In this document: positions 1-64,000 of the stretch, in pieces
Numbering within the stretch: the stretch's first letter is position 1
Layout: each line of letters starts with the position of its first letter
The notes under the pieces: generated by a model
What the model was told of the DNA's origin: nothing
Database searches by the model: none
Seen by the model: the letters and a program-made list of their open reading frames with translations, nothing else
Translations under genes and position numbers: made by a program
Origin: Lachnospiraceae bacterium
GTDB taxonomy: Bacteria > Bacillota > Clostridia > Lachnospirales > Lachnospiraceae
DNA: 64,000 nt
Assembly: GCA_029062895.1 (NCBI GenBank)
Contig: JAIDPF010000022.1
Coordinates: 1-64,000 of the forward strand
Reading direction: 5' to 3'

Positions 1-29
1 GGTAAATTTATGTTGACAGATGGAAGTAA

Positions 30-56
30 AAGGGCTGCCGAAAGGCAGCCCCCCTT
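30..56. terminator. Rho-independent terminator, probably bidirectional
   Basis: GGGCTGCC-GAAA-GGCAGCCC hairpin with T-rich flank on + (CCCCTTTTGC) and TTTTAC on the - strand; lies just past the stop of the - strand ORF at 83. Confidence 0.7.
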
Positions 57-82
57 TTGCTTTGGTAGAAAAAACATTAACA

Positions 83-337
83 TTAGTTGTTGCCGCAGCA
101 GCTGGAGAGTACGAGCAGGAGGATGATCAATTCACAGCAGGAACCGTTGCCGTTGCCGCCAAAAAGATTGCTTAATCCGCTGCCACATCCGCATCCGCAG
201 GAGTCATCTTGGGTGTCCAAACCGCTACAGTTGTTCAGGAAGAAGATGATCAGGATGATCCAGATCCAGTTTCCACAACCACAACCACTTCTGCTATTAC
301 CCGAGCATCCACACTGGGTAGCTGATAAATCACTCAT
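83..337 (-). CDS. Small Cys/Gly-rich protein with two hydrophobic segments (84 aa)
   Basis: Intact ORF followed by a terminator; 12 Cys in 84 aa (CGC, CGCG, CGCGCG, CC, CC) and two Ile/Leu-rich segments. Not antisense to any recognisable gene. Confidence 0.65.
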   Translation of the reverse strand: MSDLSATQCGCSGNSRSGCGCGNWIWIILIIFFLNNCSGLDTQDDSCGCGCGSGLSNLFGGNGNGSCCELIILLLVLSSCCGNN

Positions 338-643
338 AACATTTACTCCTTATGAAACATTTATGGTATATCTTATGACCGGAATATAAAATGGTTCCAC
401 TTCTGGATATAAATTTACAGGACAATTGTCGTAAGCAGCATTTGGATGCTGCTGCTTCCCATTGCTAGGCGCGGTAGGGTCTGTGGCTGTTAAAATATGT
501 CAGAAGTAAAACCTCTTGCAAATATTCTGATCTGTTGTAAAATGATACTATGGATGGCAAAGCGGCAGGAATTTTTAAAATATGATTCTGCAGTGTACAG
601 ATATGGATTAATGAAATAAATTATATCATTTGACAAGATTTTA

Positions 644-672
644 TGGAAAAATGAAGAAAAATGGTGTATAAT
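644..672 (+). promoter_or_regulatory. Candidate sigma-A promoter for srtB
   Basis: TGGAAA - 17 bp - TATAAT upstream of the sortase ORF. Confidence 0.4.
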
Positions 673-710
673 ATCTTAGTTAGTGGCTACATATTGATTC
701 GGTGAACGAA

Positions 711-1919
711 ATGGCGAATGGAAAAAACAGAAATACGGGTTCCGGAAACCGAAGGCAGGACAGCTCGCCGGGGGCTATACGGGATCAAAAAACAATAGAG
801 GGATTAAGACAGAAATATAATATTAATAAACCGGAGGAGTTAAAGCAGTTATACGGACTACTGAATTCCGGACAGATTCGATTTGAAACGCAGATTGGAC
901 AGCAGTTTGACGACGAGATCTATGAGGCGTATCAGAAATTAAAAGATGCGGATGGTTTTAAATCCGGGGTCTCTAAGAAGAAGGGTACAGGCAGTTATAT
1001 AACTTCTAGTTATAAAACTTCCAATAAAAAAGGGGACGCAGAAGCGAAAGCAAAGAAAAAAGAGAGCAAGCGTCTGGAAGATTATGATGAAGAGATGCAG
1101 GCAAAGATCAAGCTTGAGATGAAAAAAGCAGACCGGCGCAGGAAGCTCTGGATCGCGGCTTGTTCCATCGTGGCCGTTGCCTGTATTGGCTACTTTGTGA
1201 TTTATTATATCAGGGCGGACAGGAGCGAACAGCGATGGGAACATCTGTCCAATCTGGTGGGTTCGGATGTTTTGGCTGGGCAGCCACAGGCACAGAATCC
1301 TTTTTATACGGTGACCCGGGAGGAAGAAATAGAGGTTCCGGATGTATTGGATAAATATATTACTTTATATAATTCCAATAAAAACCTAATCGGATGGATC
1401 AAAATTGACGATACAATAATTGACTACCCTGTGATGCAGTGCAATGATAATACCTATTATCTGGAGCATAATTTTGATCAGGAGGAAGACCGGGCGGGCG
1501 CTTTGTTTTTAGACTGTGGTTGCGATGTCGTTAGAGGGAATGATAACTATATCATTTACGGTCATCATATGACGAGCGGGAAGATGTTTGCCAGTCTGCC
1601 GAAGTATGAGTCTGAGAGTTATTATAAAGATCATCCGTATATCAGATTTGATACGATCTATGAGGAAGCGGTATATCAGGTCATGTACGCTTTCCGGTCA
1701 AAGGTTTATACGGAAGATCAGATTGTGTTTAAGTATTATCAGTTCATTGATGCTTATTCGGAGGAGGAATTTAATTCGTATATGCAGGAAATGGCGGATA
1801 TGGCATATTATGATACTGGGGTAACGGCAGTATATGGGGATTCCCTGCTGACGTTATCTACTTGTGATTATCAGGAAACAAACGGACGGTTTGTCGTAGT
1901 GGCAAAGCGTATTCGATAA
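711..1919 (+). CDS. srtB: Class B sortase with long cytoplasmic N-terminal extension
   Basis: TLSTCDY catalytic Cys motif, YGHHM His motif, single TM (LWIAACSIVAVACIGYFVIYYI); ORF 702..1919, likely ATG at 711 (MANGKNRN). Confidence 0.88.
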   Translation: MANGKNRNTGSGNRRQDSSPGAIRDQKTIEGLRQKYNINKPEELKQLYGLLNSGQIRFETQIGQQFDDEIYEAYQKLKDADGFKSGVSKKKGTGSYITSSYKTSNKKGDAEAKAKKKESKRLEDYDEEMQAKIKLEMKKADRRRKLWIAACSIVAVACIGYFVIYYIRADRSEQRWEHLSNLVGSDVLAGQPQAQNPFYTVTREEEIEVPDVLDKYITLYNSNKNLIGWIKIDDTIIDYPVMQCNDNTYYLEHNFDQEEDRAGALFLDCGCDVVRGNDNYIIYGHHMTSGKMFASLPKYESESYYKDHPYIRFDTIYEEAVYQVMYAFRSKVYTEDQIVFKYYQFIDAYSEEEFNSYMQEMADMAYYDTGVTAVYGDSLLTLSTCDYQETNGRFVVVAKRIR

Positions 1920-2012
1920 ATAGATTGTAACAGTATACCTGTTTTATAACAGGAAGCCTGTTGTGAAGCAGGCGGATCATAAAAATAACATGTTTATTTC
2001 AGGAAAAGGAGC

Positions 2013-5000
2013 ATGATGATTATGGGTCTGAAGTTAAATGGTAAAATGAAAAAAAGGATCAGAAAGGCGGTTGCGGGTGTATGTCTTGTCAGTGCCGTTC
2101 TGGTGGCTGCCATTCCGGCAGATTATTCCGGTGTTGCGCAGGCTGAGGATATGATGGAACTTATGGATTATAACTATGATTCCAATTTGCCGCGTAATGG
2201 TAAACTTACGAATAATGATGATGCTGCACCTTCTATGATCCGTCCGGAAGATGAGTCATTGATGCACAAAAGTTATTGCATTCGTAATATTGAATCAGAG
2301 TATGTTCTGGTTTACGAATATGATTATTTTACACAAACTACTTCAAAAGGAACTGTTGGAATTATTGCAGCCTATAATAATTTTGGCGCAACATCTCAGG
2401 TGAATCTTTCCTCAACTATTACCACCGGATTTAAAATTGTCAAGACTGAGGACTATAATACCTTTGTGTTAGATAAAATAGTAAATAACCCAGAGCTTGA
2501 TTTTGTCCTGAGAGGGACACTCAATGATACGAATGCATCACTGGCGAAAAACTATTTCCCCAACAAATATGAAGAGTTTGAAAATAATTATAATGATGCT
2601 GTAGCGCGTTATATTGCGCAAGAGCAAGAGAAGGGCAACATTGTCACCGATTCGGAAGCGAGACAGAAGACGTTGCTTGAACTCGGGGGAACAGAGGTAA
2701 AAGTGACTGGAAGCGATATGCCGGAGGAATATCGAAGAAGGTATTACTGCGATCATGATGGTTATTACCCTACCGGAGTATTTACATTGCAGGAAGTAAA
2801 GAATACAGCACAGGGTGAAGAATATTATTTAAATGATACACCAACGTCAGATTTTATACCGGATTCGGGTAGTCTCTATGTATATAAGCTGGTGAATAAT
2901 GGCCCTTCAACTTATAAAACAGATGAAGAAGGATTTTTGATTACTGCGACGCAGTTTGTTACTGCGATCGGAGAAAAAGCGTTTTATAATACCAAAGGGG
3001 TTGATGATATCATAGTCGGAGATGGAATCAATTATATCGGTGATAGCGCTTTTGAAAATTCTTTTATTAAGACTGTATCTTTTAATAGTGTATTCTACAT
3101 TGGCAACAGTGTTTTTAAAAACAATGCGAACCTTTCTAGCATTACGCTTACAGGTGCTACAACAGTGATTGGAAAGGAAGCTTTTTATGGCTGCCCGAAA
3201 CTTACGGAGATCGTATTTAATAATGAGCTCAAAGAGATCGGTTTTGGCGCTTTTGCTAACTGTCAGAATCTTTCTTTAATTGATTTTTCTACGTGTACAG
3301 AAGGTGTTAATATAGGGGAATATGCGTTTTTTGACTGCCCAAGTGCGAGGGATGTAATTTTTGCACCGCCGCAATCTAAAACATCGATAGGTAAGGCCGC
3401 TTTTGCCTTATCCACGAATGGACCCACATCATCGATGACGGTATTTGATTTCCCTGAAATACTAACAGAATATACAAGTGCTGCGGATAATACTACATAT
3501 AGGGATATATTGCGTGATAAAGATAACGCAACATATAATTCCCCTATGGGCGACTATATTTTGGCAGGGCGTACTAATTTAATAACGGTTACCATGCCAG
3601 ATCAATATGTAATGAATTCTCAGGACATAGAAGTGCCGATAAATACTTTTGTTGGATGTGAGAATCTGGAAACAGTGATCTTTCCACAGAATGCAAGGAT
3701 GGTAAGTTACCATAAGGAACTGTTTCAGGATGTTGAGAATGACAAATTCTATGTTCGTGGTCCGGAAAATAAAAGCCAAAACAGTCCTAATCCTGCAATG
3801 CCTCGAACTTCTACATGGAGCGCTTCTACTAATGCGGCAAAGTACGTACCGTATGTATATACGGATAGATTTGGCATTGAACATTATGAAGTTGGCAATG
3901 GCATATATCGTTATGAATTACAGATCAATACAACAGAAGACGGTGAGGAAGACGGTACAGCAACGTTGATTTCCTGCCAGTTTATAGATGCTGCGCAGAC
4001 AATAGATGAGATGATTGTTCCGGGAATTGTTGCATCTTATCGAGTGACCGCTTTGGGAGATGGTTGTTATAGCACAGACTCTCTAACTTCCCCGGCAGTC
4101 AAGGATTATATTGTCAATCTTGTTGTGGCGGATGATTCCATTGAGGAAATTGGTCAAAGCGTCTTTTCAAACTGTGCGAAGTTGGAATCCGTCCAACTGG
4201 GTAATTCGGTAAAGACTATCGGCACCAATGCATTTTCTGATAATAAATTACTGGAAGAAGTTACTATCGGCGGTGGCATTGAATCAGTCGGGGAAAAAGC
4301 ATTTGCTAACTGTCCGAAACTGACAGATGTTATCTGGGAAAAGCCGATTTCTAACAATACACAGGTGGTGATTGCGGATGATTCTTTTGCCACAGGTGGG
4401 GAAATGCTGTATTTTGAAGGTGATATTGCCTTAGGATATGGGCCGTTTGATTATGCGATGGAGGATGAGACGGTTGGTAAATCTCATTATATCAATAATA
4501 TTAACGGAACAAGGATCTGTTATCGTTCTTCGGGACCGAATTACTATTACGTGATCCGTGACGAGGCGGCTGGTGAGAACCTGCTGATCGATTATCCGCA
4601 TTATGCCGACCTGCCATTGGATGTACGCGAGAGATATGAACGCAGGACGGAAGTGGTATCGGAAAATGGAATGGTAGTGACACTGGATGCACCACTGAAA
4701 CCGAGTGCGCTGGATCTCCAGCTGGTAGAGCAGACAAGGCGGCTTGTTTTACCGGAGGCGGTGACCTCGATTGATGTTAAATCGTTTTGTTTGTCAGATG
4801 GTGCAAATAATGTGAATCAGGGTAGCTGGATCTATATTACTGCATTAGATGAACAGAATGTTTCCGGCGGCATAAATATTTCCAGACAGGATCTGTATAG
4901 CAATGATGATCTGGCGGTTGGTGGTATTCCGTTAAAAGATACTTTTGAAGAGTCTGGCGGATATCATTCAGGACTGTTCTCAGGATATTATGTTGATCAG

Positions 5001-7307
5001 ATACCATTGTCTTCTACTGATGGAATCGATACAACAAGATTTCCGCTTCAAACGAAAGGGAATGACTGGATTACTAGTATTGAAATGCCGGGTGTTACCA
5101 GCATTCCCGAGTATGCGTTTGAAAGTTGCGAAAGCCTGCAGAGTATCATTATTTCCGAAGCGTGTAAAGAAATTGCGCCTACATCGTTCCGAAATTGTAA
5201 TGCTTTAAGAACGGTAACGGCAACCGGTGACTATACCTTTGATAATTATATTTTGTATAAAACGCTTGCGGATGGGACTTATCAGATCATGACCTGCCTT
5301 CCGGGAAGGGGATTGATCAATCAAGATATCACGGATCGTTTTGTAAATGTTGATAATGATCCGAAACTTGCTGACACCTCGGAACTCGAAGTAGGTGCTT
5401 TCTATGGTTGTGCCGGAATCGTGGGTGTGGATCTGTCGGATACTTCAATTATCAAAGTGCCACAGAATACTTTTAATAATTGCACAATGCTGTCGGAGGT
5501 AACTTTACCCGATACGCCGGACATGATTATTGAAGGAGATGTATTTAGAGGGAATGGTTCTACTATAAAGGTTACGATCCCCGCTGTCCTTAGTATTGCC
5601 GATTCAGCATTTGATCCGGTTCATACGATAACAAACATCTATACAAAGCCGGAGTGCAGATTTATTACGACGACCTACCAAAAAAAGGATGCAAATGGTA
5701 ATACGATCAATTCAAAGACGAACATTTATGTTCATTTTATGGATTCGGAATTTACGGTAAGTTTCTTAAATGATGATAATACGCCTTATGAAGAGAGGAC
5801 GGTAAAGAGTGGTTCTGCCACTTATCTTCCCGATGTGAATCCGACGCCGAAAAAGGAAGAACATAGTGGATGGATCTTTGATTCTTGGAAGTATTATTAT
5901 ACAGATTGGACGGAATATGATCAACCAGGCAATCCACTGCAGAGTGTGACTACGGATTTGTATGCGGTGGCGCAGTTTGTGCCAGATCCTGAAATGCCAT
6001 ATTATACGATCACTTTCCGGTATGATGATTATTCCGTATTTGAAACGAAACAGGTGGCGGAGGGCAATAACGGTCTGCTTCCTTCGACAAATCCGCAGCC
6101 CAAACTTCCTGAACACCAAGGCTGGAATTTCAGCCACTGGAATTACTATGACAGTACGCTTGGCTTAGAGAATGTGACAGAAGATCGTAATGCGATTGCC
6201 GTATTTACTCCGGCTTCCGTCAGTGGAAATGAACCAGGTAATAATCCAAGCGGCGGAAATGGAAATAGTGGAAACAATGGCTCTAATGGCAATAACGGTT
6301 CCAATGGTAATAACGGCTCCAATGGCAATAATGGTTCCACGTCAGGTAATTCCGCGTCAGGTAATTCCGCATCAAGCAATGCGGCGAATAACAATGGTAA
6401 GTATAATGTTATTGTAGAAAATGGCGGAGGTGGCGGCTATTATACGCCGGGCAGCGTAGTTACGATCACTGCGTATGCGGCTCCGACGGGTAAGGTATTT
6501 GACCGTTGGACGACATCCAATACGGACATCGGCTTTTCCAATGCTTTTGGTTCGTCCACAACGTTTATTATGCCGACACATGAAGTGAAGGTGACGGCTA
6601 CCTATAAGACGCCTTCGGCGTCCTCCAACCGGGTAAGCCAGAACAGTACCACCAACGGAACAAGTAATAATAACAACAATAATAACAATAATACTTCCGG
6701 TAGCGGTAGCAGTACCACTAACCGTAATCCAAGTAAAGGCGGAACAGACGTAACTGTCACGACAAGTACGATTGACAACAATAACAAGAACCTTGCTTCG
6801 GCAACTGTGGCAGGATCTACAGACAATTTTGTGGTAAAGATCACGGATAGCGCAGTAGCTTCCGCGGCAGCCGAGCAGGCGCTTAGGGCGCAGTATGGTG
6901 ATTTGAGTAACATCCGGTTTGTGGGATTTGATATTTCATTGTATGATGAGACCGGTACGCGTAAGATCGAGAATACAGCGGGTCTTGCAGTAACCATTAC
7001 CATACCGATTCCGGACGAACTGGTGCCTTATGCCGGCAACAACATGGCGGCAGGCGTCGTTAACGGTGTACTTGATCCTATGGCAGTGAAGTTTACAACG
7101 ATTGATGGTGTTCCGTGTATGCAGTTTACGGCGACGCATTTTTCACCGTATGTGATCTATGTGAATACGAACAATCTCGTATCCGGCGTAACGGATACGA
7201 CGCCTAAGACAGGAGATATTCATCCGAAATGGTTTTTGGCGATCGGTCTGGCATGTATTTCAGGCGTATTGTTTACATGGAAAGATAAGAGGAAAGTACC
7301 TGTTTAA
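2013..7307 (+). CDS. Giant secreted leucine-rich repeat (BspA/LRR_5 type) surface protein with InlB B-repeat-like domains and TPKTG sorting signal
   Basis: Signal-peptide-like N-term; many IGxxAFxxCxxLxxIxIP-type LRR_5 units; YTISF/YTVSFxxxx..W-type Listeria-Bacteroides repeats; C-term TPKTGD + hydrophobic stretch + KDKRK. AAAGGAG RBS before the ATG. Confidence 0.9.
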   Translation: MMIMGLKLNGKMKKRIRKAVAGVCLVSAVLVAAIPADYSGVAQAEDMMELMDYNYDSNLPRNGKLTNNDDAAPSMIRPEDESLMHKSYCIRNIESEYVLVYEYDYFTQTTSKGTVGIIAAYNNFGATSQVNLSSTITTGFKIVKTEDYNTFVLDKIVNNPELDFVLRGTLNDTNASLAKNYFPNKYEEFENNYNDAVARYIAQEQEKGNIVTDSEARQKTLLELGGTEVKVTGSDMPEEYRRRYYCDHDGYYPTGVFTLQEVKNTAQGEEYYLNDTPTSDFIPDSGSLYVYKLVNNGPSTYKTDEEGFLITATQFVTAIGEKAFYNTKGVDDIIVGDGINYIGDSAFENSFIKTVSFNSVFYIGNSVFKNNANLSSITLTGATTVIGKEAFYGCPKLTEIVFNNELKEIGFGAFANCQNLSLIDFSTCTEGVNIGEYAFFDCPSARDVIFAPPQSKTSIGKAAFALSTNGPTSSMTVFDFPEILTEYTSAADNTTYRDILRDKDNATYNSPMGDYILAGRTNLITVTMPDQYVMNSQDIEVPINTFVGCENLETVIFPQNARMVSYHKELFQDVENDKFYVRGPENKSQNSPNPAMPRTSTWSASTNAAKYVPYVYTDRFGIEHYEVGNGIYRYELQINTTEDGEEDGTATLISCQFIDAAQTIDEMIVPGIVASYRVTALGDGCYSTDSLTSPAVKDYIVNLVVADDSIEEIGQSVFSNCAKLESVQLGNSVKTIGTNAFSDNKLLEEVTIGGGIESVGEKAFANCPKLTDVIWEKPISNNTQVVIADDSFATGGEMLYFEGDIALGYGPFDYAMEDETVGKSHYINNINGTRICYRSSGPNYYYVIRDEAAGENLLIDYPHYADLPLDVRERYERRTEVVSENGMVVTLDAPLKPSALDLQLVEQTRRLVLPEAVTSIDVKSFCLSDGANNVNQGSWIYITALDEQNVSGGINISRQDLYSNDDLAVGGIPLKDTFEESGGYHSGLFSGYYVDQIPLSSTDGIDTTRFPLQTKGNDWITSIEMPGVTSIPEYAFESCESLQSIIISEACKEIAPTSFRNCNALRTVTATGDYTFDNYILYKTLADGTYQIMTCLPGRGLINQDITDRFVNVDNDPKLADTSELEVGAFYGCAGIVGVDLSDTSIIKVPQNTFNNCTMLSEVTLPDTPDMIIEGDVFRGNGSTIKVTIPAVLSIADSAFDPVHTITNIYTKPECRFITTTYQKKDANGNTINSKTNIYVHFMDSEFTVSFLNDDNTPYEERTVKSGSATYLPDVNPTPKKEEHSGWIFDSWKYYYTDWTEYDQPGNPLQSVTTDLYAVAQFVPDPEMPYYTITFRYDDYSVFETKQVAEGNNGLLPSTNPQPKLPEHQGWNFSHWNYYDSTLGLENVTEDRNAIAVFTPASVSGNEPGNNPSGGNGNSGNNGSNGNNGSNGNNGSNGNNGSTSGNSASGNSASSNAANNNGKYNVIVENGGGGGYYTPGSVVTITAYAAPTGKVFDRWTTSNTDIGFSNAFGSSTTFIMPTHEVKVTATYKTPSASSNRVSQNSTTNGTSNNNNNNNNNTSGSGSSTTNRNPSKGGTDVTVTTSTIDNNNKNLASATVAGSTDNFVVKITDSAVASAAAEQALRAQYGDLSNIRFVGFDISLYDETGTRKIENTAGLAVTITIPIPDELVPYAGNNMAAGVVNGVLDPMAVKFTTIDGVPCMQFTATHFSPYVIYVNTNNLVSGVTDTTPKTGDIHPKWFLAIGLACISGVLFTWKDKRKVPV
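6279..6371 (+). repeat. Low-complexity Gly/Asn/Ser linker repeats
   Basis: Three 18-bp units encoding GSNGNN (6279-6332) followed by two 15-bp units TCAGGTAATTCCGC(G/A) (6342-6371). Confidence 0.85.
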
Positions 7308-7322
7308 ATTGTTCTAAGCAGT

Positions 7323-7368
7323 TTCCGGTCCGGTATTTTGTGAAAAGATGCCGGACTGGAATTTTATT
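7323..7368 (+). terminator. Rho-independent terminator after the giant LRR gene
   Basis: TTCCGGTCCGGTAT ... ATGCCGGACTGGAA stem (14 bp including two G-U) followed by TTTTATT. Confidence 0.75.
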
Positions 7369-7386
7369 AGCATATGGAGGAAGTAT

Positions 7387-9075
7387 ATGCGGCAGAGATT
7401 AAAATGGATTTTGGGGATTCCCGCAGCAGCGGCGCTGGCTGTTCTGCTGATCGGCGGCTATGTCAGTTCAAAGGCAGCGTCCGCCGGCGTTGATTTTAAT
7501 ATCAACGGAAAAGAACTGGTCGGCTATATCGGAACGGATTCGGTGGTAACGGTTCCTGATGGAATAGAGGTGATCGGGAGAGGGGCGTTTGCGGCCAATC
7601 CCAATATTACTGAAGTTAAACTACCGGATACCGTGATTGAGATCAGCTACGGGGCATTTGCGGACTGTACCGCCCTGCAGAAGATTACTTTGCCCAATTC
7701 GGTTACTATGGTAGGTGATTCCGCATTTAACCATTGTGTTAATCTGCAATCTGTGACCATCGGTTCAGGGCTGAGAACGCTAGGAAGCGGAGCATTTGCC
7801 GACTGTGACAGTTTGTCCAGCGTCCGTATCGCTGCCAATAATAAATATTTTTCCTGTGTAGATGGCGTTATTTATGATGCATCCCAAAGTAAGATCTATC
7901 AGTATCTTGCCGGCAGGCAGGGCCGTCAGTATCGGATGCCGGATACGGTTACCGATATTGTGCGCTATGCGTTCTGGGGATGCGATCAATTGGAGGATAT
8001 TACGTTTTCGGCGGGGCTGACAAAGATTCCGGATTATGCGATCGCGGATGCGGGAAGCATAGAGACGGTGACGATCAATGCGCCGTTGTGTACAATTGGT
8101 TTGAAAGCATTTGATGGCTGTCGGTTGTTAAAGCAGGTCATCTTTCCGGTGTCAGTTACGGAAATTCACGATACTGCGTTTGATAGTTGTAATAAGGAAG
8201 CCTTGTTTGTATGCGATGCAGGCTCTTATGTAGAAGGATATGCTGCGGCGCATGGATTTGAGACCAATCATTCGCCTGTATATCAGATTTCTTATTTTGA
8301 TGAGGGGAAAGCGGAACAGTCAGCGCAGCATATTGCTTCCGGCGCAAAACCGACAAGTGAGAAGGAAAACATTTCTGGTCAGAATACCGATACAGGAAAT
8401 AATTCTTCTGGAACGTCCTATCAGCCAACAGACGACGTTGTGTTGGGCGGCGCAAGAATCGTATCTGACAGGGTATTTGTGATGGCGGGCAATATGGTTG
8501 TGACGGATGGTTCTACCTTAAGTGGCAGTCAGGAAAGCGTGACATTATCGGCCATTGAGGATTATGCTTATTACAATCAAACAGATTTGACTACTTTTGA
8601 TTTCACAGCGTCTGGTCCGGTTGAGGTGATCGGACAGCTTGCGTTTGCCAGAAGTGGACTGACGCAGGCAGTTCTTCCGGAAGGACTACGGACGGTTTCT
8701 TATGGTGCGTTTTATCACTGTGATAGACTGACGGATGTTGTAATCCCGTCTACTGTGACGAATGTTGAGGCTTACGCGTTTGAACATACGCCATGGCTGG
8801 AAAATTGGCGTGACTCATCGGAAACGGAGGATTATCTGATTGTTGGAGACGGCGTGCTGATCTCCTATAAAGGATCTGATGAGGTAATCGTGATACCAGA
8901 GAATGTGAAATATATTGCATCCGGTGTGTTCCGTGATCATCATGAATTGACTTCTGTGACATTTCCGGCAGGGCTGAGATCCATCGGCAGCTATGCGTTT
9001 GCGGGATGCAGCCGGCTTACGGAAAAAATTGGTCTGACGGATACGGTTTATCAGGATAGTACGGCATTTGAATAA
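7387..9075 (+). CDS. Secreted LRR_5 (BspA-type) repeat protein
   Basis: Signal-peptide-like MRQRLKWILGIPAAAALAVLLIGGYVSSKAAS; repeated 'IGxxAFxxCxxLxxVxIP' units. The listed ORF start at 7348 lies inside the preceding terminator, so ATG 7387 is preferred. Confidence 0.85.
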   Translation: MRQRLKWILGIPAAAALAVLLIGGYVSSKAASAGVDFNINGKELVGYIGTDSVVTVPDGIEVIGRGAFAANPNITEVKLPDTVIEISYGAFADCTALQKITLPNSVTMVGDSAFNHCVNLQSVTIGSGLRTLGSGAFADCDSLSSVRIAANNKYFSCVDGVIYDASQSKIYQYLAGRQGRQYRMPDTVTDIVRYAFWGCDQLEDITFSAGLTKIPDYAIADAGSIETVTINAPLCTIGLKAFDGCRLLKQVIFPVSVTEIHDTAFDSCNKEALFVCDAGSYVEGYAAAHGFETNHSPVYQISYFDEGKAEQSAQHIASGAKPTSEKENISGQNTDTGNNSSGTSYQPTDDVVLGGARIVSDRVFVMAGNMVVTDGSTLSGSQESVTLSAIEDYAYYNQTDLTTFDFTASGPVEVIGQLAFARSGLTQAVLPEGLRTVSYGAFYHCDRLTDVVIPSTVTNVEAYAFEHTPWLENWRDSSETEDYLIVGDGVLISYKGSDEVIVIPENVKYIASGVFRDHHELTSVTFPAGLRSIGSYAFAGCSRLTEKIGLTDTVYQDSTAFE

Positions 9076-9080
9076 ACGAT

Positions 9081-9112
9081 AAAAAAGCGGCTCATCCGGA
9101 GCTGCTTTTTTA
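9081..9112 (+). terminator. Rho-independent terminator
   Basis: AAAAAAGCGGCTC-ATCC-GGAGCTGCTTTTTTA just after the LRR stop. Confidence 0.75.
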
Positions 9113-9237
9113 TGCGCGGACCTGCATACGACGCTATTTGGCAAAGGAATCTGCTTTCATCAGGGACCTCATTCGAGGGGCGTTTTTCTATTTTTCTCAT
9201 ATATTGGTTATGAGAAAAGGATGGAAGAAGACAATAG

Positions 9238-10137
9238 ATGAAACGGGTACGTACTTTACTTCATTTGGACGACTATGCGCAGATTCGGCATCGTCCATGT
9301 GATTTTTCGATTGCTATTCTTGATTCCGGGGTGGCAGGACATCCGGATATCGTATCGAATATTGTCGCTTTTCATGACGTGGTTGGCGGAAGAAAGACGC
9401 CTTATGATGACTATGGACATGGAACCCATATTGCGGGAATCATCTGCGGCGATGGCAGGCTTTCCAACGGAGTCTATGAGGGCGTTATTCCCTCTGCTAA
9501 GATTATCGCTATTAAAATTCTGGATGGAAGGGGAGATGGAGCGGCGGCGCATCTGCTGGATGCGCTGGACTGGGTTTATCGGAACCGGAAACGTTATCAT
9601 ATCAGGATTGTTAATATTTCAATCGGGATGGAGAATCACGTCAGCAGTGATAAAAGAAAGCGTATGCAACAGGCGATCAGCCGGTTGTATCAGGAAGATA
9701 TTCTGGTCATTACCGCGGCCGGTAATAATGGTCCGGAACCGATGACACTGTCCGCTTTGGGAGAGGGTGATGATGTGATCTCAGTGGGCTGTTATGACTT
9801 TGGATATAAAGGGCAGAGCGGAAAAAGCTGTTCCGAATATTCCGCCAGAGGTCCCAGCAGGTATTCTTTGAAAAAACCGGATCTGGTGGCGCCCGGAACG
9901 GACATCATTTCTTGCTCCCACCGGTACAGGCAGGGACGCAGGAAAGCATATTGCATCAAGAGCGGGACCTCCATGGCGACAGCAGTGGTCACAGGCGCTG
10001 CGGCCATGCTGCTGGCAGGAAACTATCTTTCTGCGCAGCAGTTAATGGCACGGTTGCAGCATGCGGCAAGGGATGTCCATGAACCTTGGAATCTGCAGGG
10101 CTGGGGTGTGCTGGATATTGAGCGGCTATTATTATAG
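9238..10137 (+). CDS. S8 (subtilisin) family serine peptidase, no signal peptide
   Basis: Catalytic triad motifs AILDSG, GHGTHIAG, SGTSMA in a 299-aa protein. Confidence 0.92.
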   Translation: MKRVRTLLHLDDYAQIRHRPCDFSIAILDSGVAGHPDIVSNIVAFHDVVGGRKTPYDDYGHGTHIAGIICGDGRLSNGVYEGVIPSAKIIAIKILDGRGDGAAAHLLDALDWVYRNRKRYHIRIVNISIGMENHVSSDKRKRMQQAISRLYQEDILVITAAGNNGPEPMTLSALGEGDDVISVGCYDFGYKGQSGKSCSEYSARGPSRYSLKKPDLVAPGTDIISCSHRYRQGRRKAYCIKSGTSMATAVVTGAAAMLLAGNYLSAQQLMARLQHAARDVHEPWNLQGWGVLDIERLLL

Positions 10138-10226
10138 GGAAACTCTGTTGAAAGCGTTTCTCGCACCGGATTTGCGCTGTGAAGCAGCATATTCCTTTGC
10201 AAATCCGTGTGCATCCGTCGGAAGTT

Positions 10227-10268
10227 CTATGGAAGCGGTGAATTAATCAGCGCTTCCATAGTTTTTAT
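10227..10268 (+). terminator. Rho-independent terminator after the subtilase
   Basis: CTATGGAAGCG ... CGCTTCCATAG perfect 11-bp stem followed by TTTTTATT. Confidence 0.85.
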
Positions 10269-10296
10269 TGACGATATTCTGGGAATGAGATAAAAT
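10268..10296 (+). promoter_or_regulatory. Candidate sigma-A promoter for icd
   Basis: TTGACG - 17 bp - TAAAAT. Confidence 0.6.
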
Positions 10297-10357
10297 TAGA
10301 TTGAAAAATCAGAGATTTTATTTAAATGAATTTTACCGGAACGAGAGGAGCGGCAAC

Positions 10358-11566
10358 ATGGAAAAAATTACAATGAAAGTACCTTTGGTGGAGATGGACG
10401 GAGATGAAATGACAAGGATTCTCTGGCAGATGATTAAGGAGGAACTGTTACTGCCATATATTGATCTGAAGACGGAATATTATGACCTTGGTTTAAAATA
10501 TCGCAATGAAACAAATGATCAGGTAACGACTGATTCTGCCCTTGCGGCAAAGAAGTACGGCGTGGCCGTAAAATGTGCCACCATTACGCCCAATGCGGCG
10601 CGTATGGAGGAATACGACCTCAAAGAAATGTATAAGAGTCCCAATGGCACGATCCGCGCAATTTTGGATGGCACGGTATTCCGGACACCTATCGTAGTGA
10701 AGGGAATCAGCCCTTGTGTAAAAAATTGGGAAAAGCCAATCACGCTTGCGCGTCACGCTTATGGGGATGTCTATAAAAATACGGAGATTAAAGTGCCGGG
10801 ATCGGGGAAGGCTTATCTTGTATTTGAAGATGCCAATGGTAATGTAACCAAAGAATTGATTCATGAATTTAAGGGAGCAGGCATCCTACAGGGAATGCAC
10901 AATACTGAGAAGTCTATTCGCAGTTTTGCTAAATCGTGTTTTAACTTTGCCTTGGATACAAAGCAGGATCTGTGGTTTGCCACAAAGGATACGATCTCAA
11001 AAAAATATGACCATACTTTTAAGGATATTTTTGCCGAGATTTATGAGACGGAGTATAAGAGTGCTTTTGAAACAGCGGGCATCGAATATTTTTATACGCT
11101 GATAGATGACGCGGTTGCCAGAGTGATGAAGGCAAAGGGTGGATTTATCTGGGCATGTAAGAATTATGATGGGGATGTGATGAGTGATATGGTTAGCTCT
11201 GCTTTTGGTTCCCTTGCCATGATGACTTCTGTTCTGGTATCCCCCGACGGTGTCTATGAATATGAAGCGGCACACGGGACGGTGCAGCGTCATTATTATA
11301 AGCATTTAAAAGGCGAGGAGACTTCGACCAACTCTGTGGCGACGATCTTTGCATGGACAGGCGCACTCAGAAAGCGCGGAGAATTGGATGAACTTCCGGA
11401 GCTTGTAAGATATGCGGATTGTCTGGAAAAAGCAACGCTGCAGACTATCGAAAGCGGAAAGATGACAAAGGATCTGGCATTGATCACGTCGCTTACGGAG
11501 GTTACTGTCTTGAATAGTCAGGAGTTTATCAAGGCGATCAGGGAGACGCTGGAAAGTCTGCTGTAA
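10358..11566 (+). CDS. icd: NADP-dependent isocitrate dehydrogenase
   Basis: [23 protein letters not shown]..., KWEKPI-type and [12 protein letters not shown] motifs typical of NADP-IDH; ATG with upstream GAGAGGAG. Confidence 0.93.
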
Positions 11567-11584
11567 TAATGGAGGTGAGCTGCC

Positions 11585-12217
11585 TTGTCACGAAAAGAAG
11601 AAGTATTCATTCCGGCATTAAAAGGGAAAAAGATCCCTGTGATCTCATTGGATAACAGGTGGTACCGGCTGATGAATGGGCTGGATAAGACACCGCGAAT
11701 GCAGAGGCTGGAGGATGAATTAAAGGAACTGTTAAAACGTCAGGGAAAAGTGAATACGGAGACAAGGACTCTGCGGAAGCAAAAGAAGCTGCTGATGGAA
11801 AATATCGTGGGCGAAATGGACGGCGCCAATGCAAAAAAACAGGAAGTATATAAAAAACAAATTGAGGAATGCAATCAAAAGCTGACAGAATATCAAGAGG
11901 AAATGAAAGAACTGCCGGCCCAGATTGATCAGGTTAATTTTGATCTGATGATTGAGACGATGCAAATCTGTTACGAACTGATTCAGGAAAATTCCGATAA
12001 GATCACGGAGATTGCGGAATGGATCAACAATATTCGGATAGAATTAAAAAAGAACGTTGTCAGGAAGCAGCAGTACGAGCAGCAGAACCATAATGTCTAT
12101 ACTTATATGCACGACATCTTTGGGGCAGAGGTGATCGATATTTTTGATATGGCGTATAATCCGGCAGAGAAGGCGCGGCCTAAAGATTCCGGTAGCGAAA
12201 AGAAGGAAGATAGTTGA
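11585..12217 (+). CDS. Conserved-looking coiled-coil protein of unknown function
   Basis: Intact TTG-start ORF with GGAGGTGAG RBS; long charged helical segments. Confidence 0.75.
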   Translation: MSRKEEVFIPALKGKKIPVISLDNRWYRLMNGLDKTPRMQRLEDELKELLKRQGKVNTETRTLRKQKKLLMENIVGEMDGANAKKQEVYKKQIEECNQKLTEYQEEMKELPAQIDQVNFDLMIETMQICYELIQENSDKITEIAEWINNIRIELKKNVVRKQQYEQQNHNVYTYMHDIFGAEVIDIFDMAYNPAEKARPKDSGSEKKEDS

Positions 12218-12269
12218 AAAAATTGTTCTGTTTTGTTACACAGACTGTAAAAGGAGTATAGCAGTAAAC

Positions 12270-13850
12270 ATGAAACCGGTGCTGACTTCGGAGGAAATAA
12301 AAAAATGTGAACAATACACAATAGAGCAGGTCGGTATTCCATCCCTTGTATTGATGGAAAAGGCGGCTCTTTTTGTATGTTCCCGCATCAAAGACGAGGT
12401 ATCCGGAAAAATACTGATCATTTGCGGTTACGGCAATAATGGCGCAGATGGGCTGGCAGTTGCCAGAATCCTTGCCGGATGCGGACATCAGGTACAGACA
12501 GTGATGGTTGGCAGAGAGGAGAAGGCGACAAAAGAAAATAAGCTGCAACAGCATATTTTAGAACAGCTTCGCATATCTGTAGAACGCAGGATAGATGAGG
12601 TTTGCGAGACTGACCACTATGAATTTGTAATTGACGCGTTGTTCGGGATCGGACTGCATAGGGATTTGGAGGGGGAGTTTTTAAAAGCAGTCAGGTTGGT
12701 TAATACGATTCGTCAAAAACAAGGTGCAAAAGTGATTGCGGTAGACCTTCCCAGCGGACTTCATGCGGATAGCGGCAGTATCATGGGAGATGCCGTCATG
12801 GCGGATGAAACGGTAACATTCCAGTGGAAGAAAACGGGCATGTTTTTAGGAAAAGGTCCGCTTTGCTGCGGTAAGACGATCGTTGGAGATATCGGTATCT
12901 ATAAGATGGATATAGCAGCCAATCATTATCTGATGGAGGATGAAGATTTGCGTTATCTCCCATACAGAACGCCATATGGTAATAAGGGAACATACGGAAA
13001 GATCTTATCCGTCACCGGATCGGAGACTATGGCGGGCGCAATGGTACTTAGTACCCAAGCTGCTTTTCGTAGCGGCGCAGGGATGGTACGGGTGATTTCC
13101 CATAGAAACAACCGACAGATTTTATTTTCTTCTGTGCCGGAGGCTCTTTTTGTTGATTATGATCAGATAATGAACTTTGATCAAACCCCAATAATGGTTT
13201 CTGAAAAAATGAAAGAATATTTTGACTGGAGTACATCGCTGCTGATTGGCTGCGGATTATCGCAAGATAAGACTGCGGAGCTGCTGACGGAATATGTGAT
13301 GCGCCATTATGAGAAGACTGCCATTGTGGATGGGGATGCGATAAACATCATCAGTAAGCATTTGGATTGGCTGACTGATCGGAAGTATAAGGGGTATCCC
13401 ACGGTATTAACGCCTCATCCGTTGGAGTTCTCAAGATTATGCGGCCGACCAATGGGGGATGCAAAGCATCAGGATATGGAATATTGTATGCATTGGGCAG
13501 CGGAGTACGGATGCATTCTTGTGTTAAAAGATGCGGTGACGTTGATTACTGACGGAAAGACGGTATATATCTCGGATAGAGGTACGGATGCCTTGGCGAC
13601 GGCAGGCAGTGGTGACGTTCTGGCCGGGATGATTGTCATGTTTTCCAGTATGGATAACGGTTCTGACGGTGTACAAAGGCAGCGGGCAGACAGCTCTTGC
13701 GATGCTGCCATGGCAGTAAAAACCGCGGTTGCTGTTTTTAGCCATGGAAAAGCCGGATGTTACGCGGCAAAACAGTATCACCGCGCTTCCGTAAAAGCAG
13801 GCGATCTGCCGGATATGATCCCAAAAGTATTGAAAGAAGGCGGCATATAA
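12270..13850 (+). CDS. nnr: Bifunctional NAD(P)H-hydrate epimerase / ADP-dependent NAD(P)H-hydrate dehydratase
   Basis: N-terminal YjeF_N (CGYGNNGADGLAVAR) and C-terminal carbohydrate-kinase-like (LTPHPLEFSRL, GSGDVLAGMI) domains. Confidence 0.92.
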   Translation: MKPVLTSEEIKKCEQYTIEQVGIPSLVLMEKAALFVCSRIKDEVSGKILIICGYGNNGADGLAVARILAGCGHQVQTVMVGREEKATKENKLQQHILEQLRISVERRIDEVCETDHYEFVIDALFGIGLHRDLEGEFLKAVRLVNTIRQKQGAKVIAVDLPSGLHADSGSIMGDAVMADETVTFQWKKTGMFLGKGPLCCGKTIVGDIGIYKMDIAANHYLMEDEDLRYLPYRTPYGNKGTYGKILSVTGSETMAGAMVLSTQAAFRSGAGMVRVISHRNNRQILFSSVPEALFVDYDQIMNFDQTPIMVSEKMKEYFDWSTSLLIGCGLSQDKTAELLTEYVMRHYEKTAIVDGDAINIISKHLDWLTDRKYKGYPTVLTPHPLEFSRLCGRPMGDAKHQDMEYCMHWAAEYGCILVLKDAVTLITDGKTVYISDRGTDALATAGSGDVLAGMIVMFSSMDNGSDGVQRQRADSSCDAAMAVKTAVAVFSHGKAGCYAAKQYHRASVKAGDLPDMIPKVLKEGGI

Positions 13851-13852
13851 TC

Positions 13853-14986
13853 TTGGAAGTTCAGAATAGATCAAAAGAACGAACCTATGTAACGATAGAT
13901 CTGGAGGCTTTCCGCCGGAATATCCGTAATATATACGCATGGAGTAAGGTACCGTTGATCGCGGTACTTAAAGCGGACGGTTACGGACATGGAGCAGTCA
14001 GGCTCGCGGAGGAGTTGGAGCAGTTTTCCTTTGTCTGGGGATATGCTGTGGCAACTATAGAGGAAGCGGTAGAGTTGAGAGAGGCCGGATTGAAAAAACG
14101 GATTCTGATCTTAGGATATGTATTTCCAGCCGCCTATGAAACCCTAATCAAATGTCAGGTGACGCCGACAATATTTGATACGGAAAGCGCGGAATTATTA
14201 TGTAAAGAAGCAAAAAAAAAGAATCAAACGATTCCTGTACATATCAAGGTGGATACCGGTATGTCCCGGATCGGTCTGCCAACCGCAGAAGAAGGCATAG
14301 ATACGGTAAAAAGGATTGCGGCATCTAAGATGCTCACGGTAGAAGGAATCTTTACGCATCTTTCCAGAGCGGATGAAAAGAACCCTGAACCGACACAGCA
14401 GCAGATCGGTCGTTTCAGTAAGTTCTGCCGGGACTTGGAGAAGGAAGGAATTGCCGTTCCCCTGAAGCATTGCGCAAACAGTGCAGGAATTATAGGCTTC
14501 AAGTCGGCGAAAATGGAACTGGTACGGGCGGGGATTATTATTTATGGATTGATGCCTTCTGATGAGGTTTCTGCGGATGTGATTGCGCTCCAATCTGTTT
14601 TAAGCTGGAAAAGTGCTGTCACATATGTTAAAACATTGCCGGCAGGAGTTCCCGTAAGTTATGGGGGAACATATATTACATCAGGGGAGACCGTAGTTGC
14701 GACGATACCGGTAGGATATGGCGATGGTTATCCGCGTCTGTTATCCAATCGGGGTTCCGTCTTGATTCGCGGTAAGCGAGCGCCAATCATTGGACGCGTC
14801 TGCATGGATCAGTTTATGGTGGATGTTACGAAGATCGAGGGCGTCGGGCGCGGTGATGTGGTGACATTGATCGGCAGGGATCAGAAAGAAGAGATCCGCA
14901 TGGAAGAACTGGCTGAGCTTTGCGGAACGATCAATTATGAGATTGCTTGCAATATTAATAAACGCGTGCCGCGGATATATCAGTAA
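13853..14986 (+). CDS. alr: Alanine racemase
   Basis: AVLKADGYGHGAV PLP-lysine motif, CMDQFMVDVT motif; TTG start at 13853 inferred. Confidence 0.94.
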   Translation: MEVQNRSKERTYVTIDLEAFRRNIRNIYAWSKVPLIAVLKADGYGHGAVRLAEELEQFSFVWGYAVATIEEAVELREAGLKKRILILGYVFPAAYETLIKCQVTPTIFDTESAELLCKEAKKKNQTIPVHIKVDTGMSRIGLPTAEEGIDTVKRIAASKMLTVEGIFTHLSRADEKNPEPTQQQIGRFSKFCRDLEKEGIAVPLKHCANSAGIIGFKSAKMELVRAGIIIYGLMPSDEVSADVIALQSVLSWKSAVTYVKTLPAGVPVSYGGTYITSGETVVATIPVGYGDGYPRLLSNRGSVLIRGKRAPIIGRVCMDQFMVDVTKIEGVGRGDVVTLIGRDQKEEIRMEELAELCGTINYEIACNINKRVPRIYQ

Positions 14987-15085
14987 ATAATGTATAGCAC
15001 TAAGAATCTTGGGCATAATACATAAATAGAATTGTTTCATACATAAGAAGGAAAATAGTAATTGTAGTGAATTGAGAGGTTTGTT

Positions 15086-15427
15086 ATGAAACGAGGAGAT
15101 GTTTATTATGCTGATTTGCGGCCGGTAGTTGGATCGGAACAGGGAGGGATCCGTCCGGTGGTGATTATCCAGAATGATATTGGGAATAAACACAGCCCTA
15201 CCGTAATCGTAGCGGCGATCACATCCAGAATGAATAAAGCCAAACTGCCTACTCATATAGAGTTGGAGGCTTCCAGATATCAAATGGAAAAGGATTCCGT
15301 AATCCTTTTGGAACAGCTTCGGACCGTTGACAAGAAACGAATGCGCGAGTTGGTCTGCCATCTGGATTATGAGATCATGGCAAAAGTAGACCGTGCGCTA
15401 AAGATAAGTTTGGAATTGGATACATAA
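15086..15427 (+). CDS. mazF: MazF/PemK (EndoA-like) endoribonuclease
   Basis: [31 protein letters not shown] and [12 protein letters not shown] motifs; alr-adjacent as in other Firmicutes. Confidence 0.93.
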
Positions 15428-15436
15428 GAGCCTTTC

Positions 15437-15465
15437 TTGACGTTTATCCGGGAAAATGTTATATT
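15437..15465 (+). promoter_or_regulatory. Candidate sigma-A promoter (extended -10)
   Basis: TTGACG - 17 bp - TATATT with TGT immediately upstream of the -10. Confidence 0.6.
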
Positions 15466-15539
15466 TAATTGCAGTTAAATAAGCCAATGGGAAGGTGTGG
15501 TGAATTTTTTATCATGAACGATGATTCTGCGGGCGGGCA

Positions 15540-15597
15540 GATTGAAAAATCAAAAGATTTTTCAATCGCAAATTTGTGCCTGCGGCCCAAATTCGCA
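15540..15597 (+). repeat. Tandem-hairpin leader repeat, family A (copy 1)
   Basis: GATTGAAAAATC-AAAA-GATTTTTCAATC plus an imperfect AATTTGTGCC/GGCCCAAATT hairpin; related to 37526-37580. Confidence 0.75.
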
Positions 15598-15611
15598 GGC
15601 TGTAGAAAGGC

Positions 15612-16883
15612 ATGGTTATTAGTATGATGTTTCTTCTGGGAGACAGTCTGGCGGTCGGCATCATAGCATATATTGTTACGATTCTTATATATTTTATACT
15701 CTATTCCTTTGGAGAGGCCGTTAAAAACTATCCGGCTGGAGCAGCAAAAGAAAACAACGCGGAGGTCATGAAGCTTCATGACGATCCGCAGCGTCTGGTG
15801 GATACGATTCATCTGCTTGCGACGGTTCTGCTGTTTTATGGTGGTTATTACATTAGTGGTCGTTTTATAACAATACGTTACGGCATACTGATGACGGTTG
15901 GGTTTGTTTATTTCCTGCTGATTTTTGGAATTCTGTTGCCGAAGCGGATCGCGTCAAGATATCCGGTACAGGTCATCCGCCTGTTTTATAGGATCGTTCA
16001 TATATTGTTGATTTTCCTGACACCGCTTACATGGTTTTTGCGAAAAAGTGTGGAATTTCTGGAGCTGGTATTTGGCATCCAGAGGAAGTCGGATACTTCG
16101 GATGTGACAGAGGAAGGGATTATTGCGATTGTCAATGAAGGACAGGAGCGGGGAATCCTGCAGGCCAATGAAGCCGAGATGATCAACAATATTTTTGAAC
16201 TTTCTGATAAAGAAGCGCAGGATATCATGACAAACCGCAACAGCATATCCGGTTTGGATGCGGATATCAAAGTCAAAGATGCCCTGTGGGAGATCTTGAA
16301 TAATAATTACAGCCGTTATCCTGTTTATGAGGAAAATATCGATCATATCGTCGGTATCCTACATATTAAGGATCTTGTCCGGGTACAGAGTGAAAATCCC
16401 AAGCTGAACAAAACGCTGAAAGAGACGGCAGGGTTGATACGGGACGCTGTTTTTGTCTCGGAAACCAGAGCGGTAGATGCTTTATTTGAAGAGATGCAGG
16501 CAACCAAGACGCAGATGGTCATCGTCGTGGATGAATATGGACAAACTTCTGGACTGGTGGCGATGGAAGATATCTTAGAGGAGATTGTCGGTAATATTCA
16601 GGATGAATACGATGCCGATGTCCATATGATACAGAAACATGAAAAGGAAGAGATCTATCAAATCGACGGGCTGACCAGACTGGAGGAACTGACGGATACG
16701 TTCGGGATTGATTTTGGTGAACAAGAATTTGAGACGATCAACGGATATCTGGTCTCGCTGATGGAAAAAATTCCCGAGGAGGATGATTTGTTTGAAACGA
16801 GTATCGAGAATTACCGCTTTAAGGTATTGGAAGTAGAGAATAAGGTGATCAAAACCATACAGGTGACGCCGATTCAATCATAA
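15612..16883 (+). CDS. CNNM-family membrane protein with CBS and CorC/HlyC domains (hemolysin C-like)
   Basis: N-terminal TMs, CBS pair (IMTNRNSISGLD..., VDEYGQTSGLVAMEDILEEIVGNIQDEYD), CorC_HlyC C-term. Start may be 15624. Confidence 0.9.
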   Translation: MVISMMFLLGDSLAVGIIAYIVTILIYFILYSFGEAVKNYPAGAAKENNAEVMKLHDDPQRLVDTIHLLATVLLFYGGYYISGRFITIRYGILMTVGFVYFLLIFGILLPKRIASRYPVQVIRLFYRIVHILLIFLTPLTWFLRKSVEFLELVFGIQRKSDTSDVTEEGIIAIVNEGQERGILQANEAEMINNIFELSDKEAQDIMTNRNSISGLDADIKVKDALWEILNNNYSRYPVYEENIDHIVGILHIKDLVRVQSENPKLNKTLKETAGLIRDAVFVSETRAVDALFEEMQATKTQMVIVVDEYGQTSGLVAMEDILEEIVGNIQDEYDADVHMIQKHEKEEIYQIDGLTRLEELTDTFGIDFGEQEFETINGYLVSLMEKIPEEDDLFETSIENYRFKVLEVENKVIKTIQVTPIQS

Positions 16884-16911
16884 AATACAAAAGGATTACA
16901 GGAGGTTTTAT

Positions 16912-17640
16912 ATGTCTGGACATTCAAAATTTGCCAACATTAAACACAAAAAAGAAAAAAATGATGCTGCGAAGGGAAAGATCTTTACCATTCTCGGAAG
17001 GGAAATCGCAGTTGCCGTAAAGGAAGGCGGCCCCGATCCTGCCAATAATTATAAACTGGCTACTGTGATCGCCAAAGCGAAAGCTAATAATATGCCCAAT
17101 GATACCATCGACAGGGGAATCAAGAAGGCGGCAGGCGACAGCAATGCGGTCAACTATGAGCATGTTGTTTATGAGGGATATGGTCCGAAGGGTATTGCGA
17201 TCATTGTAGAAGCGTTGACTGATAATAAGAACCGTACGGCAGCCAATGTCCGTAGCGCGTTTACCAAGGGAGGCGGCAGTATCGGCGCGCAGGGATGTGT
17301 GTCCTTTATGTTTGATACAAAGGGACAGATCATCGTGGATAAGGAAGAATGTGAGTTGGATGCGGATACGCTGATGGAAAAGGCGTTAGATGCCGGAGCG
17401 GATGATTTTGTCGAGGAAGAGGATTCTTATGAAATCTTGACAGATCCCGACTCGTTTCCGGAGATATTGGAGGCAATGGAAGGCTTGAAGCTGCCCATCG
17501 TGTCTGCGGAAGTAACCAGACTGCCGCAGAATTATGTGGAACTGACGGAGGAGGACAGTGTCAAGAGTCTGCAGAGGACGCTTGACCTTCTGGAGGAAGA
17601 TGACGATGTGCAGTCCGTCTATACAAATTGGGATGAATGA
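16912..17640 (+). CDS. yebC: YebC/PmpR-family transcriptional/translational regulator
   Basis: MSGHSKFANIKHKKEKNDAAKGK N-terminus and overall family pattern. Confidence 0.95.
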   Translation: MSGHSKFANIKHKKEKNDAAKGKIFTILGREIAVAVKEGGPDPANNYKLATVIAKAKANNMPNDTIDRGIKKAAGDSNAVNYEHVVYEGYGPKGIAIIVEALTDNKNRTAANVRSAFTKGGGSIGAQGCVSFMFDTKGQIIVDKEECELDADTLMEKALDAGADDFVEEEDSYEILTDPDSFPEILEAMEGLKLPIVSAEVTRLPQNYVELTEEDSVKSLQRTLDLLEEDDDVQSVYTNWDE

Positions 17641-17653
17641 TTAGGAGAATCCG

Positions 17654-18604
17654 ATGGATAGATTGGCGATCGTAGTTCCTTGCTATAATGAGGAGGAAGT
17701 GCTTCCACTTTGTCTGGCAGGGCTGCGTCAAATATTAAAAAGATTAATTGAGGAAAACAAGATCAGTCAGGATAGTTTTATGCTGTTTGTCAATGACGGC
17801 AGCAAGGACCGGACGTGGGAAATTCTGAAGAAAGAACAAGCGGCTTCAAAGGATGTATGCGCAGTCAAGCTGGCCAGAAATGTGGGGCATCAGAATGCTC
17901 TACTTGCGGGATTGTCCTGCGCTAAGGAAATGGCAGATATGATCGTTTCCATTGACGCGGATCTTCAGGATGATGTCAATGCCATTGAAGATATGGTAGA
18001 TGCCTGCCATCAGGGGAAGGATATTGTCTATGGCGTTAGGAGCGCTCGTAAGACCGATTCCTTCATGAAGCGAAACACGGCGCAGATATTTTATAAGCTT
18101 CTGGATATTATGGGGGTGGAAACGGTTTATAATCACGCGGATTACCGGCTGATGTCGAAGCGGGCGGTGGAAGAACTTTTTCGCTATGAAGAAAGTAATA
18201 TCTATCTTCGCGGGATGGTGCCATTACTCGGTTATGAAACTGCGGAGGTATATTATGAGCGGCAGGAGCGGGCGGCCGGATCTTCCAAATATCCTTTCAA
18301 AAAGATGTTGGGACTTGCCATAGATGGCATCACTTCTTTTAGTGTAAAACCGATTTCCATGATCATTTCACTGGGAATTATTATACTGGGTTGTTGTTTT
18401 GCGGCGGCAGTATATGCGTTTGCTTCTTATTTTTCAGGATCGGTTGAAAAAGGATGGACCTCTCTGATCTTATCGATCTGGTTCTTGGGTGGCGTGCAGC
18501 TGTTGTCCATCGGTATTGTGGGAGAGTATATCGGCAAGATCTATAAAGAAGTCAAACGTCGGCCGAAATACAATATAGAGACGCGTCTGGATCCCGGTAA
18601 GTGA
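17654..18604 (+). CDS. Family 2 glycosyltransferase with C-terminal TM segments (DPM1/GtrB-like)
   Basis: VVPCYNEEEVLP, VNDGSKDRTW, DADLQDD motifs; two C-terminal TMs. Confidence 0.9.
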   Translation: MDRLAIVVPCYNEEEVLPLCLAGLRQILKRLIEENKISQDSFMLFVNDGSKDRTWEILKKEQAASKDVCAVKLARNVGHQNALLAGLSCAKEMADMIVSIDADLQDDVNAIEDMVDACHQGKDIVYGVRSARKTDSFMKRNTAQIFYKLLDIMGVETVYNHADYRLMSKRAVEELFRYEESNIYLRGMVPLLGYETAEVYYERQERAAGSSKYPFKKMLGLAIDGITSFSVKPISMIISLGIIILGCCFAAAVYAFASYFSGSVEKGWTSLILSIWFLGGVQLLSIGIVGEYIGKIYKEVKRRPKYNIETRLDPGK

Positions 18605-18664
18605 GCATGTCTGCTCTTTGAGCCGATATTAGTGTCTTTAAAGTTGATATAAAAAAAGAAAGGT

Positions 18665-19138
18665 ATGGTAAAACATATGGAGGATGCTGTAAGGAACATG
18701 GAGGCTGAACAGACACCGGTGGAAAATACTGTAAAAAGAGGCCCCGGATTAAAAGAGTCTGTTGTTCAGGAGCCGGAAGTCAAGCAGGAACTGCCTGCTC
18801 AGCAGCAGATAAATCCTGCCTTGAAATATGGTCGACGGATGGATTATAAGACGGCAAAGGTAAACGACAAACAGATAAGAGATCTGAATCTGTCAATGCC
18901 ATCACCGCCGCCACCGCCGGCGAACAATCATCAGAAAGAGCCAAAATCAGCGTTGGAATTAGAATTAGAGGCTCTGGAGGCGAAGTCGGCTTCAACATCG
19001 TCGATGATCCCTAATCCTCTGCCGACTCCAAAAAAACGCGTGCCAAGGGAGATGGAATTTGATATTGAACCGCCGGAATATGCGATGCATTTTGATCTGG
19101 TAGATATGAGTGGGAAAGATTATTTTGATATAAATTAA
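18665..19138 (+). CDS. Hypothetical Pro-rich protein (157 aa)
   Basis: Intact ORF followed by a terminator; MPSPPPPPANNH low-complexity segment; no recognised domain. Confidence 0.65.
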   Translation: MVKHMEDAVRNMEAEQTPVENTVKRGPGLKESVVQEPEVKQELPAQQQINPALKYGRRMDYKTAKVNDKQIRDLNLSMPSPPPPPANNHQKEPKSALELELEALEAKSASTSSMIPNPLPTPKKRVPREMEFDIEPPEYAMHFDLVDMSGKDYFDIN

Positions 19139-19157
19139 AAAAATGGATATGATATGA

Positions 19158-19204
19158 GAAGGATATTAATTGATATGTGATATCAACGGATATCCTTCTT
19201 TTTA
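19158..19204 (+). terminator. Rho-independent terminator
   Basis: GAAGGATAT-taa-TTGATAT-gtg-ATATCAA-cgg-ATATCCTTC followed by TTTTT. Confidence 0.8.
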
Positions 19205-19237
19205 TATTGTATCATCAGAAAGGATAAGAGAGGATCT

Positions 19238-19924
19238 ATGACGGAACAGATGACTTCAAATAATAAAACAAAGGATAACAAGAACAAAGATGAGCAGGAT
19301 CAAATCCGGGAAGAGGGCAGTGTGTCTGCCGTATCCAAAGGAAAAAAGATAGAAATTATGTCGATCATCGGAGAGATCGAAGGGCATGAGAATCTTGCCA
19401 GTTCATCCAAGACCACAAAATACGAGCATATCCTGCCGAGGTTGGCGGAATATGAGATGGATGAACAGGTTAAGGGTGTTCTTTTCCTGTTAAATACCAT
19501 GGGTGGAGATGTGGAGGCCGGTCTGGCGATTGCTGAAATGATCGCCAGTATGTCAAAGCCGACAGTATCTCTGGTACTTGGGGGCAGCCATTCCATCGGC
19601 GTACCGATCGCGGTCAGTACGGATTATTCTATGATCGTTCCGACAGGGACGATGGTTATCCATCCCGTCAGGTTAAGCGGTATGGTGATTGGCGCAAGAC
19701 AGACCTATGATTATTTTAAAAAAATTCAGGAAAGGATCACACAGTTTGTCTGCGGTCATTGTCAGGTTACAAAAGAATGTTTTGAAACGCTGATGATGGA
19801 GACCGGCATGCTGACCAAGGATATAGGGACGATTTTGGTGGGAAAAGAAGCTGTGGAGCATGGAATCATCAATGAAACTGGTGGCTTATCGTCTGCAATC
19901 AACAAATTACAGAGCATGATATAG
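19238..19924 (+). CDS. tepA: ClpP-fold protease, translocation-enhancing protein TepA-like
   Basis: ClpP-like NTMGGDVEAGLAIAEMI and GGSHSIGVPIA; positioned upstream of ftsK/spoIIIE as in other Firmicutes. Confidence 0.85.
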   Translation: MTEQMTSNNKTKDNKNKDEQDQIREEGSVSAVSKGKKIEIMSIIGEIEGHENLASSSKTTKYEHILPRLAEYEMDEQVKGVLFLLNTMGGDVEAGLAIAEMIASMSKPTVSLVLGGSHSIGVPIAVSTDYSMIVPTGTMVIHPVRLSGMVIGARQTYDYFKKIQERITQFVCGHCQVTKECFETLMMETGMLTKDIGTILVGKEAVEHGIINETGGLSSAINKLQSMI

Positions 19925-19942
19925 TATGCCTGCTGTTTCTTA

Positions 19943-19971
19943 GTGACAAAATATAGTATTTGTGATACAAT
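19943..19971 (+). promoter_or_regulatory. Candidate promoter for ftsK/spoIIIE
   Basis: GTGACA - 17 bp - TACAAT with extended -10 TGA. Confidence 0.6.
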
Positions 19972-20013
19972 ATCTGGTAGATAATGCGAAGTTTGTAATG
20001 GAGGCAGATCGTT

Positions 20014-22890
20014 GTGGCAACATCAGGAAGTCAGAGAAGCAGCGGTAGAAAATATAATCATCGAAGTACCGGTACCACCAATAAAAACAGAAACGGTTCA
20101 TCAGAGAGAAACACCCATAATAACAGCTATCCTCAAAGAAAAGAAGTGGATGAAAAGATTCGGCAGGAGGCAGTTGCATTAATTGTTTTTGGCGTTGTTC
20201 TGATGATATTTTTATGTATGATCAATGTGATAAAGGGATCGTTTGGACCAGCTGTAAAATATTTTATGCTGGGAGCTTTTGGGATTCTTGGTTATTTGAT
20301 TCCGATTGCGGTATTTGTGGGGATCTGCTTTAAGATCTCCAATGCTGCCAACCAGGTGGCGACCTTGAAACTGATTTCCGCATTGGTACTGATTTTTATG
20401 ATCGGGATATTGCTGTGTTATATTACCGGAATGGATATTTCCTATCTTGCCGGTGCGGAGAAGCAGGTCCGGTTGCTCTACGACCAGCAGGGAGGCGGAG
20501 GCGTTATATTTGGCTTGGTGGCCTGTTGGCTGTATCATGTATTTGGACAGGCGGGGTCGATCTTTTTAGCGATTGCAATTGCGCTGATCTGTATCATACT
20601 CATTACGGAGCGTTCCTTTTTGGGAAAATTAAAGTTCGGAAGCGATTCGTTCCGTGACCGTTACACGGAAGATGCGGATGGACAGTATGGATTAATCCCG
20701 GAGGATGAGGAGATGCCGGAGGAGGGACTCGCCCTTCCTGTTATTCATGGGAACAGACAAAGCGTCAAAGAGCGCGTCGGAAATACCGCTTTGGAAAAAG
20801 CAAAGGAGCAGCAGAGAAGACGGGAAGAAGCGAAGCAGAGACGCCGGGAACTAGAAGAACAGCGGGAAGATGAGCGGATCGCAACCGCGCATTCCGTACA
20901 TAATACAAAGAAAAATAAGATTGATATCGATCAGGTTTTGATTGAAGACCAGAAACAAAGGAACAATCGTGATGATATCCATGAGATTACTCTGCTGGAA
21001 CAACCTTCCGAAAGGGAACAGAAGCAGTCTGACATTCCCTCATTGGAAATGAGAGAGATTACGATCAACCGGGGAGAGGAACAGGAGGAAAAAACGTCAG
21101 ATGTGGATATTCCGGAGATTGATGTCTCTGCCGTAGATGGTCTCTATACAGCAGCGGAAAACCATACTCCATATGGGGTACAAATGTCTGCCGATAATAC
21201 TGTCGCAGAAAAGCCGGAGGAACATGCCGGGGATACGACAGAAGAAACCGTTGTGGCAATGCCGGATCTTAGCCAGATGCCCCAGCCGGTGACTGAACGC
21301 AGTCATCAGAACGGTTCGGATCCGGAAGCCCATTTAGCAAAAGAGACTGAAATTCGCAGCATGTCCCAGAGCGCGAAAGTGGTATCCAGACCGAAAAAAT
21401 ATGAAAAGCCTAAAATAACCTTTTTAAAGAAAAATGAAAATAAAAAGAATGGCGACAGCGATCAAGAACTGAAAGAGACCGCCCTGTTATTACAACAAAC
21501 ATTAAAGACTTTTGGAGTAACAGTTACTGTAACGAATATCAGTCAGGGACCATCGGTGACAAGATATGAACTGCAGCTTGGGGAAGGAATTAAAGTTAAT
21601 AAGATCGTCAGCCTGACGGACGATATTAAATTAAATCTTGCAGCGCAGGACATTCGTATTGAAGCACCGATTCCGGGCAAGGCTGCCGTGGGGATCGAAC
21701 TTCCGAACAAGAAGACAAGCGATGTGTTGATCCGTGATCTGATCGAATCTTCCGAATATAAGAATGCCTCTTCCAATCTGACCTTTGCGGTCGGAAAGGA
21801 TATTACCGGAAAGACGATCGTTGCGGATATTGCTAAGATGCCGCATATGTTGGTGGCAGGAGCAACCGGTTCCGGCAAATCGGTCTGCATCAATACATTG
21901 ATTATGAGTATCTTATATAAGGCTCATCCGGATGATGTCAAGCTGATCATGATCGATCCTAAGGTAGTGGAACTTAGCGTATATAACGGGATCCCGCATT
22001 TATTGATTCCCGTCGTTACTGATCCGCGAAAAGCCAATGCGGCGCTGCAGTGGGCAGTGGCAGAAATGACCAAGCGTTATAAGGCATTTGCGGATTTTGG
22101 ACTGCGTGATTTAAAAGGTTACAATAAAAAAGTGGAAGATCTGCAGGCAAAAGGAGAAGGCGATACTCTTCAGAAGATGCCGCAGATCATTGTCATCGTA
22201 GATGAGCTTGCTGATCTAATGATGGTTGCGTCCAAAGAAGTGGAAGAGTCCATCTGCCGACTGGCACAGCTTGCACGTGCTGCCGGCATCCATTTGGTCA
22301 TTGCGACGCAGAGACCTTCCGTAGATGTCATTACAGGACTGATTAAGGCCAATATGCCGAGTCGTGTCGCGTTTAAGGTGACAAGTGGTGTGGATTCACG
22401 TACAATACTGGATATGATTGGCGCAGAAAAACTTCTGGGCAAAGGGGATATGTTATTTTATCCGCAGGGATATTCTAAACCGCTGCGTGTGCAGGGAGCG
22501 TTTGTATCAGATCAGGAAGTTTCGGAAGTTGTTGATTTCCTAAAGAAAAATGCCGGAGATCAGGCTTATGATGTCGCCGTGGAACAGCAGATCTCCGGGA
22601 TGTCCGAGGGCGATGCGTCACAAGACGGAACATCCCAGAAAAGCAGCTCCGGTGCGGATGATTCTCTGGATGCGTATTTTGACGAGGCATGCCGTTTTGT
22701 TGTGGAAAAAGAGAAGGCTTCCAGCGGTATGCTGCAGCGTGTTTTTAAGGTGGGATATACCAGAGCAGCGAGAATCGTAGATCAGATGGAAGCTGCGGGC
22801 GTCGTGGGTCCGGAGGAAGGTACGAAACCAAGGAAAGTTTTGATGAATTCGGTGCAGTTAGAAGAGTTTTTGCAAAATAGAAAACGTTAA
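20014..22890 (+). CDS. ftsK: DNA translocase FtsK/SpoIIIE
   Basis: N-terminal TMs, Walker A GATGSGKSV, IIVIVDELADLMM, C-terminal gamma winged helix. Confidence 0.95.
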   Translation: MATSGSQRSSGRKYNHRSTGTTNKNRNGSSERNTHNNSYPQRKEVDEKIRQEAVALIVFGVVLMIFLCMINVIKGSFGPAVKYFMLGAFGILGYLIPIAVFVGICFKISNAANQVATLKLISALVLIFMIGILLCYITGMDISYLAGAEKQVRLLYDQQGGGGVIFGLVACWLYHVFGQAGSIFLAIAIALICIILITERSFLGKLKFGSDSFRDRYTEDADGQYGLIPEDEEMPEEGLALPVIHGNRQSVKERVGNTALEKAKEQQRRREEAKQRRRELEEQREDERIATAHSVHNTKKNKIDIDQVLIEDQKQRNNRDDIHEITLLEQPSEREQKQSDIPSLEMREITINRGEEQEEKTSDVDIPEIDVSAVDGLYTAAENHTPYGVQMSADNTVAEKPEEHAGDTTEETVVAMPDLSQMPQPVTERSHQNGSDPEAHLAKETEIRSMSQSAKVVSRPKKYEKPKITFLKKNENKKNGDSDQELKETALLLQQTLKTFGVTVTVTNISQGPSVTRYELQLGEGIKVNKIVSLTDDIKLNLAAQDIRIEAPIPGKAAVGIELPNKKTSDVLIRDLIESSEYKNASSNLTFAVGKDITGKTIVADIAKMPHMLVAGATGSGKSVCINTLIMSILYKAHPDDVKLIMIDPKVVELSVYNGIPHLLIPVVTDPRKANAALQWAVAEMTKRYKAFADFGLRDLKGYNKKVEDLQAKGEGDTLQKMPQIIVIVDELADLMMVASKEVEESICRLAQLARAAGIHLVIATQRPSVDVITGLIKANMPSRVAFKVTSGVDSRTILDMIGAEKLLGKGDMLFYPQGYSKPLRVQGAFVSDQEVSEVVDFLKKNAGDQAYDVAVEQQISGMSEGDASQDGTSQKSSSGADDSLDAYFDEACRFVVEKEKASSGMLQRVFKVGYTRAARIVDQMEAAGVVGPEEGTKPRKVLMNSVQLEEFLQNRKR

Positions 22891-22935
22891 AATGCATGAA
22901 TAAAATAAATGTATAGTAAGGTAAGGGGAAAAATC

Positions 22936-24603
22936 ATGAAATCAGACATTCAGATTGCACAGGAAGCGAAACTGCAGCCGATTGGTGAGATTGCAAAGCA
23001 GCTCGGTCTTACAGAGGATGATTTGGAATGTTATGGAAAGTATAAGGCGAAGATCAGCAATGAATGCATCCAGAAAACGCTTGAAAATTGTGATGGAAGA
23101 CTGGTGCTTGTGACGGCAATTAATCCTACGCCTGCAGGCGAGGGAAAAACCACAGTTACCATTGGTCTTGGGCAGGCATTGTGCCGCATGGGAAAGAAGG
23201 CATCAGTGGTTCTTCGGGAACCATCTTTGGGGCCATGCTTTGGCATTAAGGGAGGTGCGGCAGGTGGAGGTTATGCACAGGTCGTACCTATGGAGGATCT
23301 GAATCTTCATTTTACTGGTGACTTTCATGCTATTACTTCTGCGAATAATCTTCTGGCAGCGATGTTGGATAATCATATCCAACAGGGCAATGAACTTAGG
23401 ATCGATACCAGACAGGTGGTTTGGAAGCGCTGTCTGGATATGAATGACAGAGCGCTTCGTAATATTGTGATTGGTATGGGTGGAAAATCGGATGGCGTGG
23501 TCAGGGAAGATCATTTTGTGATTTCCGTAGCATCCGAGATTATGGCGATTCTTTGCCTTGCAGACGATATGGAGGATTTAAAAGAAAGGCTTTCTAAGAT
23601 TATTGTAGCTTACAATATGGATGGGGAAGCAGTCACGGCGAAACAGCTTGGCGCGGTGGGTGCCATGGCAGCGCTTTTAAAGGATGCTATGAAGCCAAAT
23701 TTGATTCAGACTTTGGAACACACGCCTGCTTTTGTACATGGCGGACCATTTGCCAATATTGCCCATGGATGTAATTCCATTCGCGCGACAAAGCTTGCTT
23801 TGAAGTTATCCGATATTGTAGTAACAGAAGCGGGATTTGGCGCGGATCTTGGCGCGGAGAAGTTTCTGGATATCAAGTGTCGCAAGGCTGGTTTGAAACC
23901 AGATGTTATCGTTTTGGTTGCAACAATACGAGCTTTGAAATATAATGGTGGTGTAGATAAGAACGGATTAGGAGAAGAAAATCTGCGCGCGCTGCAAGAT
24001 GGTATTGTCAATCTGGAAAAGCATATTGAGAATCTGCAGAATTATGGTGTGCCGATCGTAGTAACGCTCAATCAGTTTGTGAGCGATACCGAAGCGGAAC
24101 TTTCTTATGTGCGTTCTTTTGTGGAAGAAAAAGGATGTGTATTTGCGCTTGCCCGTGTATGGGAAAATGGCGGAGAAGGTGGATTGGAATTGGCGGAAAA
24201 AGTAATCAGAATGCTGGATCATGAGAAATCTGATTTTCATTTCCTTTATGAAGATGATCTTTTGCCGGAACAGAAGATTGAGTGTATTGCGCAAAAAATT
24301 TATGGTGCCGCCGGCGTATCTTACACAGCGTCCGCCAAAAAACAATTAAAAAAGATTGAAGAAATGGGATATGGCAGTCTGCCTGTCTGCATGGCAAAGA
24401 CGCAGTATTCCTTGTCCGACGACCAGACAAAGCTGGGACGGCCGGAAGGATTTACAATCAATGTCCGTGAAGTGTATCTGAATGCCGGAGCGGGCTTCAT
24501 CGTTGTTATTACAGGCTCGATTATGACTATGCCGGGATTGCCGAAGATACCTGCTGCGGAGGGAATTGATGTAATAGATGATAAGATCGTGGGGTTATTT
24601 TAA
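22936..24603 (+). CDS. fhs: Formate--tetrahydrofolate ligase
   Basis: [52 protein letters not shown] motifs. Confidence 0.97.
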
Positions 24604-24638
24604 CTGATAGAAACCAGAAAAGGAAAAGGAGAAACGAA

Positions 24639-25478
24639 ATGGCGTTTGTAATAGACGGAAAGAAGATCAGCCAGGAGATCAAAGAGGAATTAAAGGAACA
24701 GGTTGCGGCGCTTAGAGAAGAGGGAAAGGAGATTGCCCTCGCTGTCATACAGGTGGGAGAGGATCCGGCTTCCAGTGTGTATGTTGGCAATAAGAAAAAG
24801 GCATGCGCTTACATTGGCATCCGTTCAGAAAGTTATGAACTTCCTGAGACAGTGGCGCAGGAAGAATTGATCGCATTGATAGAGCGATTGAATCAGGATG
24901 ATAAGATAGGCGGTATCCTTGTACAGCTACCGTTGCCGGAGCATATTGATGAGGACGTAGTCATCAAAGCGATTGCACCTGCCAAGGACGTGGATGGATT
25001 TCATCCGGAAAGTGTGGGAGCGCTGCTGATCGGTCAGCCCGGTTTTCTGCCTTGTACTCCAGCAGGGATTATCCAACTTTTGAAACGGAGCAATATTGAG
25101 ATTGCAGGGAAAGAATGCGTTGTGATCGGACGAAGCAATATCGTCGGAAAACCTATGGCGGTTCTTTTACTTCGGGAAAACGGCACCGTAACCATTACAC
25201 ATTCCAAAACAAGGAACCTAAAGGAAGTGTGTAAGCGTGCGGATATTCTGGTGGTTGCGGTCGGTAAACCTAAAATGATCAACAGAGAATATGTAAAGGA
25301 GGGCGCAACGGTAATTGACGTGGGCATCCACAGAAATGCAGAGAACAAGCTGTGTGGCGATGTGGATTATGAGGATGTATTTCCGATTGCAGGAGCGATT
25401 ACACCTGTTCCGGGCGGAGTGGGCCCCATGACAATTGCAATGCTGATGAACAACTGTGTGTCGGGTGTGAAGCATTAA
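24639..25478 (+). CDS. folD: Bifunctional methylenetetrahydrofolate dehydrogenase/cyclohydrolase
   Basis: GGILVQLPLPEHI, VIGRSNIVGKPMA, ITPVPGGVGPMT motifs. Confidence 0.97.
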   Translation: MAFVIDGKKISQEIKEELKEQVAALREEGKEIALAVIQVGEDPASSVYVGNKKKACAYIGIRSESYELPETVAQEELIALIERLNQDDKIGGILVQLPLPEHIDEDVVIKAIAPAKDVDGFHPESVGALLIGQPGFLPCTPAGIIQLLKRSNIEIAGKECVVIGRSNIVGKPMAVLLLRENGTVTITHSKTRNLKEVCKRADILVVAVGKPKMINREYVKEGATVIDVGIHRNAENKLCGDVDYEDVFPIAGAITPVPGGVGPMTIAMLMNNCVSGVKH

Positions 25479-25517
25479 GATTGGTTGCGCTAATTAGGAA
25501 AGGAACAAGGTTATATT

Positions 25518-27323
25518 ATGGTTTGTCCCAATTGTAATGCTGAAATAGCGGATGATCTTCTATACTGTCCGAAATGCGGAGAAGAAGTCCAGTATGTCCC
25601 TTATTATGAGCCGGAAATTGAGCAAAGTATCAGTGATACCTTGTCTGATATTCAATTGGATGCTGAGGCTTCTTATGAGGAATATAGGGCTTTAGATACG
25701 GAAGGATTGGAATATGTTGATATGGATGTTCCTGCGGATATATCTGCAGGATATGAAATGCAGACAAATTATGGGGAGAATAATGAATATTATGATCGTG
25801 ATTCTGCGGAATATAGTGATGAGAACGAATATCAGTCTGCAGGATACGACGAATCAGAAGAATACGATAGCGAATATGATGATGAGTATGATGCGGCAGA
25901 GGAAAATGCGTATGATGCTGAAGATGAATTTGACGAGGAATATGAATTGGATTATCTTGATGATTTTGATGAAGAAGATCCGCATATCATGTATCATTTC
26001 TTGAAATTCATGAAGGAAAGCAGACTGAGATGGATCGTGATTGCACTTTTTCTGGTGGTTACCGTATCGGTTGTTGTGGGGATCGTCAAGGTTTCGCAAT
26101 ATATGTATCAGAATAATAGTTCGTCATATCAGGCAGAACTGGCTGCTTCTTTTGCGGCAGAAGGCAATTACGCAGACGCGATCGCGCATATGGAGCGGTC
26201 TGTGATGCTTTCTTCGGAGAATACTTCCTTAAAATATCAGCTGGCTGAATATTATTTTCAAAATGCTGAAGAGGAAAAAGGCGTTCTGATGCTATGGGAG
26301 ATCATCTATGCAAAGGATGTCAATTATCAGGCCGCCTATCGAAGGATTATTGATTATTATGCATCAAAGCAGGATTATGCCATGATTGAGGAGATCCTGT
26401 CGAACTGTGAGGATATGATCATTGTTAACCAGTTTCAGAATTATTTGGCCAATGAACCGCAATTTAGTTCCCAGGGAGGTACGTATGACGAGATCGTATA
26501 TCTGAAACTTTCGTCCAATTCCGAGGGGACGATCTATTATACCATGGATGGCACTATGCCGACTTATGAGAGCCCGGTCTATAAGGAACCGCTTGTTTTG
26601 GATCTGGGCATCTATAAGATCAATGCGATCTTTGTAAATTCTTATGGGATCGAGAGTGATGTCGTGTCCATGACTTATACGATTGATATCCGTGTGCCAA
26701 ATCCTCCCAATGTGATTCTGGAAGGCGGTAATTATACGATCCCGGAATTGATCAAGGTGGATGTGCAGACGTATTGTACCGTTTATTATACGACAGATGG
26801 AACGATACCTACCAATACAAGTACGGAATATACAGGACCGGTTCCGATGCCGCTTGGTACGAGCCATTTTACCTTTATCGCTTACAGTCAGGAAGGGATT
26901 CCGGGAGAAGTCACGGAAGTGGATTATAATCTTTCCCTGCAGGGAACGGCGCAGGTACAGGATATTACCGCAAATCTGATGCAGTATAATGTGAATCTCG
27001 GAAAAGCCAGCGATTTGACCGGATATGTTGCGGGTAATACGATGAGATACAGTTATATCGTATCTTCGGCGATCTGTCTGGAGGATAAGATTTACTATAT
27101 TTTTGTAGAAAATATGGTTTCCAGCAGCCCGAATATGGAACAGGGAATAACAGAACAGAGTATGCGGACAGGAACATTTTATCTGGCGGATATTAACGAT
27201 GGAAGCCTGTATAAGGGAGTTCGGTCTGAAGAAGGGGTATATTCGTGCGGAGATTTGATCCCGCCCGAAGCATATGCGCCGCCGGTCATAAATGTTTCCG
27301 AAAATATGATACCAGAAGCGTGA
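25518..27323 (+). CDS. Zinc-ribbon / acidic linker / TM / TPR / chitobiase-C-like repeat protein
   Basis: CPNCNAEIADDLLYCPKCG ribbon, Asp/Glu/Tyr-rich linker, TM, TPR-like region, two YYTxDGTxPTxxSxxYxxP repeats. Confidence 0.8.
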   Translation: MVCPNCNAEIADDLLYCPKCGEEVQYVPYYEPEIEQSISDTLSDIQLDAEASYEEYRALDTEGLEYVDMDVPADISAGYEMQTNYGENNEYYDRDSAEYSDENEYQSAGYDESEEYDSEYDDEYDAAEENAYDAEDEFDEEYELDYLDDFDEEDPHIMYHFLKFMKESRLRWIVIALFLVVTVSVVVGIVKVSQYMYQNNSSSYQAELAASFAAEGNYADAIAHMERSVMLSSENTSLKYQLAEYYFQNAEEEKGVLMLWEIIYAKDVNYQAAYRRIIDYYASKQDYAMIEEILSNCEDMIIVNQFQNYLANEPQFSSQGGTYDEIVYLKLSSNSEGTIYYTMDGTMPTYESPVYKEPLVLDLGIYKINAIFVNSYGIESDVVSMTYTIDIRVPNPPNVILEGGNYTIPELIKVDVQTYCTVYYTTDGTIPTNTSTEYTGPVPMPLGTSHFTFIAYSQEGIPGEVTEVDYNLSLQGTAQVQDITANLMQYNVNLGKASDLTGYVAGNTMRYSYIVSSAICLEDKIYYIFVENMVSSSPNMEQGITEQSMRTGTFYLADINDGSLYKGVRSEEGVYSCGDLIPPEAYAPPVINVSENMIPEA

Positions 27324-27363
27324 AAACAGAAGATGTGGATAGAATGCAAAGGAGTGTGAGAGT

Positions 27364-28185
27364 ATGCCGTGGTGCCCGAAATGTAAAAACGAATACGTAG
27401 AAGGAATCAAGAGATGCAAAAAATGTGATTGCAGTCTGGTAGAACAGCTGATCCGGAAGGAAGACAGCATTGCTAAGGGGGCTCCTACGCAGCTTCAAAG
27501 TATTGTCGATCTGTTACATCAGAATAATATCTCCTCAGCGCGTGTGCAATACGATGAGGGAGAAGAAATCCATTATCTATTAGTGGATCCGGAGGAACGG
27601 GATGCGGCAGCTAATGTTGTAAGTGAGATTGCGCGTATGGAAAACCAGATGCGTTATCAGAAGATGCGTAGTGTGGGAGGCGGCAGTAATAATGGGAGTA
27701 ATGAAATATATCAGAATAAAATGGAACAGGCGCAGGAGGTCAAATCTTCCGCGTATGCGCTGATTATTGTAGGAATCGTAGGATCAGTATTTAATATTCT
27801 ATATATTTTTAATGTGATACCCATCAGATGGAGTACTTTTACAAAGACAGTGACCTGTTCTGTAATGGGCGTTTTATTTCTTGCATTGATCATTATGGGA
27901 TTTTTATCTGTCAAATCATTTAAGAGTCTTTTATCTTTTGCCAAAGAAGAAGATAAGATGACCGGAGAGATCGAAAAGTGGTATCAGAAAGAATTGACGT
28001 CTGAACAGATAGATGCCATGCTGGAAGGAAGGATGGAACCTAATCTTCCAGAAGAGGAAAAGTATTTTTACAGGATTGAGCAGATCAGACATGTCCTGAC
28101 AGAAAAGTTTATGAATCTGAATCCGGCGTATGCTGATAATATGACAGAGAAAATCTATCAGGAGCTGTATGAGCATGAGGCTTGA
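27364..28185 (+). CDS. Zinc-ribbon membrane protein of unknown function
   Basis: CPKCKNEYVEGIKRCKKCD N-term; two TM segments. Confidence 0.75.
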   Translation: MPWCPKCKNEYVEGIKRCKKCDCSLVEQLIRKEDSIAKGAPTQLQSIVDLLHQNNISSARVQYDEGEEIHYLLVDPEERDAAANVVSEIARMENQMRYQKMRSVGGGSNNGSNEIYQNKMEQAQEVKSSAYALIIVGIVGSVFNILYIFNVIPIRWSTFTKTVTCSVMGVLFLALIIMGFLSVKSFKSLLSFAKEEDKMTGEIEKWYQKELTSEQIDAMLEGRMEPNLPEEEKYFYRIEQIRHVLTEKFMNLNPAYADNMTEKIYQELYEHEA

Positions 28186-28654
28186 TATTTTATGCGTCGG
28201 TTCCATCAAGGAGGAATTCTACCGACAGGCAGTCGGAGAATACAGCAAAAGGCTTTCGCGATATGTCAAACTTAATATCTTTGAAGTAAAGGATGAAAAG
28301 ACGACAGAGAACGCTTCCGAGAAGGAGATTCGGATGGTTTTGAAAGCTGAGGCGGCGCGTCTGGAAAAATATCTTGTCCCGAACGCGTATCTGATTGCGC
28401 TGGCGATCGAAGGAACGCCATTTACCTCGGAAGCATTTTCTCAAAAACTATGCGATCTGGAAACAAGTGGAAAAAGCCATCTCCAATTTATGATAGGTGG
28501 TTCTCTGGGAATAGACGAAGAACTAAAGAAAAAGGCGGACCTTTCACTCAGCTTTTCCAAAATGACATTACCGCATCAGTTGATGCGGGTGGTGCTGTTA
28601 GAGCAGATTTACCGGGCGTATAAAATCAAAAATAATGAGCCATATCATAAGTGA
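28169..28654 (+). CDS. rlmH: 23S rRNA (pseudouridine1915-N3)-methyltransferase
   Basis: [34 protein letters not shown] (SPOUT RlmH) motifs; start may be 28175. Confidence 0.95.
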   Translation: [161 protein letters not shown]

Positions 28655-28661
28655 GCAATGC

Positions 28662-30038
28662 TCATAGGTTACGCAGGGCTTTGGGATAATGGTTTTTCAG
28701 TCTGCCGTTCGATGCCTTAAAGCCGCCGAGAGGACATCCCTCACAGCAGATAACGCCATAACCCTTGGATACGCTGTCATCTGTAATCTCCTGACCGGAA
28801 AGATACTGTATGATGCGGGAGTCTTCCGGCATAAGAAAAAGCGTGTTACGGCAGAGATTTCCGTATGCATGAAAGAAATGATGATGCGGCGTAAAACGGT
28901 TTTTCTCCATCATGCCTGCCGTAACGCCGCATAAAGTGATGCCATGGGGCGGAAGCTGGACGTGATAATCTTTTGGTAATGCGATGATTTTGTCCTGATG
29001 TTCATAAAAGGAGATTTCGGACAGGTCAAAATGATCGGTAAAAGTCTCCTGAATAAGGGACATATTTTTAGAAGATATCTTCCGAAGCGCCAAAGACGGC
29101 TTGACTGGCTGACTGTCTGTTGCGTCAGGTAACGTCCCCGTTTTTCGGAAATAAGCCATAAATTGACCTTCGCCTTGGAAAAGATGTGGATAAGATCTTC
29201 TGCAGCAGGAAATCTCTTCCCCAAAGGCGGGAGCGGTGACTGACCGTATCTGTTCCGGTATGTCATAGGGCTCCAGAGAATATTCCTGAAGTAGCCAACG
29301 GACAATATCCTCGTTTTCCTCAACGGAATAGGTGCAGGTGGAATAGACCAGAATACCTCCCGGAAGCAGTGTATTTACCGCATGACTTAAAATTTCCTTT
29401 TGCCGTTGCTGGCAGAGAAGGACATTTTCCGGGGACCATTCATGGATGCTTTCCGGATATTTACGGAACATTCCCTCACCGGAGCAGGGAGCATCCACTA
29501 AAACCATATGGAAATATCCCGGATAATATGAGGCGATCTCCTGCGGAGTCAATTTGGTAACCACAACATTGGGATATCCCATCCGTTCCATATTGCTGAT
29601 CAATATTTTGTTTCTGGAGGGATTGGGTTCATTGGCAAGCAGAAATCCCTGTGGGGACAGCTGGGATGCGATCTGTGAACTTTTTCCGCCAGGGGCGGCG
29701 CACAGATCAAGAACACGCCAATTGGGCGAGATATCGATCCCGCTGACGGGAAGCATGGCAGAGGGGTCCTGTGAATAAACAGCTCCGCCGTGATGGAGCG
29801 GATGCATACCAAGTTTAAGTTCATTTTTCACGGTGCCGCCAAAATAAAATCCAGATTTAATATTAAATATAGGAGATACAGAGCATCCAAAGCACAGTAA
29901 TAAAGCCTCTTCCGAGAGACGTTTTGGATTTAAGTGGATCCCTTTTACTGCGGCTTCGGAATAGGTTGCTTCAAAAGCGGGATATTCCCCGCCTAACATA
30001 TGTTTCATTCGTTGGATAAATGGTTCCGGTAGTTTCAT
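28662..30038 (-). CDS. RsmB/NOP (RsmF-like) family RNA cytosine-C5 methyltransferase
   Basis: VLDLCAAPGGKSSQIA, VDAPCSGEGMFRK, YSTCTYSVEENE motifs. Confidence 0.92.
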   Translation of the reverse strand: MKLPEPFIQRMKHMLGGEYPAFEATYSEAAVKGIHLNPKRLSEEALLLCFGCSVSPIFNIKSGFYFGGTVKNELKLGMHPLHHGGAVYSQDPSAMLPVSGIDISPNWRVLDLCAAPGGKSSQIASQLSPQGFLLANEPNPSRNKILISNMERMGYPNVVVTKLTPQEIASYYPGYFHMVLVDAPCSGEGMFRKYPESIHEWSPENVLLCQQRQKEILSHAVNTLLPGGILVYSTCTYSVEENEDIVRWLLQEYSLEPYDIPEQIRSVTAPAFGEEISCCRRSYPHLFQGEGQFMAYFRKTGTLPDATDSQPVKPSLALRKISSKNMSLIQETFTDHFDLSEISFYEHQDKIIALPKDYHVQLPPHGITLCGVTAGMMEKNRFTPHHHFFHAYGNLCRNTLFLMPEDSRIIQYLSGQEITDDSVSKGYGVICCEGCPLGGFKASNGRLKNHYPKALRNL

Positions 30039-30115
30039 TGTAAGTGGATTGTAGCATAAATGGAGGCAGGATGTCAAAGTATCTGCCGTGAAATGAAGAA
30101 AGGAGATTCTGCTGG

Positions 30116-31420
30116 ATGAGAATGTATGATCTGATTGTAAAAAAGCGTAATGGCGGTGTTCTGGAGGCAGATGAGATCCGCTGGATGATCAAGCAGTATA
30201 CGGCAGGCAATATCCCCGATTATCAGATGTCTGCTATGATGATGGCGGTATATTTTCAGGGAATGGATGAGAAAGAGACTCTGGAACTGACGCTGGCGAT
30301 GCGGGACAGCGGTGATATTTTGGACCTTTCCGGAATCAAGGGGGTCAAGGTGGATAAACATTCCACCGGTGGCGTGGGTGATAAAACGAGCATTACACTT
30401 GCACCGTTGGTATCTTCGGTAGGGGTCAAGGTTGCGAAGATGAGCGGCAGAGGCTTAGGACATACCGGTGGGACGATTGATAAACTGGAGAGCTTTCCGG
30501 GTTTTTCGACGGGTATTTTAACAGAACATTTTTTTGATCAGGTCAACCGGATCGGGATCGCTATTATGGGACAGACGGCAGAACTTGCGCCGGCGGATAA
30601 AAAACTATACGCGTTAAGGGATGTGACGGCAACTGTGGATAATTTTTCTCTGATTGCCAGTTCGATTATGAGTAAGAAACTTGCGGCAGGTGCGGATGCC
30701 ATTGTATTAGATGTGAAATGCGGCAGCGGCGCATTCATGAAAAAACGGGAAGACGCCATGCGGCTGGCGGAGGAAATGGTTAAGATCGGCAAGGGTGCAG
30801 GAAAATCCACCACCGCGTTTTTGACGAATATGGATCAGCCGTTAGGCTTTGCTGTGGGCAATGCGTTAGAGGTGAAAGAAGCTATTGATACATTGAAAGG
30901 AAAAGGACCGGAAGATTTTACGAAACTGTGTTTGACCCTTGGCATACAGATGGTTCTGTCGGCAGGCATTGCGAAGGAGGAAAAAGAAGCGGAGGAAATG
31001 CTGCAAAAATCCATTGATTCTGGTGCAGCGCTTGATAAACTGGCAGAATGGGTAGAAGCTCAGGGCGGCGAAAAAGAGGCGGTATATCAGACAGAACGAT
31101 TACCACAAAGCCGGTATACAACTGTTTTGACCAGTCCTAAGGACGGATATATCGGGCATATTACCTGTGATGAGGTGGGTGTCTGCTCGTTGATCTTAGG
31201 CGGTGGCAGGGAGACGAAGGAGAGTGAGATTGATCTGTCTGTGGGTATTGTGCTGAAAAAGAAAATTGGTGATCCGGTAAAAGAAAATGATGTGCTGGCG
31301 GAGATTCATTATAATGACGAACAGAAATGCATTCAGGCAAAGGAACGTCTCTTAAAGGCGTATTCGATACAGGAAAAAGAGCCTGGACATACGGAAATTA
31401 TTCTGGATAAAGTCATGTAA
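30116..31420 (+). CDS. pdp: Pyrimidine-nucleoside (thymidine) phosphorylase
   Basis: KHSTGGVGDKTS, SGRGLGHTGGTIDKLES motifs. Confidence 0.95.
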   Translation: MRMYDLIVKKRNGGVLEADEIRWMIKQYTAGNIPDYQMSAMMMAVYFQGMDEKETLELTLAMRDSGDILDLSGIKGVKVDKHSTGGVGDKTSITLAPLVSSVGVKVAKMSGRGLGHTGGTIDKLESFPGFSTGILTEHFFDQVNRIGIAIMGQTAELAPADKKLYALRDVTATVDNFSLIASSIMSKKLAAGADAIVLDVKCGSGAFMKKREDAMRLAEEMVKIGKGAGKSTTAFLTNMDQPLGFAVGNALEVKEAIDTLKGKGPEDFTKLCLTLGIQMVLSAGIAKEEKEAEEMLQKSIDSGAALDKLAEWVEAQGGEKEAVYQTERLPQSRYTTVLTSPKDGYIGHITCDEVGVCSLILGGGRETKESEIDLSVGIVLKKKIGDPVKENDVLAEIHYNDEQKCIQAKERLLKAYSIQEKEPGHTEIILDKVM

Positions 31421-31463
31421 TCTGTTATTTTTTCATAGCATATTAAAAAAGAGATGATATGCC

Positions 31464-31679
31464 ATGGATATAGCAGATATCAGGGCAGCCATGACCGGTG
31501 ATCATGAGCTGACGATTGAAAATTATAAAGGAATCGTAGAATATCAAGATGATCGCATCCTTGTATGCGGCAGGGATCAAAAACTTTTAGTGACAGGATG
31601 CGAACTTTGCATTGATTATTATTCCAGATTTGATCTGCATATTTTAGGCAGGATAGAATCTCTGCAGTGGCTTAGATAG
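31464..31679 (+). CDS. yqfC: YabP/YqfC-family sporulation protein
   Basis: Small protein immediately upstream of yqfD; YabP/YqfC fold-like pattern. Confidence 0.75.
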   Translation: MDIADIRAAMTGDHELTIENYKGIVEYQDDRILVCGRDQKLLVTGCELCIDYYSRFDLHILGRIESLQWLR

Positions 31680-31715
31680 CTGTATTTAAAGCAAGTCGCA
31701 GCATGGAGAATCATA

Positions 31716-32960
31716 ATGATTTTAAGATTGCTTCGCCGTCTGTTTTTTATTGAACACTATCTGCGCATTGAGGGGGATTATGCAGAACGTTTTATCAACC
31801 TTTGCGCAAAAAATGACATCCAGTTGGAGAAGATCAAAAGAACAGAAGAAAATGTCCAGGCTATAGCGATCGGTTTCTGTGCATCAAAGATCAAAGAACT
31901 GGCTGATAAGGCGGGGATTTCAGTGACGATTACAAAGAAAAGCGGATTATTGTATCGTTTTCTGTTTTACCGCTGCAGGATCGTATTTTATCTGATGCCG
32001 CCCGCTATACTTGTTGCCCTGTGGGTGTTGTCCGGCTTTATATGGTCCGTCCAAGTGTCCGGCAACCGGTCCATTACGAACGATATGTTGTACGATTATT
32101 TGATAGAGCAGGAATGGTACTATGGTGACAGGATCAGCAATATCGTGCCGGATGAGATGGAGGAACACCTTCGGGCGCGTTTCCCGATCATTACATGGTG
32201 CAATGTGGTCGTGAAAGGGACCTGCCTTATGATTGATATCAAAGAAAATGAACTTGCAGGCGCGCAGACTGGGGAATATCAGCAATATAATATGGACGGA
32301 TATGGAGATATGGCTGCTTTGGAGCAGGGGACGGTTGCTTCCATCATTACGCGCGCCGGTATTCCGCAGTGTAAGACTGGAGACAGCGTATCGCAGGGAC
32401 AAATTCTTGTGAGCGGCAAAATTCCGATCTATAATAATACGGGAGATACCGTGATCGATTACCGTTATGTGGCTGCAGACGCGGATATTATGCTGCAATA
32501 TGAGATCAGTTATCTGAATTACGTATCTGCGGAGGTGTGTGTCAAGGAATATACAGGCGCATCAAAGGAATCCCCTTTTATCACCACTCAGCTGGGAAAG
32601 TGGCAGATCGGCGCGCAGGATGCACCCTATGAGACATTTGATCATTATTCTTCCTGTTATCAGTTAAGATGTATGGATAATTTTTATCTACCGTGTTATT
32701 ATGGTAAGATAGAGTATCTGGAAACTACGTTTCACAATATCTATCGGAATGATCAGCAGGTCAGGGAGATTTTGATAGAGGATTATAACGATTATCTGGA
32801 GGAACTGAAAGCGGCGGGTATCGAAGTTATTGGTGATGAGTTACAGTATATTCCGGGGGTGCAGGGAACGTATCTTTCCGGTCGCCTGACGATATGTGCG
32901 CCGGGCGGAGTATTTGTGCCGATGGAAAGTTCTGTTGTCATTGACACAGGAACAGATTGA
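31716..32960 (+). CDS. yqfD: Sporulation protein YqfD
   Basis: Single TM after ~90 aa, VSGNRSITNDMLYDYL; gene order yqfC-yqfD-phoH. Confidence 0.88.
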   Translation: MILRLLRRLFFIEHYLRIEGDYAERFINLCAKNDIQLEKIKRTEENVQAIAIGFCASKIKELADKAGISVTITKKSGLLYRFLFYRCRIVFYLMPPAILVALWVLSGFIWSVQVSGNRSITNDMLYDYLIEQEWYYGDRISNIVPDEMEEHLRARFPIITWCNVVVKGTCLMIDIKENELAGAQTGEYQQYNMDGYGDMAALEQGTVASIITRAGIPQCKTGDSVSQGQILVSGKIPIYNNTGDTVIDYRYVAADADIMLQYEISYLNYVSAEVCVKEYTGASKESPFITTQLGKWQIGAQDAPYETFDHYSSCYQLRCMDNFYLPCYYGKIEYLETTFHNIYRNDQQVREILIEDYNDYLEELKAAGIEVIGDELQYIPGVQGTYLSGRLTICAPGGVFVPMESSVVIDTGTD

Positions 32961-32968
32961 ACTAAAAT
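32941..32968 (+). promoter_or_regulatory. Candidate promoter for phoH, overlapping the yqfD 3' end
   Basis: TTGACA - 16 bp - TAAAAT. Confidence 0.45.
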
Positions 32969-33046
32969 TAGGCAGGGCTTGGCTATTAGTGTGAAAGGCG
33001 TTTTTCATTCCTATTTAAGCCGCCGAAGGCGGCATGAGGGATTAAT

Positions 33047-34054
33047 ATGAATCATGATTATAAAGAACAACTCAATATAAGCAGCGATGCCATGCGCATG
33101 ATTTTTGGGGAATGTGACCGGTATATCAATAAGATGGAACGGGAACTTTCGGTGGAAGTCATTGATCGCGATGGCGCTTTGCAGATTTATGGGGAACCGT
33201 CTTCAGTGCGTAAGGCGAAGTCTCTGATTTTAGATCTGATAGAGATCTCGAAAAATACGGATTCGCTGGAGGCGCATAAGGTAGAGTATGGAATTACGAT
33301 GGCAAAGGAAGATAAGGTAGATGTTTTGCTGGCGCTGGAGGATGATGTCATTTGCCATACGATGAATGGTAAAGCGGTAAAGCCTAAAACGGAAGGGCAG
33401 CTGAAATATGTTCAAGCCATCCGGGATAATATGGTCGTATTTGGGACAGGCCCTGCAGGAACAGGAAAAACGTATCTTGCTATGGCGATGGCAATCACGG
33501 CATTTAAGCGGGAGGAGGTCAGCCGTATCATCCTGACAAGACCGGCAATCGAAGCCGGAGAAAAGTTGGGATTTCTTCCAGGAGATCTGCAGAGTAAAGT
33601 GGATCCGTATCTCCGTCCATTATATGACGCGCTCTATCAGATCATGGGAGCAGAGGCTTTTAGTAAAAATATGGAAAAGGGTTTGATTGAAGTGGCGCCT
33701 TTGGCTTATATGAGAGGACGGACGCTTGATAATGCCTTTATTATTTTAGATGAAGCACAGAATACAACACCTGCGCAGATGAAGATGTTTTTGACCAGAA
33801 TTGGTTTTGGCTCTAAAGCAGTTATTACAGGAGACCGTACCCAGAAGGACTTGTCGCAGGGAACCCTTTCCGGACTTGATGAGGCATGCAAAGTGCTGTC
33901 CAAAGTAGAAGGCATCTCCTTTTGTACGCTGACCAGTAAGGATGTGGTAAGACATCCGCTGGTCATGAAGATCGTGCAGGAGTACGAGAGATATGAACAG
34001 TCGAAAAAACACTCAAAATATGACAGGCAGATGAACCATAATCCTAAAAGATAG
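33047..34054 (+). CDS. phoH: PhoH family ATPase
   Basis: GPAGTGKTYLAMAMA Walker A, ILDEAQNTTPAQMKMFLTRIG, KH-like N-term. Confidence 0.96.
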   Translation: MNHDYKEQLNISSDAMRMIFGECDRYINKMERELSVEVIDRDGALQIYGEPSSVRKAKSLILDLIEISKNTDSLEAHKVEYGITMAKEDKVDVLLALEDDVICHTMNGKAVKPKTEGQLKYVQAIRDNMVVFGTGPAGTGKTYLAMAMAITAFKREEVSRIILTRPAIEAGEKLGFLPGDLQSKVDPYLRPLYDALYQIMGAEAFSKNMEKGLIEVAPLAYMRGRTLDNAFIILDEAQNTTPAQMKMFLTRIGFGSKAVITGDRTQKDLSQGTLSGLDEACKVLSKVEGISFCTLTSKDVVRHPLVMKIVQEYERYEQSKKHSKYDRQMNHNPKR

Positions 34055-34066
34055 AGGACGATCAAT

Positions 34067-34573
34067 ATGACATTGTATTTTGAAAAAGAAACGAAGGAAG
34101 AACTGGCACTGGACTTTGAAATGATTGCCAAAGATGTGATCAGGGCGGTGCTTGCTTTTTACCGCTGCCCATATGAGGTCTGTGTTTCCGTTTATCTTGT
34201 GGATGATGAGACAATACAGCGCGCCAACCGAGAAACGCGTGGTATCAATAAGATTACGGATGTATTGTCCTTTCCCAACGTACCATTTGAGAAAGAGGCG
34301 GATTTCGCGATCCTGAATGAAGATGGCAGTCATTATGCTTACTTTGATCCAGATACGGAGGAACTGATCTTAGGGGAGATCATGATTTGTCAGAAGCAGA
34401 TGACGAAGCAGGCAGAACAGTATGGACACAGCATCCTGCGGGAATATGCTTTTTTATTGACACATAGTATGCTGCATCTTTTGGGATATGATCATATGGA
34501 AGAAGTGCAGAGATTGCGGATGGAAGAAGCGCAGAGACTGATATTGGAGCAGCTTTCTATTACAAGGGAATAG
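34067..34573 (+). CDS. ybeY: rRNA maturation endoribonuclease YbeY
   Basis: HSMLHLLGYDH (H3xH-type) motif, TDVLSFP motif. Confidence 0.96.
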   Translation: MTLYFEKETKEELALDFEMIAKDVIRAVLAFYRCPYEVCVSVYLVDDETIQRANRETRGINKITDVLSFPNVPFEKEADFAILNEDGSHYAYFDPDTEELILGEIMICQKQMTKQAEQYGHSILREYAFLLTHSMLHLLGYDHMEEVQRLRMEEAQRLILEQLSITRE

Positions 34574-34630
34574 ACCTTGAGATAACTCATGAAGAATTAC
34601 AGAAGCTTGCGAGTAGAGAAAGGATAAGAC

Positions 34631-36289
34631 ATGGGCAAAAGAAAAAGAGCAAGAAAAGTACAGAATAATTATCCGGCAGAGGATTTGGTGATTCCAGCAG
34701 TAGTTTTGATGATCATTCTGCTTACTTCATGGACATGGGCGGTGATTGTTTCCAAAAATGGACTGCAGGGATCGGCGTATTTTTTTTCGGTATTCGACCT
34801 GATCCTGATTCTGATGGGATCGGTACCTTATACACTAAAGTCTGTAATTGCCTCTCTCGTTAACAAACGGGTGGAACAGCGGCAGTACCGCAATGCAAAA
34901 AGTATATTGAATGCAGGTTTATTAATCGCTATTTTATACAGTATTACAGTGATTCTTCTGTTATATATCTTTGCGGATTCGCTGTGTCTGTCTGTTTTGA
35001 TTGGGCCAAAAAGTTATCTGACGTTAATTATACTAACCTGCGCCATATTTTGTTACAGTATTTCTTGTACTTTTAAGGGATACTTTGAAGGAATGGGTGG
35101 ATCGTTTCCACTACTGGCGGCATCTCTGACCGGACAACTTGTAATGGCAATTGCAACGGCTATATTTTCCGGCATCCTTATGACACGGGGGATTAAAGCG
35201 GCTAATGTGCTTGGAACACAGGAAACGCGTTATGCATATGGCGCTGCTGGGGCTGCTGTCGGGGTGTTTATAGGCATTTTGGCGGTATGTGTCCTAATGT
35301 TATTCCTATACCAAATGTATGGAAAATATTTTAGAAAACTCTTAAAGAGAGATACTGCCAAAAGAAGGATGGATACGATAGACATTGTCATCCATCTTTT
35401 GATGCAGGTGTTTCCCGTGGCAGGAAGCTATTTTGTGGTACTGCTCTATCCGGTCATCGATCAGATTATCTTTTTCAAAACAGGTGAACTTCAGGGAAAA
35501 ACGATCATGTTGACCTATCAATGGGGCGCTTATTCGGGAGTTTACAGAGGCATACTCTTTCTGCCGCTGCTAATCGTACTGACGCTTACTGCCGTTGAAA
35601 AAAGGAAACTGTCCATCGGATATCAAAGCGGTGATCTTCATGAAGTACGTATTAAGATCCATGGAATTATCCGTGATAACATGATTGTGTCACTATTCTT
35701 TATGGCGTTGGCGCTTATTATGTCAGATAAGATTATTGCAGGATTCTTCCTTATGGAATCCGCGCTTGCGGTTCGCCTGCTTCGCATGGGATGTATCGCG
35801 ATCGTATTGCTTGCTATGTCAGTGACGCTGCTTGTGATTCTTCCTGCAATCAATATGTCCCTTGCTTCTTTGTTAACAGGAATCTGTGCGCTTGCGGCAA
35901 ACGGCATTATTGCATATATTACGGTGGAACGGCTGTCTATGGGGATTTATGGTGTTATACTCTCTGTCATCGTATTTGGGGCGGTATATACGTTGCTGGG
36001 AATGTTTTTTTTGCATCAGGCAGTTAAGGGGCGTATGAATATCAGGAAGATTCTGTATTTCCCGGTGGCATCTATTATAGTTACCATGGTTGTGATGATC
36101 CTGTTATCTCTTTTATTTGGATTATTTTTACCGCCGATCATTAATGTGATTGTAACCGCGCTGCTTTCCTTCCTGATATATTTTATTGCGCTGGCTAAGT
36201 TTGAGGTGATCAGCGCATATTCGGTTTCCGCGTTCCCATTTGGAAATCTGTTTTTGAGGCTTGGTAAATTGCTTGGAATCTTCCCATAA
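34631..36289 (+). CDS. Polysaccharide/oligosaccharide flippase-like membrane protein (SpoVB/MATE-like)
   Basis: Many TM segments in a 552-aa protein with MOP-superfamily-like layout. Confidence 0.75.
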   Translation: MGKRKRARKVQNNYPAEDLVIPAVVLMIILLTSWTWAVIVSKNGLQGSAYFFSVFDLILILMGSVPYTLKSVIASLVNKRVEQRQYRNAKSILNAGLLIAILYSITVILLLYIFADSLCLSVLIGPKSYLTLIILTCAIFCYSISCTFKGYFEGMGGSFPLLAASLTGQLVMAIATAIFSGILMTRGIKAANVLGTQETRYAYGAAGAAVGVFIGILAVCVLMLFLYQMYGKYFRKLLKRDTAKRRMDTIDIVIHLLMQVFPVAGSYFVVLLYPVIDQIIFFKTGELQGKTIMLTYQWGAYSGVYRGILFLPLLIVLTLTAVEKRKLSIGYQSGDLHEVRIKIHGIIRDNMIVSLFFMALALIMSDKIIAGFFLMESALAVRLLRMGCIAIVLLAMSVTLLVILPAINMSLASLLTGICALAANGIIAYITVERLSMGIYGVILSVIVFGAVYTLLGMFFLHQAVKGRMNIRKILYFPVASIIVTMVVMILLSLLFGLFLPPIINVIVTALLSFLIYFIALAKFEVISAYSVSAFPFGNLFLRLGKLLGIFP

Positions 36290-36359
36290 GTGAGGCATAA
36301 TCTTGCCGTATAACAATAGGAATTGTGGAGTAGTGTTATGGAAAGGCATGGTTATTAAT

Positions 36360-36800
36360 ATGATTTATACACCGTTAACAATTAAAGCGATCAATATGGC
36401 GTATCAAGCGCATGAGGGTCAATTTGATAGAGGAGGGCTGCCTTATATTTTTCATCCATATCATCTTGCGGAACAGATGAAAGATGAATATTCGGTCTGC
36501 GCGGCAGTTCTTCATGATGTAGTGGAAGATACGGACGTTGGCATTGATGTGATCGCAAGGGAGTTCCCGGTTGAGGTTGTGCAGGCTGTACGGCTTTTGA
36601 CGCACGATCCGAATACGCCTTATCTGGAATATATTGAAAGATTAAAGGACGACCCAATTGCACGTCAGGTCAAGCTTGCTGATCTGGCACACAACATGGA
36701 TGACACCAGAACCATGGATTCTGGTGTGGAATCTGTGGAAAAGAAGAAGAAACGCAAAGAAAAATATATGAGAGCAAAAGAGATATTACTGAATAAATAA
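36360..36800 (+). CDS. HD-domain hydrolase, RelA/SpoT HD-domain-like single-domain protein
   Basis: AHEGQFDRGGLPYIFHP, AAVLHDVVEDTD, VKLADLAHNMDDTR motifs; no synthetase domain. Confidence 0.85.
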   Translation: MIYTPLTIKAINMAYQAHEGQFDRGGLPYIFHPYHLAEQMKDEYSVCAAVLHDVVEDTDVGIDVIAREFPVEVVQAVRLLTHDPNTPYLEYIERLKDDPIARQVKLADLAHNMDDTRTMDSGVESVEKKKKRKEKYMRAKEILLNK

Positions 36801-36872
36801 ATTATTTGAGCTGATACTATAAAAAAATGACTGAAAGCCGGAAACATTCTCCGGCCATGGAAGGGGTTATTT

Positions 36873-37526
36873 ATGTCGAAGGTTTATAGAATCAGCTTGA
36901 TTTGCGTTATGGTTCTTGCCATGTTCACGCTTTGTATTCTGTTATATCGATATGAAGAACGTGATGTGCCATATGTAGAATATTCCGACAGTCAGAATCT
37001 TCCGTCGAAAAAAACAGAGGATATTTCTTATCCGGGAAATGGCATGCTGGAAGAACAGGAAGATGTCACAGTTACAGCTGACGCATCGGATGTAACGACT
37101 GCAGATACAGAGCTGATCATTGTTGAAAATTATCCGGGTGGGCTGCGCAGACAATCTGAGACGGCGCTTCCCGCGGAGTTGGTTGGCAGGAACCGCAATG
37201 ATCTGGATGAACTGTTGGAGTCATATTGCTCCAAACCGGACAGTATTGATATTGAAAAGGGATTGTACCGTTTGGAATTGACTGTATTTTCGGCAGCGTC
37301 CGTGACCATAGAAAAATCATATCACAATGAAGTGATGGATTACTATTATCTTGCTTTTGCGGATGATTGTGTTACGGTATATCGCGAAGATAAGAGGACT
37401 GTCTTATTGACGACGGATATCCACAGGGATCAGTTGACGGCTGCGCTTGTGGAAGAAATCTTGAATTTTAAACTGATCGTGGGTAATGCAGAACTTTTTG
37501 ATTTCCTGGAGACATACACCAGTTAG
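36873..37526 (+). CDS. Signal-anchored protein of unknown function
   Basis: N-terminal TM then extracytoplasmic region; intact ORF with GGAAGGGG RBS. Confidence 0.7.
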   Translation: MSKVYRISLICVMVLAMFTLCILLYRYEERDVPYVEYSDSQNLPSKKTEDISYPGNGMLEEQEDVTVTADASDVTTADTELIIVENYPGGLRRQSETALPAELVGRNRNDLDELLESYCSKPDSIDIEKGLYRLELTVFSAASVTIEKSYHNEVMDYYYLAFADDCVTVYREDKRTVLLTTDIHRDQLTAALVEEILNFKLIVGNAELFDFLETYTS

Positions 37527-37580
37527 ATTGAAAAATCAAAGATTTTTCAATCACGAATTTGTGCCGCAGGCACAAATTCG
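37526..37580 (+). repeat. Tandem-hairpin leader repeat, family A (copy 2)
   Basis: Two perfect 12-bp-stem/3-nt-loop hairpins: GATTGAAAAATC-AAA-GATTTTTCAATC and CGAATTTGTGCC-GCA-GGCACAAATTCG. Confidence 0.85.
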
Positions 37581-37605
37581 TAGGTTGAGGAAAGGCATAG
37601 TTTTT

Positions 37606-38835
37606 ATGAAGAAAAATATTGTAATCATAGGTGGAGGAATGTCAGGTATGGTGGCTGCCATCAGGGCGGCAATACCAGGGATCAGGGTCACGCTGTTGGA
37701 AAGGCAGAACAGAGTTGGAAAGAAACTTCTTCTTACTGGCAGTGGAAGATGCAATCTGACGAACCGAGAGATGCATGAGGATTATTATCTGACGGATGAG
37801 GTAGAACGCCTGAGAAAAGTATTGGATGCTTACAGTCTCTGCGAGGAAGATTTGTGGAGAGATTTGGGGCTGCTGACAAAAGAAAAAAACGGCTGTGTCT
37901 ATCCGTTGAGTGGGCAGGCGACTACAGTGCTGAATTGTTTGCGGCTGAAACTGGAAGAAAAGGGAGTTGTCATCCGGACTGGTTATGAAGCCGGATACAT
38001 AAAAAAACAAAATGATCGGTTTGTCATAGAAACTGTAGAACATAAAGAAAAGATTTCCGCAGATGCTGTTATCCTTGCTTGTGGTGGAATGGCCGGTGTC
38101 TATGATGAGCAGCATAAAAACGGCTATGCGCTTTGCAAGCAGCTGGGACATCATATTCTGCCCTGTGATCCGGCACTGGTTCAGACGATCTGTGTGGGAG
38201 ATTATTTTAAAGGAATCAGCGGTATCAGGACAGATGTGCGTATCTCACTGCTCTTAGATGATATTGAAACGGCGACGGAGGAAGGGGAACTGCAGATCAC
38301 TGATCAGGGACTTTCCGGAATTGCCGTATTCCAATTGACCAGATATCTGGGTGAAGCATTTCGGGCAGGTAGGCAGACCTGCTTTTTACTGAATTTTATT
38401 CCCTACATGAAAAGGGATGAATGGAACAGGATGATGGTTTCCCGGCGGGAACAGATGAGACATCGCAGCGCAGAGGATTTTTTTACCGGTATCTTACATA
38501 AAAATTTGATAGCCATGCTGCTGAAAAGCCAAAATATTGCCCTGGGAAAGGACATTGATTCCGTATCTGAACAGGATTTTCAGATGTTGCTGGATCAATT
38601 TCAATGTTTTCGCGTCAAAGTGAAACAGTTAAATGATTATAGGCATGCACAGATATCTACAGGGGGTGTGCCCTTGGCGGAAGTAGATGATACACTGACC
38701 TCGACACTTGTAGAACATCTTTATCTAACGGGAGAGATGCTGAATGTCGCAGGAGCCTGCGGCGGATATAATCTTCATTTTGCGGCGGCGACAGGATATC
38801 TTGCGGGTAGAAACGCCGCCACGTCATTACAGTGA
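37606..38835 (+). CDS. HI0933/BaiN-like NAD(P)/FAD-dependent oxidoreductase
   Basis: IVIIGGGMSGMVAAI, LTGSGRCNLTN, TGEMLNVAGACGGYNLHFA motifs; ORF extension upstream of 37606 is repeat-derived. Confidence 0.92.
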   Translation: MKKNIVIIGGGMSGMVAAIRAAIPGIRVTLLERQNRVGKKLLLTGSGRCNLTNREMHEDYYLTDEVERLRKVLDAYSLCEEDLWRDLGLLTKEKNGCVYPLSGQATTVLNCLRLKLEEKGVVIRTGYEAGYIKKQNDRFVIETVEHKEKISADAVILACGGMAGVYDEQHKNGYALCKQLGHHILPCDPALVQTICVGDYFKGISGIRTDVRISLLLDDIETATEEGELQITDQGLSGIAVFQLTRYLGEAFRAGRQTCFLLNFIPYMKRDEWNRMMVSRREQMRHRSAEDFFTGILHKNLIAMLLKSQNIALGKDIDSVSEQDFQMLLDQFQCFRVKVKQLNDYRHAQISTGGVPLAEVDDTLTSTLVEHLYLTGEMLNVAGACGGYNLHFAAATGYLAGRNAATSLQ

Positions 38836-38878
38836 GTAAGAACGGATCAACGTTTGGGGGAAAGGCAAGGTTATAGGG

Positions 38879-40585
38879 ATGCTGCAAATCGATCAAATAA
38901 AGATGTTGATTACAGAACAAAAACAAGAGGAAACGAGCTTTTTACAAAAACAGATTTTAAAACTTCTGCATACTTCACCAAAGGAAATTGTCAACTGGAG
39001 AATCCTGAAAAAATCTTTAGATGCCAGAAAGAAGCCAAAATTGTATTGGATCTACCGTGTGGCTGTGACACTGACAGATGAGAAGACGGAAGCAAGGATT
39101 CTGAAATCCGGAAAAAATAACTTTGTTGCATCATATCATCCGGTGGTTTATCAACCGCCTGTGCTGAAGATGCCGCTCGGAGAACAGTTTCAGGATCGTC
39201 CAGTTATTATTGGTACGGGACCTGCGGGATTGCTGTGCGGTTATCTGCTTGCCTGTCAGGGACTGCGTCCGATCCTGATAGAGCGGGGAAAAAGTCTGGA
39301 GCAGCGAAAACAGGTAGTGGAAGATTTCTGGGACAAAGGAATACTTGATCAGAATACGAATGTTCAGTTTGGCGAAGGTGGAGCTGGTACTTTTTCAGAT
39401 GGAAAGCTGCAGACACAGGTGAAGGATAAGACCGGTCGGATCTATTACATTCTAAAGACCTTTGTGGAGCACGGCGCGCCGGAGGAAATACTGTTTTTAA
39501 GTAAACCCCATATCGGAACAGATCTTTTGTCCGTCGTTGTGAAAAGCCTGAGAGAGCATATGATCGCTATGGGGGCAGAGTTTTATTTTGAAACAAAGAT
39601 GACGGGACTGGTGACCGGGCAGGATCGGATCTGCGGCGTCAGGGTAATGGATCAGCAGGGGGAGCGCATCATCCGCACGGGATGTTGTATCTTATGCATT
39701 GGGCACAGCGCAAGGGATACGTTCCTGACATTGTATGATCAGGGCGTAAAAATGGAACACAAACCTTTTGCGGTGGGGTTACGCGTGCAGCATAGCCAGG
39801 AGCTGATCAATGAAGTACAGTACGGAGAAGGATGGAAGACAAAGCATCTTCCTCCGGCTGATTATAAAATGTCATATACGGTAAAATACGGGCGGAGCGT
39901 CTATTCCTTCTGCATGTGCCCGGGAGGATATGTTGTCAATGCTTCCAGTGAACCGGAAAGAACTGCTGTGAACGGAATGAGCTATCATGGGCGTGATTCC
40001 GGCAATGCCAATAGCGCCATCGTGGTGACGGTGGATCACAAGGATTACGGAGAGGGTGTTTTTGACGGTATGCGCTTTCAACAGGAACTGGAACACAGGG
40101 CATATTTACAGGGTAATGGAAAACTTGTGTTGCAGAGGCTGTCGGACTTTACCGCGGAATCCTCCGGGAAGGATGAAGGAACAGCGTGTGCTGAGATGCT
40201 GCAGAATGACATCGAAATCAGGGGTGTTGAAAATGGTCAAGAGGAATTGTCGCCGAAGGTAAAGGGACAGTATCTGTGGGGAAATATCCGCGGTGTTCTG
40301 CCGGAAAGCCTCTCTCTGGATTTTAAGGATGCTATGAAATATTTTGGAACAGTCATGGGCGGTTTTGACCGGCCGGATACCATATTGTGCGGGATCGAGA
40401 GCCGGACGTCTTCACCCGTTAAAATCATCCGCGGCGAGGATTTTCAGAGTAATATCAGGGGACTGTATCCTTGCGGGGAAGGTGCTGGATATGCGGGAGG
40501 AATCACCTCCGCTGCGTTAGATGGGGTAAAAGTTGCAGAAAAAGTCATTATGTTGTATAATAAACCCAAATGTGCCACAACATAA
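38879..40585 (+). CDS. FAD-dependent dehydrogenase (COG2509-type)
   Basis: PVIIGTGPAGLLCGYLLA, FGEGGAGTFSDGKL, GEGAGYAGGI motifs. Confidence 0.92.
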   Translation: MLQIDQIKMLITEQKQEETSFLQKQILKLLHTSPKEIVNWRILKKSLDARKKPKLYWIYRVAVTLTDEKTEARILKSGKNNFVASYHPVVYQPPVLKMPLGEQFQDRPVIIGTGPAGLLCGYLLACQGLRPILIERGKSLEQRKQVVEDFWDKGILDQNTNVQFGEGGAGTFSDGKLQTQVKDKTGRIYYILKTFVEHGAPEEILFLSKPHIGTDLLSVVVKSLREHMIAMGAEFYFETKMTGLVTGQDRICGVRVMDQQGERIIRTGCCILCIGHSARDTFLTLYDQGVKMEHKPFAVGLRVQHSQELINEVQYGEGWKTKHLPPADYKMSYTVKYGRSVYSFCMCPGGYVVNASSEPERTAVNGMSYHGRDSGNANSAIVVTVDHKDYGEGVFDGMRFQQELEHRAYLQGNGKLVLQRLSDFTAESSGKDEGTACAEMLQNDIEIRGVENGQEELSPKVKGQYLWGNIRGVLPESLSLDFKDAMKYFGTVMGGFDRPDTILCGIESRTSSPVKIIRGEDFQSNIRGLYPCGEGAGYAGGITSAALDGVKVAEKVIMLYNKPKCATT

Positions 40586-40651
40586 TGAATAGTAATATTA
40601 GATAAAACGAATCGGCAATTTGAGTCAGAGTCTCAAATTGCTTTGATCGCA

Positions 40652-40718
40652 GATGAGAAACCGCCTACGCGGATTTCTCATCGCGTGTCATCGCAGTAAA
40701 ACTGCTCTGACATGGAGG
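40652..40718 (+). repeat. Tandem-hairpin leader repeat, family B (copy 1, upstream of proB)
   Basis: GATGAGAAACCGCCTACGCGGATTTCTCATC + TGTCATCGCAGTAAAACTGCTCTGACA + TGGAGG; near-identical to 51706-51771. Confidence 0.88.
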
Positions 40719-40724
40719 AGTAAG

Positions 40725-41579
40725 ATGAGCGGACTACGTGAAGCAATTTCAGATAAAAAAAGAATTGTTGTTAAGATCGGTTCATCGTCTTTGCGGCATG
40801 CGGAGACCGGTGATCTGGATTATATCAAGCTTGAAGTTTTAGTACGAGAACTTTGCAATCTACGCAATCAGGGGAAGGATGTAGTGCTTGTCACTTCCGG
40901 AGCAATCGCCGCCGGCAGAAAGGCGGTCCATATCGGCAAGGAAGATCATCCAATTGCAGTTAAACAGGCATATTCCGCTATTGGACAAGCGCGGCTGATG
41001 ATGATATATCAGAAATTATTTTCCGAGTACAATCAGGTTTCGGCGCAAATTCTGATGTCTAAAAATACGATCGTAGATGATCTGAATCGTTTTAATGCTC
41101 ACAATACATTTTCGGAATTGCTGAAGCTGGGTGTGATTCCTGTTGTGAATGAAAATGATACGGTTGCAACATATGAAATTGAGATCGGAGATAATGATAC
41201 GCTTTCCGCAATCGTCTGCGCGCTGATCGAGGCGGATCTTTTGATCTTGTTATCGGATATCGACGGCTTGTATTCAGACAATCCTAGGAACAATCCGGAA
41301 GCTAAGTTTATCAGTGTGGTAGAGGAACTGACTGATGATATTATGAAAATGGGGACTACGGAAACAGGATCTTCCTGCGGCACGGGAGGAATGAATACCA
41401 AACTGATTGCTGCGAAAATAGCGACCTGTGCCGGTGCGGATATGATCATTGCCAACAGTAGTGATATCAGGGTAATCCACAGGATTATGGACGGCAGGGA
41501 TATCGGAACTTTATTTAAGGCGCATAAGGATGAAAATTTTTATTTAAAAGATTTTGTTCAAAATCTGCATCGCAGCTGA
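40725..41579 (+). CDS. proB: Glutamate 5-kinase
   Basis: VVKIGSSSLRH, LVTSGAIAAGRKAV, SDIDGLYSDNPR, GTGGMNTKLIAAKIA motifs. Confidence 0.96.
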   Translation: MSGLREAISDKKRIVVKIGSSSLRHAETGDLDYIKLEVLVRELCNLRNQGKDVVLVTSGAIAAGRKAVHIGKEDHPIAVKQAYSAIGQARLMMIYQKLFSEYNQVSAQILMSKNTIVDDLNRFNAHNTFSELLKLGVIPVVNENDTVATYEIEIGDNDTLSAIVCALIEADLLILLSDIDGLYSDNPRNNPEAKFISVVEELTDDIMKMGTTETGSSCGTGGMNTKLIAAKIATCAGADMIIANSSDIRVIHRIMDGRDIGTLFKAHKDENFYLKDFVQNLHRS

Positions 41580-41598
41580 GTGACAGGGGAGATTGATT

Positions 41599-41859
41599 AT
41601 GGCAGACATGGAAGCAAAGATAAAACGGATTAATGAACTATATCACAAGTCTAAAAGAGAAGGTTTGACTGATGCGGAAAAAGCGGAACAAAAGCAGCTA
41701 CGTCAGGAGTATATTGCCAGCGTCCGCGGCAATCTGCGGGCACAAATGGATCAGATCGATGTCATTAATGCTGATGGAACGATTTGCAATCTGAAAGAGA
41801 AGCGTGAAACAGCTGCAGGGAAAAAACGAAGTATGGAGAATGGATATGTACGGAAATAA
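41599..41859 (+). CDS. DUF896 (YnzC-like) protein
   Basis: KRINELYHKSKREGLTDAEKAEQKQLRQEYI pattern typical of DUF896. Confidence 0.93.
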   Translation: MADMEAKIKRINELYHKSKREGLTDAEKAEQKQLRQEYIASVRGNLRAQMDQIDVINADGTICNLKEKRETAAGKKRSMENGYVRK

Positions 41860-42451
41860 TCTGAACAAAACTGTTCTGCGAAAGGAAATACAGGCAAAGC
41901 GCAACCATCTTTCACCACCGGAAATGATACATTATAGTGAAAAGATCTGCCGATTGATTACATCATCCACGCGTTTCTTCAGGGCGCAGCATATCCTGCT
42001 ATATTGTAACTATGGCTCTGAAACAAGGACAAGTTATCTTTTTGATGCTGCGAAAAAAGCGGGAAAAAATACATATTATCCCAAGGTAGAGGGAGATAAT
42101 CTGTATTTTTATAAAGTGAATTCTCTTTCAGAACTTTCCGACGGCTATCGCGGTATCAAAGAGCCATATCATCCCAGCAGGGCCTTTCAGAACAGTCTTA
42201 AAAATATGGAGGCGATGATCATTGTGCCGGGACTGGTATTTGGCATGGATGGTTATCGTATAGGGTATGGACGAGGTTTCTATGATCGTTATTTGGCGGA
42301 TTATCCGGGTTTATGGAAGACGGGAATATGTTATGGTGTTCAGATGGTAAAGAATTGTCCGCATGAAGAACACGATATCCGCATGGATGAGATCGTATGC
42401 GAGCAGGGAGTGGTTACCCTGAATGGGGAAGGAGAGGCAAGATGGATTTAG
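41846..42451 (+). CDS. 5-formyltetrahydrofolate cyclo-ligase
   Basis: [25 protein letters not shown] motif. Confidence 0.94.
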
Positions 42452-43683
42452 TAGGGTTATGTAAAGCTGCAAAAGCTGCAAAATATGAACTGCAAAAACT
42501 GAGTACCACAAAGAAAAACGAAGTGTTAATGGAAGTTTCAAAAGTCCTGTTGGAAAATAATGAGCATATCCTTTTGGAAAACGCTCATGACATTGCTGCA
42601 GCCACATCCAAAGGACTCAGTATCGCTCTGATTGACAGACTTAGGCTGACTGATGAACGGATCGCGGCTATGGCGGAAGGACTGGTTCAGGTTGCACAAC
42701 TTCCGGATCCGATCGGTGAGGTGATAGAGCGGATAGAAAGGCCCAATGGTTTACTGATTGAGAAATGTAGGGTACCGCTGGGGGTGATCGGCATTATCTA
42801 TGAGGCAAGACCAAATGTGACTGTAGATGCCTTTGGATTATGTTTTAAAAGTGGTAATGCCGTGATTTTAAAGGGCGGAAGCGACGCTATTCATTCCAAT
42901 GCAGCCATTGCTTCATGCATTAGGCAGGCGTTAAAAAATTGTGACGTAACAGAGGATGCCATTTGTTTTGTGGAAGCAGTAGATAGAGAGACGACGATGC
43001 AGCTGATGCAGATGGCTGATGATATTGATGTATTGATTCCCCGTGGAGGCGCGGGACTGATCAGGAGCGTCGTGGAAAACAGTCGCATCCCCGTGATTGA
43101 GACAGGCACCGGCAACTGCCACATTTATATTGACGATTCTGCAGATCCGAAGATCGCCAAGGAAATTATTCTAAATGCCAAGACGCAAAGGATCGGGGTA
43201 TGCAATGCATGTGAATCTCTGGTGGTACATGAGGCAGTAAAGAATACGGTTTTAAAAGAGGCTGCGGCTGCATTGCAGGAAAAACATGTGGAAATCCGGG
43301 GAGATGAAGCAGTTGTGGAATTACTGAACTGCAAGCCGGCCACGGAAGAAGATTTCGGCAAAGAATATCTGGATTATATCATATCTGTCAAAACGGTAGC
43401 TTCCGTTGATGAGGCGATCGCGCACATCAATCGTTACAATACCGGCCATTCCGAATGTATCATTACGCAGGATCCAACTCATGCGGAACAGTTTTTAAAT
43501 GAAGTAGATGCAGCATGCGTATATGTCAATGCATCCACAAGGTTTACAGACGGTTATGAATTCGGCTTTGGAGCAGAGATTGGAATCAGTACACAGATGC
43601 TTCACGCAAGAGGTCCGATGGGGTTAAAGGAACTGACTTCATATAAGTATAAGGTTCATGGAAACGGACAGATCCGAAAGTAA
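42442..43683 (+). CDS. proA: Glutamate-5-semialdehyde dehydrogenase
   Basis: [61 protein letters not shown] motifs. Confidence 0.97.
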
Positions 43684-43735
43684 ACAGAACGGCACACGGC
43701 AGCGTCTTAAAGCTGTGAGAGAAGTATGGTGATAT

Positions 43736-45187
43736 ATGATGAATCAGATTACAAAAACAACAGATCATAAGCGTACATCCGAAGAAGAAAGCCTCCGACA
43801 AAAGGAGGCAGTTTTGCGTGCAAGAGAGCTGGTGGCACAGCTGGGAAAAGAGCTCGGCAGGCAGCCGACCTGCTGTGTTACAACATTCGGTTGTCAGATG
43901 AATGCCCGCGACTCTGAAAAGATCTGTGGAATCTTACTGGAGGCAGGGTATCAATTGATCGGAGAAGAAACGGCGGATCTTGTCATATACAATACCTGTA
44001 CGGTCCGGGACAATGCCAATCAGCGCGTCTATGGCAGACTGGGAACGCTTCTTGCGATGAAAAAGAAAAATCCTGCCAAAAAGGTTGCGTTATGTGGCTG
44101 CATGATGCAGGAGCCTGCAGTGATTGAAAAAATATTAAAGAGTTATTCACAGGTGGATCTGATCTTTGGCACGCATAATATCTATAAATTTGCAGAGCTA
44201 TTGTGTCTTTTATTAGGGGAAAAAAGACGGATTATCGATATCTGGGAGGAAACAGACCAGATCGTGGAAGATCTTCCGAACCATCGGAAGTATCCGTTTA
44301 AAAGCGGTATCAATATTATGTTTGGCTGCAATAATTTTTGTAGTTATTGTATTGTGCCGTATGTCAGAGGCAGGGAACGCAGCCGCGCAAGCAGTGAGAT
44401 CATTGACGAAATCAGAGCATTGGCGGCGGAAGGTGTAGTGGAAGTGATGCTGCTTGGGCAGAATGTCAATTCTTACGGAAAGGGGCTTTCGGAAGAAATT
44501 ACTTTTGCGGATCTGCTGCAGCAGGTGGAACAGATCGAAGGTATCCGCAGGATCCGTTTTATGACGTCGCATCCAAAGGATCTGTCGGATAAGCTGATCG
44601 CAGTGATGCGGGATTCCAAAAAAATCTGCCGTCATCTGCATCTGCCGCTACAGTCGGGAAGCAGCAGGATTTTGGAGAAGATGAATCGCAGATATGACCG
44701 GGAAGCATATCTTACACTTGTAAAAAAACTGAGGGCCGAGATCCCTGATCTCTCCATTACGACGGATATTATTGTAGGTTTTCCGGGAGAAGTCAAAGAA
44801 GATGTGGATGAAACAATCAGAATGATCGAGGAAGTCGGCTTTGACAATGCATTTACATTTATCTATTCCAAACGTACCGGAACTCCGGCTGCTGTAATGG
44901 AAAGCGCAATGTCAGAGAAAGAGATTTCCGAACAGTTTGACCGCGTCTTAAAAACAGTGCAGGATACCGCAAGACGGCAGACGTTAAAGCATACCGGAAA
45001 AACGGTGGAAGTTTTAGTAGAAGAAGTCAATGAACATGACTCGTGTCTGGTCACTGGAAGACTTTCTAATAACCTTCTGGTGCATTTCCCAGGCGGGCCG
45101 GAACTGATCGGAACTTTTTGTACGGTAAAATTAGTGGAAAACAAGGGATTTTACTTTATAGGAGAATGTGTTAAAAAAATAATTTAA
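43736..45187 (+). CDS. miaB: tRNA-2-methylthio-N6-dimethylallyladenosine synthase
   Basis: TFGCQMNARDSEKI, CNNFCSYCIVPYVRGRE radical SAM, TRAM domain at the C-term. Confidence 0.96.
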   Translation: MMNQITKTTDHKRTSEEESLRQKEAVLRARELVAQLGKELGRQPTCCVTTFGCQMNARDSEKICGILLEAGYQLIGEETADLVIYNTCTVRDNANQRVYGRLGTLLAMKKKNPAKKVALCGCMMQEPAVIEKILKSYSQVDLIFGTHNIYKFAELLCLLLGEKRRIIDIWEETDQIVEDLPNHRKYPFKSGINIMFGCNNFCSYCIVPYVRGRERSRASSEIIDEIRALAAEGVVEVMLLGQNVNSYGKGLSEEITFADLLQQVEQIEGIRRIRFMTSHPKDLSDKLIAVMRDSKKICRHLHLPLQSGSSRILEKMNRRYDREAYLTLVKKLRAEIPDLSITTDIIVGFPGEVKEDVDETIRMIEEVGFDNAFTFIYSKRTGTPAAVMESAMSEKEISEQFDRVLKTVQDTARRQTLKHTGKTVEVLVEEVNEHDSCLVTGRLSNNLLVHFPGGPELIGTFCTVKLVENKGFYFIGECVKKII

Positions 45188-45210
45188 AAAATATTTTTTA
45201 AATTATTTTT
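45175..45210. repeat. Perfect 36-bp all-A/T palindrome spanning the miaB stop codon
   Basis: AAAAATAATTTAAAAAAT/ATTTTTTAAATTATTTTT, 18-bp arms, no spacer. Confidence 0.9.
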
Positions 45211-45229
45211 GGATAACAGAGAGGAATCT

Positions 45230-47878
45230 ATGGAACAGCAACTAACTCCTATGATGCAACAATATATGGAGACCAAAAGGGAATATCCGGACTGTATCCT
45301 TTTTTATCGTCTGGGTGATTTCTATGAAATGTTTTATGAAGATGCGTTGACTGCCTCAAAAGTACTTGAGATTACGCTGACTGGCAAAAACTGTGGACTG
45401 GAAGAAAAAGCTCCGATGTGCGGCGTGCCATATCATGCGGTAGATGCCTATTTGAATAAAATGGTCTCCAGTGGATATAAGGTTGCAATCTGTGAACAGA
45501 TGGAGGATCCGGCGACAACAAAGGGGATTGTAAGACGTGAAGTGATCCGCATCGTTACGCCCGGAACGAATCTGAATATGCAGGCGCTGGAAGAAGGAAA
45601 AAATAATTATATCATGAGTGTTGTTTATTTTCCAGATAAGATCGGCGTTTCCTTCGCAGATGTCACAACAGGAGAATACCGTCTGACAGAGATGTCCGAT
45701 ACAAAAATGCTGATGGATGAGATTGCAAAACTTCTTCCGGTAGAGATCATCTGCAATGACGCGTTTATGGTTTCCGATATAGATATGGAAACTCTGAAAA
45801 ACCGTCTTGGCATCACCGTTTACAATATTGACTCTTGGTATTTTGAGGAAGCATCCTGTCATAAATCACTGCAGGAACATTTTCATATGTCATCTATCAA
45901 AGGTCTGGGGATTGATGATTTTGTTACGGGGATGATCGCGGCAGGCGCGCTTTTGCAGTATCTGTATGAAACACAGAAAATTTCACTTTCCCATATCACA
46001 CGCCTTGAACCGTATATCAACAGTAAATATATGCTGCTTGACAGTTCTACCAGACGTAATCTGGAACTTTGCGAGACCATGCGTGAAAAACAGAAGCGCG
46101 GTACGCTGCTTTGGATCTTAGACAAAACCAAGACCGCTATGGGGGCAAGGATGCTTAGAAACTATATCGAACAGCCGCTGATCAAACTTGAAGAAATTAT
46201 TCTGCGGCAGAATGCGGTATCTGCTCTATGCAAGGCTCCGATGGAGCGGGATGAGATCAGGGAATATCTGGGCGCTATTTATGATCTGGAGCGACTGCTT
46301 GCAAAAATTAGCTATAAGTCAGTGAATCCACGTGATATGATTGCATTTCGCAATTCTCTGAAAATGTTGCCTTTTATTCGGCTTTTGCTGGAAAAGTTTG
46401 AGGATACGCTCTTACATATGATTTTTGAAGAAATTGATTCATTGGAGGATATCTGTCAAAAGATTGAAGATGCCATCGTGGAAGAACCTCCGATCAGTAC
46501 CCGGGATGGTGGTATCATCAAGGAAGGGTATGATGCGGATATCGACCAGCTTCGCAGTGCCAAGACTAAGGGAAAAACATGGCTTGCGGAAATGGAAGCC
46601 GCAGAACGGGAACGGACGGGCATTAAAAATCTGAGGATCAAATATAATAAGGTCTTCGGATATTATCTAGAGGTAACGAACTCTTATAAAGATCTTGTAC
46701 CGGAGGATTATACCAGAAAGCAGACTCTCGCCAATGCAGAGCGATATACGACGCCACGTTTAAAAGAACTGGAGGATATGATTCTTAATGCTGAGGATAA
46801 GCTGTACGCTCTTGAATATGATGCATTTGCCGCTCTTCGTGATGAAATCGACCGGAATCTTAACCGGGTACAGAAAACAGCCAGAGCAGTGGCGCAACTG
46901 GATGTCTATGCGTCGTTGTCCTTTGTGGCAGAGCGCAATCATTATGTATGTCCTCTGGTAAATACCAAGGGTGTCATCAATATTAAGGGCGGTCGTCATC
47001 CGGTGGTGGAAAAGATGATTGAAAACGATATGTTTATTGATAATGATACCTTTTTGGATAATAAGAAAAATTGCATCAGCATCATTACCGGCCCCAATAT
47101 GGCAGGAAAATCAACCTATATGCGTCAGGTGGCGCTGATCGTACTGATGGCACAGGTGGGTTCCTTTGTTCCTGCTAAGTCGGCGGAGATCGGTATTGTG
47201 GATCGTATCTTTACCAGAGTGGGCGCGTCGGATGATCTGGCGAGCGGACAGTCTACCTTCATGATCGAGATGAATGAGGTGGCTAATATATTGAGAAACG
47301 CCACAGCAGACAGCCTGCTGATCTTAGATGAGATCGGACGGGGCACTTCCACATTTGACGGTCTTTCTATCGCATGGGCTGTCATCGAGCATATCAGCAA
47401 CAAAAAGCTGTTGGGAGCAAAGACGCTTTTCGCGACGCATTATCATGAACTGACAGAACTGGAAGGCAGGATGAACAATGTTAATAATTACTGTATCGCG
47501 GTAAAAGAGAAAGGTGACGATATCGTATTTTTAAGAAAGATCGTCCGCGGCGGCGCGGATAAAAGTTATGGAATACAGGTAGCGAAGCTGGCCGGTGTGC
47601 CGGATATGGTGATCGACCGGGCCAAGGAGATCGTCGGACAGCTTTCGGATAATGATATCATGGAAAAGATCCAGACGATTGTGGGAGAGCCGAAATCAGA
47701 ACGAAAAACGCCGATGCATTATGAAGAGGTGGATCTGGAGCAAATGTCCTTATTTGATACGATGACAGACCAGGATATCATAGAGGAGTTAAAAGAACTA
47801 GATATCTCCAATATGACGCCGATGGACGCAATGAATACATTATACGGTTTGCAGAATAAATTGAAGAACAGATGGTAG
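45230..47878 (+). CDS. mutS: DNA mismatch repair protein MutS
   Basis: FYRLGDFYEMFYEDA, GPNMAGKSTYMRQ, DEIGRGTSTFDG motifs. Confidence 0.97.
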   Translation: MEQQLTPMMQQYMETKREYPDCILFYRLGDFYEMFYEDALTASKVLEITLTGKNCGLEEKAPMCGVPYHAVDAYLNKMVSSGYKVAICEQMEDPATTKGIVRREVIRIVTPGTNLNMQALEEGKNNYIMSVVYFPDKIGVSFADVTTGEYRLTEMSDTKMLMDEIAKLLPVEIICNDAFMVSDIDMETLKNRLGITVYNIDSWYFEEASCHKSLQEHFHMSSIKGLGIDDFVTGMIAAGALLQYLYETQKISLSHITRLEPYINSKYMLLDSSTRRNLELCETMREKQKRGTLLWILDKTKTAMGARMLRNYIEQPLIKLEEIILRQNAVSALCKAPMERDEIREYLGAIYDLERLLAKISYKSVNPRDMIAFRNSLKMLPFIRLLLEKFEDTLLHMIFEEIDSLEDICQKIEDAIVEEPPISTRDGGIIKEGYDADIDQLRSAKTKGKTWLAEMEAAERERTGIKNLRIKYNKVFGYYLEVTNSYKDLVPEDYTRKQTLANAERYTTPRLKELEDMILNAEDKLYALEYDAFAALRDEIDRNLNRVQKTARAVAQLDVYASLSFVAERNHYVCPLVNTKGVINIKGGRHPVVEKMIENDMFIDNDTFLDNKKNCISIITGPNMAGKSTYMRQVALIVLMAQVGSFVPAKSAEIGIVDRIFTRVGASDDLASGQSTFMIEMNEVANILRNATADSLLILDEIGRGTSTFDGLSIAWAVIEHISNKKLLGAKTLFATHYHELTELEGRMNNVNNYCIAVKEKGDDIVFLRKIVRGGADKSYGIQVAKLAGVPDMVIDRAKEIVGQLSDNDIMEKIQTIVGEPKSERKTPMHYEEVDLEQMSLFDTMTDQDIIEELKELDISNMTPMDAMNTLYGLQNKLKNRW

Positions 47879-47895
47879 AAGAAGGGAGTGAAAGC

Positions 47896-49734
47896 ATGGC
47901 ACTCATACATATTCTGGATTCCCAGACGATCGATCAGATTGCGGCTGGGGAAGTGGTGGAACGTCCCTCCAGTGTGGTAAAAGAGCTGGTGGAAAATTCC
48001 ATGGATGCCGGTGCGGATGCGATTACGGTAGAAATCAAGGATGGCGGGATCGAATTGATCCGTGTTACGGACAATGGCTGCGGCATCCTGAAGGAGGATC
48101 TCCCAAATGCATTTTTACGTCATGCTACCAGTAAGATCCGTACGGCAGAGGATTTGAGTAAGGTGCTTTCCATGGGTTTCCGTGGGGAAGCTTTGGGAAG
48201 TATTGCGGCTGTTGCGAAAGTGGAGCTCATTAGTAAGCATAGGGACGCTCTGATGGGAAATCGTTATGTGATCGAAGGTGGGATAGAAAAAGAATCCGAT
48301 GAAGTGGGGGCGCCGGATGGAACGACCATCGTCGTGCGTAATCTTTTTTATAACACGCCGGCAAGGCGGAAGTTCTTGAAAACAACTGCTACGGAAGGTG
48401 GATATGTGGCTGATCTGATGGAACATCTGGCGATGAGCAGACCCGATATATCCTATACTTTTATCCAGAACAGACAGGTGAAATTCTCAACTTCGGGGAA
48501 TGGGGATCTCAAGGAAGTGATTTATCATATCTACGGAAAAGATACGGCGCGAGAGATCATTCCGATCATTAGCAATCAGGATGGAATGACGATCGAAGGT
48601 TATCTTGGAACGCCGGTCAATGCCCGCTCGAATCGTAATTTTGAAAATTATTTTATAAACCGCAGATATATTAAAAGCAACCTGATTGCAAAGGGTATCG
48701 AGGAAGGTTACAAGGCGTACATGATGCAGCACAGGTTTCCGTTCTGTGTACTGCACATTACGATGGATACGCAGGAAGTAGATGTCAATGTGCATCCATC
48801 CAAAATGGATGTGCGGTTTCATGATCAACAGCAATTTATGGATTTTATCATTAAGGCGGTTGCGGAAACGCTTTCCGCGCGGGAGATGATCGCGGATTGT
48901 GATCTGGTGCCGGAGAAAGAGGAAAAGAAACTATCAAAAGAGGCTCCGGAACCCTTTGAACACAACAGAAGGGAATCTGAGGATACACATAAAAAAACAG
49001 CCATGCTGCAGAAAATACTGGAACCTAAACCGGTCGGTAAGGTTACCAAACCCGTGCCGAAAAACAATATTCTGAAGGAGCGTGACCATATCTTTGTGGA
49101 GCGTCCTGTGCAGATGGAATTATTTGATAAGCAACGCGTCCTGTCTGAAAGTTCCCGTAAGCAGTATAAGATCATCGGACAGATTTTTGATACTTATTGG
49201 TTGTTTGAACTGGGGGACAATCTCTACTTCATCGATCAGCATGCAGCGCATGAAAAAGTAAATTATGAACGCCTGATGAAACAGCTGAAAGAGGATCATG
49301 TCTATCGCCAGCAGCTCAATCCTCCAATCGTCGTTACGGTGACCGGCATAGAACGCCAGGTGCTTTCGGAAGCGATGGAATATTTCGCGGAACTGGGATT
49401 TGAAATAGAGGAATTTGGGGGAAATGAATACGCAATCCGTACCATACCATTGGAACTATATCTGAATGATCCGAAGGATATGTTTTTGGAAACATTAAAT
49501 GAACTGGCTGAGACAGGTCTGACCGGTACGCCGGAGATCATCTGCCAGAGGATCGCGACAATGGCATGTAAGGCTTCTGTCAAGGGAAATATGAAAGTAT
49601 CACTTACAGAGATAGACGCACTTTTGGACGAACTTCTGACGCTGGAGAATCCATATCACTGTCCTCATGGACGCCCCACGATCTTTGCAATGAGCAAATA
49701 TGATATTGAGAAGAAATTTAAAAGGATCGTATGA
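47896..49734 (+). CDS. mutL: DNA mismatch repair protein MutL
   Basis: IAAGEVVERPSSVVKELVENSMDAG, GFRGEALGSIA, DQHAAHE motifs. Confidence 0.97.
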   Translation: MALIHILDSQTIDQIAAGEVVERPSSVVKELVENSMDAGADAITVEIKDGGIELIRVTDNGCGILKEDLPNAFLRHATSKIRTAEDLSKVLSMGFRGEALGSIAAVAKVELISKHRDALMGNRYVIEGGIEKESDEVGAPDGTTIVVRNLFYNTPARRKFLKTTATEGGYVADLMEHLAMSRPDISYTFIQNRQVKFSTSGNGDLKEVIYHIYGKDTAREIIPIISNQDGMTIEGYLGTPVNARSNRNFENYFINRRYIKSNLIAKGIEEGYKAYMMQHRFPFCVLHITMDTQEVDVNVHPSKMDVRFHDQQQFMDFIIKAVAETLSAREMIADCDLVPEKEEKKLSKEAPEPFEHNRRESEDTHKKTAMLQKILEPKPVGKVTKPVPKNNILKERDHIFVERPVQMELFDKQRVLSESSRKQYKIIGQIFDTYWLFELGDNLYFIDQHAAHEKVNYERLMKQLKEDHVYRQQLNPPIVVTVTGIERQVLSEAMEYFAELGFEIEEFGGNEYAIRTIPLELYLNDPKDMFLETLNELAETGLTGTPEIICQRIATMACKASVKGNMKVSLTEIDALLDELLTLENPYHCPHGRPTIFAMSKYDIEKKFKRIV

Positions 49735-50516
49735 ATTATTTTATGGAAAAAGAAAAGCATAAGGAATATGTCAGGAAAATTCCGGGTAGTGATACAGTCG
49801 TTCTTTTTATCCATGGGATTCTAGGAACACCGGATCATTTTGAAAAGCTGGTAGGCATTGTTCCCATGGAATGGTCCGTTTATAATATCCTGTTGGCGGG
49901 GCATGGCGGAACGGTCGAAGATTTCACAGGGGCAACGATGGACTTGTGGAAGGCGCAGGTTCATCATATGGTTAAAAAGCTGAGCGCTCAATATGATCAT
50001 ATTTTGATTGTGGCACATTCCATGGGGACATTGTTTGCTATTTCAGAATCCATCAGTAATCCAAAGATCCAGACGCTTTTTTTGCTGAATGTGCCGTTGA
50101 TGGTATATGTGCATCCCAGGATCGTGGTGATTTCCCTAAAAATCATCTTTGGGAAAGTATCGCCGGAAGACATTGAAGCTACAGCCGTACAGGATGCTTT
50201 CAGTATTACACCGGATCGCAATCTGTTAAAGTATCTGCACTGGCTGCCAAACTATTTTATGTTATTTTCAGAGATCAGGAAGACAAGAAAGAAAATCGCT
50301 CAGATCAAGGTCCCCTGTTTTGTATTCCAATCAAAGAAAGATGAACTTATTATCGCAAGAACGGCACAGTATTTTAAAAACCATCCTAAGATCAGATGTG
50401 CGGTATTAAATCACTCCGGACACTTTTACTATGAAGCATCGGATATGGAATTCCTATTAGAACGATTTCAAAAGGTATATCATAAAATCGATTGTCATAA
50501 CAAAGAATTATCGTGA
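49731..50516 (+). CDS. Alpha/beta hydrolase (carboxylesterase-like)
   Basis: LFIHGILGTPDHF, VAHSMGTLFA nucleophile elbow; ATGA overlap with mutL. Confidence 0.88.
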   Translation: MNYFMEKEKHKEYVRKIPGSDTVVLFIHGILGTPDHFEKLVGIVPMEWSVYNILLAGHGGTVEDFTGATMDLWKAQVHHMVKKLSAQYDHILIVAHSMGTLFAISESISNPKIQTLFLLNVPLMVYVHPRIVVISLKIIFGKVSPEDIEATAVQDAFSITPDRNLLKYLHWLPNYFMLFSEIRKTRKKIAQIKVPCFVFQSKKDELIIARTAQYFKNHPKIRCAVLNHSGHFYYEASDMEFLLERFQKVYHKIDCHNKELS

Positions 50517-50586
50517 AAAAATGGAAAACAATATACAAATCAAAAGAATTTGATATAATAAAATAAAATTAGAAAGGAGCGCGGAT

Positions 50587-51621
50587 ATGAAAAGATTTGA
50601 CGGATTTATGAAAGGTGTGAATCTGGGCGGATGGATTTCCCAATGCGTAAGTTATGAGAAAGAGCATTTTGATACCTTCATTACGGAAGAAGATATCAGA
50701 CAGATTTCAGAATGGGGACTGGATCATGTGCGTGTACCCGTAGATTACGATATCATTGAGAATGAGGACGGCAGTTGTAAAGAGGAAGGATACGTTTATA
50801 TTGACAATTGTATCCGCTGGTGCAAGAACCATGGTCTGCATATGGTTTTAGATCTTCATAAAACTTACGGTTATTCCTTTGATCCTTTGGATCATGGCAA
50901 TTTGGAAGAATTCTTTTCTAATGAAAAACAACAGGAAAGATTCATTAAGTTATGGAAAGAAATTTCCGGAAGATATGGCGCTTACAGCGATACTGTTGCT
51001 TTTGAACTGTTAAATGAGATCGTTAGTCCGTCCGTGGCAGATGCATGGAACGAGATTGCCAACCGGACGATTGCAGCCATCAGGGAAACGGCAAAAGACA
51101 GTTATGTGATCTATGGCGGAGTTTGTTACAACAACGTGACCAGCGTGAAACTGCTGGCAAAACCATATGACGACAAAGTGGTATATAATTTTCACTTCTA
51201 TGAGCCACTTACGTTTACCCATCAGAAAGCATACTGGGTTGAGGGTATGACGTCGGATTTTGAACTGGGATATCCAGATACCAAAGAAAAATATATGGAA
51301 AACAGTTCTATGCTGAGTAACGAGTTGGTTGGTGCATTAAAAGAATTTTCACTGGATCATGTAGACCGCAGGTTTATGGAAGCAATGATGATGCCCGCAG
51401 TCGAAGCTGCTGAGAAAAACGGTGCATATCTTTATTGCGGAGAATACGGCGTGATCGATCAAGCGCCGCTTCCCGATACGCTTAGATGGTTTGAGGACAT
51501 CCATGCGACATTTGAGAAATACGGCATTGGACGTGCCTGCTGGAATTATAAACAGAAAGATTTTGGTCTGATAGATGCTCATTATCATGAAATTCAGGCG
51601 GATCTGATTAAAAATCTGTGA
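50587..51621 (+). CDS. Glycoside hydrolase family 5-like (cellulase/glucanase) protein
   Basis: GVNLGGW, HVRVPVDYD, VLDLHKT, FELLNEIV (catalytic Glu) motifs; no signal peptide. Confidence 0.88.
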   Translation: MKRFDGFMKGVNLGGWISQCVSYEKEHFDTFITEEDIRQISEWGLDHVRVPVDYDIIENEDGSCKEEGYVYIDNCIRWCKNHGLHMVLDLHKTYGYSFDPLDHGNLEEFFSNEKQQERFIKLWKEISGRYGAYSDTVAFELLNEIVSPSVADAWNEIANRTIAAIRETAKDSYVIYGGVCYNNVTSVKLLAKPYDDKVVYNFHFYEPLTFTHQKAYWVEGMTSDFELGYPDTKEKYMENSSMLSNELVGALKEFSLDHVDRRFMEAMMMPAVEAAEKNGAYLYCGEYGVIDQAPLPDTLRWFEDIHATFEKYGIGRACWNYKQKDFGLIDAHYHEIQADLIKNL

Positions 51622-51634
51622 GAATAAGACATAA

Positions 51635-51663
51635 AATGGCAGGAAGGAATTTCTGTCATTTTT
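51635..51663 (+). terminator. Rho-independent terminator after the GH5 gene
   Basis: AATGGCAG...CTGTCATT stem (one G-U) followed by TTTTT. Confidence 0.6.
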
Positions 51664-51705
51664 GTCATAAGCAGTCTTCAATGCGCCTATATACAGCGCG
51701 GAAAT

Positions 51706-51771
51706 GATGAGAAACCGCCTGCGCGGATTTCTCATCGCGTGTCATCGCAGCAAGCTGCTCTGACATGGAGG
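51706..51771 (+). repeat. Tandem-hairpin leader repeat, family B (copy 2, upstream of ogt)
   Basis: GATGAGAAACCGCCTGCGCGGATTTCTCATC + TGTCATCGCAGCAAGCTGCTCTGACA + TGGAGG. Confidence 0.88.
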
Positions 51772-51777
51772 TGAGGT

Positions 51778-52293
51778 ATGCAATATACAGGTAAATATAA
51801 ATCTCCGTTCGGCAGCATTTTACTTGCTGCGGATGAGACCGGACTGACAGGATTATGGTTCGAGGGGCAGAAATATTTTGCCGATACCCTTGATCCGCAG
51901 AATGCCGAGAAGGAACTGCCGGTTCTGATACAGGCCAGGCAATGGCTGGATATCTATTTTTCAGGAAAAGAACCGGAATTTCAAGTGCCGCTTCATGTTA
52001 CGGGATCAAAATTTCAGCAAAAAGTATGGGCAATCCTTTCTGCCATACCTTATGGACAAACAATTACTTATGGCGCTGTCGCAAAGCAGATTGCCGTGAC
52101 AGATGGAGTGGAACGGGTGTCGGCGCAAGCAGTAGGCGGCGCGGTAGGACACAACCCGGTATCCATCATCATACCATGCCACAGGGTAGTGGGAAGCAAT
52201 GGAAGTCTTACCGGCTATGCCGGCGGATTGGAGAAAAAAGCTGCACTTTTAAAGCTAGAAGCAGGAAATGGAGAGAATAGGGTTGTCAGATAA
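51778..52293 (+). CDS. ogt: Methylated-DNA--[protein]-cysteine S-methyltransferase
   Basis: IIPCHRVVGSNGSLTGYAGGLEKKAALL motif. Confidence 0.95.
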   Translation: MQYTGKYKSPFGSILLAADETGLTGLWFEGQKYFADTLDPQNAEKELPVLIQARQWLDIYFSGKEPEFQVPLHVTGSKFQQKVWAILSAIPYGQTITYGAVAKQIAVTDGVERVSAQAVGGAVGHNPVSIIIPCHRVVGSNGSLTGYAGGLEKKAALLKLEAGNGENRVVR

Positions 52294-53236
52294 AAAAAAG
52301 CCTCTTATCATCATTGCCGGTCCGACGGCGGCAGGAAAAACTAAAACTTCAATATTATTGGCCAAGAAAGTGGATGGGGAGATTATCTCTGCAGATTCCA
52401 TGCAGGTCTACCGCTATATGGATATCGGTTCTGCAAAAGTGACGCCGGAGGAAATGCAGGGAGTGCCGCATCACCTGATCGATGTTCTGGAACCCACCGA
52501 GGAATTTAATGTGGTGCGTTTCCAAATCATGGCAAAAGCAGCTATGGAAGATATTTATGCACGGGGCAGGATCCCGATCCTTGTCGGCGGGACAGGCTTC
52601 TATATCCAGTCCATATTATATGATATCGACTTTACGGAAAACGAGGCGGACACAGCCTATCGCCATGAACTGGAGCATCTTGCCAAAGAGCAGGGCAGCG
52701 AAGCCCTTTATCGGATGCTGATGGAAGCGGATCCGGAAGCGGCAGAAGAACTGCATCCCAATAACATAAAACGTGTCATCCGGGCATTGGAATATCATCA
52801 TCTGACCGGACAGAAGATATCAGAACATAATCAGGAGCAGCGCCATAAATCCTCCCCATATGAGGCCTATTATTTTGTATTGACCATGGACCGCGCTAAA
52901 CTTTACCAAAGAATCGATCTGCGTGTGGATCTGATGCTGGAACAGGGACTCATAGAAGAGGTTAAGAAATTAAAGGCGATGGGATTGACCCAAAATGATG
53001 TCTCCATGCAGGGCCTTGGTTATAAGGAGATTCTTGCTTTTCTGGAGGGCGAGGCGACATTGGAAGAAGCCATCTATACGATCAAACGGGATACCAGACA
53101 TTTTGCCAAACGACAGCTGACATGGTTCCGCAGAGAGCCGGAAGCGATCTGGATCGACTGCGATCCCGATAAACGTACGGCAGAGGATATTGTGTCGGAA
53201 TTACTGAAATATATATCAGGTAGGGGTGAAATATAA
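52268..53236 (+). CDS. miaA: tRNA dimethylallyltransferase
   Basis: IAGPTAAGKTKTSILLA, SADSMQVYRYMDIGSAK motifs. Confidence 0.96.
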   Translation: MERIGLSDKKKPLIIIAGPTAAGKTKTSILLAKKVDGEIISADSMQVYRYMDIGSAKVTPEEMQGVPHHLIDVLEPTEEFNVVRFQIMAKAAMEDIYARGRIPILVGGTGFYIQSILYDIDFTENEADTAYRHELEHLAKEQGSEALYRMLMEADPEAAEELHPNNIKRVIRALEYHHLTGQKISEHNQEQRHKSSPYEAYYFVLTMDRAKLYQRIDLRVDLMLEQGLIEEVKKLKAMGLTQNDVSMQGLGYKEILAFLEGEATLEEAIYTIKRDTRHFAKRQLTWFRREPEAIWIDCDPDKRTAEDIVSELLKYISGRGEI

Positions 53237-53239
53237 TAC

Positions 53240-53683
53240 TAGGCAATTGCGAAAGAGTTAAGTCCGGCTTACATAACTCTTTGTTTGAAAATAGTTGTTC
53301 CAAAAACATCATAAATGAAATCATTTTTGGAACAACTATTTTCAAACTTCAAGTTATGTAAACCTAATGAGCAGAATTACGGAACTAAAAATGATAAAGT
53401 AATTGTTTTACGATCACCTGATAAATAAAGATAGGCAATTGCGAAACTGCTGATTTTCCATAACCAATTACAAGTTGGTTATAACCAGTTACAACTGGTT
53501 ATTGCCAGTTGTGCAATGCAGACAATATCATACGCCGGGTGCTTGTGCGCTCGCCGGCACTTAGGTGCCGTATTTTGGCATCTTAGTGCCGTTGCAGAGC
53601 GTGCGCAGCGGAAGCGTGACCGGCGATGATATGTCTGTGTTGCGCAACGGAAGCATGTAAAACCATTGTTTCGCAATTACCTA
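53240..53683. repeat. Composite intergenic element delimited by 15-bp repeats (two direct copies, one inverted)
   Basis: TAGGCAATTGCGAAA at 53240-53254 and 53432-53446; inverted TTTCGCAATTACCTA at 53669-53683; multiple internal hairpins. Confidence 0.8.
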
Positions 53684-53712
53684 AAAATTTTAACAATAAA
53701 GAGGTAACGCAT

Positions 53713-55023
53713 ATGAACAAAATCGAAGAAATGTATCGCTCCCTTGGCATTGATGAGGAAGTATATCACTATGGCCGGACGATTCTGGAATCCCTGAAAG
53801 AAAGGTATGAGCGGATCGACCAAGTAGCAGAATATAATCAACTTAAAGTTTTAAAAGCCTTTCAAAAGAATCAGGTCAGTGAAGCCTGCTTGTTAGGAAC
53901 TACAGGATATGGGTATAATGATCTTGGAAGAGATACCTTGGAGCGTGTCTATGCTGATATATTTCGGACAGAAGATGCTCTGGTACGTCCGCAGATCACC
54001 TGCGGAACTCACGCTCTTGCCCTTGCCCTGATGAGTAATCTACGACCGGGAGACGAACTGCTCAGTCCTGTGGGGAAACCCTATGACACATTGGAAGAAG
54101 TGATCGGGATCGGCAAGACCAAAAGCTCGGATGGAAGATCCACCGGTTCCCTCGCGGAATATGGCATCAGCTACCGTCAGGTAGATTTGCTGGCTGACGG
54201 AGCATATGATTATGAAGGTATCCGGAAGGCTGTCAATGATAAGACGCGTCTGGTCACCATACAGCGTTCTAAAGGATATCAGACAAGACCGACCCTTTCC
54301 GTAGCAAGGATCGGCGAGCTGATCCGTTTTATCCATGACATTAAGCCGAATACCATCATTATGGTAGATAATTGTTATGGAGAGTTTGTAGAAACTATTG
54401 AACCCTCCGAGGTGGGAGCGGATATGATCGTCGGTTCTCTGATTAAGAACCCCGGCGGTGGACTTGCTCCGATCGGCGGTTATATCGCCGGGAAAAAGAA
54501 ATGTGTGGAAAATGCTGCTTATCGCCTGACCTCGCCGGGACTTGGCAAGGAGGTCGGCGCATCTCTGGGTATCCTGCCTGCTTTTTATCAGGGCTTGTTT
54601 TTGTCCCCCAAAGTAACTGCTAACGCATTGAAAACAGCTGTTTTTGCCGCCAATCTTTATGAACGCATGGGATTTTCCGTTCTTCCGGATGGAACGGAAG
54701 AAAGACACGATATCATACAGGCAATTACCTTGGGAAAGCCGGAACTAGTGACAGCATTCTGTGAGGCGGTACAGGCTGCGTCTCCCGTAGACAGCCATGT
54801 GGTTCCTGAGCCATGGGAAATGCCCGGATATGATGCGGATGTCATTATGGCCGCCGGGGCATTTGTTTCAGGATCTTCGATCGAACTCAGCGCGGACGCG
54901 CCGATGAAAGAGCCTTATGCCGTATATTTTCAGGGAGGACTTACCTTTGAACACGCGAAATACGGAATGCTCAAGACCGTACAATATCTAAAAGATAGGG
55001 AACTGATTACATTGCCCGTATAA
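53713..55023 (+). CDS. Methionine gamma-lyase family / aluminum-resistance-type PLP enzyme (YnbB-like)
   Basis: LLGTTGYGYNDLGRDTLERVYADIFRTEDALVRPQITCGTHAL pattern; located after miaA as in Firmicutes. Confidence 0.92.
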   Translation: MNKIEEMYRSLGIDEEVYHYGRTILESLKERYERIDQVAEYNQLKVLKAFQKNQVSEACLLGTTGYGYNDLGRDTLERVYADIFRTEDALVRPQITCGTHALALALMSNLRPGDELLSPVGKPYDTLEEVIGIGKTKSSDGRSTGSLAEYGISYRQVDLLADGAYDYEGIRKAVNDKTRLVTIQRSKGYQTRPTLSVARIGELIRFIHDIKPNTIIMVDNCYGEFVETIEPSEVGADMIVGSLIKNPGGGLAPIGGYIAGKKKCVENAAYRLTSPGLGKEVGASLGILPAFYQGLFLSPKVTANALKTAVFAANLYERMGFSVLPDGTEERHDIIQAITLGKPELVTAFCEAVQAASPVDSHVVPEPWEMPGYDADVIMAAGAFVSGSSIELSADAPMKEPYAVYFQGGLTFEHAKYGMLKTVQYLKDRELITLPV

Positions 55024-55075
55024 AATCCTGTCGAATGCTATCGAAGGAGAAAGGAAACTTCCTGTAACTATTTTA

Positions 55076-55104
55076 TGTACAGTTGTGGAAAAATATGTTA
55101 AAAT
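55076..55104 (+). promoter_or_regulatory. Candidate promoter upstream of the DUF4321/mre cluster
   Basis: TGTACA - 17 bp - TAAAAT with extended -10 (TGT). Confidence 0.45.
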
Positions 55105-55139
55105 CATGAATGAGAATTTAATAAGAAAGAGAGTTACGT

Positions 55140-55379
55140 ATGAAGAAAAAGAACTATTGGATACTTTTAGTGATGATTCTTTCCGGTCTGGTGATCGGCG
55201 GGTTTATTGGAACTTATGTCCCTTGGGAATGGCTTAACTATGGAGGCGAGTTTGGATTGACTTCACCGGTCATGTTAAACCTGGGTATCATAACGATTAC
55301 TTTCGGATTATCAATCAACATAACGATCGCAAGTCTGATCGGCGTCGCGATTGCGATTGTCATATACCGGTTTTTGTAG
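55140..55379 (+). CDS. DUF4321-like small membrane protein
   Basis: 79 aa, two TM segments, located upstream of mreB as in Clostridia. Confidence 0.75.
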   Translation: MKKKNYWILLVMILSGLVIGGFIGTYVPWEWLNYGGEFGLTSPVMLNLGIITITFGLSINITIASLIGVAIAIVIYRFL

Positions 55380-55417
55380 GATAAAATTTACATACACAAA
55401 AGAAAGGAGATTCTATT

Positions 55418-56422
55418 TTGGGTGTGAGCGCTTTTGGAATTGATCTGGGTTCCAATAATATTAAAATATACAATGCCAACAATGATACATTTTTTATGGG
55501 GAAAAATATGATAGCGATCGAAGGCAAGGATACGTTATTTGCGTATGGGGATTCTGCTTTCAGTATGTATGAAAAGGCACCGGATAATATTACGGTCTCT
55601 TTTCCGGTCAATGCAAGTGTGATCGCGGATATCAAAAATATGAATATTCTGATTCGGTATTTTATTGCCGATCTTTGTAAGAATACGATCAAGCCTGCGG
55701 ATTATTATATTGCGGTTCCTACGGATATTACGGAGGTGGAGAAAAGAGCCTTTTTTGATCTGGTCAGGGACGCGAATCTAAAGGCAAAGCATATATATAT
55801 GATGGAACAGGCAGTTGCGGACGGTCTGGGACTCGGTATTGATGTAAAGACCTCCCAGGGCGTGCTGGTTGTAGATGTCGGTTATGACACGACGGAAATT
55901 TCTATTTTATCGCTGGGCGGTATTGTTCTCTCAAGGCTGATCAAAATGGGCGGCAATAAATTTGACGAGGCGATCAAAAACGCGGTAAGAAAAGAGTATA
56001 ACCTTTTTATCGGCAATAAGACGGCAGAAAAGGTGAAGTATGCCATGCATGTTATGGGTGTCGAAAATAAGAACGCAGTCATTTACGGAAGGGATATCGT
56101 TACCGGTCTTCCGGTAGAAAAAGCGATTTCTACAGATCTGGTTTATGACTGTCTGAAAGAGAGCTTTCATGTAATTATTGATAATATTAAACAGGTATTG
56201 GAACGGACGCCGCCGGAACTGGGTGCAGATATTTATCGAAACGGTATCTATCTGACAGGCGGCGCGAGTCAGGTGGAACATCTTGCGGAGATGATCGAGG
56301 AAGAAACCGGTCTGAAAGTAAATCTGGACGACGAACCATTAGGCAGCGTGGCAAAGGGGCTTGCGACAGTAATCCGTGAGCCGAAATTCCATTCTCTGGC
56401 GTATTCCATTGAAAATAAATAA
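55418..56422 (+). CDS. mreB: Rod shape-determining protein MreB
   Basis: Actin-fold motifs GIDLGSNNIKIY, VVDVGYDTTEISILSLGGIV, LTGGASQVEHL; TTG/GTG-type start. Confidence 0.92.
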   Translation: MGVSAFGIDLGSNNIKIYNANNDTFFMGKNMIAIEGKDTLFAYGDSAFSMYEKAPDNITVSFPVNASVIADIKNMNILIRYFIADLCKNTIKPADYYIAVPTDITEVEKRAFFDLVRDANLKAKHIYMMEQAVADGLGLGIDVKTSQGVLVVDVGYDTTEISILSLGGIVLSRLIKMGGNKFDEAIKNAVRKEYNLFIGNKTAEKVKYAMHVMGVENKNAVIYGRDIVTGLPVEKAISTDLVYDCLKESFHVIIDNIKQVLERTPPELGADIYRNGIYLTGGASQVEHLAEMIEEETGLKVNLDDEPLGSVAKGLATVIREPKFHSLAYSIENK

Positions 56423-56479
56423 CGCAGATATGCTGCTTTCGGATGGGAATAATCAGAAAGGCAATTAAGTTTCATATAT

Positions 56480-57346
56480 ATGAGTCCTATCGTAAAGAGA
56501 AAACCAGAAAAACCAAAAATACCGGGAAAGTATGTGATGTTAATGCTTTCCATGCTCTGTATTGCGTTGATGCTCACAACATTTACCACCAATATTACAG
56601 GGACATTTCTTGGAAACATTGCAGGTTTTATTATTGTACCATTTCAAAAAGGGATCACATCCATCAGCACCGTTTTGGTAGAAGCCTCCCGTGAAAAGGA
56701 GACCATTGCGGAACTACAGGCTGAGAATCAGGCGCTGCAGGAGCAGATCAATGAGCTTCAGATTGAGAATACGCTGTTGATGCAGGATAAATATGAACTG
56801 ACCAGCTTAAGGGAGTTGTATGAACTGGATCAACAGTATTCGGAATATGAAAAGGTAGGGGCACGGGTGATCTCGGCGTCTTCGGGCAATTGGTTTGATT
56901 CCTTTATCATTGATAAGGGAAGTGACGATGGTATCCTTGTAGACATGAATGTCATTGCAGGAAGCGGATTAGTGGGCAGAATCGTGGAAACAGGAAAAAA
57001 CTGGGCAAGAGTAACGACTGTAATTAATAACAATTCCAACATCAGCGCCTCCGTACTGCATACGCAGGACAACCTGATCGTTTCCGGAGATCTAAGACTA
57101 ATCGAAAATGGTTTTATCAGATATTCCCAACTGATCGATGAGGACAATCAGGTGGGAATCGGAGATAAAGTGGTGACATCAAATATCAGCGATAAATATC
57201 TGCCGGGGATCCTGCTTGGATATGTGGCTTCTGTGGAAACGGATTCCAATAATCTTACAAAATCGGGTTATATCACACCGGTTGTCGATTTTGAACATTT
57301 ATCGGAAGTGCTGGTCATCATCCAGATGAAACCGGAGTTCGAATAG
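56480..57346 (+). CDS. mreC: Rod shape-determining protein MreC
   Basis: TM + coiled coil + VIAGSGLVGRIVETGKNWARVTTVINNNSNISA. Confidence 0.94.
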   Translation: MSPIVKRKPEKPKIPGKYVMLMLSMLCIALMLTTFTTNITGTFLGNIAGFIIVPFQKGITSISTVLVEASREKETIAELQAENQALQEQINELQIENTLLMQDKYELTSLRELYELDQQYSEYEKVGARVISASSGNWFDSFIIDKGSDDGILVDMNVIAGSGLVGRIVETGKNWARVTTVINNNSNISASVLHTQDNLIVSGDLRLIENGFIRYSQLIDEDNQVGIGDKVVTSNISDKYLPGILLGYVASVETDSNNLTKSGYITPVVDFEHLSEVLVIIQMKPEFE

Positions 57347-57354
57347 AATGGAGC

Positions 57355-57882
57355 TTGACTATGAAGAAAATAGTTACGGCCATAATGCTTTTATTGATTA
57401 TGTTTTTATTGCAGACCAGTGTATTCCGCCAGTTGTCTTATGGCAGGATCGTACCTAATCTGTTGATCCTGCTGACCGGTACATACGGATTGCTGCGGGG
57501 TGAATACAGCGGTATTTTTCTGGGATTTTTCAGCGGACTGTTACTGGACATTTTTTTTATGGATGTTCTGGGGTTCTACGCACTGGTTTATATGCTGATT
57601 GGTTACTTCGATGGTAAACTGAATACCTACTACATACATGATGATTTTAAACTTCCGCTGGCGGTGATCACCGGAAGTAATTTGATGGTATTGTTAGTGG
57701 ATTACGTGTTTTTTAATCTGTTAAACGGGAATTTTGATTTTGGCGGTTATATTCTGCACACCATTCTCCCGGAACTGATTTACACACTTGGAATCTCGGT
57801 GGTGGTATATCCTTTGTTGGTGGTTCTGGAATATAAGTTTGTTTTAGCGGAATTTAGGAGAGACGATTCGGATGTTTTATGA
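57355..57882 (+). CDS. mreD: Rod shape-determining protein MreD
   Basis: Multi-TM small protein between mreC and pbp2. Confidence 0.9.
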   Translation: MTMKKIVTAIMLLLIMFLLQTSVFRQLSYGRIVPNLLILLTGTYGLLRGEYSGIFLGFFSGLLLDIFFMDVLGFYALVYMLIGYFDGKLNTYYIHDDFKLPLAVITGSNLMVLLVDYVFFNLLNGNFDFGGYILHTILPELIYTLGISVVVYPLLVVLEYKFVLAEFRRDDSDVL

Positions 57883-60736
57883 TTTGAAAGAAAAGATCAT
57901 TAACTTCATATTGTCAAGATTTTCATTGTTATTTTTGTCGCTTATTATCATTACCGCAATATTGGTCAACAGGATCTTTCAGCTTCAGATCGTGAATGGC
58001 GATCAATATATGAGCAACTTTACGCTCAGTATCGAAAAAACAGTGGATATTCCCAGTACAAGAGGTAATATTTACGATTGTAACGGCGTTCTGCTGGCTT
58101 ATAATGAATTGGCATACAGTGTGACGATCACAGATACCATCGAATCGGGAACCGGAAAAAACGCCACGTTAAATACGATCATTTACAATATGATACATAT
58201 GATCGAGGACAGCGGGGACGAGATCATCAGTGATTTTAAAATTTATCTGGATGAGAACGGTAATTTCCGATACGCGGTGGAGGGGAATACACTGCTTCGT
58301 TTTTTGGCGGATGTTTACGGCAGAAAGACAATACAGGATCTTACTTATCCGGAAAGGACAGCAACGCCGGATGATGTCATTACTTATCTTGCCGGGGAAA
58401 AAAAATTTGGAATCGGAGGTTATTTTACCGACGAAGAAGGCAAACAGACTGCGTTTGTCATGGGCATGGGCTATACCAATGAAGAGATTTTAAAGATCAT
58501 CAATATCAGATATAATCTGAGTTTAAATGCCTTTCAAAAATATATTTCCACCGAGGTAGCAAGAGATGTCAGCGAAAAGACTGTTGCCGTCATTATGGAA
58601 AACAGTGATATTTTGCAGGGCGTTGCCATTGAAGAGGAGACAATCCGCCGGTACAATAACAGCATTTATTTTGCGCCGATCATCGGCTATACCGGAAGAA
58701 TCTCACAGGAAGAATATGATTCACTGTCTTTAGAAAATCCTAATTATTCTCTTACCGACATTGTCGGGAAGACGGGAATAGAATATTCCATGGAAAATGA
58801 ACTGCAGGGGACAAAAGGTTCCGAAACCGTCTATGTGGATAAATTTGGCAGGATCATAGAGGTGCAGAATGCCATACCGCCAATTGCCGGCAACGATATC
58901 TATCTGACGATAGACAGTGAACTTCAGATTGCAATCTATAATTTAGTAGAGCAGAAGATCGCCGGGATTCTGGTGAGCCGTATCGTGAATGAAAAAGAAG
59001 TGGAACAGACCGGACGTAATGTACAGATCCCGATTTATGATGTTTACTATGCACTGTTTAATAATAATGTTATAGATATCAACCATCTTTCTAAAGAATA
59101 TGCGGGCGAAACGGAAAAAGCCGTTTATCAGGCATTTTTAAACAAGCAGGAAAGTGTATTTGCTGAGCTTAGAAGGCAGATGATGGAAAGCGATACCGCT
59201 TATCGGGATCTGAGCAAAGAATATCAGGTCTATGAAAGTTTTATCATCTCCATGCTTTCTTCCAATGATTATGGCGTGCTGAATATGGAAGCAGTCGATC
59301 AGACAGATGCGGTCTATCAAAGATGGAAAACGGAGGAGTCCATCAGTATCCGGGAATTCCTAACCTATGCCATTTCCAAAAATTGGATCGATATCAGCAA
59401 GCTGCATTTGGAGAGCCAGTATTCCGACTCTTCGGAGATCTATGCAGCGATGATAGATTATATTATAGAACATCTTGCTAATAATAATGATTTTTCCAAA
59501 AGGCTGTACCGTTATATGCTTCTGAATGACAACATTAACGGAAAACAAGTTTGTCTGCTGCTTTGGGAACAGGATATCATTCAGATCGACCAGTCAAGGA
59601 TCAACCGGCTTACATCGGGACAGATATCGTCTTATAGCTTTATGGTATCCTTGATTTCCAATCTGGATATTACGCCGGCACAACTCGGACTGGAGCCATG
59701 TTCGGGTTCCTGTGTTGTCACAAATCCAAATACCGGAGAAGTGCTTGCTCTGGTGTCCTATCCTGGTTATGACAATAATCGGCTTGCCAATAACGCGGAT
59801 TCCGCTTATTTAGCAGCGCTGAACAATGATATGTCGAGACCGCTTTGGAATTATGCCACACAGCAGCGTACCGCACCGGGATCCACCTTTAAGATGCTCT
59901 CTGCTGTAGCAGGGGTGGAAGAGGGTGTGATTACGCTTGGAGAAACGATTACTTGTCAGGGTGTGTTTGAGGACAAGCTGGCCGGAACCACCCCGCCAAG
60001 ATGTACCGGAATACATGGGTCGCTTGCTGTGACAGGTGCGATTGAAAATTCCTGTAATATCTTTTTCTATGAGGTTGGTTATCGCCTTGCAAACAGCGGA
60101 ACAGGCTATAATGACAGCGTCGGTATGGAACGGATCTATCGGTATGCGGATATGTTTGGATTTAGCGAAAAGTCCGGGGTGGAAATTGCCGAATCCGAGC
60201 CACAGGTATCGACGCAATATCCCGTACCGTCGGCGATCGGCCAAGGCAACCATAACTATACGACAGTCGGACTCGCGAGATATGTAACGACGATTGCCAA
60301 CAGTGGTACGGTATATCAGTTGAGCCTGATCAAATCCGTACAGAATTCACGAGGAGAAGTACTGCGCGGTTATACACCAAATGTCCGCAATTATGTGAGC
60401 CTGAGCAGTAACCTGTGGAACGCGATCCATACCGGCATGCGCAGGGTGATCGAGCGTAAGTCATATTTTAATGATTTTGGCGTTATCTGTGCCGGTAAAA
60501 CAGGGACAGCACAGGAGGCGGAAAATAAACCTAACCATGCATTGTTCGTTGGCTACGCCCCATATGACTCGCCGGAGATCGCCATTGCGGTACGTATTGC
60601 CCATGGATATTCCTCCGATTATGCGGCACAACTGGGAAAAGATGTATTTACTTATTATTTTGATCTGATGGATCATACAGAACTAATCAACGGCGAGGCA
60701 TCGGAGGCAGTCGGAGGCAGCACGACAACTGATTGA
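57872..60736 (+). CDS. Penicillin-binding protein 2-like transpeptidase with large insertion
   Basis: TRGNIYDCNG, STFK (SxxK), SCN (SxN), KTGT motifs; 954 aa. Confidence 0.94.
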   Translation: MFYDLKEKIINFILSRFSLLFLSLIIITAILVNRIFQLQIVNGDQYMSNFTLSIEKTVDIPSTRGNIYDCNGVLLAYNELAYSVTITDTIESGTGKNATLNTIIYNMIHMIEDSGDEIISDFKIYLDENGNFRYAVEGNTLLRFLADVYGRKTIQDLTYPERTATPDDVITYLAGEKKFGIGGYFTDEEGKQTAFVMGMGYTNEEILKIINIRYNLSLNAFQKYISTEVARDVSEKTVAVIMENSDILQGVAIEEETIRRYNNSIYFAPIIGYTGRISQEEYDSLSLENPNYSLTDIVGKTGIEYSMENELQGTKGSETVYVDKFGRIIEVQNAIPPIAGNDIYLTIDSELQIAIYNLVEQKIAGILVSRIVNEKEVEQTGRNVQIPIYDVYYALFNNNVIDINHLSKEYAGETEKAVYQAFLNKQESVFAELRRQMMESDTAYRDLSKEYQVYESFIISMLSSNDYGVLNMEAVDQTDAVYQRWKTEESISIREFLTYAISKNWIDISKLHLESQYSDSSEIYAAMIDYIIEHLANNNDFSKRLYRYMLLNDNINGKQVCLLLWEQDIIQIDQSRINRLTSGQISSYSFMVSLISNLDITPAQLGLEPCSGSCVVTNPNTGEVLALVSYPGYDNNRLANNADSAYLAALNNDMSRPLWNYATQQRTAPGSTFKMLSAVAGVEEGVITLGETITCQGVFEDKLAGTTPPRCTGIHGSLAVTGAIENSCNIFFYEVGYRLANSGTGYNDSVGMERIYRYADMFGFSEKSGVEIAESEPQVSTQYPVPSAIGQGNHNYTTVGLARYVTTIANSGTVYQLSLIKSVQNSRGEVLRGYTPNVRNYVSLSSNLWNAIHTGMRRVIERKSYFNDFGVICAGKTGTAQEAENKPNHALFVGYAPYDSPEIAIAVRIAHGYSSDYAAQLGKDVFTYYFDLMDHTELINGEASEAVGGSTTTD

Positions 60737-60753
60737 CGGCAGAAAGGACGATT

Positions 60754-61482
60754 ATGAATAACCTGATCAAAATAAAAAGTTCTAACAGCGGTCTTCGAAT
60801 CATAATGGATGCGGAGTGTAGCATGGAAGATCTGGAAACGGCGCTGCGTCAAAAGCTGATCGACGGGCGGAAATTTTTTGGAAACGCGAAGATGGCGCTG
60901 TCCTTTGAAGGGAAAGAATTGACGGAAGAAGAGCAGGATCATTTCTGCGATATTATCACAGAATGTACGGATATTAATATCATCTGTCTTGTGGATCATT
61001 CCAAAGCAGCTGATTCCTTCCAACATTGTATCCGTGTTATAGCTGAAGAATATAAGAAAAATGATATCTGTTTGATCAGAAATTCCGTAATCAATCAGGA
61101 CTTTATAGATTCCGAAAAAGATGTGATCGTCATAGGCGATGTTCATCCGGGATGTACGATCATATCTGAAAAAAGTATCTTTATCTTCGGTGGTTTGTAT
61201 GGAGAGGCTTATGCCGGGGTCAGGGCTTCAGAGAATCCTAAAATACAGCCGCAGCCGGAGGAGAAAAAGAATGAGATACATAATGAAGCTTCTAAGCAGA
61301 TGATCCTTGCTATGGAGATGGCACCTGAGGAACTCAGGATTGGCCGTCTTTGCTATCAACCTGCAAAAAAGCCCCGCTGGGGGATCAAACCAAAATTATT
61401 GCCCCAGATTGCTTATGCATCTAATGATAAAATTAATATAGAGCCTTACACCAAAGAATTACTAAAACGGATTACAGAATAA
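60754..61482 (+). CDS. minC: Septum site-determining protein MinC
   Basis: C-terminal beta-helix GDVHPGCTIISEKSIFIFGGLYGEAYAG; adjacent to minD. Confidence 0.92.
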   Translation: MNNLIKIKSSNSGLRIIMDAECSMEDLETALRQKLIDGRKFFGNAKMALSFEGKELTEEEQDHFCDIITECTDINIICLVDHSKAADSFQHCIRVIAEEYKKNDICLIRNSVINQDFIDSEKDVIVIGDVHPGCTIISEKSIFIFGGLYGEAYAGVRASENPKIQPQPEEKKNEIHNEASKQMILAMEMAPEELRIGRLCYQPAKKPRWGIKPKLLPQIAYASNDKINIEPYTKELLKRITE

Positions 61483-61533
61483 TCCATTGGCTGTAAGCAG
61501 ATTACTGATGTAATCAGATTACCGATGTAATCA
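61469..61533. repeat. Three consecutive short palindromes between minC and minD
   Basis: GGATTA-cagaa-TAATCC; GATTAC-tgat-GTAATC; GATTAC-cgat-GTAATC. Confidence 0.8.
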
Positions 61534-61572
61534 TGTTTTAGGGGACAATTATTAATTTTGGAGGGAAACCAA

Positions 61573-62364
61573 ATGAGTGAAGTAATTGTCATTACATCAG
61601 GGAAAGGCGGAGTCGGTAAGACAACTACCACCGCAAATGTAGGAACAGGACTAGCGTCCTTGGGAAAAAGCGTTGTCCTCATTGACACGGATATTGGACT
61701 TAGGAATCTTGATGTTGTTATGGGACTGGAGAACCGCATCGTCTATAATCTGGTCGATGTGATCGAAGGAAATTGCCGCATCAAACAGGCGCTGATCAAA
61801 GATAAACGTTATCCATCGCTTTATCTTCTGCCTTCGGCACAGACTAAGGATAAAAGCGCGGTATCGCCGGAACAGATGAAAAAGCTGATCCAGGAACTGA
61901 AGGAGCAGTTTGATTATATCCTTTTAGATTGTCCAGCAGGCATTGAACAGGGATTTAAAAATGCCATCGCGGGGGCAGACCGGGCGTTGGTTGTTACGAC
62001 GCCGGAGGTTTCGGCCATCCGGGATGCAGACCGTATCATCGGACTGTTAGAGGCCAATGAATTTGAAAAGATTGAGCTCGTAATCAATCGTCTCAGGCAT
62101 GATATGATCAGACGTGGCGAAATGATGACGATCGATGATGTCATCGATATTCTGGCAATCCCACTGATCGGGGCTGTTCCGGATGATGAGAATGTCGTGA
62201 TCTCCACCAATCAAGGGGAACCGCTTGTCGGCAGTGCAACGCAGGCAGGTAAAGCATATTTGAATATTTCAAAGCGTGTCAACGGAGAAGATATACCGCT
62301 GATGGAATTTGACAAGAGCATTACTTTATGGGCCAAATTCAGTGGTATCTTCCATCGTGTATAG
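61573..62364 (+). CDS. minD: Septum site-determining protein MinD
   Basis: MSEVIVITSGKGGVGKTTTTANVGTGLA, DTDIGLRNLDVVMGLENRIVYNLVDV. Confidence 0.97.
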   Translation: MSEVIVITSGKGGVGKTTTTANVGTGLASLGKSVVLIDTDIGLRNLDVVMGLENRIVYNLVDVIEGNCRIKQALIKDKRYPSLYLLPSAQTKDKSAVSPEQMKKLIQELKEQFDYILLDCPAGIEQGFKNAIAGADRALVVTTPEVSAIRDADRIIGLLEANEFEKIELVINRLRHDMIRRGEMMTIDDVIDILAIPLIGAVPDDENVVISTNQGEPLVGSATQAGKAYLNISKRVNGEDIPLMEFDKSITLWAKFSGIFHRV

Positions 62365-62382
62365 CAGAAAGGAGAGCAGACT

Positions 62383-62655
62383 ATGAATAGATTTTTATCT
62401 CTTTTCAAAAGACATTCATCAAGCCACGTAGCGAAAGACAGACTCAAAATACTGTTGATTTCTGACAGAACAGAATGTTCTCCTGAAATGATCGAAATGA
62501 TCAAAAAGGATATTATCGGTGTGCTGTCAAAATATATGCGCATCGATGTTGAAAGCACCGAAATACAGATCACACAAACAAAGAATCAGGAACGAGGCAA
62601 CAGGATCCCTTCGATCCGGGCAAATATTCCTATTCTGGAGTTACGGTCGAAATAA
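62383..62655 (+). CDS. minE: Cell division topological specificity factor MinE
   Basis: SHVAKDRLKILLISDRTECSPEMIEMIKKDIIGVLSKYM. Confidence 0.96.
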   Translation: MNRFLSLFKRHSSSHVAKDRLKILLISDRTECSPEMIEMIKKDIIGVLSKYMRIDVESTEIQITQTKNQERGNRIPSIRANIPILELRSK

Positions 62656-62682
62656 TATTGATTAAAGGATAGTATTATTAAA

Positions 62683-63831
62683 ATGCCACAAAAGTACCAT
62701 CTTAAAAATTTTGATTTTATACTTCTTATCTTGTTGTTTGCAGTGACAACGATAGGCATCCTTGCGATCGGAAGTGCCAAGGAATCCGTGCAGACCAGAC
62801 AGATCGGCGGCGCCATCCTTGGCATATTTCTGATGGCGGCGATCGCCTGTGTAGATTATCATCTGATTCTGAAGCTGCAATGGTTGATCTATGGAGGGAA
62901 TCTTGGTTTACTGCTTCTGGTCCAGTTGATTGGCCAGTCGTCTAACAACGCCCAGCGATGGCTGGAAATTGCGGGAATTAGATTTCAACCGTCAGAAACT
63001 GCAAAAATACTATTGATACTTTTTTATGCACAGTTTATAATAAAACATAGGGATAATCTGAATACTTTCAGCACATTGGCAAAAATGGTTCTTTTGCTGA
63101 TCCCCCCGCTGGCATTGATTTACAAGCAGCCCGATATGTCGACCAGCATTATGGTGGCAGTGATTTTCTGTATTATACTTTATGTAGGGGGATTAAGCTA
63201 TAAGATCATTTTAGGTCTGCTTGCTGTAGCGATACCAGTGGGAGTTATCTTTCTGTTTATTGTACTGCAGCCGGATCAGACATTGATTGAGGATTATCAG
63301 CAGGAACGTATTTATGCATGGTTAAATCCTGAAAAATATTCCCTGACCACCGCATATCAACAGCAAAACTCGATTACTGCCATAGGATCGGGACAGCTGT
63401 GGGGGAAGGGTCTGAATAATAACGAAGTGGGATCCGTGAAGAACGGAAATTATATTTCCGAACCCCAGACGGATTTTATCTTTGCCATCATCGGAGAGGA
63501 GATGGGCTTTGTCGGGAGCTGCGCTGTCATATTGCTTTTGATGGCGATCTCCGCAAGATGCTATTTGGCCGCTATGCGAGCGGATGATATTGCGGGTGCA
63601 ATGATCTGTAGCGGAGTGGGTTCGATCGTATGTTTTCAAAGCTTTATCAATATTTCGGTTACAACCGGGATCCTTCCCAATACCGGAATACCACTGCCAT
63701 TTGTCAGCTATGGATTGACTTCACTGGTCAGTTTGTATATGGGAATGGGATTTGTCTTAAATATCGAGTTGCAACGTGGAAATCGCAGACGGACAAGCAG
63801 TGGAAAAGAGGATGATTTGATCAGTCTTTGA
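62683..63831 (+). CDS. rodA: RodA/FtsW/SpoVE-family glycosyltransferase
   Basis: SEDS-family TMs; RFQPSETAKILLILFYAQF, TGILPNTGIPLPFVSYG motifs; mre/min cluster context. Confidence 0.93.
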   Translation: MPQKYHLKNFDFILLILLFAVTTIGILAIGSAKESVQTRQIGGAILGIFLMAAIACVDYHLILKLQWLIYGGNLGLLLLVQLIGQSSNNAQRWLEIAGIRFQPSETAKILLILFYAQFIIKHRDNLNTFSTLAKMVLLLIPPLALIYKQPDMSTSIMVAVIFCIILYVGGLSYKIILGLLAVAIPVGVIFLFIVLQPDQTLIEDYQQERIYAWLNPEKYSLTTAYQQQNSITAIGSGQLWGKGLNNNEVGSVKNGNYISEPQTDFIFAIIGEEMGFVGSCAVILLLMAISARCYLAAMRADDIAGAMICSGVGSIVCFQSFINISVTTGILPNTGIPLPFVSYGLTSLVSLYMGMGFVLNIELQRGNRRRTSSGKEDDLISL

Positions 63832-63893
63832 TCTGTCATATACATGATACTCTATAAAGAACACGGAGCAGGGAAAGACAGGGGGATATCAGC

Positions 63894-64000
63894 ATGAATA
63901 TTGCGTTAATTGCGCATGATGCAAAGAAAAAACTGATGCAGAACTTTTGCATTGCTTACCGGGGTATCTTAAGCAAGCATATGTTATATGCGACCGGCAC
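63894..64000 (+). CDS. mgsA: Methylglyoxal synthase, 5' part (runs off the window)
   Basis: [44 protein letters not shown] region upstream. Confidence 0.85.

Follow-up and report, generated by a model that had tools for sequence, protein, structure and literature searches.

The window, a 64 kb stretch of DNA from a Lachnospiraceae bacterium, carries miaA and a methionine gamma-lyase-like (mgl) gene on the same strand, flanking a space that is filled with repeats (Table 1). Genes were called with a home-made codon-usage caller, which places the start of miaA at 52283, while its longest ORF begins at 52268. The sequence TAGGCAATTGCGAAA occurs in exact copies at 53240-53254 and 53432-53446 and in an inverted copy with one mismatch at 53669-53683, as had been claimed in an earlier note on this DNA. 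No further matches with up to two mismatches were found in the window, and chance matches at the same threshold had a mean of 0.22 and a maximum of 2 in 100 shuffles. The spacings of 192 and 252 bp between these repeats were also as described; the first unit could be resolved into an element (A) of about 181 bp and a junction of 11 bp, and the second (B) holds as a unit of 252 bp. The space was also said to be packed with hairpins and devoid of a credible ORF, and both descriptions could be confirmed. The predicted RNA fold of 53240-53683 reached -184 kcal/mol against -106 +/- 4.7 kcal/mol for shuffled sequences, a 41-nt inverted repeat was found (53266-53306/53324-53364), and no credible ORF was seen between the two genes.

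Table 1. Features of the miaA-mgl region in the window.
Feature	Position	Strand	Remarks
miaA coding sequence	52283..53236	+	Upstream gene of putative operon
MITE A	53240..53420 (about)	+	Intact left end (53240-53254), degenerate right end (about 53405-53420)
Long hairpin of A	53266..53364	+	41-nt arms, 88% complementary
A-B junction ATAAATAAAGA	53421..53431	+	11 nt, AT-rich
MITE B	53432..53683	+	Ends 53432-53447 and 53668-53683, 16 nt, one mismatch
Small palindromes, AACCAGTT-type	53460..53508	+	Only in longer (about 252 bp) B copies of the window genus
Conserved structured core of B	53503..53655	+	Match to covariance model R1, 122 bits, E 1.8e-27
Shine-Dalgarno (SD)-like AGAGG of mgl gene	53700..53704	+	16 nt past end of B
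Methionine gamma-lyase-like coding sequence	53713..55023	+	Downstream gene

A BLAST search of the 476 bp of this space against the genome of the window resulted in 73 matches in two separate sets, one covering module A (query positions about 5-180) and the other module B (about 200-447). The end pattern TAGGYAATTGCGAAA had 78 matches in the whole genome at up to two mismatches, compared to 10 for a reversed control pattern, and inverted pairs of these ends enclose elements whose length ranges from about 50 to 330 bp. Based on the two BLAST sets and the paired inverted ends, A and B were assigned as two MITEs. They possess terminal inverted repeats, are small, have no coding capacity and share their ends with an autonomous element, an IS present in other Lachnospiraceae. 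The right boundary of A was set against two intact copies (L254 and L262): near 53420 the inverted end reads GTTTTACGATCACCTG in degenerate form, where the intact copies have GTTTTGCAATTACCTA. The earlier note was right about a MITE-like nature and, for module B, about a structured RNA-like unit, but its single composite or nested element of 476 bp found no support: A and B are each present alone at other loci. The note had named as refuting a lack of homologues elsewhere together with a lack of expression, or homologues confined to this locus with drifting hairpins; instead, homologues are dispersed genome-wide and the pairing is kept through compensatory change.

The copy analyses rest on individually retrieved loci. 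Five of the 35 genus genomes carry the family, with many copies each, and the remaining 30 have none. In a close relative (G041, locus L265), whose miaA and mgl proteins are 91 and 93% identical to those of the window genome, the two genes are separated by a gap of 14 nt without element, representing an empty site. In genome G025 the same gap begins with an A-like start and finishes with a B-like right end, with a run of N between them. Some A copies of the window genome (L204-L213) are diverged hairpins without terminal repeats, several of them opposite to the neighbouring genes, and may belong to a separate, older hairpin family. Shortened B-like elements precede near-identical gene starts (GTGGAAGAAGAAAA) at G000:C86:1040-1089 and 2023-2074 and at G000:C73:26809-26860 and 27772-27825, which suggests that the genes were duplicated together with the element.

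Target duplications, which are AT-rich, were 11 or 12 bp long in 34 of the 48 measurable cases. In a set of 80 SD-oriented elements the best duplication length was 11 in 20 cases and 12 in 14 (examples are AATTCTATATTG at L400 and AAATAAAAAAAT at L426). At the window locus the duplications are too diverged to be read, and the A-B junction ATAAATAAAGA would fit a target duplication by its length, with a sequence too diverged to prove one. Stacked copies were found elsewhere. At L002 the sequence TTCTTAAAA is present both before A and between A and B; B is followed by a close variant of it and then by GAGAGG. Three elements lie in a row at C72, two IS ends are arranged in tandem at L425, and at C100 A and B are fused, with outer flanking repeats common to both. 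The A-B pair of the window is read as a stack of the L002 type whose duplications have decayed.

The end sequence was found in many Lachnospiraceae (among the matches listed in a scan of named genomes), and five loci (L118, L081, L159, L126 and L166) contain full elements with matching ends and a length of 1755-1771 bp (about 1.76 kb). Each of these encodes one ORF of 490-514 amino acids, a DDE transposase with a DUF772 match and a weak DDE_Tnp_1 match in Pfam. In NCBIfam the transposases match IS1182 with 80.8-83.1 bits, which is under the equivalog cut-off of 270, and by sequence they are distantly related to IS1182 and filed as IS1182-like or IS1182-related only. A Y-x2-R-x3-E-x6-K motif is present (YKIRTAVERDINHIK), which is typical of the IS4/IS5/IS1182 group. 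The IS end at the transposase-start side is TAGGCGTTTGCGAAACGCC and the opposite end TAGGTAATTGCGAAACTC; both types occur on the MITEs described here. A close relative occurs in 17 of the 150 genomes of the family. In the 35 genus genomes, among them the window genome and the four other MITE carriers, no transposase of the clade could be detected, and mobilisation of the window-genome copies by an IS-type transposase is for this reason deduced from their ends and to be regarded as probable.

Other transposon families were considered and rejected. For ISLre2, no UPF0236 (PF06782) gene was present in the window genome, and the matching IS carries DUF772/DDE_Tnp_1. An IS630 or Tc1/mariner type of TA target was ruled out once duplications of 10-13 bp were seen beyond the TA. 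Stem-loops or palindromes, at which IS1272 of the IS1182 family inserts, were not found as targets; the elements target AT-rich sequence before SD-like motifs and duplicate 11-12 bp. Two of the full IS copies reside on large plasmids, pCY360 of Butyrivibrio proteoclasticus (L425) and p330 of Clostridium felsineum (L426), where the transposase gene is missing from the listed annotation; the copy on p330 precedes a glycoside hydrolase family 43 gene.

Nearly all copies occupy gaps between genes of the same direction, and one of their ends closely precedes an SD and start codon. The 95 TIR-paired elements that were compared came from the window genome, from its genus and from other genera. In 74 of them an SD-like motif begins 10-22 nt beyond one end only, and in none beyond both. 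Base-shuffled flanks gave a mean of 7.5 and a maximum of 17, and the same 13-nt interval moved outward (from 20 nt on) gave 4 to 11 elements. The spacing peaks sharply at 14-19 nt, the motif being rare at 20-32, 25-37 and 30-42 nt. At random intergenic positions of the window, the motif occurs at 10-22 nt in 11.8% (binomial p about 1e-49) and at 14-18 nt in 5.3%, compared to 66 of the 95 elements at the latter distance (binomial p about 1e-61). The 21 elements without the motif were classified by a strict pattern, and several of them are inner members of stacks or adjoin near-SD variants.

As the pattern was first noticed in the 95-element set, later sets matter as tests. Eleven of 16 TIR-bearing copies from other genera carry the motif (motif list slightly widened) at a spacing of 15-17, and all seven IS copies from family genomes have the motif as well. 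Where the flank beyond the transposase-5' end of an IS copy could be read, the motif lies there at 12-19 nt in 15 of 15 copies, whereas it is found in this range at the opposite end in 0 of 13. Two more plasmid copies, from Clostridium felsineum (L426) and Roseburia (L427), agree, resulting in 17 IS with the motif at the transposase-5' side, while the IS on the Butyrivibrio plasmid (L425) adjoins another IS end and not an SD motif. In three of the 15 copies the SD-like motif has no evident start codon at the expected place, which hints that a DNA motif is read and not translation. The orientation of B to the SD is uniform in the genus of the window (21 of 21 with an SD call). A fixed orientation of all MITEs was rejected, since both orientations are found in other genera; it holds only for the full-length IS. 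The transposase itself probably recognises the SD-like DNA. Survivorship, the purging of insertions elsewhere, could sharpen the pattern. No SD-targeting transposon was found in the literature searched, a limited set of open-licence papers.

A core of about 150 nt is common to the B-like elements of other genera. When 16 sequences were aligned with MAFFT and the structure was taken from one row, 86.9% of the cells paired, compared to 27-45% in slid controls, and 34 of 49 pairs showed two-sided changes. Covariance model R1 of this core had matches in 62 of 150 family genomes (one genome per genus), often with at least 20 copies. For 65 model matches from 22 genera, 94.8% of the cells pair and two-sided changes were found in 45 of 49 pairs, in an alignment that was fitted to the model. 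Throughout these counts, cells and copies are not independent events. A GNRA-type tetraloop is present in 60 of the 65 copies, on a hairpin closed by covarying G-C/U-A pairs. G-U cells exceed A-C cells (141 vs 31), which suggests that this strand is under selection in single-stranded form, either RNA or ssDNA. The long hairpin of A has compensatory changes at 15 of its 41 pairs (43 copies) and, opposite to B, more A-C than G-U cells (60 to 21), as though selection had acted on the opposite strand.

The window and 14 loci gave no match in Rfam at the gathering score, and a known RNA family was rejected after lenient Rfam searches gave only chance-level or hairpin-like matches. No R1 match was found in 17 IS-bearing loci, and co-occurrence of the B core with the IS is not clear, with B matches in 8 of 17 IS-bearing genera compared to 62 of 150 overall. 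Outside the window genus, the ends of many copies are degenerate or of another type. In four genomes (G106, G071, G073 and G152; L348-L358, L365-L367 and L388-L390) many B cores without TAGG ends were observed, and another way of moving or spreading may be at work there. Extra hairpins were seen in the apical part of helix P3 at L125:2739-2993, L154:5631-5920 and L035:1272-1515, and the P3 tip seems to tolerate or attract insertions. At 53555-53576, within the B core of the window, a hairpin that resembles a terminator and has a short run of T (CGGCACTTAGGTGCCG TATTTT) competes with the longer P3 pairing, and attenuation would be possible.

With a probability of about 85%, the locus consists of two MITEs of an SD-upstream-inserting family that were put successively between miaA and mgl. 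This reading draws on observations of the ends and copies, the empty site, the distance to the SD, the length of the duplications, the covariation and the IS with matching ends. Random or merely AT-seeking insertion could be proposed instead, with the SD pattern reflecting the survivors between a stop codon and an SD in an operon. All copies are old enough to be filtered, insertions lie between genes and the duplications are AT-rich, all of which suits this alternative. Survival, however, asks only for a minimal distance to the SD, yet the peak is sharp; only 6% of AT-rich intergenic 11-mers lie 14-18 nt from an SD, compared to the 66 of 95 elements; and three IS copies stand at SD-like motifs where no start codon was found. 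Convergent regions, the safest places, are moreover nearly empty of elements, whereas the BOX, RUP and IS elements of pneumococcus are enriched there (PMC3049150). We regard random insertion as unlikely.

A and B could also be one composite that moves as a unit, like a modular BOX element. About nine loci have the two side by side in one and the same order, and the fused pair on C100 has its common outer repeats. Most copies, however, are A alone or B alone, the target repeat at L002 is also present between the two, and the junction sequence varies between loci, which leaves the composite improbable; fused pairs such as that on C100 may move together secondarily. A primary role of the intergenic stretch as a cis-regulatory RNA of mgl would suit a conserved, covarying structure directly before the SD. 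It is very unlikely, as the same cores precede many unrelated genes and are often antisense to the gene in other genera, the close relative G041 has no element at mgl, and no Rfam family was matched.

According to the preferred reading of two successive MITE insertions, two elements with ends TAGGYAATTGCGAAAC would have entered the short miaA-mgl gap one after another. Full-length members of the family would insert in an AT-rich stretch just upstream of an SD-like purine motif and duplicate 11-12 bp, so that the SD would end up about 14-19 nt from one element end and the translation signals would survive. Because the SD is left usable, it could be targeted again. A later insertion would fall between the earlier element and the SD, giving a stack of A, duplication, B, duplication and SD, and the A-B stack would be the result of repeated insertion at one SD. 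B also carries its folded core of about 150 nt, which is kept by compensatory mutation and would act as a single strand (RNA or ssDNA). In a more far-reaching and rather doubtful extension, the transposon system would home to SDs, and the GNRA-bearing B core would be a functional RNA or folded ssDNA that acts in mobility or in tolerated insertion into operon mRNA, possibly contacting the translation machinery that defines the target.

The IS resembles the IS1182 family (e.g. IS1272) in its DUF772 and DDE_Tnp_1 type domains, its Y-(2)-R-(3)-E-(6)-K signature, its length of about 1.75 kb and its best NCBIfam match, with a score that stays at 83 bits against the family cut-off of 270. IS1272 replaces stem-loops without duplication (PMC5678879), whereas the IS described here targets sequence upstream of SDs with a duplication of 11-12 bp. 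The MITEs are similar to BOX and RUP of Streptococcus pneumoniae, which are small, gene-less, structured and clustered intergenic repeats with inverted ends. They differ in their position directly upstream of SDs between co-directional genes, while the pneumococcal elements favour gaps between convergent genes (PMC3049150). The consulted parts of these two accounts describe neither an SD spacing rule for BOX and RUP nor SD-directed insertion for IS1272, BOX or RUP (PMC5678879, PMC3049150). ERIC, Correia and other enterobacterial or neisserial MITEs are palindromic non-autonomous repeats that can enter operons and affect mRNA processing (background in PMC3049150). They have other ends, hosts and target, a distinction based on description and not on sequence.

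The kind of system, a transposon with its MITEs, is known; the SD-upstream target is unusual, and the structured B core, absent from Rfam, is new. Target specificity and the autonomous partner go beyond what the earlier note had seen. About 40% of the Lachnospiraceae genera sampled carry the B core, an undescribed structure. A target upstream of the SD does no harm to the host gene, can be used again and exists in front of most genes. If true, SD targeting would offer a tool for putting DNA into 5' leaders, and it would explain how gene-less repeats can fill the operon gaps of a major family of gut bacteria without killing genes.
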